A DNA stretch of 39,807 nt from Minisyncoccota bacterium (GTDB taxonomy: Bacteria > Patescibacteriota > Minisyncoccia > Minisyncoccales > Minisyncoccaceae), in NCBI GenBank assembly GCA_028693895.1, contig JAQUUL010000002.1, forward strand, positions 1 through 39,807. Reading direction: 5' to 3'. The translations under genes and the position numbers were made by a program. Under the pieces are notes generated by a model. It was not told the DNA's origin and made no database searches. It saw only the letters and a program-made list of their open reading frames with translations. Shown piece by piece: positions 1 through 39,807 of this stretch (position 1 is the first letter of the stretch; the number at the start of each line of letters is the position of its first letter).

Positions 1-62
1 TCTCCGTTTTTTGTCTAATTACTATCAAGTCCCGTTTCCTAACTTTCCAGTAAGAGGGTCAA

Positions 63-103
63 CTCCACCCAATTGTTTCGCTACGCTTCTCAATTGGATG
101 GAG
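63..103. repeat. Inverted repeat downstream of the pilin/lectin gene
   Basis: Two 13-base arms, CTCCACCCAATTG (63-75) and CAATTGGATGGAG (91-103), are complementary at 12 of 13 positions and flank a 15-base loop. The element begins 16 bases past the restored stop of the neighbouring minus-strand gene. A hairpin or cruciform just after the variable region is a known feature of some diversity-generating retroelements, where it aids retrohoming. There is no T-run after it, so it does not look like an intrinsic terminator. The DGR role is inference. Confidence 0.6.
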
Positions 104-119
104 GTAGATTGTTAGATAT

Positions 120-1270
120 CTACGGTGTTACCGTGCAGCGGAACCCGATGATCGTGCCCAAACTAGACGGCGCATAGTTCGAAAGACAGTGTGAACACGC
201 CTGCGTAGTCGCCATCGTTCCAATAGCCACCACGGAGGAACCCATTACCGTTAGCAGTACAGCCATAATATCTTCCTGCGCCATTAGCAGAAGTATAATT
301 ACCTAATGGGCCAGCATTTGTTTTTTCATAGTCAGACAAGTAAGCATTATTCCATTCTATCCAAGATGCACCATTGTGCCAGTTTGTTTGACTACAAGTA
401 TCGTTGTTCCATTCCCAGACATTACCAGACAAGTCCCATATAGTTTGACCGTTACTTAAAGTATGAGTTCTTTTGTAAAGATGATTTCCAGTTGAGTCAC
501 AGGCGTCTGCTCCAGTGTTGTATAGACAAGATGGTCCAGTTGATGTGGCGACGGCAGAATTGTTGCTAGCAGCCCAGCCACGAGCAAGAACACCACTTCC
601 AACTACGCCATTACTCCAGTTTGAGGCGGTTGTTTCAATGTTTCGTGCTAAGGCAGTCCATTGAGCATTGGTGATTAATTGAGCTCCAATTGCTTGGCAG
701 GCAGTTCTTGCTTGATCTTGATTGATATTTATCCAAGGATTGCCTGTGGGAGTAGATGTAGCAAGACCACCCACTTCTTTTGCTTCGTATTTCATAACAC
801 AGAAACCAAGACCGGAATCAATCCATTCTCCACCTTGAGATAAACTGTAACAAGAAATTCCAGATGTAGATGACGGAATACACTGATAGTTAGAACAATC
901 ACCTATCCCAGAGTATCCGATGGAGTCTATACACCAGCTTTGAGTTGAACTTAAGCTTGAATCAATGCAGTAGGCATTGTTAGAGATACTTGAGTTAGGT
1001 TCTTCTGATTGGGTAGTAATGTCTTCAATCAAAGAAGATACTTCAGGATCACTCATTAGATTAGTATAGTCTCCGCTGTGGGATGCTTTGTATATTTCAA
1101 TGACTGTTCTCAATTGATTCATTTCAGCTTTGATTCTTGAATCCTTTGCTGATTCTTGGATTCCTGACATGGAGATGATTACTATTCCAGAGAGAATACC
1201 AATTGATAGCAATAACTACCAAAAGCTCTATGAGAGTAAATGCTTTTGATAGTTTGAGATTAGTTGTCAT
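120..1270 (-). pseudogene. Type IV pilin-like protein with C-terminal FGE/C-type-lectin-fold domain, two frameshifts; probable DGR target
   Basis: The ATG at 1268-1270 opens a class III prepilin signal, KAFTLIELLVVIAI, one frame away from the tracked ORF, whose TTG start at 1212 is an artefact. Removing one A from GCTATCAATTGG joins it to IGILSGIVIISM, giving the usual pilin helix. The body then carries Cys-rich loops and a formylglycine-generating-enzyme-like (sulfatase-modifying-factor) domain with DLSGNVWEW and RGGYWNDG. Near the end the track runs into a premature stop at 163; removing one T from TCTTTCG restores NYAPSSLGTIIGFRC and a stop at 120-122. GFRC endings on this fold are typical of DGR variable proteins in Patescibacteria. 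The pilin part would place the domain on the cell surface. Either the gene is decayed or the assembly has two insertions. No reverse transcriptase or template repeat lies in the window; they would be expected left of base 1. Confidence 0.8.
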
Positions 1271-1298
1271 TATTTTAGTTATTAATGATTATGTTTCT

Positions 1299-1326
1299 AT
1301 TTTAACAAAGTGAGAGGTGGTGTCAA
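1299..1326 (-). promoter_or_regulatory. Sigma70-type promoter of the pilin/lectin gene
   Basis: On the minus strand, TTGACA (1321-1326) and TAAAAT (1299-1304) are separated by 16 bases and lie 28 bases before the ATG at 1270. The -35 box is perfect and the -10 box has one mismatch. It follows immediately after the stop codon of the VirD4-like gene, so the pilin gene can be transcribed independently. Confidence 0.65.
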
Positions 1327-1330
1327 GAGA

Positions 1331-2911
1331 TTAAAACTTAATTATCTCTCCTGGGTCAATATTTCCGCTCTTTCCATCTTTATCATTCTTTGCTTTTTTG
1401 ATAATATCTCTTAAACCAATTGTATCTATTTTTTGAACTTTTTTATCTTTCTTAAGCGGAACAAACTCTCTTGAAACTTCTTCTAACTTTACTTCTCTTT
1501 CTTTACTTAGACAAACCTTGCAATAAACTGGTCTTTCTGGGTCAGGAACAAAAGGAACTTTTACTTTTTTGCCACAAATTTGACATTGAGCATCATATAA
1601 TTCAACTTTTTTTTCTTTTTTTTCTTTTTTCTCTTCTCCAATTATCCCTGTATATTTTGATATTTCAATCTCAACATCTTTCCTATCTTTTCCATATTTA
1701 TCTCTTGAATATCTTATAATTTCTTCTTCGTAACTTTCCTCTGATACTGCTGGCGGAAGTGTTTCTGCAGAAAAAGGTCTTGAAGTTAATCCATCTATCA
1801 TTAATTTAACATATATATTTTGTTTAGATAAATTAACGAGATCCGTTGAATAAAATTCTGGAGAAAATTCTTTTTCAAGAAACTCTCCGTCTTCTGCCCC
1901 AACACGAAATGTAATCATAGTACCAACGTTACCAAAAACAGCATCTCTAACTTTATCTTCCATCTGTCCAATGTATTGGTGAGCTAAAATTAAAGATAAT
2001 CTATACTTTCTTGCTTCTGATAAGATATTTGCAAAAGAGTCCGTTGAAAAGTTTTGAAATTCATCAATATATAGCGCAAAATCATTTCTTTCAGATTCAG
2101 GGGTATCAACTCTAGACATTGCTGATAATTGTAGTTTTGTTATTAATAATGCACCCAAAAGACGAGAAGAATCCTCACCTATTCTTCCTTTAGAAAGATT
2201 AACAATGAAAATCTTTTTTTCATCCATAATATTTCTAATATTTATAGTAGATTTTTTTTGTCCGACAATGTTTCTTATTAATGGAGAGGATATGAACTGG
2301 CCTATTTTATTTTGAATAGCTGCGGTTGCTTCAGTCTCATATCTTTGGCTATATCTACTAAATTCTTTTGTCCAAAAAGCTTTTACTACTGGATCATTAA
2401 CTTGGTCAATTATTTCTTTTCTCCATTCTGGATCTGATAAAAGCCTATTGATTCCCAATAAAGTTGAATCTTTAACTTCTAATAAAGCCAAAACGGCATT
2501 GTTTAAGATATATTCCATTCTAGAAGACCAGACATCAGGCCATATTTTTTTGAATACCCCCATTAAACCTCCAGCAATTAGGTGTCTAAATTCTGGGTCA
2601 ACATCTTCCATAATATTAAAAGCAATTGGCTTTTCTATATCAGATGGATTAAAGTAAACAACATCATTTAATCTTTCTTTTGGAATAAATTTAAGCAATT
2701 CCTCTGACGCTTCACCATGAGGATCAACAAAACCAATACCATTACCATTTTTGATATCTTGAATAACCATGTTTTTTAGAAGCTCTGTTTTTCCCATTCC
2801 AGTTTTACCGATAATATATAAATGGCGTCTTCTATCATCAAGTTTAATTCCAAACTTTTTTTTATCACCCCTAAAATTTGTTTCTCCAAAAAATATAATG
2901 TTTTTATTCAT
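1331..2911 (-). CDS. VirD4/TraG/HerA-like ATPase with C-terminal zinc ribbon
   Basis: A P-loop ATPase of the type IV secretion coupling protein/HerA superfamily, 526 residues. Walker A GKTGMGKT is at residues 35-42 and Walker B with the family's aromatic tail, FALYIDEFQNFS, near residue 280. A four-Cys zinc ribbon (CQICG ... CKVC) is near residues 444-468, followed by a Lys-rich tail. There is no membrane segment, so membrane attachment presumably comes from the protein encoded just upstream, 9 bases away. Members move DNA or protein through membrane channels; the substrate cannot be read from the sequence. It is the last gene of the secD-led run and may work with the VirB2-like pilins encoded at 10009-11266. 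VirB4 is not in the window. Confidence 0.85.
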   Translation of the reverse strand: MNKNIIFFGETNFRGDKKKFGIKLDDRRRHLYIIGKTGMGKTELLKNMVIQDIKNGNGIGFVDPHGEASEELLKFIPKERLNDVVYFNPSDIEKPIAFNIMEDVDPEFRHLIAGGLMGVFKKIWPDVWSSRMEYILNNAVLALLEVKDSTLLGINRLLSDPEWRKEIIDQVNDPVVKAFWTKEFSRYSQRYETEATAAIQNKIGQFISSPLIRNIVGQKKSTINIRNIMDEKKIFIVNLSKGRIGEDSSRLLGALLITKLQLSAMSRVDTPESERNDFALYIDEFQNFSTDSFANILSEARKYRLSLILAHQYIGQMEDKVRDAVFGNVGTMITFRVGAEDGEFLEKEFSPEFYSTDLVNLSKQNIYVKLMIDGLTSRPFSAETLPPAVSEESYEEEIIRYSRDKYGKDRKDVEIEISKYTGIIGEEKKEKKEKKVELYDAQCQICGKKVKVPFVPDPERPVYCKVCLSKEREVKLEEVSREFVPLKKDKKVQKIDTIGLRDIIKKAKNDKDGKSGNIDPGEIIKF

Positions 2912-2920
2912 AAAATAATT

Positions 2921-4234
2921 TTAATCTTCTACAGGAAGAGTTGTAGGTGGCGCACCCCTCTTCATCTGAACTCTCTCTAGAGATGTTGTTGGAACAGCAT
3001 CTTCTCCTGGGAAATGAAAAATTGTTGCTAACTCTTCAATACTCATTGTAATAATTGCTCCTTCTTTAGGATAAGGATCGAAAGAAGGGCTCCTTGTTCT
3101 GTAATTATCAATTATATTCCTTTTTCTTAAATAAAGTCTTCTTGCTGAAAAAATATCAGGTGATTGAATTTTAGTAGTAACTTCTCCCCAAGGCTTTAAA
3201 TTATTAAGATTCTGTGTTGCAAATTGAGAGAAAAAACTCACTCCAAAACCTTTTGCTCCTCCAAAAAAGACATCTCTTTTAGCAACATAAATATACCTAA
3301 TAAACCCTTGGAAACATGGTTTAGATATCTTCTTTTCAATTGCTCCTACAATATCCCTTTCTCCCGGCGTTAATTTCATTTCAGGAGGTAAAAAGTTTTC
3401 TTTCTCTTGTGGTGGTTCTGGCATTTTTCCTGTAAAAAGGACTGTAAAAAAATCAGAAATTATTGATCTTTGTTTTAATTTTTCGGGCCTGCTAACTAAT
3501 TTACCTACTTCTTCTTTTCCCCTTCCTACATAATCATTTTCCTTAGGAGATATTGGCCACATAGTAAGTTGAATCCACAACTGTTCCCCTTTATTCATTC
3601 TTGATATTGTTTCAAATAAGGAAGATAAAGGATCTATTCTTTTTTCTTCGGTTGGAGAATCAGGTCTTTCTTCAAAAAACTGTTCATAAGTTTTAATTGG
3701 ATAAATATCAGGTTTAACTAATTCAAAGTCCGTTCCCCATAAGTCCCACTCATTATTTGGAACATCCATTGGAATCTGTTTTGTATAATCAGGAACTTCA
3801 ATTATTTCAACCTCTGGATATTGTGAATATATTGCTGATTCAATTAACTTTCTATTACTTTTTGGAATTCTTACAAAAAAGTGCGGAACGCCATCAATCC
3901 CTACTATTTCAAAAGAAGTAGATAAAATAATTTTTCCTTCAAAATATGAAGCTCTCCAATCTTTAGGTGGATCATAACTTCCCCAAATAGAATTCATAAC
4001 ATTTTCCATTGCCCTTATTGGTCTTGTTAGATTATGAGGTATCTTAATTTCTAAAACTACCGGATCTCTAACTTTATCTCCTGCCCAACTAATACCCATA
4101 TGTAAAAGAAAAAGGAATTTCATTCTATCATAAAGCAAAAAAGGAGGAACTATCCACCAAAATTGTATTATGAGGGCCTTGAATATCAAAAAGTAAGGTA
4201 AAACTTTTTCTATTACTAATGCCGTTTCTAACAT
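2921..4234 (-). CDS. Membrane-anchored partner of the VirD4-like ATPase, function unknown
   Basis: A 437-residue protein with an N-terminal hydrophobic region (about residues 10-50, FLIFKALIIQFWWIVPPFLL) and a long soluble part. The soluble part starts with a ferredoxin-like-looking stretch that includes EIKIPHNLTRPIRAMENVM. The context, immediately upstream of a soluble VirD4/HerA-like ATPase, resembles a gene pair seen repeatedly in Patescibacteria. It could supply the membrane anchor for the ATPase, as the N-terminus of VirD4 does in classical systems; this is inference. No enzymatic motif was recognised. The spacing is 2 bases from the gene before it and 9 to the gene after it. No Shine-Dalgarno of normal strength precedes the ATG, only AAAGAAG. 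Confidence 0.7.
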   Translation of the reverse strand: MLETALVIEKVLPYFLIFKALIIQFWWIVPPFLLYDRMKFLFLLHMGISWAGDKVRDPVVLEIKIPHNLTRPIRAMENVMNSIWGSYDPPKDWRASYFEGKIILSTSFEIVGIDGVPHFFVRIPKSNRKLIESAIYSQYPEVEIIEVPDYTKQIPMDVPNNEWDLWGTDFELVKPDIYPIKTYEQFFEERPDSPTEEKRIDPLSSLFETISRMNKGEQLWIQLTMWPISPKENDYVGRGKEEVGKLVSRPEKLKQRSIISDFFTVLFTGKMPEPPQEKENFLPPEMKLTPGERDIVGAIEKKISKPCFQGFIRYIYVAKRDVFFGGAKGFGVSFFSQFATQNLNNLKPWGEVTTKIQSPDIFSARRLYLRKRNIIDNYRTRSPSFDPYPKEGAIITMSIEELATIFHFPGEDAVPTTSLERVQMKRGAPPTTLPVED

Positions 4235-4236
4235 TA

Positions 4237-5253
4237 TTATACTTCTTTAATTTTATACTTTCCTTCTTCGTCTCTTTTGAAAAACTTCTTGTTTTGTAAA
4301 TTTAATAAAATAGTTGATTCCTTAACCATTCTTTGATTTAAAACGGAATTAATTACATCTTCTTTAGGAAGACCATTTTCAGAAACACTAAGCACTTGGT
4401 AAATAACATCTTTAACTTGTCCTGGATTATATCCCCAATCTTTAAGAGCATAATATCCTCTTCCCACTAAAACAAAATCTTGGTTCCTAATAAGCTCATT
4501 ATGAACTGTTTGAGGGTGTAAACTTCTTTTCTGAGGAAGACCTTTCACCATACTAGCAATATCCTTAAAATGAATTGGTCTTTGTTCTTTTTTAAGGATA
4601 ATTCTAATTTTATCTTTAACTGTTTTAGGGTTCACCTCAGGCCAAGAACTTAATCCCATCTTTTCTTTATCTAATGTTTTAAGAATATTCTTAGATATTT
4701 CTAAATAATTACAAAACACTTCTTTGCTTTCCTTACCTTCATATAATGAATAAAGATTATCAATAGTTTCTGGAGATCCCTTTTCCTTTAATATCTTCTT
4801 AAAATTAGAAATAACTTTCTTTATATTTATGATTTTTTCTTTGTCTATTGCCCAAAAACTATTAAAGCTATCATTCTCCTTTTCTCTAATAATTTTTTTA
4901 GATAATGAAGCAAGGAAAAAAACATGATTTTTTTCTTCTTTCAAGTTATTATTATTTATAATGTCACTTTCCTTTTTTATCCCTCCGTTATTATTTATCT
5001 CTTTTTCAAAAAAAGACATTATCTCATTGTAATCTTCTTTTGTTGGAGAAATTTCTAATGCTTTCTGGGCTTTTTTAATGCCATCATTCTCAATTTGTCT
5101 AACTCTTTCTCTTGTAATTTTAAAACTCTTCCCTATAGATTCAAGAGTTTCTTGTTTCTTATTTTTCCCCAAAGCAAACCTACGAGAGACTACCTCCCTT
5201 GCTCTTTCAGGAATCGTTTTCAAAATATCTTGTGATGTTTTTTTACAGTTCAT
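4237..5253 (-). CDS. Sigma-70 region 4-like and HARE-HTH domain protein
   Basis: A 338-residue putative transcription regulator. Residues about 15-65 form a sigma region 4 helix-turn-helix (RRFALGKNKKQETLESIG, then ITRERVRQIE, the classic -35 recognition helix pattern). The middle is a Lys/Asn-rich helical linker. The C-terminus (about residues 215-280, RPIHFKDIASMVKGLP ... GRGYYALKDWGY) matches the HARE-HTH fold also found in the RNA polymerase delta subunit. Region 2, needed for -10 recognition, is missing, so it is not a complete sigma factor; it may be an RNA polymerase-associated modulator. It sits between secF (2-base gap) and the putative secretion genes (2-base gap), so it may be co-regulated with them. 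Confidence 0.8.
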   Translation of the reverse strand: MNCKKTSQDILKTIPERAREVVSRRFALGKNKKQETLESIGKSFKITRERVRQIENDGIKKAQKALEISPTKEDYNEIMSFFEKEINNNGGIKKESDIINNNNLKEEKNHVFFLASLSKKIIREKENDSFNSFWAIDKEKIINIKKVISNFKKILKEKGSPETIDNLYSLYEGKESKEVFCNYLEISKNILKTLDKEKMGLSSWPEVNPKTVKDKIRIILKKEQRPIHFKDIASMVKGLPQKRSLHPQTVHNELIRNQDFVLVGRGYYALKDWGYNPGQVKDVIYQVLSVSENGLPKEDVINSVLNQRMVKESTILLNLQNKKFFKRDEEGKYKIKEV

Positions 5254-5255
5254 AA

Positions 5256-6155
5256 TTATTTTTTTCTATTCTTGAAATTATTCCAAGAAACTAATAATGG
5301 ACTCGCTAAAAATAATGAAGAGAAAAATCCAATAATAACCCCTACTCCCATAATCAAACTAAAATATTTTAAACTTTCTTCGGTTGAAAAGAAATAATAT
5401 AAGGGGACTAAAACTATCAAAACAGTAAATGATGTATTAAAACAGCGAACGAAAGTTTCATTTAAACTCTTGTTTACTATTTCAGAATAAGAAGAATTAT
5501 CTTTTTTAAGATTTTCTCTAATTCTATCAAAAATAACGATATTGTTATTGATAGAATAACCAATAATTGCTAAAAAGGCTGTAATGATTGGAATACTTAG
5601 TTGAATTCCATAATAATACCCAAGAAAAGATATAACACCTAAAGGAATAATAACATCGTGGAATAACATTAATGTTGAAGATAATCCATATTGGAAAGAA
5701 GTTATTGGTCTTGATACACTCTTAAAAGCCAAAGCTATATATGAAAGCATGGCCAATAAAGCAACTACAACAACAATCAATGTTTTATCTTTCAATTCTT
5801 TTCCTATAACAGGACTGATTGTTTCAATTGAAATATTTGATTCATCAAAACCTTCTGGTAGATTTTCTATCATTAAAGACAATGTTTCGTTAGAAACATT
5901 TTTCTCTTTTATTTTTAATGAAACTTCATTTTCTCCTAATGCTTGAACTTGCAAACCGCTAAGTTCGTCAATACCTGACAATGAACCTCTAATTTCATCT
6001 ATACTTGGCATATTATCATATTCTACATTAACAACACTTCCTCCCTCAAAATCAATACCTAAATTAAGTCCAAAAGAAAATAAGGAGAATATACTTGCTC
6101 CGACAGCAATAAGCGCTATTACGAAAAATATTTTTGAATGTTTTAAAAAATTCAT
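5256..6155 (-). CDS. secF: Protein translocase subunit SecF
   Basis: Membrane subunit of the SecDF complex, which uses ion flow to complete Sec-dependent export. The 299-residue protein starts with a transmembrane helix, followed by LGIDFEGGSVVNVEY, the SecF form of the D1 motif. A periplasmic domain is followed by five further hydrophobic segments, including ITAFLAIIGYSINNNIVIFDRIRENL, the conserved TM4-TM5 signature. It lies 4 bases after secD and 2 before the sigma4/HARE gene. The leader (ataaaaatATG) has no Shine-Dalgarno. Confidence 0.95.
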   Translation of the reverse strand: MNFLKHSKIFFVIALIAVGASIFSLFSFGLNLGIDFEGGSVVNVEYDNMPSIDEIRGSLSGIDELSGLQVQALGENEVSLKIKEKNVSNETLSLMIENLPEGFDESNISIETISPVIGKELKDKTLIVVVVALLAMLSYIALAFKSVSRPITSFQYGLSSTLMLFHDVIIPLGVISFLGYYYGIQLSIPIITAFLAIIGYSINNNIVIFDRIRENLKKDNSSYSEIVNKSLNETFVRCFNTSFTVLIVLVPLYYFFSTEESLKYFSLIMGVGVIIGFFSSLFLASPLLVSWNNFKNRKK

Positions 6156-6159
6156 ATTT

Positions 6160-7566
6160 TTATGACCATAACCATTTAATCTTTCCTAATCTACTTCTTC
6201 CTATAAATAATAGGAAAAGTTTTGAAATAACCATTGCAGAAAAAATACTAATTAAAATTCCTAATATCAATGTAAAGGCAAACGCTTTAATAAAACTGGT
6301 TCCTAAAAAGTATAATATCAAAGCTACTATAAGGGTTGTAAAATTACCATCTCTAATAGATGTCCATGCTCGACTAAAGCCCTCCTCTAAACTTGTAGGA
6401 ATGTCTTTATTTTTTAGTATCTCCTCTCTCATCCTTGAAAATATTAAAATATTTGCATCAACTGCCATACCAATAGAAAGTATAATTCCTCCAATTCCTG
6501 CTAATGTTAATGTTACAGGTATTAATTTAATCAATGCTAATAGTATTAAGCAGTAAATTATTAATGCAAACGAAGCTAATAAACCAGGAAGCTTATAGAA
6601 AATAATCAAGAAAACTATAACCGCAATCAAACCATAAAGACTTGCTAATACTGCATTATTTAGAGATATTGCCCCTAATGTTGGACCAACCTTCTTCTGA
6701 ACAATTGGTTCTCCTAATGGAACTGGCAATGACCCTTGATTCAATCTTTGAACAATTAATTTTGCTGTATCAATATCTGTTTGTCCGCTAATAATTGCTT
6801 TTCCTCCAGGAATCTTTTCTTCAACTTTAGGAGCATAGATTCCTCCGCCAACATCAATAATTGATTGTCCATCTAAATAAATAGCTAAAGTTTTTCCTAT
6901 ATTTCTTTCTGTTATTTCTTCAAATAATTTTGTTCCCTCGCTATTAAATTGAAGTTCTATTACTGGAGCATAAGTTGTTTCATTAAAAGCTAACGATGCT
7001 TTTTCTAAATATCTTCCTGTTAGTTCAGTTACATTATAATAACTTTGAAATGCAATTTGCCAATCTTCAACTTCTTGCATTTCTTCTAATGTCATTCCTG
7101 CTATTTCTTGTCTTTTTTCATCTATTTTTTTGATATCCTCTTCTGATTTCTCTTCAGCAAATTCCAATAATGGTGTAGTACCTATCCATTCTATAGCACT
7201 ATCAATACTTTCTACTCCCGGCAAGTCTACGCCTAATCTATCTGATCCATAAATCTGAATAATTGGTTCGGCAACTCCATATATATTTATTCTTCTTTCA
7301 ATCACATCTCTTAAGCCTTCCATTACATTATCTCTTTCTCCTTCTTCTATTTGACTTAAATCAGCTTCGTATTCTAAATGAACGCCACCCTTTAAATCAA
7401 GACCTAACTTAAAATCTGTTTGTGGAAAGTGCCAGATATTCAAATTGTATTTTGAATTAATACTATCAACTAAATTATTATAAGGATTTGGATAACAAAA
7501 AAGGCCAGCAACAGCTGCTAATATGATTACCAGAATTAAATAAAATGATGTTTTTTTATTGCTCAT
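6160..7566 (-). CDS. secD: Protein translocase subunit SecD
   Basis: SecD, 468 residues. It has an N-terminal transmembrane helix, FKLGLDLKGGVHLEYE (D1 motif), a P1-type periplasmic domain with ERRINIYGVAEPIIQ, and a C-terminal six-helix RND-like bundle with GIGGIILSIGMAVDANILIFSRMREE. It is smaller than E. coli SecD, consistent with a reduced genome. It is first in the minus-strand run and has a good promoter (7586-7614) about 19 bases before the ATG. Confidence 0.95.
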   Translation of the reverse strand: MSNKKTSFYLILVIILAAVAGLFCYPNPYNNLVDSINSKYNLNIWHFPQTDFKLGLDLKGGVHLEYEADLSQIEEGERDNVMEGLRDVIERRINIYGVAEPIIQIYGSDRLGVDLPGVESIDSAIEWIGTTPLLEFAEEKSEEDIKKIDEKRQEIAGMTLEEMQEVEDWQIAFQSYYNVTELTGRYLEKASLAFNETTYAPVIELQFNSEGTKLFEEITERNIGKTLAIYLDGQSIIDVGGGIYAPKVEEKIPGGKAIISGQTDIDTAKLIVQRLNQGSLPVPLGEPIVQKKVGPTLGAISLNNAVLASLYGLIAVIVFLIIFYKLPGLLASFALIIYCLILLALIKLIPVTLTLAGIGGIILSIGMAVDANILIFSRMREEILKNKDIPTSLEEGFSRAWTSIRDGNFTTLIVALILYFLGTSFIKAFAFTLILGILISIFSAMVISKLFLLFIGRSRLGKIKWLWS

Positions 7567-7585
7567 ATAGTTAAAGTATGCTTAT

Positions 7586-7614
7586 AATATAAACTTAAAA
7601 TTGATTTTAGTCAA
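7586..7614 (-). promoter_or_regulatory. Promoter of the secD operon
   Basis: Minus-strand TTGACT (7609-7614), a 17-base spacer and TATATT (7586-7591), ending 19 bases before the secD ATG. It is divergent from the tsaD promoter; the -35 boxes are 7 bases apart. Confidence 0.7.
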
Positions 7615-7621
7615 CCCCTAG

Positions 7622-7650
7622 TTGCGAAAACATCTCTTTTCCCTTACAAT
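7622..7650 (+). promoter_or_regulatory. tsaD promoter, very short leader
   Basis: TTGCGA (7622-7627), a 17-base spacer and TACAAT (7645-7650). The tsaD ATG begins at 7660, only 9 bases beyond the -10 box, so the transcript should have a leader of about 3 bases or none. No Shine-Dalgarno would fit. Confidence 0.6.
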
Positions 7651-7659
7651 AAGGTTAAT

Positions 7660-8787
7660 ATGATAGTTTTGGCAATAGAAACAAGTTGCGATGACACAGG
7701 AATTAGTATTATTAAGTCTAAAAATTCTAAAAAAATAGATTATAATAATTTTGAGATACTCTCCAATTTAACTAATTCACAAATTGATGTACATAGAGAA
7801 TATGGAGGGGTTTTCCCTGCTCTCGCTAAAAGAGAACATCAAAAAGCGCTTGTTCCTCTATTAATTAAATCATTAAAAAAATCTGGATTATTAAAAGAAA
7901 GAAAAAAAGAAATAGACAGCAAAAAAATATCTAAAATAAAAATAAATCTTGAAAAGAATGAATTACTTTTTGAAGAATTAAGAGAATTTATTAAAAAGTA
8001 CGATGCTCCAGAAATAAATAAAATTGCAGTAACTATTGGCCCCGGACTTGAACCTTGTCTATATACAGGAATAAATTTTGCTAAATCTCTTTCTTTTTAT
8101 TGGAATATTCCAATTGTTGGAATTAATCATTTAGAGGGACACATTTTATCTAGTTTTTTAAGTTCCAATGAAAAATTAAAGCTTCCAACAATTGCTTTAA
8201 TTATTTCTGGAGGAAATACACAATTAATATATTTTGAAAAAATTGGGAAATACAAAATAATTGGCGAAACAAGAGATGATGCAGCTGGAGAATGTTTAGA
8301 TAAAACAGCTAGGATATTGGAATTACCCTATCCTGGAGGACCAGAAATATATAAAAAAGCTAAAGAATGCAAAACAAATAAATACAAAATTAAACTTCCT
8401 CGTCCAATGAAACATGAAAAGAATTACGATTTTAGTTTTTCTGGCCTTAAGACAGCAGTTCTTTATCATTCTAAAGAAAATAAAATTAATGACAATTATG
8501 TCAAAGAAATGTGTTATGAAATAGAAGCATCTATTATTGATGTTCTTCTTTATAAAACATTAAAAGCAGTAAAAGAATTTAATGTTAAATCATTAATATT
8601 AGGAGGTGGAGTTTCCGCAAACAAGAAATTAATCAAAGAATTTAAAAAGAACTCTCCAGTTGATATCTTTATACCAAAGCCTTTGTTTTCAGGAGACAAT
8701 GCCTCGATGATTGGCTTAGTTTCAATATATTCACCTAATATAAAAAAATTAATAAAACCGAAACCTAATTTAAAAATAAATGAATAG
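7660..8787 (+). CDS. tsaD: tRNA N6-threonylcarbamoyladenosine synthase subunit TsaD
   Basis: TsaD transfers the threonylcarbamoyl group to A37 of ANN-decoding tRNAs, working with TsaB and TsaE; tsaE is at 35489. At 375 residues it is slightly long because of a Lys-rich insert (about residues 80-115, KKEIDSKKISKIKINLEKN) between the REYGGVFPALAKREH motif and the catalytic fold. ASKHA signatures are present: GPGLEPCLYTGINFAK, the metal site HLEGH, ISGGNTQL and GGGVSANKKL. It is the first gene of a plus-strand operon with PrsW (8-base overlap) and Hsp20. Confidence 0.95.
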   Translation: MIVLAIETSCDDTGISIIKSKNSKKIDYNNFEILSNLTNSQIDVHREYGGVFPALAKREHQKALVPLLIKSLKKSGLLKERKKEIDSKKISKIKINLEKNELLFEELREFIKKYDAPEINKIAVTIGPGLEPCLYTGINFAKSLSFYWNIPIVGINHLEGHILSSFLSSNEKLKLPTIALIISGGNTQLIYFEKIGKYKIIGETRDDAAGECLDKTARILELPYPGGPEIYKKAKECKTNKYKIKLPRPMKHEKNYDFSFSGLKTAVLYHSKENKINDNYVKEMCYEIEASIIDVLLYKTLKAVKEFNVKSLILGGGVSANKKLIKEFKKNSPVDIFIPKPLFSGDNASMIGLVSIYSPNIKKLIKPKPNLKINE

Positions 8788-9493
8788 TACAATAATTGCA
8801 TTTTTATTAGCTCTAATACCCGGTTTTGCTTGGTTAATTTATTTTCTAAGAAAAGATGTTTTACCTGAACCAAAAAGAAAAATACTTAAAGTTTTTCTTG
8901 CCGGAATGGTTGTATGCGTTCCTGTACTTCTTTTTGAAATATGGTTATTAAACGATCTTAAAAATATAGAGTTAGAATATAAATTATTTTTAATATTAAA
9001 ATGTATTTTTGTCGTAGGATTAATTGAAGAAATGTTTAAATATTTAACAGTAAGAATTACTGTTTTAAAAACTTCTTCAATTGATGAGCCAATTGATATT
9101 CCTCTATATATGATAGTTGCTGCTCTTGGATTTGCCACGATTGAAAATATAATTCTCTTTTATAATCAAAGAGTTTTGCTTTTGGATAGCCCTTTTGTCC
9201 TTGTTTTTAGTAGGTTTTTAGGGGCAACCCTTCTTCATGTTATATCTTCTGGAATAATTGGATATTTTCTTGCTCAATCATTTTACTATCTCAGACAAAG
9301 AAGAATTTTATTAGTTTTTGGATTTATTTTAGGAGTAGTTATTCATGCTACCTTTAATTTTTTCTTAGAATCGTCTATAATCAAAGAAACAGGATCAATG
9401 TTCCCTTCGTTTGCTCTTGTTTTAATTATTTTCTTACTATTTTCTTTCTGCTTAAGAAAGATAAAAAAATTAAAAAGTGTTTGTAAATTATAA
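8780..9493 (+). CDS. PrsW-family intramembrane metalloprotease
   Basis: A polytopic membrane protein of 237 residues with about seven hydrophobic segments. The PrsW/CAAX-protease-like motifs are in order: LIEEMFKYL (EExxK), FATIENIILF (ExN), a His in LLHVISSGIIGYF, and VIHATFNFF (HxxxNF). These supply the presumed metal ligands. In Bacillus, PrsW cleaves an anti-sigma factor; the substrate here is unknown. The ATG lies inside the end of tsaD, so the genes are translationally coupled. Confidence 0.85.
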   Translation: MNSTIIAFLLALIPGFAWLIYFLRKDVLPEPKRKILKVFLAGMVVCVPVLLFEIWLLNDLKNIELEYKLFLILKCIFVVGLIEEMFKYLTVRITVLKTSSIDEPIDIPLYMIVAALGFATIENIILFYNQRVLLLDSPFVLVFSRFLGATLLHVISSGIIGYFLAQSFYYLRQRRILLVFGFILGVVIHATFNFFLESSIIKETGSMFPSFALVLIIFLLFSFCLRKIKKLKSVCKL

Positions 9494-9497
9494 AAAT

Positions 9498-9851
9498 ATG
9501 AATGAAACAAAAAACTGGGACAGCCCAAAAGGACAACTGATAGTAGATGTTTATGAGACTGAAAAAGAAATAGTTGTTCAGTCAGCAATCGCAGGGGTAA
9601 CAAATAACGAGATAGATGTTTCTCTTGAAGGAGACATTTTAGTAATTAAAGGAGAAAGAAAAAATCCAAGTACAGATGAAAAAAGAAAGTATTTTCTTGA
9701 AGAATGTTATTGGGGGCCCTTCTCAAAAGAAATAATTCTTCCAAGAGAAATTGATACCGGAAGAATTGATGCAAAAATAAAAGACGGCATCTTAACAGTA
9801 AGGATGCAAAAAATAGAAAGAGCTAAGAATAAAAAAATCTCAATTGATTAA
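9498..9851 (+). CDS. Hsp20/alpha-crystallin family small heat-shock protein
   Basis: A 118-residue ATP-independent chaperone. The alpha-crystallin domain starts at QLIVDVYETEKEIVVQ and contains GDILVIKGERK and the A-x-x-x-n-G-I-L signature as AKIKDGILTVRM. The tracked ORF starts at a GTG (9477) inside prsW; the ATG at 9498, 5 bases after the PrsW stop, fits the family better. It has a very short N-terminal arm and almost no C-terminal tail after the domain (KNKKISID). A hairpin follows at once. It is last in the tsaD-prsW-hsp20 run. Confidence 0.9.
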   Translation: MNETKNWDSPKGQLIVDVYETEKEIVVQSAIAGVTNNEIDVSLEGDILVIKGERKNPSTDEKRKYFLEECYWGPFSKEIILPREIDTGRIDAKIKDGILTVRMQKIERAKNKKISID

Positions 9852-9870
9852 AGCCCCAAAAGGGGCTTTT
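9850..9870 (+). terminator. Rho-independent terminator after hsp20
   Basis: AAAGCCCC (9850-9857), loop AAAA, GGGGCTTT (9862-9869), then T. It begins on the last base of the hsp20 stop codon. The palindromic A/T edges make it potentially bidirectional, serving tRNA-Leu on the other strand as well. Confidence 0.8.
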
Positions 9871-9876
9871 ATAATG

Positions 9877-9959
9877 TGCCGAGAGAGGGAGTCGAACCCT
9901 CACGCCACGAGGACATATGCTCCTAAGGCATACGCGTCTGCCAATTCCGCCACCTCGGC
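9877..9959 (-). tRNA. tRNA-Leu(UAG)
   Basis: Complete class II tRNA with a long variable arm. The anticodon stem TATGC/GCATA encloses loop CTTAGGA, so the anticodon is UAG (CUN codons). The acceptor is GCCGAGG with discriminator A; CCA is not encoded. Its own promoter is at 9977-10005. Confidence 0.95.
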
Positions 9960-10001
9960 AAAAAAACACTCTCTCCTTTATACACTAAAAAAGAGAGAGT
10001 G
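9960..10001 (-). terminator. Intrinsic terminator of the VirB2-pilin operon
   Basis: On the minus strand CACTCTCTC (10001-9993) pairs with GAGAGAGTG (9975-9967) across a 17-base loop and is followed by seven T (9966-9960). It begins 7 bases after the third pilin stop and ends exactly at the first base of tRNA-Leu(UAG). Confidence 0.8.
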
Positions 10002-10005
10002 CCAA
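9977..10005 (-). promoter_or_regulatory. Promoter of tRNA-Leu(UAG) nested in the terminator
   Basis: Minus-strand TTGGCA (10000-10005), a 17-base spacer and TATAAA (9977-9982). The -35 overlaps the left arm of the terminator hairpin and the -10 lies in its loop. Transcription starting near 9970 would contain only the right arm, so it would not terminate itself. Confidence 0.6.
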
Positions 10006-10008
10006 TAG

Positions 10009-10422
10009 TTAAACACCAATAATCATCTTGACAGCTGGTGGAATTGCTCTTGAGAACAATGCTACTGCTATACCAACTGCAGCAAAAATAATAAGTTGTC
10101 GAGCTTTGCCTGTCTTTTCTGGATCACCTGAAGATGTAGTAAACATTACTGCCCCCCAGATAATCATTAATGATGAAATTGCCATTAAAAGCACGAAAAC
10201 CCAGTCAGTAATATTGTAAACACCATTTAACAAACAACACATTCCACAATCGCCTGCTGAATACATACAAACACCATCAGTTAATGGACAATTTAATGTT
10301 GTAGGTAATCTGGTTAAATTATTAATTTTACAACCATCAAGGGTATCAGCCAAAACAATGCCTGTTCCTAAAAAAGAAACAAACACAGTAAACATAATTA
10401 ATCCTAATACTTTTTTATTCAT
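10009..10422 (-). CDS. VirB2/TrbC-like pilin, paralogue 3 (Cys-rich)
   Basis: 137 residues. It has an N-terminal signal peptide ending near VLADT, a Cys-rich exposed stretch (about residues 30-65; GVCMYSAGDCGMCC), then two transmembrane helices joined by the short basic loop TSSGDPEKTGKARQL. The helix-loop-helix with a GNxxK/GDPEK-type loop is the common core of the three tandem genes and of the VirB2/TrbC family, subunits of type IV secretion pili. The Cys pairs suggest disulphides outside the membrane. It can be transcribed from its own promoter (10442-10470) and is followed by a terminator. Confidence 0.8.
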   Translation of the reverse strand: MNKKVLGLIMFTVFVSFLGTGIVLADTLDGCKINNLTRLPTTLNCPLTDGVCMYSAGDCGMCCLLNGVYNITDWVFVLLMAISSLMIIWGAVMFTTSSGDPEKTGKARQLIIFAAVGIAVALFSRAIPPAVKMIIGV

Positions 10423-10441
10423 ATTTATAAAATTACTTTTT

Positions 10442-10470
10442 AGTATAAACCGACCTTTGTTAATCTACAA
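10442..10470 (-). promoter_or_regulatory. Internal promoter before pilin paralogue 3
   Basis: Minus-strand TTGTAG (10465-10470), a 17-base spacer and TATACT (10442-10447), about 19 bases before the ATG. The -35 box falls inside the last codons of the preceding pilin gene. Confidence 0.5.
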
Positions 10471-10762
10471 AACCTTTAATAATGCTTGTTAGCCCTGCGG
10501 CTAAAAGGATTATAACTAAACCAATCGTTGTTGAGGTAATGATATTTTTAGCTATTTTTGATTTCTCTGCATTCCCTGCATCACTCATCCACAAAAATCC
10601 TCCAATTGTATACATCAATATAGCTAATCCTGTTGAAACAGTAACTATCCATGTTGTTATATTACTAATTGTTTCTGTTACCGCATCAGCTAAAGAAACA
10701 AAAGGAAACACAAGTAACGATAATGATAAAAATGAAATTAATTTTATTTTTTTATTATTCAT
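10460..10762 (-). CDS. VirB2/TrbC-like pilin, paralogue 2 (minimal)
   Basis: 100 residues: a signal peptide cleaved near SLADA, a helix (ITTWIVTVSTGLAILMYTIGGFLWM), the loop SDAGNAEKSKIAKN and a second helix (IITSTTIGLVIILLAAGLTSI). This is the bare VirB2-like core without an extra domain, so it is the best candidate for the main pilus subunit. Twelve bases separate it from paralogue 1. Confidence 0.85.
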   Translation of the reverse strand: MNNKKIKLISFLSLSLLVFPFVSLADAVTETISNITTWIVTVSTGLAILMYTIGGFLWMSDAGNAEKSKIAKNIITSTTIGLVIILLAAGLTSIIKGFVD

Positions 10763-10774
10763 ATTTTTGTTATA

Positions 10775-11266
10775 TTATATTACCACTAATTCTTCAATAA
10801 TGCCAATTAAACTCTTTGCTAAAAGAATAACTATAAGTCCAATAGCAGCGAAAAGGATAACTTTTTTTCCTTGACTAGATTTTTCTGGTCTACCAGCAGC
10901 AGTAATATGTAAAAAACCCCCATAAACAATTGCTAATGGAGCAAGAACTAAACCAATATCAAGAATCCAGTCAATAACAGAATTCAATAGAGCTGTAAAA
11001 CTTGTTGAGTTTATAGGATTAGGTATATTTCCTGTTGAAGATGTTAATGGAGAAGAACCTCCTCCACTACTGCTTCCTCCTCCGCTAGTTGCATCCTCAT
11101 ATGCCCGTTGATTCTGATAGCAAGTACAAGTACTTGCATCCCATACTTGCTCCCCTTGCCATACACAATTATCGTGATTGATTTGATTAACAAGAGGCCT
11201 ATCACTACAAGCAGCCGAAACAAAGAAAGGAAATAAAAATAATATAATTAATATGAATTTTTTCAT
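10775..11266 (-). CDS. VirB2/TrbC-like pilin, paralogue 1 (Cys-rich plus Gly/Ser linker)
   Basis: 163 residues. A signal peptide (about 1-18, LFPFFVSAAC) is followed by a small Cys-containing head with CVWQGEQVWDASTCTCYQ and a low-complexity linker SGGGSSSGGGSS, then the two-helix VirB2-like core with loop AAGRPEKSSQGKK. The head could be displayed outside the membrane on the flexible linker. Its ATG overlaps the stop of the methyltransferase gene (ATGA), so the pilins may be co-transcribed with it. Confidence 0.8.
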   Translation of the reverse strand: MKKFILIILFLFPFFVSAACSDRPLVNQINHDNCVWQGEQVWDASTCTCYQNQRAYEDATSGGGSSSGGGSSPLTSSTGNIPNPINSTSFTALLNSVIDWILDIGLVLAPLAIVYGGFLHITAAGRPEKSSQGKKVILFAAIGLIVILLAKSLIGIIEELVVI

Positions 11267-11784
11267 GCTTTTTTAAAAATTATCCCCCAATGAAAACTTC
11301 CCGCAATAAACTCACTTTCAACTTTAAGTCCTATTTTTTCTCCCATTTCTTTAACTTCTGAAAGATTAAGTCTTCCTTCTTTTGAACCCATTGGGGCATC
11401 TTTTTTCCAGTCAACAATCAAAATCATTCCATTCGTATTTATCAATTTTTTAGCAAGCTCTAATATCTTTATCTTGTTATCTATTTGAAATAATAAGTTT
11501 GTTATTAAAACTAAATCAAAATATTCTTCTCTTATTCTCAAGTCTCCTTCAACATCACCTCTTATTGTTTTAATGTTTGAAATACCTTCCGATAAAATCT
11601 TAGATTCCAAAGCAGATAAAACCTCTTCTAAAATATCCACTGCATAGACAGTCCCTTCGTTAAGTATTTTCGCTAAAGGAATAACCCAACCTCCTGAACC
11701 ACAACCTAAATCACATGCATTCATATTGCTTCTCAAAGGAATATTTCTAATAATTTTTTCTGGGTTAAGAAATCCTTCATTCAT
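11263..11784 (-). CDS. Class I SAM-dependent methyltransferase
   Basis: A 173-residue Rossmann-fold methyltransferase. Motif I is ACDLGCGSGGWVIPLAK, motif II acidic end YAVDILEEVL, then GDVEGDLRIREEYFDLVLITNLLF (motif IV). It resembles UbiE/Methyltransf_11 proteins, but the substrate is unknown. It lies 35 bases after gyrA with its own promoter, 6 bases before the ATG, and overlaps the first pilin by ATGA. Confidence 0.85.
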   Translation of the reverse strand: MNEGFLNPEKIIRNIPLRSNMNACDLGCGSGGWVIPLAKILNEGTVYAVDILEEVLSALESKILSEGISNIKTIRGDVEGDLRIREEYFDLVLITNLLFQIDNKIKILELAKKLINTNGMILIVDWKKDAPMGSKEGRLNLSEVKEMGEKIGLKVESEFIAGSFHWGIIFKKA

Positions 11785-11790
11785 AATTAT

Positions 11791-11819
11791 ATTATATTAA
11801 ATAATAATTGAGTTGTAAA
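11791..11819 (-). promoter_or_regulatory. Leaderless-type promoter of the methyltransferase/pilin operon
   Basis: Minus-strand TTTACA (11814-11819), a 17-base spacer and perfect TATAAT (11791-11796). The ATG follows after only 6 bases (ATAATT), so transcription should start at or within a base or two of the start codon. It fills the gap between the gyrA stop and the methyltransferase. Confidence 0.7.
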
Positions 11820-14285
11820 CTATTTCTCCTCCTCTTCCTTTGAAATACAAGTAGCTGATGCAACTTTATCTCCCGCTTTAATCTTCATAATTTTAACTCC
11901 TTGAGTATCTCTTCCTAACTTTGGAATATCATTAATTTTAGTTCTAATTACTTGTCCTTTTTTAGAAATAACAATTAAATCTTCTTTATCTCCTATAATT
12001 TCTATATTCGCTAAAAGTCCTGTTTTAGCACTAATATGAGCTATTTTAACTCCAGAACCACCTCTTCCTTGTGTCTTATAATCTGATACTATTGTTTTTT
12101 TCCCATATCCATTTTCAGTTAATACAAGCAAAAGATCTTTTTCTCTTTCTTTTCTAACTACCTCCATTTGTATAACTTCATCTCCTTTTTTAACTTTAAT
12201 GCCCCTTATTCCAGAAGCAGGTCTTCCCATTTTTCTTACATCTTTTTCAGAGAATCTAATTGATTGGCCATTTTTAGTTGCTAAAATTATTTCATCACCT
12301 TCAGATATTTTTTTAACACTACACAAAGAGTCTTCTGGTTTTAATTTAATAGCAATCAAACCTCCTCTTCTTACATTCTCAAAATCTTTAATTGATGTTT
12401 TCTTGATAACTCCTTTCTTGGTAGCCATAACAAGATATTGAATTTCTTCTTTTTTATTTAATGGTAAGACAGAAAGAACTTTATCTTGAGTTGATACTTC
12501 CAAAAAGTTCATCAATCCTCTTCCCCTATTTGCCCTAGCACCTTCAGGGACTTCATAAACTTTAGTTTGGAATACTTTCCCAGAATCAGTGAAGAAGAAA
12601 AGTGAATCATGGGTTTTTGCACTAAAGAAATGGCAAACAGCATCATCTTCCATTGTCTTCATTCCCATCATTCCTTGTCCCCCTCTATTTTGTTTTTTAT
12701 ATTCTGAAGGATTAATTCTTTTTATATAACCACCTGCAGTTAAAGTAACAATAGTATCTTCTAAAGGAACCAGATCTTCTTCTGATATATTTTCTGGACT
12801 TTTAGCTACAATTAAAGTCTTTCTATTATCTCCATAAGTTTCAATTTCAGACATTATTTCTTTTTTCATTAACTTCTTTTGTTCAGCTTTGCTTTCTAAG
12901 ATTTTTGTTAGCTCTTTTATTTCTTTTAATTTTTGAGCTAATTCATCTTCTATATTCTGCTTTTCTAATTTAGCTAATTGATGTAGTCTTATTTCAAGAA
13001 TTGCTTCTGCTTGAACAATAGTTAATTTGAATTTTTTAGATAAATTCTGTTTTGCATCTTCTTTATCTTTTGATTTTTTAATTGTTTCTATAACCTCATC
13101 TATATGGTCTAAGGCTTTAGAAATTCCTTCTAATATATGTGCTCTATCTTTTGCTTTATTTAATTCAAAATTAGTTCTTCTAACAACAACTTCTTGTTTA
13201 TGATTAAGATAAAACTCTAAAACATCTTTAAGGCTCAAAACCCTTGGTTCAATTCCATTAACCAAAGCAAGCATATTCAAGTGATATTTCTTTTGTAAAT
13301 CAGTATATTTATATAAGATATTTAGAACTTTTTTAGGAATAGCTCCTTTTTGCAAATCAATTGCTATTCTCATTCCATCTTTATCTGATTCATCTCTTAT
13401 ATCTTTTATTCCCTCTAATCTTTTTGCTTGGACTAAATTAGCCATTTGAATAATCATTGCTGATTTATCAACTTGATAAGGAATTTCGGAAATAATTATT
13501 TGATTATTTTTTTCTTTCTCAATAATATCAACTTTTCCTCTAATCAAGAAAGAACCTTTTCCTTGAGAATAAGCAGATAGTATATCTTTTTTATTATAAA
13601 TTATACCTCCAGTTGGAAAGTCAGGACCTTTAATGAATTGAAACAAATCTTCAGTCTCTGCTTTAGGATTATCAATTAAAAAAACTAAAGACTCACAGAC
13701 TTCTTTAAGATTGTGCGGTGGAATATTTGTTGCCATTCCAACAGCAATACCTGTTGAACCATTAAGTAATAAGTTTGGCAAAGGAGAAGGCAGTACTGTT
13801 GGCTCTTTTCTTGTTGCATCATAGTTATCATTCCATTCAACAGTATCCTTATCAATATCTTTTAATAATTCTTCCCCTACTTTTGATAATTTACATTCAG
13901 TATACCTTTGAGCAGCAGGAGGATCACCCTCAATGCTTCCAAAGTTTCCTTGCCCTTTAACTAAAGGATATCTTAAAGAAAAATCTTGTGCCATTCTAAC
14001 TAATGCACCATAAACAGAAGAGTCTCCGTGAGGATGATATTTACCTAAAACTTCTCCGGTAACAGCTGCTGATTTTCTAAATTTAGCATCATGTCTAACC
14101 CCCATATCATACATAGCGTAAAGAACCCTTCTTTGTACTGGTTTTAGACCATCTCTAACATCTGGCAAAGCTCTAGAAACGATAACTGACATGGCATAGT
14201 CAATATAGCTATCTTTCATTTCTTGAGATATTTCTTTGCCTTTTATATTTCCTATTTCTTGTAATTCGTTTTCTTCTTTTGCCAT
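11820..14285 (-). CDS. gyrA: DNA gyrase subunit A
   Basis: Gyrase A, 821 residues, introduces negative supercoils with GyrB. The catalytic Tyr is Y128 in AAQRYTE. The quinolone-resistance-determining region reads [17 protein letters not shown]: Ser is kept at the position equivalent to E. coli 83, but position 87 is Gly instead of Asp. The C-terminal beta-pinwheel has a GyrA-box-like QNRGGQG near residue 535, favouring gyrase over topoisomerase IV ParC. It follows the MBL-like gene by one base and probably belongs to the tRNA/rplS-led run. Confidence 0.95.
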
Positions 14286-14286
14286 T

Positions 14287-14886
14287 CTATTTTTCTTCTA
14301 AAATTATAATCTCTGCTTTTTCATCTGAAGATGAAATGTTTTTCCTTTGAATATTTAATTTATCTTTTGGTTCAATTTCTTTTTCTCCCATTGCTTTCAA
14401 GAAAGGTTCTAATCCTTTTTTATCATAGCACATTGGAATAATAATTGAAGGCTGAATTAGTGAAATTATTTTTACTGCTTCAGAATAACTAATCGTTTTA
14501 TCTCCATCAATAGGTACCATTAATATGTCTATATTACCAATTTCTGTCATTTGTTCTTCGTCTAATTCATTTTGTCCTAAATACCCTAAATGGCATATTC
14601 TTATTCCTTCTGCTTCAACAGTATAAATTATATTTTTCTTTTTATCTAATTGTAAAGAATTAATTCCTTGAATGAAAATTTCTTTTCTTTCATATTCTCC
14701 ACAAGAAGAAACGACGAATTGTTCGCCGGTTTTAAAACCATTTTCTTTTGAGTGTGTTTCTAAGATAATATCAGCTTTATCAAACTTTTTTCCCACTTTT
14801 GGGTCAATAACAGTTAAAATATTTTCCTTTTCTTTTGAGATAGAATTTATTTCGAAACAAGAATCTCCGCACCAATTTATTTTCAT
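14287..14886 (-). CDS. Degenerate metallo-beta-lactamase-fold protein
   Basis: 199 residues resembling the COG2220/UPF0173 MBL-fold hydrolases: [13 protein letters not shown] at the start, [17 protein letters not shown], then the metal-binding region, then [28 protein letters not shown] and IIPMCYD. The usual HxHxDH ligand motif is replaced by THSKENG, and the later Asp and His of a typical HLGD-L-G-H stretch are Tyr and Asn. It is probably not an active zinc hydrolase, perhaps a structural or binding protein. It starts 24 bases after the CCA end of tRNA-Gly(GCC) and ends 1 base before gyrA. Confidence 0.75.
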
Positions 14887-14910
14887 AATTTGTAATTTTA
14901 AAAATTATTA

Positions 14911-14985
14911 TGGAGCGGGCGAGCAGAATCGAACTGCCGTCTCAACCTTGGCAAGGTTGCATAATAGCCACTATACGACGCCCGC
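14911..14985 (-). tRNA. tRNA-Gly(GCC), CCA encoded
   Basis: Complete cloverleaf on the minus strand. The anticodon stem AACCT/AGGTT encloses TTGCCAA (anticodon GCC). The acceptor is GCGGGCG with U73 and an encoded CCA (14911-14913). Confidence 0.95.
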
Positions 14986-14998
14986 ATTTTCCTTTCTG

Positions 14999-15071
14999 TG
15001 CCGAGGTCCGGAATCGAACCGGAATCTAATGTTTTTCAGACATTCGCCGTGACCGACTTGGCTACCTCGGC
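14999..15071 (-). tRNA. tRNA-Phe(GAA)
   Basis: Cloverleaf with acceptor GCCGAGG, anticodon stem AATGT/ACATT and loop CTGAAAA (GAA). A73; no encoded CCA. It lies 3 bases after tRNA-Val(UAC). Confidence 0.95.
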
Positions 15072-15074
15072 ATA

Positions 15075-15150
15075 TGGTGGGCGATAAGGGACTTGAACCC
15101 CTAACCCCTTCGGTGTAAACGAAGTGCTCTGCCAATTGAGCTAATCGCCC
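15075..15150 (-). tRNA. tRNA-Val(UAC), CCA encoded
   Basis: Acceptor GGGCGAT, anticodon stem CTTCG/CGAAG, loop TTTACAC (UAC). A73 plus encoded CCA (15075-15077). Confidence 0.95.
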
Positions 15151-15170
15151 TTAATAAAGAAGCATCTATG

Positions 15171-15253
15171 TGGGCGGGGCGGGACTTGAACCCGCACGGG
15201 ATGATCCCCTATGCCCCTCAAGCATAGATGTCTGCCATTTCCATCACTCGCCC
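15171..15253 (-). tRNA. tRNA-Leu(GAG), 5' end overlapping rplS
   Basis: Class II tRNA with a long variable arm. The anticodon stem TATGC/GCATA encloses TTGAGGG (GAG). Acceptor GGGCGAG pairs with CCCGCCC with one A-C mismatch. The first 10 bases are also the last codons and stop of rplS. No encoded CCA. Confidence 0.9.
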
Positions 15254-15681
15254 TGGCTTCCTTGTTTTATTTTTAATCTTGCCTTCCTTCCTTTAGCCTC
15301 TCTTAGGTAGTATAATTTTGATCTTCTTACCTTTGAGCTTCTAATAATTTCTATCTTTTCAATAAAAGGTGAATGAAGTGGGAATACCCTTTCCACTCCT
15401 ACACCATCAATAACTTTCCTTACGGTTATTGTAGCTGAAATACCTTTTCCATGTTTTCTAGCTAAAACAACTCCTTCAAAAACCTGAATTCTTTCTTTTA
15501 CCTTATTATCTCTAACATCGGTAATTTTTTGGTAAACCTTAACAGTATCACCTGGTTTTACATCAGGAATTTCTTTTGTTGCTGGAGTTTCTTCTTTAGT
15601 TTCTGTGTTGTTTTCTTCTTCAACAACTTCTTCTTCAGTTTCGACTTCAGTATTTTCTTCTTTTTTTGTTTCTTCTGTCAT
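15244..15681 (-). CDS. rplS: 50S ribosomal protein L19 with acidic N-terminal extension
   Basis: L19 sits at the 30S-50S interface. Residues about 38-145 are the L19 fold: [35 protein letters not shown], then [40 protein letters not shown]. In front of it is an extension of about 35 residues, almost all Glu/Thr/Val ([20 protein letters not shown]), absent in E. coli L19. The gene lies between tRNA-Val(GAC) upstream (20 bases) and tRNA-Leu(GAG). The stop codon TGA and the codons GGC GAG are inside the tRNA, so 5' tRNA processing would remove the stop. The leader AAAAATATG has no Shine-Dalgarno. Confidence 0.93.
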
Positions 15682-15701
15682 ATTTTTATTATTTTTTACT
15701 T

Positions 15702-15778
15702 TGGTGGGCGTATCCTGACTCGAACAGGAGGCCTTTACGATGTCAACGTAACGCTCTAACCAACTGAGCTATACGCCC
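15702..15778 (-). tRNA. tRNA-Val(GAC), CCA encoded
   Basis: Acceptor GGGCGTA, anticodon stem TTACG/CGTAA, loop TTGACAT (GAC). A73 plus CCA (15702-15704). It is upstream of rplS, with a promoter at 15800-15828. Confidence 0.95.
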
Positions 15779-15799
15779 GTAGGGTTGAAAGCTATTTGT

Positions 15800-15828
15800 A
15801 TTCTATGCGATTTCTTGTTTTTAGTCAA
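15800..15828 (-). promoter_or_regulatory. Promoter of the tRNA-Val/rplS cluster
   Basis: Minus-strand TTGACT (15823-15828), a 17-base spacer and TAGAAT (15800-15805), 21 bases before the first base of tRNA-Val(GAC). It separates this cluster from ftsH/tRNA-Ile. Confidence 0.65.
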
Positions 15829-15840
15829 ATAATATATGGG

Positions 15841-15914
15841 TGCGCGTGGATGGACTCGAACCATCGACCCCAGCTTTATAAGAGCTGTGCTCTAACCACC
15901 TGAGCTACACGCGC
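15841..15914 (-). tRNA. tRNA-Ile(UAU)
   Basis: A clean cloverleaf: acceptor GCGCGTG/CACGCGC, D arm GCTC-GAGC, anticodon stem CAGCT/AGCTG, loop CTTATAA, T arm GATGG-TTCGAGT-CCATC, A73, no encoded CCA. The anticodon is UAU, which reads AUA directly. Most bacteria use a CAU tRNA modified to lysidine by TilS for this codon. Its first base directly follows the ftsH stop codon. Confidence 0.92.
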
Positions 15915-17741
15915 TTAACTTATTATCTCTTCAAATTCTTCTCTTTCAATTGTTTCTTTTTCAATCAATCTTTTCGCTATTTTATCTAAAACCTCCCTAT
16001 TCTTAATTAATATCTCTTCTGCTTTTTTCTTTGCTTCTAATATAATTTTACTTACTTCTTCATCTATTTTTATAGCTGTTGATTCAGAATAATTTCTACT
16101 CTCTACTTCACTTTCTAAAAATACATCAGATTCTCTTTTTCCAAAAATAATCGGACCCATATCAGACATTCCATATTTCTTAACAATATTTCTTGCAATA
16201 TTACTTGCTTTATTCAAGTCATCTGAAGAACCTGTTGTTGTTTCTCCAAAAACAATTTTCTCAGCTATATGTCCACTTAAAAGAATTTGCATTTCTGCTT
16301 CAAATTCTTTTCTATTTCTAAGCATTTTCTCTTCTTTAGGAACTTTAAGAGTATATCCTGCTGCCATTCCTCTACCAATAATTGAAATTTTCCTCACTGG
16401 TTCTGCGTTTGAACATTTAGCACTAACCAAAGCATGCCCTGCTTCATGATAAGCAATAATTTCTTTTTCTTTATCAGTCATAATATGGCTTTTTCTTTCT
16501 GTTCCCAATAACACTTTTTCAATTGATTCTAATAGTTCTTCTTGAGAAATATTTTTACTATCATTCTTTGCTGCCAAAAGCGCTGCCTCATTAAAAACAT
16601 TTGATAAATCGGCTCCTGAAAAACCTGGTGTCCTTTCGGCTACCTCTCTAATATTAATATCCTCTCCTAAAGGCTTTCCTCTTGAATGGATACCTAAAAT
16701 ATCTTCTCTTTCCTTTATATCAGGTAGATTAATAACAACTTTTCTATCAAATCTTCCCGGTCTTAATAATGCTGCGTCTAATACATCTGGCCTATTTGTT
16801 GCTGCTAAAATAATAATTTTATTATTTTGTTCAAAACCATCCATTTCAGTTAATAATTGATTTAATGTTTGTTCCCTTTCTTCGTTTCCTCCTGTCATCG
16901 CTGGACCCCTTGTTTTTCCAATACTATCAATTTCGTCTATAAAAACTAAACATGGCTGGTGTTTTTTTGCTGTAGCAAATAAACTTCTTACTCTTCCTGA
17001 CCCAACTCCTACAAACATTTCAACAAAAGAAGAACCTGCTACTGAAAAGAAAGGAACATTACTTTCTCCTGCAACTGCCCTAGCAAGCAATGTTTTTCCA
17101 CAACCTGCAGGACCAACTAATAAAACTCCTTTAGGAATTCTTGCTCCCATTTTTAGATATTTTTGAGGATTTTTCAAAAAGTCTACTATCTCTTCAAGTT
17201 CTTGTTTTTCTTCTTTTAATCCTGCTACATCCTTAAATGTTATTTTTTCTTTAGGATGACCTTCTGCCCCAAAAATCTTTGCTTTTGTTTTAGTAAAATC
17301 AAAGGTTTGAGCGGCACCAGCTTTAGCATTTTTAAAAATTATTGAGAAAAAAATAATAATTAAAATTATAGGAATAATAAATACCGCTAAAAATGTTAAA
17401 ATTTCCATCAAAGAATCATCTTCTTCTTCAAAAATGAATAAAATTTCTTTTAACTTATTTTGTTCAACCCCATATCCAATTAAAGCCTGACTTAATGTTT
17501 CTCCTGTTTCTTTTTTACTTAAAGCTTCCGTATCATCTTTATATATAATAGAAATATCGTTCTTTAAAACTTTTATTTCTTTTATTTTTCCTTGATTAAC
17601 TTCATCAGCTAATTGAGTAATAGAAATTTCTTCAATACTTTCTTTAGATATGTTAAATAAACCAAAAACACTACCAAGCACAAAAAAGATCAGTATTATT
17701 ATTAAAATATTCTTAATAAGACCTTTAATCGGGCTTTTCAT
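15915..17741 (-). CDS. ftsH: ATP-dependent zinc metalloprotease FtsH
   Basis: Membrane-anchored AAA+ protease of 608 residues that degrades misfolded and regulatory membrane proteins. Transmembrane helices lie at about residues 10-28 and 115-136, flanking a small outer domain. Walker A GPAGCGKT is at 210-217, Walker B LVFIDEIDSIG, and the second region of homology (AATNRPDVLDAALLRPGRFDR) follows. The zinc motif HEAGH is in IIAYHEAGHALVSA, with the third ligand Asp in TTGSSDDLNKAS. It starts 6 bases after the S1-domain gene, and the TAA stop is immediately followed by tRNA-Ile(UAU) with zero spacing. Confidence 0.97.
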   Translation of the reverse strand: MKSPIKGLIKNILIIILIFFVLGSVFGLFNISKESIEEISITQLADEVNQGKIKEIKVLKNDISIIYKDDTEALSKKETGETLSQALIGYGVEQNKLKEILFIFEEEDDSLMEILTFLAVFIIPIILIIIFFSIIFKNAKAGAAQTFDFTKTKAKIFGAEGHPKEKITFKDVAGLKEEKQELEEIVDFLKNPQKYLKMGARIPKGVLLVGPAGCGKTLLARAVAGESNVPFFSVAGSSFVEMFVGVGSGRVRSLFATAKKHQPCLVFIDEIDSIGKTRGPAMTGGNEEREQTLNQLLTEMDGFEQNNKIIILAATNRPDVLDAALLRPGRFDRKVVINLPDIKEREDILGIHSRGKPLGEDINIREVAERTPGFSGADLSNVFNEAALLAAKNDSKNISQEELLESIEKVLLGTERKSHIMTDKEKEIIAYHEAGHALVSAKCSNAEPVRKISIIGRGMAAGYTLKVPKEEKMLRNRKEFEAEMQILLSGHIAEKIVFGETTTGSSDDLNKASNIARNIVKKYGMSDMGPIIFGKRESDVFLESEVESRNYSESTAIKIDEEVSKIILEAKKKAEEILIKNREVLDKIAKRLIEKETIEREEFEEIIS

Positions 17742-17747
17742 ATATTT

Positions 17748-18842
17748 TTATTTTATTTTTAGAGACATCCAATGTCTTTGTGGTTGAAAGCTTAGAATTT
17801 GAAAATCGTATACTTTATTTAGTTCAATTGTTTCTTTCATTTTAGACTCAGACCCAAATTCAGAAACATGAATAAGTCCTTGTATTTTTGTTGATTCGTC
17901 TTTAATATTTTCATCAACCAACTGAACAAAAGCTCCGAAAGGATTAAATCTTGTAACTGTTCCCTTAACAATGTCTCCTGTTTTATATTCAAGATTTTGC
18001 CATGGATCATCTTTAAGATTTTTAATAGATAGAGAAACTCTTCCTTGTGTTACTTCTATAACTTGAGCCTTTATTGTTTGACCAACTTCAACTACCTGAG
18101 AAGGATTTTCTATTAATTGCCAATCAAGCTCAGAAATATGAACAAGTCCTTCTATTTCAGAATTATCTGCAGAGGCATTAGGTGCATTAAACTTAATAAA
18201 TGCACCGAAATTAACAATTCCTGATATTTTACCTTCGACAATATCTCCTACTTTCAAAGAATTTACCATTTCTTGGTTTTGCTCTCCACCCCTTGACTCT
18301 TCAGTTAATATTACTTGATCATTCTTTTCGTCAAAATCTAAAACTTTAACTTTAATATTTTGTCCAATAAATGATTGTAATTTTTTTAATATTTTTGATT
18401 TATCTCCTTCAGGAACACGAGGATAATTATCTGAAGAAAGTTGAGAGGTTGGAATAAATGCAGGAATACCAGCTACTTCAGTAATTAATCCACCCTTATT
18501 CGCTTTATCAATTTTTACTTCAAATTCCTCACTCTTCTCTTTTTTATCTTTTATAGTTTGCCAAGCCAATTCTTTCTCTGCCTCTCTTAAAGATAATTCT
18601 ACAAATCCTTCGTCATTTTCAGGAGAAACAACTTTTACTGATATAGTATCTCCTATTTTAATACTTTTTAGAATATTTTTAGCATTTTGATATTCAGCTC
18701 CATATATAATACCTGTTTTTCTAGGTCCAATATCTAAATACATAGATAAATTCTCTATTGCAAGAATTTTTCCGTCGACAAGATCTCCTCCTCTAGGGAT
18801 AGAAACTGAGTCTGTTAATTTTTGTAATGTTTGATTTTCCAT
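17748..18842 (-). CDS. S1 RNA-binding domain protein (ribosomal protein S1-like, four repeats)
   Basis: 364 residues made of four S1 (OB-fold) repeats, roughly residues 16-85, 100-170, 195-275 and 285-364. Each has the G-x-V/I start and the VHISE- or IPTSQ-type strand: VDGKILAIENLSMYLDI, EVAGIPAFIPTSQL, VEGKISGIVNFGAFIKF, KGTVTRFNPFGAFVQL. This is bS1-like but shorter than the six-repeat E. coli protein. It probably helps load mRNA lacking Shine-Dalgarno sequences, common in this window; that role is inference. The promoter at 18850-18878 sits only 7 bases before the ATG. Confidence 0.9.
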   Translation of the reverse strand: MENQTLQKLTDSVSIPRGGDLVDGKILAIENLSMYLDIGPRKTGIIYGAEYQNAKNILKSIKIGDTISVKVVSPENDEGFVELSLREAEKELAWQTIKDKKEKSEEFEVKIDKANKGGLITEVAGIPAFIPTSQLSSDNYPRVPEGDKSKILKKLQSFIGQNIKVKVLDFDEKNDQVILTEESRGGEQNQEMVNSLKVGDIVEGKISGIVNFGAFIKFNAPNASADNSEIEGLVHISELDWQLIENPSQVVEVGQTIKAQVIEVTQGRVSLSIKNLKDDPWQNLEYKTGDIVKGTVTRFNPFGAFVQLVDENIKDESTKIQGLIHVSEFGSESKMKETIELNKVYDFQILSFQPQRHWMSLKIK

Positions 18843-18849
18843 ATAATTT

Positions 18850-18878
18850 CTTATAACACAAAGATTTTATATAATCAA
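18850..18878 (-). promoter_or_regulatory. Leaderless-type promoter of the S1-domain gene
   Basis: Minus-strand TTGATT (18873-18878), a 17-base spacer and TATAAG (18850-18855). Seven bases separate the -10 box from the ATG. Confidence 0.55.
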
Positions 18879-18897
18879 GATTTTGTGGATAAAAGTA

Positions 18898-18926
18898 TTG
18901 ACAAAATACCTATTATAGTGGACAAT
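18898..18926 (+). promoter_or_regulatory. Possible promoter of the 3D-domain gene
   Basis: Perfect TTGACA (18898-18903), a 17-base spacer and a poor -10 GACAAT (18921-18926). The leader would be about 26 bases and would contain the hairpin at 18933-18951. Confidence 0.45.
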
Positions 18927-18932
18927 ATTAAT

Positions 18933-18951
18933 AATCCTGCCAAGCAGGATT
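18933..18951 (+). promoter_or_regulatory. Perfect hairpin just before the 3D-domain start codon
   Basis: AATCCTGC-CAA-GCAGGATT: eight perfect base pairs with a 3-base loop, ending 7 bases before the ATG at 18959. It would cover the ribosome-binding region of the mRNA or act as a DNA operator between two divergent genes. There is no T-run, so it is not a terminator. Confidence 0.5.
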
Positions 18952-18958
18952 TAAGTAT

Positions 18959-19405
18959 ATGTATAATAAGAAAATATTTTTCGTAATCCCGGCAATTATA
19001 CTTTTCTTTTGCTTTTCATTAGCATTAATCGCTAATTCAAAAGTAGAATTGACGGAGGACAATCAAATAGAAGAACTTTCAATGTCTTTTGACAAAGAAG
19101 AATCTGAAAAAAATCTAGTAAAGGTTATTATAACAGCATATTCTTCAACTGTTGATCAAACGGACGATACCCCTTTTATTACTGCAAGTGGTTCACAGGT
19201 AAGAGACGGTATTGTAGCTAATAATATGCTTCCTTTTGGAACAGAAATTAAAATACCAGAATATTTTGGAGACAAAGTATTTATTGTTGAAGATAGAATG
19301 CATACTAGAAAAGGATCTTATTGGGTAGATGTATGGTTTTCTTCAACCGAAGAAGCAAAAGAATTCGGAATAAAAGAAGCCTATATAGAAGTTAGTGAAA
19401 TATAA
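18959..19405 (+). CDS. Secreted 3D-domain protein (putative cell-wall hydrolase)
   Basis: 148 residues with an N-terminal signal anchor (about 5-25, IFFVIPAIILFFCFSLALIA) followed by a 3D (Asp-Asp-Asp) domain: VIITAYSSTVDQTDDTPFITASG, GIVANNMLPFGTEIKIP, VFIVEDRMHTRKGSYWVDVWF. The domain has the double-psi beta-barrel of MltA/RlpA-like lytic transglycosylases. The Asp residues in VEDRM and VDVWF are kept; the first of the family's three is Asn here (VANN). It probably acts on peptidoglycan outside the membrane. It is the only gene of its short plus-strand unit and ends in a strong terminator. Confidence 0.8.
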   Translation: MYNKKIFFVIPAIILFFCFSLALIANSKVELTEDNQIEELSMSFDKEESEKNLVKVIITAYSSTVDQTDDTPFITASGSQVRDGIVANNMLPFGTEIKIPEYFGDKVFIVEDRMHTRKGSYWVDVWFSSTEEAKEFGIKEAYIEVSEI

Positions 19406-19428
19406 AACACGCATTAGCGTGTTTTTTT
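19405..19428 (+). terminator. Rho-independent terminator after the 3D-domain gene
   Basis: AAACACGC-ATTA-GCGTGTTT followed by further T (seven consecutive, 19422-19428). It starts on the last base of the stop codon and ends 2 bases from the 3' end of tRNA-Leu(UAA) on the other strand. Confidence 0.9.
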
Positions 19429-19429
19429 G

Positions 19430-19512
19430 TGCCTCGGGAGGGACTCGAACCCTCAAGGTCTAGGACCAGCGGATTTTAAGTCCGCCCTGTATACCAATTC
19501 CAGCACCGAGGC
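19430..19512 (-). tRNA. tRNA-Leu(UAA)
   Basis: Class II tRNA: acceptor GCCTCGG/CCGAGGC, anticodon stem GCGGA/TCCGC, loop CTTAAAA (UAA), A73, no encoded CCA. Confidence 0.95.
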
Positions 19513-19527
19513 ATATATCATATTATG

Positions 19528-19599
19528 AGGCGTGGGCGGGAATTGCACCCGCGTATAAGAGTTTTGCAGACTCTTGCCTTACTGCTTGGCCACCACGCC
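19528..19599 (-). tRNA. tRNA-Cys(GCA)
   Basis: Acceptor GGCGTGG/CCACGCC, anticodon stem AGAGT/ACTCT, loop CTGCAAA (GCA), U73 as expected for Cys, no encoded CCA. It lies 20 bases downstream of the rbfA stop. Confidence 0.95.
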
Positions 19600-19619
19600 A
19601 TAAGGAAAGAATAGCAATT

Positions 19620-19958
19620 TTAATCTTTTTTTTCAATACTTGATAAAAGTTTTTCTATTTTACCAGCTTCCGCAGTTTTCGTTTCTTGATAAAAAGATAT
19701 CTTAGGAACAGGCCTCATTTTAATTTTTTTGTTAATGATCTGCTGTATATTATAAACATTTCTATTTAATAATGCCATTACTGATTCTGATGTATTCTCT
19801 GGAATAATTGATATAAATACTTTACACTGAAAAAGATTTCCTGAACATTCTACTCTTGTAACCGTCACTAATGTTCCCGGAAAAATATCAATCTCTTTTA
19901 AAATAATTACTCCTATTTCTCTCTTTATTAAATTATTTACTTTTTCTATTCTAAACAT
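19620..19958 (-). CDS. rbfA: Ribosome-binding factor A
   Basis: RbfA, 112 residues, helps late 30S maturation at the 16S 5' end. It has the KH-like fold signature: N-terminal helix VNNLIKREIGVIILKEI, strands VTVTRVECSGNLFQCKVFISI and the C-terminal MRPVPKISFYQE. It overlaps the end of infB by 13 bases, the usual infB-rbfA pairing. Confidence 0.92.
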   Translation of the reverse strand: MFRIEKVNNLIKREIGVIILKEIDIFPGTLVTVTRVECSGNLFQCKVFISIIPENTSESVMALLNRNVYNIQQIINKKIKMRPVPKISFYQETKTAEAGKIEKLLSSIEKKD

Positions 19959-21433
19959 TCTTTTATATATTCTTCCTTATAAATCAACAACTCATCTCCT
20001 TCCTTTATTCTTACAGAGCCTTGATAAAGAATTCCACTTTCTTTTCCTTTCTTAACTACATCAAAGTCTTTCTTCCCTGACTGCAACCCTACTATTTTTC
20101 CAGAACCAATTTTTTCTCCATCCCTCCAAATTTCCAACATTGAACTTTTTTGAACCTCTCCTTCAATAACATTTCCTCCCACAATTTGTCTATTCTTTTC
20201 GGTTCGGAAAATTGCTAAAACCTCTACTTTTCCTAAATCTTTTCTTTCTTTTTCTTTGACAAGCTTTCTCTCCATTAATTCTCTAACCTTCTGAGACAAT
20301 TCATAAATAATATCAAACTCGTATATTCTAATCTTATCTTTATCGGCTGACATTTCTGCTATTTTATCTTTTTTAGTTCTAAACGCTAATACTGCCGCAC
20401 CACTTCCTTTCGCTAATTTAACATCTTTTTCTGAAACATTTCCAACCTCCGCTTTAATAATTTTAATTTGCACTGTTTCTTGCGGAAGAACATTTAGAAT
20501 TTCTTTGATTGCCTCAATTGAACCTAAAGCATCTGATTTAATTATTAAGTTCAAACATTTCTTATCTGAATCCTCATTATTATTTTGTTTTTCTTGAACT
20601 GGCTTTTCTTTAATATTTTCTCTTGCTTCATCTGCTGTATTATATACTTTCATCCTTTCACCTACCATAGGAACATTTTCAAAACCAATAATAACTACTG
20701 GATCAGAAGAAGAAGCGCTATCTATTTCTTTTCCAAGAAAATCTCCTAAACTTTTAATTTTTCCAACTGATGAATTCGTTCCAATATATTCTCCTTTTTT
20801 AAGAATGCCTTTATCAACTAAAACAGTTGAGGTTGGTCCTTTTTTTGAGTCCATATATGACTCAATAATTACTCCTTCTGCTAAATCTACATTATTCGAT
20901 TTTAATTCTTCCATTTCTGCAACCAATTGAATAACATCTAATAATTCTGTTATTCCTTTTCCTGTTAATGCTGATATTTCTACAGACGGAATCTTCCCCC
21001 CATAAGATTCAACCACCATATCTTCTTTGAATAATTGCTGTTTTACCATTTCCGGATCAGCACCCGGCTTATCCATTTTATTAAAAGCAATAATTGTTAT
21101 TAGTCCAGCCTTTTTAATATGTTCAATTGCTTCTTTTGTTTGTTTTTTAATTCCTTCAACTGCATCAATAACTAAAATTGCTATATCCGCTAACTTTGAA
21201 CCTCTTGCTCTTATTGCTGAAAATGATTCATGTCCCGGAGTATCAATAAAAGTAATTTTTTTATCATTGTGAATTATTTGATAAGCTCCTACATGCTGAG
21301 TTATTCCTCCTGATTCTTTTTCTAATATCTTAAAGTCCCTTATTGAAGTCAATAAAGATGTTTTGCCATGGTCAATATGCCCTAGAATAACTACAACTGG
21401 CGGACGATAAATTGTTTCAATCTTCTTTTCCAT
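19946..21433 (-). CDS. infB: Translation initiation factor IF-2 (short form)
   Basis: GTPase that brings initiator tRNA to the 30S subunit. G1 is GHIDHGKT at residues 18-25, G3 DTPGHE, G4 NKMDKPGA and G5 SALTGKG. Domains II, III and IV follow, ending in the C2 beta barrel (VKKGKESGILYQGSVRIKEGDELL). At 495 residues it lacks the long N-terminal region of E. coli IF-2, as in other small genomes. It overlaps the DUF4446-like gene by 17 bases and rbfA by 13. Confidence 0.96.
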   Translation of the reverse strand: MEKKIETIYRPPVVVILGHIDHGKTSLLTSIRDFKILEKESGGITQHVGAYQIIHNDKKITFIDTPGHESFSAIRARGSKLADIAILVIDAVEGIKKQTKEAIEHIKKAGLITIIAFNKMDKPGADPEMVKQQLFKEDMVVESYGGKIPSVEISALTGKGITELLDVIQLVAEMEELKSNNVDLAEGVIIESYMDSKKGPTSTVLVDKGILKKGEYIGTNSSVGKIKSLGDFLGKEIDSASSSDPVVIIGFENVPMVGERMKVYNTADEARENIKEKPVQEKQNNNEDSDKKCLNLIIKSDALGSIEAIKEILNVLPQETVQIKIIKAEVGNVSEKDVKLAKGSGAAVLAFRTKKDKIAEMSADKDKIRIYEFDIIYELSQKVRELMERKLVKEKERKDLGKVEVLAIFRTEKNRQIVGGNVIEGEVQKSSMLEIWRDGEKIGSGKIVGLQSGKKDFDVVKKGKESGILYQGSVRIKEGDELLIYKEEYIKECLE

Positions 21434-21779
21434 AATTTTTAATAATATCTTCCTCTTCTTTACTTAAGGGATATGTTGATGTACCTTTTATTATCTGCTT
21501 TCCAAAAACTCTACTTTTTTCTTGATTGAATATAGAGGTAATAATTGCACCACTATTATTTTTATTTAATAATGCAAGAGTAAAACTTTGATCTCCACCC
21601 ATTTCATTAAATGGATTATATCTTAATAATTTTACCTTCTGGATATTTTCCTCATTTTCTTTTTCAATTTTTTCAATACTATAAGAAAGCTCTTTAATCT
21701 TAGCTTCTAATTTTTCTATTTTTTCTATTGCCTCCTCAACGTTTTCTATCTTTTTATTTTTTTTAATAAATGAAAACAT
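21417..21779 (-). CDS. DUF4446-like protein
   Basis: 120 residues. The N-terminal half is a Glu/Lys coiled coil (about residues 10-50). The C-terminal half carries the DUF4446-type signature LLRYNPFNEMGGDQSFTLALLNKNNSGAIITSI. Function unknown; usually membrane-associated in Firmicutes, but no transmembrane helix is seen here. It begins 11 bases after the end of tRNA-Ser and overlaps infB. Confidence 0.75.
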   Translation of the reverse strand: MFSFIKKNKKIENVEEAIEKIEKLEAKIKELSYSIEKIEKENEENIQKVKLLRYNPFNEMGGDQSFTLALLNKNNSGAIITSIFNQEKSRVFGKQIIKGTSTYPLSKEEEDIIKNYGKED

Positions 21780-21790
21780 ATTTTAAAGAG

Positions 21791-21877
21791 CGGAGGAAGT
21801 GAGATTCGAACTCACGGTAGAAATTAATCTACAATGGTTTTCGAAACCATCCCCTTAAGCCGCTCAGGCACTCCTCC
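21791..21877 (-). tRNA. tRNA-Ser(CGA)
   Basis: Class II tRNA with a long variable arm: acceptor GGAGGAG, anticodon stem ATGGT/ACCAT, loop TTCGAAA (CGA), discriminator G as expected for Ser, no encoded CCA. It lies between the FAD oxidoreductase and DUF4446-like genes. Confidence 0.95.
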
Positions 21878-21899
21878 AATTTATTATGCTTAAAGACTA

Positions 21900-22835
21900 T
21901 CACTTTTTACCTCTAAAGGCAACCGAAAAGTCATTATCATAATATATTTTTTTAGGAATAACATATGGAAAATAGACTCCTAAAAAATGTACTAAGTTAT
22001 TTAAAATTTTTCCTATTAATATTTTCCACCAAAAAAATCCAATAACTTCCTTTTTGTATTTTTTAAAATTAGGAAAGTTTTTAACTAGCATATCAGCAGA
22101 ATAAAGTCCCCATATTATACCTCCTCCACTCCACGGCTTTGTAAGTCCCATTGCATCTCCACACAAAGCAACATTATCTTTATTAGAAAAAATTAATCCT
22201 GCATTAATAAAAGGAAAGCCGGGAACAGGAATTAACGCTCCTTTCATATCATCTCCTCTTTCATCGCTATCACCAAAAAAGCCACACTCTATTTTTTCAC
22301 CTCTTGGTATTCTCCATGCAAAACCATTTTTTCTTAAAAATGTTTCTGTAGTTTTAGAATAATCTTTTTGATTTAAACACCATTGAACACCCATTTTCAT
22401 TTTAGGATTTTTAAGTTTTAAGATTTTTCTAACTGTAGAATCTGCTCCATCACACCCAATAATAAAATCAAAATCTTTTGGAATTTTTTTAACTCTTGTC
22501 TCAAAGAAAAACCTTGTTCCATTTTTAATATTCAAATCTAAAAGCATATTCATCAACTTTTCTTTATTCAGAGCTAAATGCTTTGGACTAAATTTTAATG
22601 TAGTTTTTCTTCTGTTAAAATTAATATCACAAAATTCTATTGTATTTTCTATGATATCATCTGTTATTGGTATAAAATCTTTAATTCTTTCTGAAACTAA
22701 AACCGAACAAGACTTATCTTTCAGGTATTCTTTTTTTCTATAATCAAAAACAGAAACATTATAACCTGCCCTGCTTAATTTCCAAGATATATATTGACCT
22801 ATTACTCCTCCGCCGATAACAGCAATTTTTTTCAT
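21900..22835 (-). CDS. FAD-dependent oxidoreductase (geranylgeranyl-reductase-like)
   Basis: 311 residues. MKKIAVIGGGVIGQYISWKL is the FAD-binding Rossmann motif (GxGxxG) at the N-terminus. FIIGCDGADSTVRKIL and NVALCGDAMGLTKPWSGGGIIWGL match the DG and GD motifs of the geranylgeranyl reductase/PHBH-like family. It may reduce or hydroxylate an isoprenoid or lipid; the substrate is unknown. The tracked ORF adds 20 residues (MAERQPSKLYMRVRFPSLAP) that are merely translated tRNA-Gly. The ATG at 22833-22835 directly follows the CCA of that tRNA. Confidence 0.8.
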   Translation of the reverse strand: MKKIAVIGGGVIGQYISWKLSRAGYNVSVFDYRKKEYLKDKSCSVLVSERIKDFIPITDDIIENTIEFCDINFNRRKTTLKFSPKHLALNKEKLMNMLLDLNIKNGTRFFFETRVKKIPKDFDFIIGCDGADSTVRKILKLKNPKMKMGVQWCLNQKDYSKTTETFLRKNGFAWRIPRGEKIECGFFGDSDERGDDMKGALIPVPGFPFINAGLIFSNKDNVALCGDAMGLTKPWSGGGIIWGLYSADMLVKNFPNFKKYKKEVIGFFWWKILIGKILNNLVHFLGVYFPYVIPKKIYYDNDFSVAFRGKK

Positions 22836-22909
22836 TGGAGCGAGTGAAGGGAATCGAACCCTCATGTACAGCTTGGAAGGCTGTCGCTCTGCCATTGAGC
22901 TACACTCGC
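22836..22909 (-). tRNA. tRNA-Gly(UCC), CCA encoded and abutting a start codon
   Basis: Acceptor GCGAGTG/CACTCGC, anticodon stem ACAGC/GCTGT, loop CTTCCAA (UCC), U73 and encoded CCA (22836-22838). The next base is the A of the oxidoreductase ATG. Confidence 0.95.
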
Positions 22910-22917
22910 ATTTGCCT

Positions 22918-22989
22918 TCGGGGTACTGAGATTCGAACTCAGAATAAATCCTCCCAAAGGACTCGTGATAGCCGTTTCACTATACCCCG
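22918..22989 (-). tRNA. tRNA-Pro(UGG)
   Basis: Acceptor CGGGGTA/TACCCCG with C1-G72 as in bacterial tRNA-Pro, anticodon stem AGTCC/GGATT, loop TTTGGGA (UGG), A73, no encoded CCA. First gene of the minus-strand unit driven from 23002-23030. Confidence 0.93.
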
Positions 22990-23001
22990 TTATATATTTC
23001 A

Positions 23002-23030
23002 CTTATATCACTTTTCTTTTTCTTCGTCAA
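23002..23030 (-). promoter_or_regulatory. Promoter of the tRNA-Pro/Gly-infB block
   Basis: Minus-strand TTGACG (23025-23030), a 17-base spacer and TATAAG (23002-23007), 12 bases before tRNA-Pro. It probably starts the mixed tRNA-Pro, tRNA-Gly, oxidoreductase transcript and perhaps the later infB genes. Confidence 0.65.
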
Positions 23031-23038
23031 AAAATTTC

Positions 23039-23067
23039 TTGATTTTTCTTTAATACTTTGATATTAA
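23039..23067 (+). promoter_or_regulatory. Promoter of tRNA-Arg/tRNA-His
   Basis: TTGATT (23039-23044), a 17-base spacer and TATTAA (23062-23067), 10 bases before tRNA-Arg(UCU). Divergent from the tRNA-Pro promoter. Confidence 0.5.
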
Positions 23068-23077
23068 GTATATATAT

Positions 23078-23151
23078 GTCCCCGTAGCTCAATAGGATAG
23101 AGCGACAGACTTCTAATCTGTAGGTTGTGCGTTCGATTCGCGCCGGGGACA
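23078..23151 (+). tRNA. tRNA-Arg(UCU)
   Basis: Acceptor GTCCCCG/CGGGGAC, anticodon stem ACAGA/TCTGT, loop CTTCTAA (UCU), A73, no encoded CCA. It shares the acceptor sequence with tRNA-Arg(CCU) at 28198. Confidence 0.95.
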
Positions 23152-23157
23152 CATTAT

Positions 23158-23229
23158 GGTGGCTATGGTGTAATGGTAGCACAACACCCTGTGGAGGTGT
23201 TTGTACGGGTTCAAATCCCGTTAGTCACC
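23158..23229 (+). tRNA. tRNA-His(GUG)
   Basis: The anticodon stem ACACC/GGTGT encloses CTGTGGA (GUG). The extra 5' G (G-1, 23158) opposite C73 is the histidine identity element. Acceptor GTGGCTA pairs with TAGTCAC including one G-U. No encoded CCA. The 176 bases between it and the VanW stop are plain AT-rich sequence with no recognisable feature. Confidence 0.95.
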
Positions 23230-23405
23230 CATTAGGAGACACTAAATAACAGATATTTTATTTTAAAAATATTTCTTATTTTATACAATATATAAATATT
23301 AAAACAATAAATATTAATGAAAATATTAACTTCATGATAATGAGAGTCATTCAAAAAAAATAACAAAAAAGTTATAAAAAATACTACAAAAAGTAATTTG
23401 CTCTT

Positions 23406-25163
23406 TTAAGCACCAACAAGACAAACTCCTTGTCTTGGAATATAGTGAGATTTGAAACGCTTATTCTTAATGGTTCCATCAGAATAAGTAACTATATAAT
23501 CAAAATATGTATCTGCTCCATCATATGGCATATATGTACATTTTACATCTCCAGAAATTAACGTAGAAGTTTTAATATATTTTGTTGCTAACGGTTTAAC
23601 TATATTATATATAACAGGCTCTGTTCTTTCTATTATTCTTCCATCTTTAGCTCCCCATAGCTCAATGTATAATTCACTATCAACAACTTCAGACTGTATC
23701 AAAATATAATTTTCTGTATCATTAACAAACCTGAAATCTGGACTAGGATTATAAATAGTAGCGTCTATTCCAGCAGGCTGATAATAAGGCATATTATATG
23801 AATGATTTTGTCTCATTGTTATTGGTAGCCCTGAATCAAGAACCGCTCTAAATAAAGTTGTGCTCGTATGGCAAAGTCCTCCACCAAATTCATAATAAAT
23901 TGCATCCCCTTTTATAACAGCTTCTTTTTCATAACCATGTTCTTCATCAATGTCCCCCAAAGCTTCAATCATAGAAAATTCTTCTCCTGGTTTTAGTAAT
24001 AATCCATTTAGAGATTTAGAACCATTTTTGATATTAAGTGTACGAGCAACCGTTGAACCCTCAAACCCTAAAGAATATTTCCCTATAATTTCTTTTATTC
24101 CATAATCGCTCACGTCTTCATTAACATCTTCGGGAAAAGGAAGTATATTAACTGTCAGTTCAGCCTCATTAAATGGATTTTCTATTAAATTAATTAATAA
24201 TTTTACAGTCGAATCAACATCTAATTTTTTACCCTCTTTACCCGGTTCAAAATTTTGAATAACATTATCAATAAAAATAAATTTAGGCAAAGATGATACT
24301 TGGTCTATTTCTGGCGAAATATTTTTTCTAATATATTCTTTAATTTTAGTTTCATCTAAGTTAAAAAATAAATTATTGTTTTCTTCGGAAATAGTAATCA
24401 TTCCTAACAGGTCTTTTTCATTAATGGTCCATTTCCTTTTTAGGTATTTTAATTTAACAGGCGCTAAATTTAAAATATCTTCTAAATTACTTTTAGCATC
24501 TAAACAATTATTAGCTGATATTTGAGGGATCGCATCATTACCTTCTAAAATAATATCTGAAAAATTAAAAGCTTCTAAATTGCTCTTCAAAACAATTAAA
24601 GAATTTTCATATTTAATAGCCTTTCCATCTTTCTCTGGTTGAATTAAAAGATTTCCATTTTTATCATAATAATAATAGGCATCTTGGGGATCAAACAATG
24701 AAAAACTTTCTATCAAATATTTATTTATTTTTTCATTATTAATTTCAGTTATTAAGGTAATATAATTTTTTTTACCAAATATTAGTTTTATTTTTTCAAT
24801 TGTACTGTTTATTATATTTCTACCTCTTCCAATAAGAATAGCTTTATTTAATGTTTTTTCAACATCAAAATTAATTAAGATATCTACTATTGCTCCATCA
24901 GAAGAAGAGATAATAGGATATATAGTTAAATCTTTATTTTCATACCTAAAGATAATCCCTGTTTGTTTTATTTTATCTAATTCCCTATTTATTATTCTTT
25001 CTGCTTCTGTTAATGTCTTCCCTCCTATATTTATTTCTCCTATGCTAACACCTGGATAAATCTTATCTACATATTTAATTTCATAAAAAAAACAGGCTAT
25101 TCCTAAAATAACAAAAATAAAAATAAAAGATATTATTATTTTTTTATTAATCATTTTACTCAA
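23406..25163 (-). CDS. VanW-family exported protein with peptidoglycan-binding-like N-domain
   Basis: 585 residues. One N-terminal transmembrane segment (about 6-26) is followed by YPGVSIGEINIGGKTLTEAERII, the start of the YoaR/PG_binding_4-type repeat often paired with VanW. The VanW domain occupies about residues 375-510: GEEFSMIEALGDI, YYEFGGGLCHTSTTLFRAVLDSGL, NHSYNMPYYQPAGIDATIY. A C-terminal beta extension ends IPRQGVCLVGA. Probably anchored outside the membrane and associated with the wall; the biochemical activity is unknown despite the vancomycin-resistance name. The start overlaps the previous gene by 8 bases (an alternative ATG lies three codons on). Confidence 0.85.
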   Translation of the reverse strand: MSKMINKKIIISFIFIFVILGIACFFYEIKYVDKIYPGVSIGEINIGGKTLTEAERIINRELDKIKQTGIIFRYENKDLTIYPIISSSDGAIVDILINFDVEKTLNKAILIGRGRNIINSTIEKIKLIFGKKNYITLITEINNEKINKYLIESFSLFDPQDAYYYYDKNGNLLIQPEKDGKAIKYENSLIVLKSNLEAFNFSDIILEGNDAIPQISANNCLDAKSNLEDILNLAPVKLKYLKRKWTINEKDLLGMITISEENNNLFFNLDETKIKEYIRKNISPEIDQVSSLPKFIFIDNVIQNFEPGKEGKKLDVDSTVKLLINLIENPFNEAELTVNILPFPEDVNEDVSDYGIKEIIGKYSLGFEGSTVARTLNIKNGSKSLNGLLLKPGEEFSMIEALGDIDEEHGYEKEAVIKGDAIYYEFGGGLCHTSTTLFRAVLDSGLPITMRQNHSYNMPYYQPAGIDATIYNPSPDFRFVNDTENYILIQSEVVDSELYIELWGAKDGRIIERTEPVIYNIVKPLATKYIKTSTLISGDVKCTYMPYDGADTYFDYIVTYSDGTIKNKRFKSHYIPRQGVCLVGA

Positions 25164-25686
25164 TACAACAATCTATTGCCTTTTTAACTAACTCTCCCAT
25201 TTTACCCATAAAGCCCTTTTTTTCTTTATCCTCCTTATTAATCGCATTTTCATCTATCTTTTTAATGTCCCCCACATTCAAAAGCTTTAAGTTTAATCCC
25301 CAAAAAAGAGAATATAGATTATATGCCTTATCAAACATTTCATAAGCATCTTTCTTTTTTCCTATCCCTAATTGTTTAGTTCCTACTTCCATTAATCTAT
25401 AACTAGCAGCTAATAAATGCTTTGAAATACACCATACTTCTCCTTCATATTCTTTAATAATTCTTTGAAGAAGCTCTTTTCTCATATCTCTAACGTCTTT
25501 AATCATATCGTAATATTCTGTGTTTTGAAGCTTAGCTCCTGTAAAAAAGAAATGTTCTTCAATTGAAATTAAATTCATTATTGCAATAGTAAGGTCTTGG
25601 TCTGATGATAGATCCATTTTATCTTGCTTCTTCATATCATCAAATTTCTTAATAAATTCTTCTATATTTTCTATTTTTTTAGTCAT
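25156..25686 (-). CDS. Helical protein of unknown function
   Basis: 176 residues, almost entirely helical and charged, not recognised. Notable stretches are EEHFFFTGAKLQNTEYYDMI, MRKELLQRIIKEYEGEVWCI, and a TPR-like helix pair around DAYEMFDKAYNLYSLFWGLN. The C-terminus ends in KKAIDCCIE. No signal peptide, so cytoplasmic. Its place between the VanW gene (overlap) and a Cys-bearing membrane protein (4 bases) suggests the three work together. Confidence 0.6.
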   Translation of the reverse strand: MTKKIENIEEFIKKFDDMKKQDKMDLSSDQDLTIAIMNLISIEEHFFFTGAKLQNTEYYDMIKDVRDMRKELLQRIIKEYEGEVWCISKHLLAASYRLMEVGTKQLGIGKKKDAYEMFDKAYNLYSLFWGLNLKLLNVGDIKKIDENAINKEDKEKKGFMGKMGELVKKAIDCCIE

Positions 25687-25690
25687 ATTT

Positions 25691-26197
25691 TTATTTTATT
25701 AAAAAGTAAAAAATTATACTTAAAATTATTATTGGTAAAATAGGCATTAATACCTTTTGGAAAGGAAAGTATGCCTTATTATTGTTTTTTTCTTTTAGAT
25801 ATTCATACCAATTAGCTCCACACCAAAAGGCAATACTTCCACCGATTATACCAAAAAGAAGTTTATCTACCCCACATCCACAAAAAGTATTTAATGGATT
25901 ACCAATTATCCCTGAAAGATATAGAGGGATTATCATTAAAGATAAATATACTAATATATTAACAATCGTTCTTCCTTTAAAATTAATATTTTTCTTGCTT
26001 AACCAATCCTCTGTCCACATAATTAATGACGCAAGAAATCCTCCAATCCATAAGCCTACTATAAGGTCGTCTATTCCAACAGAACGAGAAACTCCTACCC
26101 CTGCCCCAACAGCTACCGTACAAATAGGGCATACGGCTAATACTGGAAAAGCAAAGAATAATAAGAAAGGTATGACTATAAATAATTTTTTATTCAT
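25691..26197 (-). CDS. Polytopic membrane protein with CPIC motif
   Basis: 168 residues. A signal-like first helix ends at VLAVCPICTVAVGAG, giving a CxxC pair just outside the membrane. At least four more hydrophobic segments follow, with a second Cys pair in NTFCGCGVDKL and one Cys in IAFWCGANWYEYL. The layout suggests thiol chemistry or metal handling at the membrane, but no family was recognised with confidence. First gene of the three-gene unit; a possible promoter is at 26210-26238. Confidence 0.65.
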   Translation of the reverse strand: MNKKLFIVIPFLLFFAFPVLAVCPICTVAVGAGVGVSRSVGIDDLIVGLWIGGFLASLIMWTEDWLSKKNINFKGRTIVNILVYLSLMIIPLYLSGIIGNPLNTFCGCGVDKLLFGIIGGSIAFWCGANWYEYLKEKNNNKAYFPFQKVLMPILPIIILSIIFYFLIK

Positions 26198-26209
26198 TTT
26201 ATATTTTTA

Positions 26210-26238
26210 ATATTACAAGATATTACAAAATTAGTAAA
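26210..26238 (-). promoter_or_regulatory. Possible promoter of the CPIC-helical-VanW unit
   Basis: Minus-strand TTTACT (26233-26238), a 17-base spacer and TAATAT (26210-26215), 12 bases before the ATG. The surroundings are AT-rich, so chance matches are likely. Confidence 0.35.
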
Positions 26239-26296
26239 CTTTATTTTTTGTATTTCATATGATAATGTAAAGAAAAGATAATAAATAAACAAAAAT

Positions 26297-27040
26297 ATGA
26301 ATAAAAATATAATATGGATTCTTTTAATTATTATTGCTTTATTGGGATTAATCTACTTTTTATTAAATAATAAAGAAACAGACCCACAAATAATAGCAGA
26401 AAATTGGATAATAAATAATTGCCCTACTTATGTTTTTGATGGTGATAATTTAACTTTTTTAACTTTTGAAAATGGTAAATATTATTTTGCTTTTGAATCT
26501 TCTCATGGTGGATATGGAGATAGATCTAAAGAAATAGTAACTCAGGTTTTAACTATGCACATCATAGAAGTTACAATTGAAAATAAAAAAATAATTAGTG
26601 CTATTACTGATGGAAAGTATGACGAAATTAATCAAAAATCTACCCTTCCTGTTTTTGAAAATGAGAATGTTGATGTTTTTTTCTTAAATATAAATGCAGA
26701 ACAAGAAGAATTAATTAAGGTTACAAGGAGTGTTTCGATTACAGGAGGAAAATCATTACCTGAACTTGCAATTGAAGAACTTCTTAATGGCCCTCATAAT
26801 GAAGAAACAGAAAGTGGAATTTTCTCAATGATTAATCCAGAGACTGTTCTCTATAGCCTAAACTTAGAAAACGGCGTCGCAACAGTAGATTTTAATCAAA
26901 AACTTCAAGAGAATATTGCTGGATCTGCTACAGTAATAGCAATAAGAAATCAAATTGAAAAAACATTGCTTCAATTTGAATATATTAAAAAAGTAGTTAT
27001 TTCAATAAATGGAGAAACTGAAGAAATTCTTCAGCCTTAA
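26297..27040 (+). CDS. GerMN-domain membrane-anchored protein
   Basis: 247 residues with an N-terminal transmembrane anchor (about 5-22, IIWILLIIIALLGLIYFLL). The C-terminal half is a GerMN domain: VDVFFLNINAEQEELIKVTRSV, LPELAIEELLNGPHNEE, LNLENGVATVDFNQKL, IEKTLLQFEYIKKVVISING. GerMN occurs in spore germination protein GerM, but also in many non-sporulating bacteria, in probable wall proteins. The middle (residues 30-110) is not recognised. It converges on htrA with one base between the stop codons and no clear terminator. Confidence 0.8.
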   Translation: MNKNIIWILLIIIALLGLIYFLLNNKETDPQIIAENWIINNCPTYVFDGDNLTFLTFENGKYYFAFESSHGGYGDRSKEIVTQVLTMHIIEVTIENKKIISAITDGKYDEINQKSTLPVFENENVDVFFLNINAEQEELIKVTRSVSITGGKSLPELAIEELLNGPHNEETESGIFSMINPETVLYSLNLENGVATVDFNQKLQENIAGSATVIAIRNQIEKTLLQFEYIKKVVISINGETEEILQP

Positions 27041-27041
27041 G

Positions 27042-28079
27042 TTATTTCTTCTCCTTTAGAACTGCCTCGAGATCAATTTCATTATCGCCTCTTAATACCT
27101 TGAGAGATATTTTTTGATTAATTGTGCATTTAGAAAGAACTTCATTTATATTATTATCTTCTGTAATTAACTTTCCATCTATTTCTAATATAATGTCATA
27201 TTCTTTTATTCCAGCTTTTTCAGCACTTGAACCTTTAGCAACTGCTGGTTCCCCAAACATTTCTCGGACAACTAAAGCTCCAAAACAACAATCTATTTTA
27301 TTTTCTTTAGCAATTTCTTGATTCAAAAGAATATATTTTAATCCTAAATATGGTCTTTTAATTTTTCCTTCTTTTCTCACTTCTTCTAAATCTTCTTTGA
27401 TATAATTAATAGGAAGTGCAAAACCAATATTTTCTGCTCCCATAACCATTGCTGTATTTATCCCTATCACCTCTCCTTTCATATTAACCAAAGGTCCACC
27501 TGAATTCCCGGGATTAATAGCTGCATCTGTTTGTAATAAACCTCTCAAATTAGTTGCTTTAGAATTATTTTGACTTGTTCCATTATATGCTGTAATCCTT
27601 CTACTTAATCCTGAAATTATACCAGAAGATAAAGTATCTTCAAATTCACCCAAAGGATTTCCAACGGCAAGAACCGACTCACCCAATTCTACTTTATCGG
27701 AATTAGCCATTTTAAGAAAAGGAAAAAAATTACTATCTTTAATTTTAAGTATTGCTGTATCCGTTAAGGGATCCCTAGAAAGAACCTCTGCTATATATTT
27801 ATGGTCAGGATCAAAAATAACAGTATATTCTGCATCAGATTCTTCTACAACATGATTACAAGTTAAAATATAACCATCTTTTGAAACTACAAAAGCTGAA
27901 CCACCTCCTATTTTAGTTTTTTGTTTTTCTTTATTTATACTTTTAGGAAAAGCTACTTTTTCTCCCCTAAAAGGAAGGAAATAAAACTCTTCTACTTTTG
28001 GTAGGTCCCTTGAAGCAACTATTGTTACAACTGCAGGACAAACTTTTTTTGCTATTTCAACAATTGGTGATTTTTTCAT
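27042..28079 (-). CDS. HtrA/DegP-like serine protease without a signal peptide
   Basis: 345 residues. The trypsin-like triad is visible: His in ILTCNHVVEE, Asp in DPLTDTAILKIKD, Ser in INPGNSGGPLVN. One PDZ domain (about residues 250-340) has YLGLKYILL, SAEKAGIKEYDIILEIDGK. Classical members are exported, but this one starts MKKSPIVEIAKKVCPAVVTI with no hydrophobic segment, so it appears cytoplasmic unless the start is wrong. TATAAT lies 6 bases before the ATG with a weak -35. It follows tRNA-Ala by 38 bases. Confidence 0.9.
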   Translation of the reverse strand: MKKSPIVEIAKKVCPAVVTIVASRDLPKVEEFYFLPFRGEKVAFPKSINKEKQKTKIGGGSAFVVSKDGYILTCNHVVEESDAEYTVIFDPDHKYIAEVLSRDPLTDTAILKIKDSNFFPFLKMANSDKVELGESVLAVGNPLGEFEDTLSSGIISGLSRRITAYNGTSQNNSKATNLRGLLQTDAAINPGNSGGPLVNMKGEVIGINTAMVMGAENIGFALPINYIKEDLEEVRKEGKIKRPYLGLKYILLNQEIAKENKIDCCFGALVVREMFGEPAVAKGSSAEKAGIKEYDIILEIDGKLITEDNNINEVLSKCTINQKISLKVLRGDNEIDLEAVLKEKK

Positions 28080-28117
28080 ATTTATATTATATCCTAAACT
28101 TTATTTTTTGAGAAATG

Positions 28118-28190
28118 TGGACCCAAGGAGACTTGAACTCCTAACCTCTTCCATGCCATGGAAACGCTCTACCAATTGAGCCATGGGCCC
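28118..28190 (-). tRNA. tRNA-Ala(GGC)
   Basis: Acceptor GGGCCCA/TGGGTCC with the G3-U70 wobble that identifies tRNA-Ala. Anticodon stem TTTCC/GGAAG, loop ATGGCAT (GGC). A73, no encoded CCA. Confidence 0.95.
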
Positions 28191-28197
28191 TAAAATG

Positions 28198-28269
28198 TGT
28201 CCCCGAAAGGAATCGAACCTTTATCTAGAGCTTAGGAGTCTCTTGTTCTATCCGTTGAACTACGGGGAC
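28198..28269 (-). tRNA. tRNA-Arg(CCU)
   Basis: Acceptor GTCCCCG/CGGGGAC, anticodon loop CTCCTAA (CCU) closed by stem AGAGA/GCTCT with a mismatch at the last pair. A73, no encoded CCA. Confidence 0.92.
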
Positions 28270-28313
28270 TTTGTAAACGAATAATAGCAATTTTATTAAT
28301 TATTATCAATAAA

Positions 28314-29534
28314 TTAAGATATTATTTCCTTAATAATTGCCCTATCGTCCCATGGTATTTTCTTTCCATTAGCAATACATATCCATGGCTCACATCCTTT
28401 CCCTGTGATAATAACAACATCTTTTTCTGTTTTTAACTGAAGTGATTTTTTAATCGCTTCTCTTCTGTCAATTATCTTTTCTGATTTAGGAGCACCCTCG
28501 GCAACTTGATTAATAATTTCCATTGGGTCTTCATCATAAGGATCTTCGTTAGTAATAATAACTATATCTCCATAAGTATCTGCTATTTTACCTAAAACTG
28601 GTCTTTTCCATTTATCTCGTCCTCCACCACAAGAACCTAAAACACAAATCAATCTGCCATCTTTTGGTTTTAGAAAATTGTATACTTTTTCTAGCGCATT
28701 AGGAGTAAAAGCATAATCAACGAAAATATTATCTACAACCTCTTCCATTCTTCCTGCAATTTGTTCAACTTTTAACAATCCTTTTTTACAATTTTCAATT
28801 GAAATTCCCTGAGATAATCCTATTGATATTCCTGCTAAAGCATTATATATATTAAATTCACATAATAGTTTTAGCTTAAACTCTTCTTTATTTACTGTGA
28901 AAATAGAGCCATTTGGAGAAAGATTAATTTTTTCTGCTTTAATATCTCCTGTTTTTATTCCATAAGTTATAATTTCTTTAGCTTTAAAACTTTTAAAATA
29001 ATCATTGTGGTCATCATCGTTGTTAATTATGTGTATATTTTTAGAAATATTAAATAATTCCCCTTTAGCTTTTTTATAATTTTCAAATCCTTTATGAGCT
29101 TCAATATGCTCGGGAGTTAAATTAGTAATTGCAACAACATCAAAATTAATAAATTGATGACGATGTTGTTTTATTCCTTCTGAAGTTACTTCTATTATTG
29201 CATAATCACATTTTTCATTAACTGCTTTTTTTAGAAACTTTTGAAGAACAAATCTTCCCGGCATTGTCATTTTCATTTTGTTTTCTTCTTCTGTGTCGCC
29301 AATTTTAAAAACAATTGAAGACGATGAAGCTACTTTATATCCTGCTTCTTTCAATATTTGCGAGGTAATATTTACTACAGTTGATTTTCCATTTGTTCCT
29401 GTGATTCCAATTACTTTAATTTTTTTCCCAGGAAAACCACAATAAAAAGCTCCTAAAAATGATAAAATAAAATGGTACCAACTAATTAAAAAGTTAGGAA
29501 TAATTTTTTTAATAATATTAATATATTTTCTCAT
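28314..29534 (-). CDS. murE: MurE-like Mur ligase lacking the N-terminal domain
   Basis: 406 residues. ATP-dependent ligase probably adding the third residue of the peptidoglycan stem peptide. VIGITGTNGKSTVVNIT is the P-loop of the central domain; AITNLTPEHIEAHKGFENYKKAK and AGISIGLSQG follow; the C-terminal domain starts near DYAFTPNALEKVYNF. The N-terminal UDP-binding domain of typical MurE is replaced by a hydrophobic stretch of about 35 residues (FLISWYHFILSFLGAFYCG). The amino-acid selectivity motif, DNPR in diaminopimelate enzymes, reads EDPY here (TNEDPYDEDP), so the amino acid added is uncertain. It overlaps ruvA by 4 bases. Confidence 0.85.
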   Translation of the reverse strand: MRKYINIIKKIIPNFLISWYHFILSFLGAFYCGFPGKKIKVIGITGTNGKSTVVNITSQILKEAGYKVASSSSIVFKIGDTEEENKMKMTMPGRFVLQKFLKKAVNEKCDYAIIEVTSEGIKQHRHQFINFDVVAITNLTPEHIEAHKGFENYKKAKGELFNISKNIHIINNDDDHNDYFKSFKAKEIITYGIKTGDIKAEKINLSPNGSIFTVNKEEFKLKLLCEFNIYNALAGISIGLSQGISIENCKKGLLKVEQIAGRMEEVVDNIFVDYAFTPNALEKVYNFLKPKDGRLICVLGSCGGGRDKWKRPVLGKIADTYGDIVIITNEDPYDEDPMEIINQVAEGAPKSEKIIDRREAIKKSLQLKTEKDVVIITGKGCEPWICIANGKKIPWDDRAIIKEIIS

Positions 29535-30058
29535 AATAATTTTAATGCTTCTTTTATTCTTTGTTCTGTATCTTCTATTTCATTGGGAACACTTTTAAGA
29601 GCTTCTATTGCTTTATTTTTTTTAAATCCTAAAGAAATAAGCCCTTCGACTGCATCATCATTAATCTTTCCTTTTATTGATTTAACTTTTCCTGTTATTT
29701 CTAAAAGTATCTTTTGTAATTTCTTCTCTCCAATTCCTTTTATTTCTCCTTTTTCAATTAAATCTTTAAGTTCTTCTAAAGAGCTAACAAAAGAAAGATC
29801 TATAGCGCTTTTAGGTCCAATTCCTGAAATATTTTTTAGCGTTTTAAAAAGTTTTAGTTTTTCCATACTTAAAAAACCATATAATTCAATTTCTTTTTCT
29901 TTCAAAACTAATTCTGTAAAAATTTCTATTTCTTGACCTAAAGAAATTTTATTAATATCTCTAGAGTTCAAAAAAACATCAAAACCAATTCCTGACCTTT
30001 CAATCGTTATTGTTTTATCATTAATATATATAATTTTTCCATTAATATAACTTATCAT
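29531..30058 (-). CDS. ruvA: Holliday junction branch migration protein RuvA
   Basis: 175 residues. Binds Holliday junctions and loads RuvB (38520). MISYINGKIIYINDKTITIERSGIGFDVFL is the N-terminal OB fold; helix-hairpin-helix motifs ISGIGPKSAIDLSF and IKGIGEKKLQKILLE follow; the C-terminal domain VEGLISLGFKKNKAIEAL contacts RuvB. The tracked start 36 bases upstream adds MFKICKFCYNES, overlaps the promoter and is not conserved; the ATG at 30056-30058 is better. Confidence 0.94.
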   Translation of the reverse strand: MISYINGKIIYINDKTITIERSGIGFDVFLNSRDINKISLGQEIEIFTELVLKEKEIELYGFLSMEKLKLFKTLKNISGIGPKSAIDLSFVSSLEELKDLIEKGEIKGIGEKKLQKILLEITGKVKSIKGKINDDAVEGLISLGFKKNKAIEALKSVPNEIEDTEQRIKEALKLL

Positions 30059-30064
30059 AGATTC

Positions 30065-30094
30065 ATTATAGCAAAACTTGCAAATTTTGAACAA
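30065..30094 (-). promoter_or_regulatory. Leaderless-type ruvA promoter
   Basis: Minus-strand TTGTTC (30089-30094), an 18-base spacer and an extended -10, TGCTATAAT (TATAAT at 30065-30070). Only 6 bases separate it from the ruvA ATG. Its -35 overlaps the rpsT promoter region. Confidence 0.7.
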
Positions 30095-30106
30095 TTAGTG
30101 TATATA
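30078..30106 (+). promoter_or_regulatory. rpsT promoter, overlapping the ruvA promoter
   Basis: TTGCAA (30078-30083), a 17-base spacer and TATATA (30101-30106), 10 bases before the rpsT ATG. The -10 lies inside the palindrome at 30098-30111. Confidence 0.6.
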
Positions 30107-30111
30107 TACAC
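30098..30111. promoter_or_regulatory. 14-base perfect palindrome over the rpsT -10 box
   Basis: GTGTATATATACAC is a perfect dyad placed over the -10 box and probable start site of rpsT. It could be an operator or simply an AT-rich melting element. Confidence 0.4.
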
Positions 30112-30116
30112 CATAT

Positions 30117-30398
30117 ATGCCAATTACAAAAACAACAAAAAGAAGACCTCGCCAAAGCGAAAGAAAAAGATTGATGAACAAGAAAAGGGTCTTGGAAATG
30201 CGAAAGCTTACAAAAGAAGCTAATGTTTTACTTTCTTCAAAAGAAACTGACAATGTTGAAAAGATGATTCCTCAAATATACAAAGCAATTGATAAAGCTG
30301 CTAAAAGAGGAGTGATTAAAAAGAATACAGCAGCAAGAAAAAAATCAAGATTGATGAAAAAAATTAAATCAATAAAAAATAACTCAAAGGAATCTTAA
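30117..30398 (+). CDS. rpsT: 30S ribosomal protein S20
   Basis: S20, 93 residues, binds the 16S 5' domain. Highly basic helical protein: MPITKTTKRRPRQSERKRLMNKKRVLEMRK, then IYKAIDKAAKRGVIKKNTAARKKSRLMKKI, the canonical S20 C-terminal signature. A single-gene plus-strand unit; its last 35 bases overlap the decayed ATPase gene on the other strand. Confidence 0.95.
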   Translation: MPITKTTKRRPRQSERKRLMNKKRVLEMRKLTKEANVLLSSKETDNVEKMIPQIYKAIDKAAKRGVIKKNTAARKKSRLMKKIKSIKNNSKES

Positions 30399-30704
30399 CT
30401 ATATTATATTCTTCAATATAACCTAATTCATCATTTGAAATAATTAACCCATAGCTTGGGTTTATTTTTTTATTTGTTTCTAATATTTGTTTACAATTTT
30501 TTGACCAGAACCAACTTCGATTACAATCTTTTTATCTCCTTGAGAAAGAATAAAGTCTGCTCCATTTTCAGAAAAATCATAAGCTAAAAAAGATTCTCCA
30601 TATTTAGGAATTATTCTATTTACGTCCATTGTCATTCCCTTAGTTCTATTCTCTGATTGAGCTATTAGTGTTTGTAAATAATCTTTTAATTCTTTATTTT
30701 TCAT
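30364..30704 (-). pseudogene. C-terminal remnant of an AAA ATPase (DUF4143-like), frameshifted
   Basis: The tracked 74-residue ORF (30480-30704) carries FLAYDFSENGADFILSQGDKKIVIEV, the PD-(D/E)xK-like C-terminal domain of archaeal-type AAA ATPases of the DUF4143 type. After GSGQK it leaves frame. Adding one A to the run CAAAAAATTG continues it as NCKQILETNKKINPSYGL and on to IVKIPLSYFLLI with stop at 30364-30366. So there is a one-base loss in a poly(A) run. The N-terminal ATPase part is absent and an in-frame TAG lies four codons before the ATG. A relic of a larger, probably horizontally acquired gene. Confidence 0.75.
30446..30471 (+). terminator. Possible terminator downstream of rpsT
   Basis: AACCCA-TAGCT-TGGGTT followed by TATTTTTTT. 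It lies 48 bases after the rpsT stop, inside the decayed ATPase sequence, so it may be fortuitous, but the shape is that of an intrinsic terminator. Confidence 0.55.
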
Positions 30705-30760
30705 ATCTCTATGCTACCATAGTAGAATATAAAATTTCGATACTACGCTACTCCAACCAG

Positions 30761-31390
30761 CTAGAGAATACTTTTAATTTCTTCTAATTTTTTAATTTTT
30801 CTCCAAGAAGCATTGTTTAGCTCTTCAACATTACTATCAATTGCAATCCCCTTTCCCGTTAATTTAAAAACTCCAACATCATTTTTCCCGTCACCAACAA
30901 AAATTATTTCGTTTAAATTAACTTTTTCTTTTTCTGCTAATTCTTTAATTTTTCTTTCCTTAAAATTATTTTTAACACACTCACTCTGAATAATATCTAA
31001 TTTCTTATTTTCAAAGTAAAAGTGGGTTCCTGCATAAAAACCATCTATTAATAATAACTTGCAAAGTTTTTCTAAATAAAAATCAACGGAACAAGATATC
31101 AAGTATATTTTATATTCTTTTTGTTTTAAGTATTTAATTAATTCCTCCGCACCTTCTTTTAGGTGCATTTTTGGATTAAAAGATTCTAATATATATTCTT
31201 CATTATCTTTTTTATTTTCTTTAAGAATTAATACTATTTTCTCCCACAAATCCGCGACCTCTATCTTATTTTCATAAAAATCCTTGAAAACTTTTTTGAA
31301 TTCTTCTTTGCTTTTCACATCTAAATTAAAGCTGTCCCATGGACTCTCTTCAACTAAAGTTCCGTTAACATCAAAACAAATTATCTTCAT
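30761..31390 (-). CDS. HAD-superfamily phosphatase-like protein (SerB-like)
   Basis: About 209 residues. Motif I is CFDVNGTL, where the second Asp of the usual DxD is Asn; motif II LISCSVDF; a Lys precedes FVGDGKNDVGVFKL (motif IV). The cap region is helical, as in HAD-IB phosphoserine phosphatases. The DxN change may lower or alter phosphatase activity. The ATG at 31388-31390 overlaps the holA stop as ATGA, better than the tracked start three codons earlier. Confidence 0.8.
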   Translation of the reverse strand: MKIICFDVNGTLVEESPWDSFNLDVKSKEEFKKVFKDFYENKIEVADLWEKIVLILKENKKDNEEYILESFNPKMHLKEGAEELIKYLKQKEYKIYLISCSVDFYLEKLCKLLLIDGFYAGTHFYFENKKLDIIQSECVKNNFKERKIKELAEKEKVNLNEIIFVGDGKNDVGVFKLTGKGIAIDSNVEELNNASWRKIKKLEEIKSIL

Positions 31391-32208
31391 ATTCCACAAA
31401 TTAAAATATCTATTGCTGAATTAGGATTAATCTGTCCAGTTTTAATACTAAAATCTAATTCTGCTATCTTATTATACATGTTTTTTAATTCTACCATTGT
31501 AAAGTTTTCTGATAATTTAGAAACAAAATAATTGGCTGGCTCCCCATCTTTAGCAGAGATTATTTTTCTTATTTGAGAAGCTATCATTACTAAAAGATAA
31601 ACAGGAGTATCCCCTTTTTCTATATGATTTCTTACCAAGCGAATTGCTTTTTTTTGGTCTTTTTTAGCAATCGCATCTATTGTTTCCCAGATATTAGTGT
31701 CTTCTTTATCTCTTACTAATTTTAAAATATTTTCAGTTGATATTTTATTAGAATAATTAACAAGCTTTAATATTTCTTGTTCCATTCTCCATAAATCGTT
31801 TCCTATGAAGTCTACGAGCATATTAATTCCATCTACTTCAATTTCCCCATTTAATTGTTTTGCTTTTTCTCTTATCCATTCTTTAAGCTTTGCATCACTT
31901 AAAGGCTTAAACTCTTGAACTTTATCAAATAATTCTTTATTTTTATCATCTTCCTTAATTAATAGAAGTATGTTTGGAGATTTTTTGAATAATTCAAGAT
32001 TTTCTTTATCTATCAATAAATCATTGACTATAATTAGTTTTTTAGGATCAAACATTGAAATCGAAAGAACTTCTTGCCTTAATTCATCAATATCTTTTCC
32101 TTGAAAAAAAGAAAAACTATTTTTATTTTTCTCTTTGTACTTTTCAATCATTTCCTTAGTTTTTTCTCTAATTCTGTAGGTATCTTTTCCGTAAAAAAGT
32201 ATAATCAT
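31387..32208 (-). CDS. holA: DNA polymerase III subunit delta
   Basis: Clamp-loader delta subunit opening the beta clamp. MIILFYGKDTYRIREKTKEMI is the N-terminal strand-turn-helix; LRQEVLSISMFDPKKLIIVNDLL and LLIKEDDKNKELFDKVQEFKPLSDAKLKEWI match the HolA fold; the lid and collar domains follow. The tracked ORF starts 15 bases earlier; ATG at 32206-32208 overlaps the mutM stop as ATGA, like the next gene, so it is preferred (about 273 residues). Confidence 0.85.
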   Translation of the reverse strand: MIILFYGKDTYRIREKTKEMIEKYKEKNKNSFSFFQGKDIDELRQEVLSISMFDPKKLIIVNDLLIDKENLELFKKSPNILLLIKEDDKNKELFDKVQEFKPLSDAKLKEWIREKAKQLNGEIEVDGINMLVDFIGNDLWRMEQEILKLVNYSNKISTENILKLVRDKEDTNIWETIDAIAKKDQKKAIRLVRNHIEKGDTPVYLLVMIASQIRKIISAKDGEPANYFVSKLSENFTMVELKNMYNKIAELDFSIKTGQINPNSAIDILICGI

Positions 32209-33053
32209 TTCTTTTTTTGACAATTAGGACAAAAAAATGTTCCTCTTCCTCCTAAATTTATTCTTAATATTTTCGCTCCACATTTTTCACATTCTTTGCC
32301 ATTTTTTTGATAAACCTTCATTATATTTTGGAACCCCCCTTTTTCTCCATTAAGATCTCTAAAATCAGAAAAACTGTCTCCCTTAAGTCTAATTGATTCC
32401 TTAAGTATAAACTGCATATTATCATATATTTTTTTCAAATCTTTTTCGTCTAATTTATTTGCTGATTCTTCAGGATGAACATTAGAAAGATAAAGTATTT
32501 CTGAAGCATATATATTCCCTATTCCTGCAATAAAATTTTGATCCATTAAAATTTGTTTAATTTTTCCTTTTTTTCTCTTAAATAAATCCTTAAAAGAATT
32601 AAAATCAATATCTAAAGGCTCCGGACCTAAATCAAAATTTACATCTTTAATTATTTCTATTTTAGCAAATTTTCTTTGGTCAGAAAGAGCTATTTGTCTT
32701 CCATCGTCTAAAGAAAAGACTATATGTAAATATCCGTTAACTCTATCGTCAGACAATGGGCCAACTGGAGGAACCCATACATTATTTTCAAACTTCCATT
32801 TGCCAAGCAATAAATGTCCTGATATTTTTTGATGAATTAAAAGAATCTCTTCATTATCTAAATAAATAAGGATATTTTTACCTCTCCTTCCAATTGATAC
32901 TATCTTTCTGCCAATAAGTTTTCTCTTAAAGTCCTCAAAGCTATCTTGTTTAACAAGTTTCTTTGTATCAGTCCAAACATCAGAGAAAGTTTTTCCAATA
33001 ACTTCTTTTCTTAATCCTCTGACTATTATTTCTACTTCAGGAAGTTCAGGCAT
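32205..33053 (-). CDS. mutM: Formamidopyrimidine-DNA glycosylase
   Basis: 282 residues. Bifunctional glycosylase/AP lyase removing 8-oxoguanine. N-terminal PELPEVE with the catalytic Pro2 and Glu3; DQRKFAKIEI; the helix-two-turn-helix GIGNIYASEILY; and the C-terminal zinc finger CEKCGAKILRINLGGRGTFFCPNC. It begins at the TAATG overlap with the response regulator gene. Confidence 0.95.
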   Translation of the reverse strand: MPELPEVEIIVRGLRKEVIGKTFSDVWTDTKKLVKQDSFEDFKRKLIGRKIVSIGRRGKNILIYLDNEEILLIHQKISGHLLLGKWKFENNVWVPPVGPLSDDRVNGYLHIVFSLDDGRQIALSDQRKFAKIEIIKDVNFDLGPEPLDIDFNSFKDLFKRKKGKIKQILMDQNFIAGIGNIYASEILYLSNVHPEESANKLDEKDLKKIYDNMQFILKESIRLKGDSFSDFRDLNGEKGGFQNIMKVYQKNGKECEKCGAKILRINLGGRGTFFCPNCQKKK

Positions 33054-33421
33054 TATCCTAAAATAGTTTTTAGCTTTTCAACTATTTCTTGAGGAGTAAA
33101 ATGAGCTTTAACCATAAAGTCTACTGCACCCAAACCAAGTCCTCTTTCAATATCTTCTTTTTGTCCAAGATTAGAAAGTATAATCACTGGAATGTTTGCT
33201 ATTTCTGGGTCTTTTTTAGCTTTTTCTAAAACTTCAAAACCATTAATTCCGGGCAAAATTAAATCTAAAAGAACAACATCCGGTTTTGTTTCTTTAATCA
33301 TTGCTAATCCACTTTCTCCATCAACAGCAGAAACAACATCATATTCCATAGTTATAAGTTTTTTACTCATTAATTCTCTTAGAAACTTATCATCTTCAAT
33401 TACCAATATTTTTTTAATCAT
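33053..33421 (-). CDS. Single-domain response regulator (CheY-like)
   Basis: 122 residues, receiver domain only: acidic pair VIEDDKFL, phosphoacceptor Asp in PDVVLLDLILPGINGFEVL, Thr/Ser position IILSN, conserved Lys in FMVKAHF. No DNA-binding output domain. It follows the histidine kinase by 17 bases, so it is its likely partner, acting through protein contact. Confidence 0.92.
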   Translation of the reverse strand: MIKKILVIEDDKFLRELMSKKLITMEYDVVSAVDGESGLAMIKETKPDVVLLDLILPGINGFEVLEKAKKDPEIANIPVIILSNLGQKEDIERGLGLGAVDFMVKAHFTPQEIVEKLKTILG

Positions 33422-33438
33422 ATATTTTATATTATTTA

Positions 33439-34584
33439 TTATTTATTAATAGGAAGCGTAAAATAAAAAGCAGTTCCTTTGTTCTCTTCAGATTCAAACC
33501 ATATTTCCCCTTTATGTGCTTGTACAATATTTTTTGTTGTATATAATCCAAGTCCTGTTCCGTCTGTTTCCATTCTTGTTACATTTTCCGCCCTGAAAAA
33601 TTTTGTAAATATTCTGTCTTGTTGATTCTTTGGTATTCCAACTCCTGAATCTTTTATCTTAAATATAACATTTTTATTATCACTTTCAATAGTAATTTTA
33701 ATATTTCCACTTTCTGGAGTATATTTAATAGCATTCTCAAGAAGGTTTTGAATTACCACTCCCATTTTTTCTTTATCAACTTTAACTTTTGGCAATAATT
33801 TCTCTGGCTTCTTGTAGTCTACATTCATCTTTTTAATCTTAATTAATTCTCCAGAGCTATTTATAATTTCTTCTACAATATCTTCTAATTGAGAAATTTC
33901 TTGATTATATAATAATCTACCTTCTTCGATCCTACTTACATTCAAAAGATCATTAATTAAAACTATCATTCTCTCGTTACTTAAATATGTTTTTCCTAAT
34001 AAATCTCTTTGTTCCTCATTTATTTCCCCAGAATCACCATCTAATATCATTTGAATAGTCCACTTTATTGCTGATAAAGGCGTTCTTAATTGATGGGCAG
34101 CAACAGAAACAAACTCTGTTTTCATTTTTTCAATAAGCTTTTCTTTTGTTACATCGTGAAAAATAATTAAAAATCCTTTTTCTTCTTCATTATCTTTTAA
34201 TAATACTGATGTAATTTCAAAGTGAAGATCATTTATTGCTGTCGCTCCTTCTCTATATGTGCTTTTAATTCTCTTTTTGTCTTCATCTATTAGTATGCTT
34301 CTAAATTGATTAGCATTGTCTCTATTTACTAAATCTAAAAAACACATCCCCGCTGCTGTTTTTTTATCAAGAGAAAATAAATCTACTGCTGAAGAATTAA
34401 TAATTTCAATCTGTTTTTTTCTGTTTAATAATATAACCCCATCAGTAAGATTCTCAATAATTGCCGTTGTCTTGTTTCTTTCATCTACCGCTGAACGCCT
34501 TAAATCATCCGTGTCTTCTAATATGTTCAAAAGAGCAGCTCTTACTTTTCTTAATTCGTCTGGATTGTTTAAAATATTTTCCAT
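33439..34584 (-). CDS. Soluble PAS-domain sensor histidine kinase
   Basis: 381 residues with no transmembrane segment, so it senses an internal signal. An N-terminal coiled coil (about 5-45) leads to a PAS domain (about 45-150, IIENLTDGVILLNRKKQIEII). The HisKA box is FVSVAAHQLRTPLSAIKW with the phospho-His. The ATPase domain has NLLENAIKYT (N box), DSGVGIPKNQQDRIF (G1), and DGTGLGLYTTKNIV (G2). Its promoter overlaps the end of the exonuclease gene. Confidence 0.93.
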   Translation of the reverse strand: MENILNNPDELRKVRAALLNILEDTDDLRRSAVDERNKTTAIIENLTDGVILLNRKKQIEIINSSAVDLFSLDKKTAAGMCFLDLVNRDNANQFRSILIDEDKKRIKSTYREGATAINDLHFEITSVLLKDNEEEKGFLIIFHDVTKEKLIEKMKTEFVSVAAHQLRTPLSAIKWTIQMILDGDSGEINEEQRDLLGKTYLSNERMIVLINDLLNVSRIEEGRLLYNQEISQLEDIVEEIINSSGELIKIKKMNVDYKKPEKLLPKVKVDKEKMGVVIQNLLENAIKYTPESGNIKITIESDNKNVIFKIKDSGVGIPKNQQDRIFTKFFRAENVTRMETDGTGLGLYTTKNIVQAHKGEIWFESEENKGTAFYFTLPINK

Positions 34585-34590
34585 GTTCTT

Positions 34591-34619
34591 ATTTTACCAT
34601 AATCTTAGATTTTCACCAA
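34591..34619 (-). promoter_or_regulatory. Leaderless-type promoter of the histidine kinase
   Basis: Minus-strand TTGGTG (34614-34619), a 17-base spacer and TAAAAT (34591-34596), 6 bases before the ATG. The -10 shares bases with the TAA stop of the exonuclease gene. Confidence 0.55.
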
Positions 34620-35499
34620 TTGGTTTCGCTGTAACATTTTTCATTAAACTATTAAAACCAAAATTTTCTAACATTTTTAATACATCTTCTTCGTTATATC
34701 CTCCCCATTCGCATTTTTCTAAATCAATATCAAGAGGAATATCTTTTTTAATTTCAGAAAGCTCTCTACTTAAGAAAGCTCTTTCTTTGTCATTAATTAA
34801 TTTTTCTCTTGTTTTTAAAGACAAATTATCTTCTCCTAAATCTATTTTTTTATACAAATTAAAAATATCCCCAAAGTCTTTAATTAAACTAATTGCTGTT
34901 TTTTCTCCTATCCCTTTAACTCCGGGAATATTATCAGAGACATCTCCCCTTAAAGCTTTGTAATCTATTAGTTGTTCGGGAGAAAGTCCATTGTATTTTT
35001 CTTTTACTGCTTTTTCATCATATATTACCGCACTTTTAACTCCTTTATTTAAATAATAAACAAAAGTACTATTATTAATTAATTGAAAATTATCCATATC
35101 TCCAGAAACAATAATGTTTTTTCTTCCATCAATTTTTCTTGACAATGTCCCTATTAGATCATCTCCTTCAAATCCTGCTTTTTCAAAAACAGGAACATTG
35201 AATGATTTAAGAACTTCCTTAACTATTGGTATTTGAATGTATAACTCATCAGGCGCTTTTTTCCTTTGTGCTTTGTAATCATCATACATTTTTTTTCTAA
35301 AAGTTGGGCTTGGTACATCAAAACAAGCTACAAAATACTTAGGCTCTAATTCTTTTAAGAGTTTAAATAAAACTAAAAGAAATCCGTAAACAGCACTAAC
35401 AACTTGTCCATCTTTAGATCTTAATGGAGGTAAAGCATGAAAAGCTCTATGGATTATTGAATTTGAATCAATTATTACAAAATTATCTTTATTTTCCAT
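34594..35499 (-). CDS. Stand-alone 5'-3' exonuclease (Pol I N-terminal domain-like)
   Basis: About 301 residues. FEN-type nuclease removing RNA primers or flaps. DSNSIIHRAFHALPP (metal Asp), YFVACFDVPSPTFRKKMYDDYKAQR, FEGDDLIGTLSR (acidic cluster), VSGDMDNFQLI, and the helix-hairpin-helix ALRGDVSDNIPGVKGIGEKTA are all in order. No polymerase domain follows. The tracked start is a TTG; the ATG two codons later (35497-35499) is preferred. It overlaps tsaE. Confidence 0.9.
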   Translation of the reverse strand: MENKDNFVIIDSNSIIHRAFHALPPLRSKDGQVVSAVYGFLLVLFKLLKELEPKYFVACFDVPSPTFRKKMYDDYKAQRKKAPDELYIQIPIVKEVLKSFNVPVFEKAGFEGDDLIGTLSRKIDGRKNIIVSGDMDNFQLINNSTFVYYLNKGVKSAVIYDEKAVKEKYNGLSPEQLIDYKALRGDVSDNIPGVKGIGEKTAISLIKDFGDIFNLYKKIDLGEDNLSLKTREKLINDKERAFLSRELSEIKKDIPLDIDLEKCEWGGYNEEDVLKMLENFGFNSLMKNVTAKPIGENLRLW

Positions 35500-35914
35500 A
35501 ATCAATTATTATTTTTCTTTTGTTTTCATCTGTTGGAACGATTTGTATTTTTATAATGTCTTTTGGAAGAAAACTTTTAACTATTTTTGGCCACTCAATA
35601 CAAATAATATTATTCTTATCTGTAAATATATCTTTAAGAGGAATTGTATTAAGCTCTTTCTTATTTTTAATTCTGTAAAAATCAAAATGACAGAAAAACT
35701 TTTTATTTTTTAATGGATATTTATTCATAATAATAAAAGTTGGACTTGTAATTTTTCTATTCAACCCTAAACCTTTAGCGAAGCCCTGAATAAAAGAAGT
35801 TTTTCCTGCCCCTAAATCTCCTTCAAAAACAATAAATCTTTTCCTATCTTTAGCTAAAGATTTGCCTATTTCTTTTGTTTCTTTTAAATTTTCTGAAAAG
35901 TATTCTATCTTCAT
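35489..35914 (-). CDS. tsaE: tRNA threonylcarbamoyladenosine biosynthesis ATPase TsaE
   Basis: 141 residues. ATPase partner of TsaD/TsaB in t6A synthesis. Walker A FEGDLGAGKTSFIQGFAKGLG, ITSPTFIIMNKY, HFDFYRIKNKKEL, and IICIEWP are the family signatures. tsaD lies far away at 7660; tsaB is not in the window. Confidence 0.94.
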   Translation of the reverse strand: MKIEYFSENLKETKEIGKSLAKDRKRFIVFEGDLGAGKTSFIQGFAKGLGLNRKITSPTFIIMNKYPLKNKKFFCHFDFYRIKNKKELNTIPLKDIFTDKNNIICIEWPKIVKSFLPKDIIKIQIVPTDENKRKIIIDYGK

Positions 35915-35922
35915 TGTTTTTC

Positions 35923-35950
35923 ATTTTATACTCTTTTCTTTTATTGTCAA
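35923..35950 (-). promoter_or_regulatory. Leaderless-type promoter of tsaE
   Basis: Minus-strand TTGACA (35945-35950), a 16-base spacer and TAAAAT (35923-35928), 8 bases before the ATG. Confidence 0.6.
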
Positions 35951-35957
35951 AATTAAA

Positions 35958-35986
35958 TTGACTTTTAATATTAAATATAATAAATT
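35958..35986 (+). promoter_or_regulatory. Possible promoter of the DHH-like/pilB operon
   Basis: TTGACT (35958-35963), a 17-base spacer and TAAATT (35981-35986), 11 bases before the ATG at 35998. An alternative -10, TATAAT at 35976-35981, lacks a matching -35. Confidence 0.45.
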
Positions 35987-35997
35987 AATGTTGTATT

Positions 35998-37032
35998 ATG
36001 GATATTAAAAAGGTCATAGAAGGTTCAAATAATATAGGAATCTTAACTAAAAGAAATGCAAACAATGATGCAGTTGGGGCTAGTTTAGCCCTTTTTTTTA
36101 TGCTTCAAAGCATTGGAAAGAAAGCATGTTTTCCTTCTAAAAAAATCCCTAAAGAATTGTTAGATTTTCTTAAAAGCAGAGGAGGCAAAAAGTTTCAAGT
36201 TTCTTTTGATGACGAAATATCAGAAGTTTATTATGAGAAAAAAGGAAAAGGAATTATTCTTTACTTAGAGCCGAAAGATAAAAATGCTCGAGATGAAAAA
36301 TTTTCCTGCAAAATTATTTCTGGAGAAAATTTCTTTTCTCCAGAATATGATATTCTTTTTGTTTTGGGAATTGAAGACTTCAAAGAAGTTGAAGATCTTT
36401 TAGAAAATAACGAACAATTATCTAATTGCACCATCATAAATATTGATAAGAATCTAAATAATCAAAATTACGGAGAAATTAATATCATAGATGAAAATCA
36501 ATCATTATCTCAAACAATAGCTTGTTTACTAAAAGATTTTGGAGAATACAATAATAGAGATGCTCTTAATTTTCTTCTTTATGGACTTGCTTTTTCAGGT
36601 AAAAAGACTAACAATAGAAAAAAGGTTTCTACTGTTAGGTGGATATTAAAAAATGGTGGAGATTTAAGCCTTTTTTCAGGGTCTATTGAAAATAATAAAT
36701 TATTAGAAATCGTTCTAAAGAATCTTACTTTTGAGGGAGATGTTTATATCTCTTCTATTTCAAAGAAAGATTTTTTGGAAAGCAATACTAGTTCTAAAAA
36801 TTTAAGCTTTTCTGTAGAAAGACTCAAAAATTTCTTAAATATTTCTTCTTTCTTTTTCTTATGGGAAGAAAAGAATATAATAAAAGCACTTATTTATTCT
36901 GATAGAAAATATATCGTTCAAAGAATAAGTATGTATTTTAAGGGATTTTTCAAAGAAAGAGGTGGTATATTCTCAATAGAAGAAAATAGTATAGAAAGAG
37001 CAAAATATAAATTATTATCATATTTAAAATAA
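35998..37032 (+). CDS. DHH-phosphoesterase-like pseudoenzyme
   Basis: 344 residues resembling the DHH/NrnA fold: IGILTKRNANNDAVGASLALFFMLQSIGKKA corresponds to the first metal motif, and CTIINIDKNLNNQNYGEINIIDENQSLSQTIACLL to the DHH motif region. The expected DxD and DHH residues are replaced (NANNDA, IDKN), so metal-dependent nuclease activity is unlikely. It may bind nucleotides or act as a structural partner. It is coupled to pilB by a TAATG overlap, which suggests a role in pilus assembly or its control. Confidence 0.65.
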   Translation: MDIKKVIEGSNNIGILTKRNANNDAVGASLALFFMLQSIGKKACFPSKKIPKELLDFLKSRGGKKFQVSFDDEISEVYYEKKGKGIILYLEPKDKNARDEKFSCKIISGENFFSPEYDILFVLGIEDFKEVEDLLENNEQLSNCTIINIDKNLNNQNYGEINIIDENQSLSQTIACLLKDFGEYNNRDALNFLLYGLAFSGKKTNNRKKVSTVRWILKNGGDLSLFSGSIENNKLLEIVLKNLTFEGDVYISSISKKDFLESNTSSKNLSFSVERLKNFLNISSFFFLWEEKNIIKALIYSDRKYIVQRISMYFKGFFKERGGIFSIEENSIERAKYKLLSYLK

Positions 37033-38327
37033 TGGACAATATCACAAGTAAAATTGAAATAGAAAATGAACTTCAGGAAAAACTAAAAGAAAATATTCAT
37101 AGTGTTGCTGATTTCAAAAAAGAAATAGAAGAATCATTAAAAGCTGACGTTTCTGTTATTATAAAAACAATAATGTCTAGCTCTATTTTATTGAATTGTT
37201 CCGATTTACATATAGAAGCTATTCCCGAAGGGTCAACTTTAAGAGCAAGAATTGATGGAATATTGCAAGAAATTTTTAATTTTGACACCTTAAAGCATCA
37301 AAGAATTGTTTCGAGAATAAAACTTCTAAGTGGATTAAAATTAAATGTTGACGATAAGCCTCAAGACGGAAGATTTTCAATTATTTTTGAGTCAGGTGAA
37401 GAAATAGAAATCAGAGTTTCAACTCTTCCGACTGAATACGGAGAGACTATTGTTATGAGAGTCCTTAATCCTAAAAATCTAATTGACCTGGAAAGTTTAG
37501 GATTAAGAAAAGACATCTATGATATTTTTTCAAAAGAAGCAAAAAAACCTAATGGGATGATTATCGTTACTGGGCCAACTGGTTCTGGTAAAACAACCAC
37601 CCTTTATGCTTTTCTAAAGAAAATTAGAAATCCAGAAATTAAAGTTATTACTATTGAAGACCCTATTGAATACCATCTAGAAGGAATTTCTCAAACACAA
37701 GTAAAACCTAAAAAAGGATATAATTTTGCCGCAGGATTAAAGTCTATTGTTAGGCAAGACCCTGATGCCATACTTGTTGGAGAAATTAGAGATTTAGAAA
37801 CTGCTTCTATTGCTTTACAAGCGGCACTGACTGGACACTTAGTATTAAGCACATTACATGCAAACGAAGCAGCAGGAACAATTGCCAGGTTCCAAGCGTT
37901 AGGAGAAGTTGCGACTAATATAGCTCCTGCTATTAATGCAGCTATCGCCCAAAGACTTGTGAGAAAAGTTTGCCCTAAATGCACAGAAAAGAAAAAAATG
38001 TCTAAAGAAATTTTTGATGAAATTAAGACGGGTTTAGCTGGCATCCCTGACAATATTGACATGCCAGAAATTAGCGAAGAATTAGAAATCGCTGATATAA
38101 AAGGATGTGAATATTGTAATTTTACTGGATACAAGGGACGAGTTGGTATTTTTGAAGCAATGATTATTGACGATGAAATAGAAGACTTTATTTTAACTTC
38201 TCCATCAACATCAGCCTTGCAGAAAATGGCTATTAAAAAAGGAATGACTACAATGAAACAAGATGGATTAATTAAAGTGTTAAAAGGAGTAACAACAATT
38301 GAAGAAGTAAGAAGGGTCGCGGGATAA
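37032..38327 (+). CDS. pilB: Type IV pilus assembly ATPase PilB/GspE
   Basis: 431 residues. Hexameric motor for pilus extension. DLHIEAIPEGSTLRARIDGIL (N2 domain), Walker A GPTGSGKTTTL, Asp box ITIEDPIEYHLEGISQTQV, Walker B DPDAILVGEIRDLETA, His box TGHLVLSTLHAN. The tetra-Cys zinc site is CPKC ... CEYC. It lacks the N-terminal MshEN domain of longer PilBs. It would serve type IV pilins such as the protein at 120-1270; other pilus genes are not in the window. Confidence 0.95.
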   Translation: MDNITSKIEIENELQEKLKENIHSVADFKKEIEESLKADVSVIIKTIMSSSILLNCSDLHIEAIPEGSTLRARIDGILQEIFNFDTLKHQRIVSRIKLLSGLKLNVDDKPQDGRFSIIFESGEEIEIRVSTLPTEYGETIVMRVLNPKNLIDLESLGLRKDIYDIFSKEAKKPNGMIIVTGPTGSGKTTTLYAFLKKIRNPEIKVITIEDPIEYHLEGISQTQVKPKKGYNFAAGLKSIVRQDPDAILVGEIRDLETASIALQAALTGHLVLSTLHANEAAGTIARFQALGEVATNIAPAINAAIAQRLVRKVCPKCTEKKKMSKEIFDEIKTGLAGIPDNIDMPEISEELEIADIKGCEYCNFTGYKGRVGIFEAMIIDDEIEDFILTSPSTSALQKMAIKKGMTTMKQDGLIKVLKGVTTIEEVRRVAG

Positions 38328-38329
38328 CA

Positions 38330-38495
38330 AAAAAGCCCCCTAAAGGGCTTTCAAACAATTCCTGAACTGGGGGTCCTCGTTAGCGGTAGGGCTAAGCCAA
38401 GAAATTTTTCGAGGTATAACCCAGTCGAAACCAAGTTAACCATTAACTAAAAAAATTCCCTTCCCCCCAGTTCAGGAATCGTTTTATTAGTTCGT
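38330..38495 (-). ncRNA. Candidate structured ncRNA with own promoter and terminator
   Basis: On the minus strand between ruvB and pilB. Predicted start A at 38495 from the promoter at 38502-38530, predicted end near 38330 at a T-run. A 21-position outer stem (38464-38484 with 38353-38373; AACGATTCCTGAACTGGGGG side) has one mismatch. Inside are a hairpin AGTTAA-TGG-TTAACT (38434-38448), a helix CCTCG/CGAGG (38410-38414 with 38375-38379) and, stacked inside it, TTAGC-CCTACC-GCTAA (38380-38395). No open reading frame fits. It lacks the SRP-RNA and RNase P core motifs I know. A stretch TGGTTTCGACTGGG recalls the tmRNA 5' region, but the rest does not match. Size and long closing stem would also fit 6S RNA. 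A MITE with 21-base terminal repeats is an alternative. Confidence 0.65.
38331..38351 (-). terminator. Intrinsic terminator of the candidate ncRNA (shared with pilB)
   Basis: Minus-strand AAAGCCC-TTTAGG-GGGCTTT followed by TTTG, with six T in a row (three inside the stem). On the plus strand the stem is followed by CAAAC, so it is a better terminator for the minus strand, although it starts just after the pilB stop. Confidence 0.75.
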
Positions 38496-38501
38496 GAAGA
38501 T

Positions 38502-38530
38502 AATATAACATAGCATAAAATGTCTGTCAA
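38502..38530 (-). promoter_or_regulatory. Strong promoter of the candidate ncRNA
   Basis: Minus-strand perfect TTGACA (38525-38530), a 17-base spacer ending in TG-T, and TATATT (38502-38507). It spans the start codon of ruvB on the other strand. No comparably good plus-strand promoter for ruvB is visible. Confidence 0.75.
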
Positions 38531-39512
38531 GTCTTTTTCTCCACAATTAAATAATTCTGAAGAAATCATAGAGAATACACTTCGTCCACAAAAGTGGTCA
38601 AATTATATTGGACAAGAAAGAATTAAAAATAATTTGAAAATTATTATTGGTGCAGCAAAAAAAAGAAATGATTCTCCTGATCATTTACTTTTTTATGGTC
38701 CTGCTGGGTTAGGAAAAACTACTCTCGCATATTTAATAGCTAAAGAAGCAGAAGGAAACATTAGAACTATAGCGGCACCGATTATTGAAAGGCCCGGTGA
38801 TTTAGTTGCATTGCTAACTAGCTTAAACGAAGGAGACTTTCTTTTTATTGATGAATGTCATAGGTTAAATAAGCAAGTTGAAGAATATCTTTATTCTGCT
38901 ATGGAAGACTTCAAACTAAATTTAATTTTAGGAAAAGGGCCTATGGCAAAAACATTAGATTTAACTTTACCTCGCTTTACCCTAATAGGAGCAACCACAA
39001 AATTAGATATGCTTTCCTCTCCCCTAAGGGGCAGATTCGGAGCGATATTTCAATTAAACTTTTATGAACCAAAAGAAATAGAAGAGATAATAAGAAGGTC
39101 TGCCAAGATACTAAACATTGAAATTGATGACGATGCAGCAAAAGAATTATCAAAACGTTCTCGCTTCACCCCTAGAATTGCTAACAAGCTACTAAAAAGA
39201 GTCCGTGACTTCGCACAGATGGAAAATAAAAATACCATCACTAAAGAAATTGTTATTAATAGTTTAAGCTTTTTAGAAGTTGATGAATTAGGATTAGAAA
39301 CAGGAGACATAAAGATATTAGAAGCAATTATTAATAAATTTGAAGGGGGTCCTGTTGGGCTTCAAGCATTATCTTCAGCAACATCTGAGGAAAAAAATAC
39401 TATCCTTGATGTTTATGAGCCCTATCTTATTCAATTAGGATTAATCAAAAGAACTTCTAAGGGAAGAATTGCTACTAAGGCAGCGTATGAACATTTAAAA
39501 ATTAATATTTAA
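38520..39512 (+). CDS. ruvB: Holliday junction helicase RuvB
   Basis: 330 residues. AAA+ motor driving branch migration with RuvA (29531). LRPQKWSNYIGQERIKNNLKI, Walker A GPAGLGKTTLAYLIA, Walker B FLFIDECHRLN, sensor 1 GATTKLDMLSSPLRGRFG, and the C-terminal winged helix (GGPVGLQALSSATSEE). The ATG lies within the ncRNA promoter, so their transcription is likely to interfere. Confidence 0.96.
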   Translation: MSVKSFSPQLNNSEEIIENTLRPQKWSNYIGQERIKNNLKIIIGAAKKRNDSPDHLLFYGPAGLGKTTLAYLIAKEAEGNIRTIAAPIIERPGDLVALLTSLNEGDFLFIDECHRLNKQVEEYLYSAMEDFKLNLILGKGPMAKTLDLTLPRFTLIGATTKLDMLSSPLRGRFGAIFQLNFYEPKEIEEIIRRSAKILNIEIDDDAAKELSKRSRFTPRIANKLLKRVRDFAQMENKNTITKEIVINSLSFLEVDELGLETGDIKILEAIINKFEGGPVGLQALSSATSEEKNTILDVYEPYLIQLGLIKRTSKGRIATKAAYEHLKINI

Positions 39513-39807
39513 ACTTCGCTGATAACATCAAACCTTTTATAGCTACCAGTAATCGCTAATCCTATTATCTTCCCTTTATTTATGTTTGCTTTTTTAATTT
39601 TTTGAGCAACTACGTTCAGTGTAGCTCCAGAACCAACAGCATCATCAATAATCAAAATATTATTGTGTCCTCCATTATCATTTAGATAAAATGTCTTTTC
39701 TGCATTCTCAATTCTATCTTCAATTTTATTTAAAGTTTTTTGAGGAACGACAATATCTGACTTAATTTTTACTATATTAATTTTTTTGACAGACAACTTC
39801 AAGTTCT
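39509..39807 (-). CDS. Phosphoribosyltransferase-like protein, C-terminal part (cut by the window edge)
   Basis: At least 99 codons; the tracked TTG start at 39802 is not a real start, because the frame stays open to the edge (AAC TTG AAG). NILIIDDAVGSGATLNVVAQKIKK is the PRPP-binding loop of type I phosphoribosyltransferases (ComF/purine PRTase type). IIVPQKTL-like and DRIENAEKTFYLND segments precede it. The first domain is outside the window, so the substrate cannot be stated. It converges on ruvB with a 4-base overlap of the ends. Confidence 0.75.
   Translation of the reverse strand, partial: NLKLSVKKINIVKIKSDIVVPQKTLNKIEDRIENAEKTFYLNDNGGHNNILIIDDAVGSGATLNVVAQKIKKANINKGKIIGLAITGSYKRFDVISEV

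Follow-up and report, generated by a model that had tools for sequence, protein, structure and literature searches.

Results

A tRNA-Ile(UAU) gene next to ftsH

The window, by which we mean the whole stretch of 39,807 nucleotides analysed here (G+C content 30%), lies in contig C31 of a draft genome belonging to Patescibacteria/Paceibacterota (479,201 bases in 44 contigs, 96.6% complete). Its minus strand carries a tRNA gene that the original prediction had read as tRNA-Ile with anticodon UAU on the strength of the loop CTTATAA, with no strand named; as positions 32-38 are CTTATAA, positions 34-36 are UAU. ARAGORN also placed a tRNA-Ile(TAT) on the minus strand, at 15839-15914, and the Rfam RF00005 match at 15841-15914 (71.4 bits, E 8e-14) ranks second of the 16 tRNAs in the window. 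The minus-strand sequence is GCGCGTG TA GCTC AGGTGGTTA GAGC A CAGCT CTTATAA AGCTG GGGTC GATGG TTCGAGT CCATC CACGCGC A. All four stems are paired, the discriminator is A73, and no CCA is encoded, the bases after the gene being CCCAT.

The ftsH ORF ends one base ahead of the tRNA start, and tRNA-Val(GAC), rplS and then a run of tRNAs follow downstream on the minus strand (Table 1). No terminator-like site was found on the minus strand in the interval from ftsH to tRNA-Ile(UAU), in a scan that is in itself no evidence of function. Since ftsH adjoins the tRNA and no such site separates them, the two are likely to be co-transcribed. A tRNA-Leu(GAG) call at 15171-15253, with a score of just 37.9 bits, shares 10 bases (15244-15253) with the 3′ end of rplS.

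Table 1. Positions in the window of tRNA-Ile(UAU) and of the genes discussed with it.
Feature	Position	Strand	Basis or remark
tRNA-Ile, anticodon UAU, predicted AUA decoder	15841..15914	minus	ARAGORN, Rfam, covariation in 21 homologues
Anticodon loop CTTATAA (C32 U33 U34 A35 U36 A37 A38)	15876..15882	minus	sequence; unchanged in 21 relatives
ftsH	15915..17741	minus	directly upstream of tRNA-Ile(UAU), same direction; TIGR01241 746.9 bits
tRNA-Val(GAC)	15702..15778	minus	next downstream of tRNA-Ile(UAU); order kept in most relatives
rplS (bL19)	15244..15681	minus	downstream of tRNA-Ile(UAU); TIGR01024 122.9 bits
tsaD (t6A37 synthesis)	7660..8787	plus	TIGR03723 334.2 bits

Conservation of the tRNA was assessed in 40 relatives, and the UAU tRNA pattern was found in 21 genomes, its own included, with ftsH just upstream in all 21. 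Across these homologues, which come from relatives within the order, the loop CTTATAA is invariant and standard pairs fill 99.3% of pair cells (80.4% in shuffles). Double-sided changes occur at 13 of 21 pairs (8.0 in shuffles), with a total of 73 compared with 18.7 in shuffles, and the covariation score is 0.518, against 0.133 in shuffles and at most 0.10 with the partners slid. Compensatory changes fall in the acceptor, anticodon and T stems. The fold is not a product of chance, because its stems covary in 21 homologues while the whole loop stays CTTATAA; the complete cloverleaf of the original prediction is borne out by this covariation and by the pairing of all four stems. The minimum free energy fold of the single sequence gave no cloverleaf, which was recovered from the homologue alignment.

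AUA decoding capacity of the host genome

AUA was expected to be common in this window, and it does account for 35% of the Ile codons (326 of 922) counted in 20 long ORFs, a share that makes an AUA reader indispensable. The profile TIGR02432 detected no TilS above the cut-off of 93.6 bits in the host genome, the best match reaching 26.7 bits. A weak match of 22-27 bits on contig C33 was rejected as TilS, its ORF being MnmA at 350.7 bits, and MnmA is the sole PP-loop match in the genome. The suspicion that TilS might be missing is thereby supported. The profile likewise gave no match above cut-off in any of the 20 further genomes examined from the same family, which makes an assembly gap an unlikely cause.

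Two CAU tRNAs were found in the genome, one elongator-Met-like and one initiator-like (no 1-72 pair, A11-U24). A third, of the tRNA-Ile2 type, was not found among the 38 tRNAs of the draft, a list that also has no tRNA-Trp, tRNA-Tyr or tRNA-Thr(GGU); these may be missing through assembly gaps, introns or divergence, and a missed third CAU tRNA is thus possible in this genome. The combination of tilS with a lysidine-type tRNA-Ile(CAU), the arrangement that would speak against the original prediction, was looked for in the host genome and not found. Heavy AUA use, together with CAU tRNAs found only of the Met type, supports the importance as an AUA decoder that had been proposed for tRNA-Ile(UAU).

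Isoleucyl-tRNA synthetase and anticodon-loop modification

Inspection of the IleRS sequence had been suggested along with the original prediction. The host enzyme scores 828 bits to 8c8u, 778 to T. thermophilus IleRS (1ile), 759 to human cytoplasmic IleRS and 327 to S. aureus IleRS (1ffy), and the C-terminal CxxC...CxxC zinc motif of E. coli IleRS is absent from it. Its closest matches, up to 74%, are in Patescibacteria / Candidatus Paceibacterota genomes. Judged by these scores the enzyme is of the eukaryote-like IleRS2 type rather than IleRS1. All 30 further Patescibacteria IleRS sampled are closer to this enzyme than to that of E. coli, whether or not TilS is present. IleRS2 was therefore rejected as a marker of TilS-less genomes only and, being present in TilS-bearing relatives too, cannot alone explain a switch to tRNA-Ile(UAU); it is possibly a pre-adaptation for the switch instead. 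An IleRS2-type enzyme may accept a tRNA-Ile with U34.

MnmG was not found in the host genome (best match 17 bits, cut-off 525), which makes a modification of U34 by MnmEG improbable and is consistent with a bare U34. The presence of tsaD in the window leads us to expect t6A37, a determinant for bacterial-type IleRS (PMC9976931).

Distribution of TilS and tRNA-Ile(UAU) in Patescibacteria

A sample of 287 Patescibacteria genomes, drawn evenly across the phylum, was surveyed for TilS and for UAU tRNAs. TilS scores were bimodal: 75 genomes had TilS above cut-off, at 123.8-205.8 bits, and the next matches scored 53.9 and 50.7 bits. The two weak TilS-like ORFs (G100:C4:466-987, 54 bits; G134:C18:6052-6501, 51 bits) belong to genomes that both carry a UAU tRNA, and are possibly TilS relatives or remnants. 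A strict UAU-tRNA pattern matched 89 genomes, of which 88 were kept after a check of the anticodon stem, every one of them TilS-less; the sole genome with both TilS and a pattern match (G255) was rejected, with one of five anticodon-stem pairs formed. A strict UAU tRNA with a sound stem was thus present in 88 of 212 TilS-less and 0 of 75 TilS-bearing genomes (Fisher's exact p = 7.5e-15, a value that overstates independence as the genomes are related).

Neither TilS nor a strict match was found in 124 genomes, and 80 of these were searched with a looser pattern, which identified UAU tRNAs with sound anticodon and T stems in 57, mostly with the loop CTTATAC. One further UAU tRNA in TilS-less genomes came from another search and four from inspection. 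Altogether 150 of the 168 TilS-less genomes examined by strict pattern, looser pattern and inspection have a UAU tRNA; in the other 18 it was not matched by the patterns. The strict pattern was applied to all 75 genomes with TilS, and looser patterns to eight of them. Intron-containing UAU tRNAs were sought in TilS-less genomes that had no UAU match, and this reading was rejected for the six genomes with tRNA-like candidates: G029, G089, G121 and G217 have intron-free UAU tRNAs, whose variable loops are of an unusual length and had escaped the patterns, whereas G064 and G126 had candidates that are not tRNAs.

Two elongator-type CAU tRNAs were present in three of eight TilS-bearing genomes and in none of the TilS-less genomes in the same comparison. 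CAU tRNAs flank tilS in many TilS-bearing genomes, several of which have initiator, elongator and Ile2-like forms; tilS lies close to CAU tRNAs at L121, L122, L123, L126, L131, L134, L137 and L143. Family f46 includes many TilS-bearing genomes and also G148, a TilS-less genome with a UAU tRNA, and for this reason the switch from TilS to the UAU tRNA was probably not a single old event. The state without TilS and with tRNA-Ile(UAU) is the majority state in the sampled Patescibacteria. The original prediction held that UAU tRNAs are reported only in a few lineages; this is true of the reports, which name few, but not of the phylum sampled here.

Discussion

Probable replacement of the lysidine system

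Taken together, these data indicate, with a probability of about 90%, that tRNA-Ile(UAU) is the only dedicated AUA reader of the cell and replaces TilS and tRNA-Ile2(CAU). The UAU anticodon would read AUA by ordinary pairing and the tRNA would be charged with isoleucine directly, so that the cell could dispense with TilS and with lysidine at C34. The tRNA would be expressed from the ftsH unit, t6A37 probably strengthens both codon binding and charging, and U34 is predicted to be unmodified and to avoid AUG. The loss of TilS probably went hand in hand with that of tRNA-Ile2(CAU). For the phylum, a scenario to which we give slightly less than an even chance is that the lysidine system, absent from about three quarters of the sampled genomes, was lost repeatedly in favour of tRNA-Ile(UAU), that the phylum-wide IleRS2 eased its loss, and that small ribosomes or features of the tRNA itself (for example C38, present in many UAU tRNAs) stop a bare U34 from misreading AUG.

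AUA might instead be read through an undescribed modification, made by an enzyme of a new kind that acts on U34 or on C34 of a Met-type CAU tRNA. This would account for AUG avoidance, which a bare U34 leaves unexplained, and the modification ava2C34 was itself described only in 2024 (PMC11938285); no such enzyme is required, however, as an unmodified UAU tRNA works in M. mobile on that organism's own ribosomes (PMC4014445), and we consider the proposal unlikely. It is very unlikely that the UAU tRNA is redundant, with tRNA-Ile2(CAU) and TilS hidden in the unassembled part of the genome or too divergent to detect. Some 3.4% of the genome is missing along with the tRNAs named above, and Lactobacillus plantarum is reported to have both CAU and UAU tRNAs-Ile (the title of a paper cited in PMC9976931), but such redundancy is difficult to reconcile with the lack of TilS above cut-off throughout 20 family members, with bimodal TilS scores and no sound-stem UAU tRNA in any TilS-bearing genome of the survey, and with second elongator-type CAU tRNAs being confined to TilS-bearing genomes in the comparison made.

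That the gene is an unused copy of another tRNA, such as tRNA-Ile(GAU), decayed or recently mutated, is barely credible: its 73% identity to the host's own tRNA-Ile(GAU) is what such an origin would leave, yet compensatory changes maintain three of its stems across the order, its loop and its place after ftsH are conserved, and AUA is heavily used with no other reader found.

Relation to known systems

The lysidine system performs the same task, reading AUA as Ile, through an enzyme and a CAU tRNA-Ile2 that were not found here. According to PMC4014445 and PMC4013482, Mycoplasma mobile and three hemoplasmas have no TilS and have a tRNA-Ile with UAU in place of CAU; the present genome likewise has a tRNA-Ile(UAU) and no TilS above the cut-off. 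In M. mobile the change is accompanied by a compensatory one in IleRS, and the ribosome contributes to AUG avoidance (PMC4014445). The M. mobile mutation falls in the C-terminal zinc domain of an IleRS1, whereas the enzyme described here is of the IleRS2 type and shows no such zinc domain. Where E. coli has Trp905, M. mobile IleRS reportedly has Arg, a finding attributed to Taniguchi et al. 2013; the present enzyme showed no aligned counterpart of this position. The eukaryotic cytosolic tRNA-Ile(UAU) is likewise paired with an IleRS2-type enzyme, that of human scoring 759 bits as given above, and its UAU anticodon is pseudouridylated.

The same exchange of tRNA-Ile2(CAU) for tRNA-Ile3(UAU) is listed for 17 bacterial genomes, among them those of Bifidobacterium, Mycoplasma and Neorickettsia (PMC8450103), and for 19 species (PMC4013482). 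Patescibacteria are not named in the passages concerned, and the share of genomes affected is far larger here. The type of swap is therefore already known from Mycoplasma mobile, bifidobacteria and Neorickettsia, and what is new is its phylum-wide extent and its association with an IleRS2-type IleRS. No report of a phylum-wide swap in Patescibacteria was found in the open-licence literature, and one may exist elsewhere.

TilS counts as an essential and almost universal enzyme of bacteria. Should some 74% of the genomes sampled from one very large phylum do without it, the textbook account of AUA decoding would not hold for much of bacterial diversity. Within the phylum there are also many natural pairs of relatives, one with TilS and one without, for asking how a bare UAU tRNA obtains isoleucine and avoids AUG. 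For annotation, failure to find tilS in a genome of this kind does not point to a faulty assembly.

Other features of the tRNA set

The host genome encodes a tRNA-Arg(GCG) (C37:1530-1601; L008 1500-1572), and no tRNA-Arg(ACG) is among its 38 tRNAs. Bacteria normally use a tRNA-Arg with ACG, read as ICG after the action of TadA, and the GCG form may be another case in which an editing enzyme has been replaced. The initiator-like tRNA on contig C1 (L041 115-186) lacks the usual GGG:CCC pairs in its anticodon stem, which has A29-U41, G30-C40 and U31-G39 instead; A1 stands opposite A72, and the T-loop is TGCAATT. In tRNA-Cys, the initiator tRNA and one elongator Met tRNA, U55 is replaced by G together with A for G18, an apparent tertiary 18-55 covariation in which a D-loop AGTAGTA or GCAGTA accompanies a T-loop TGCRA (window 19527-19599; L327, L329-L332, L334; L041 115-186; L120, L131, L137).
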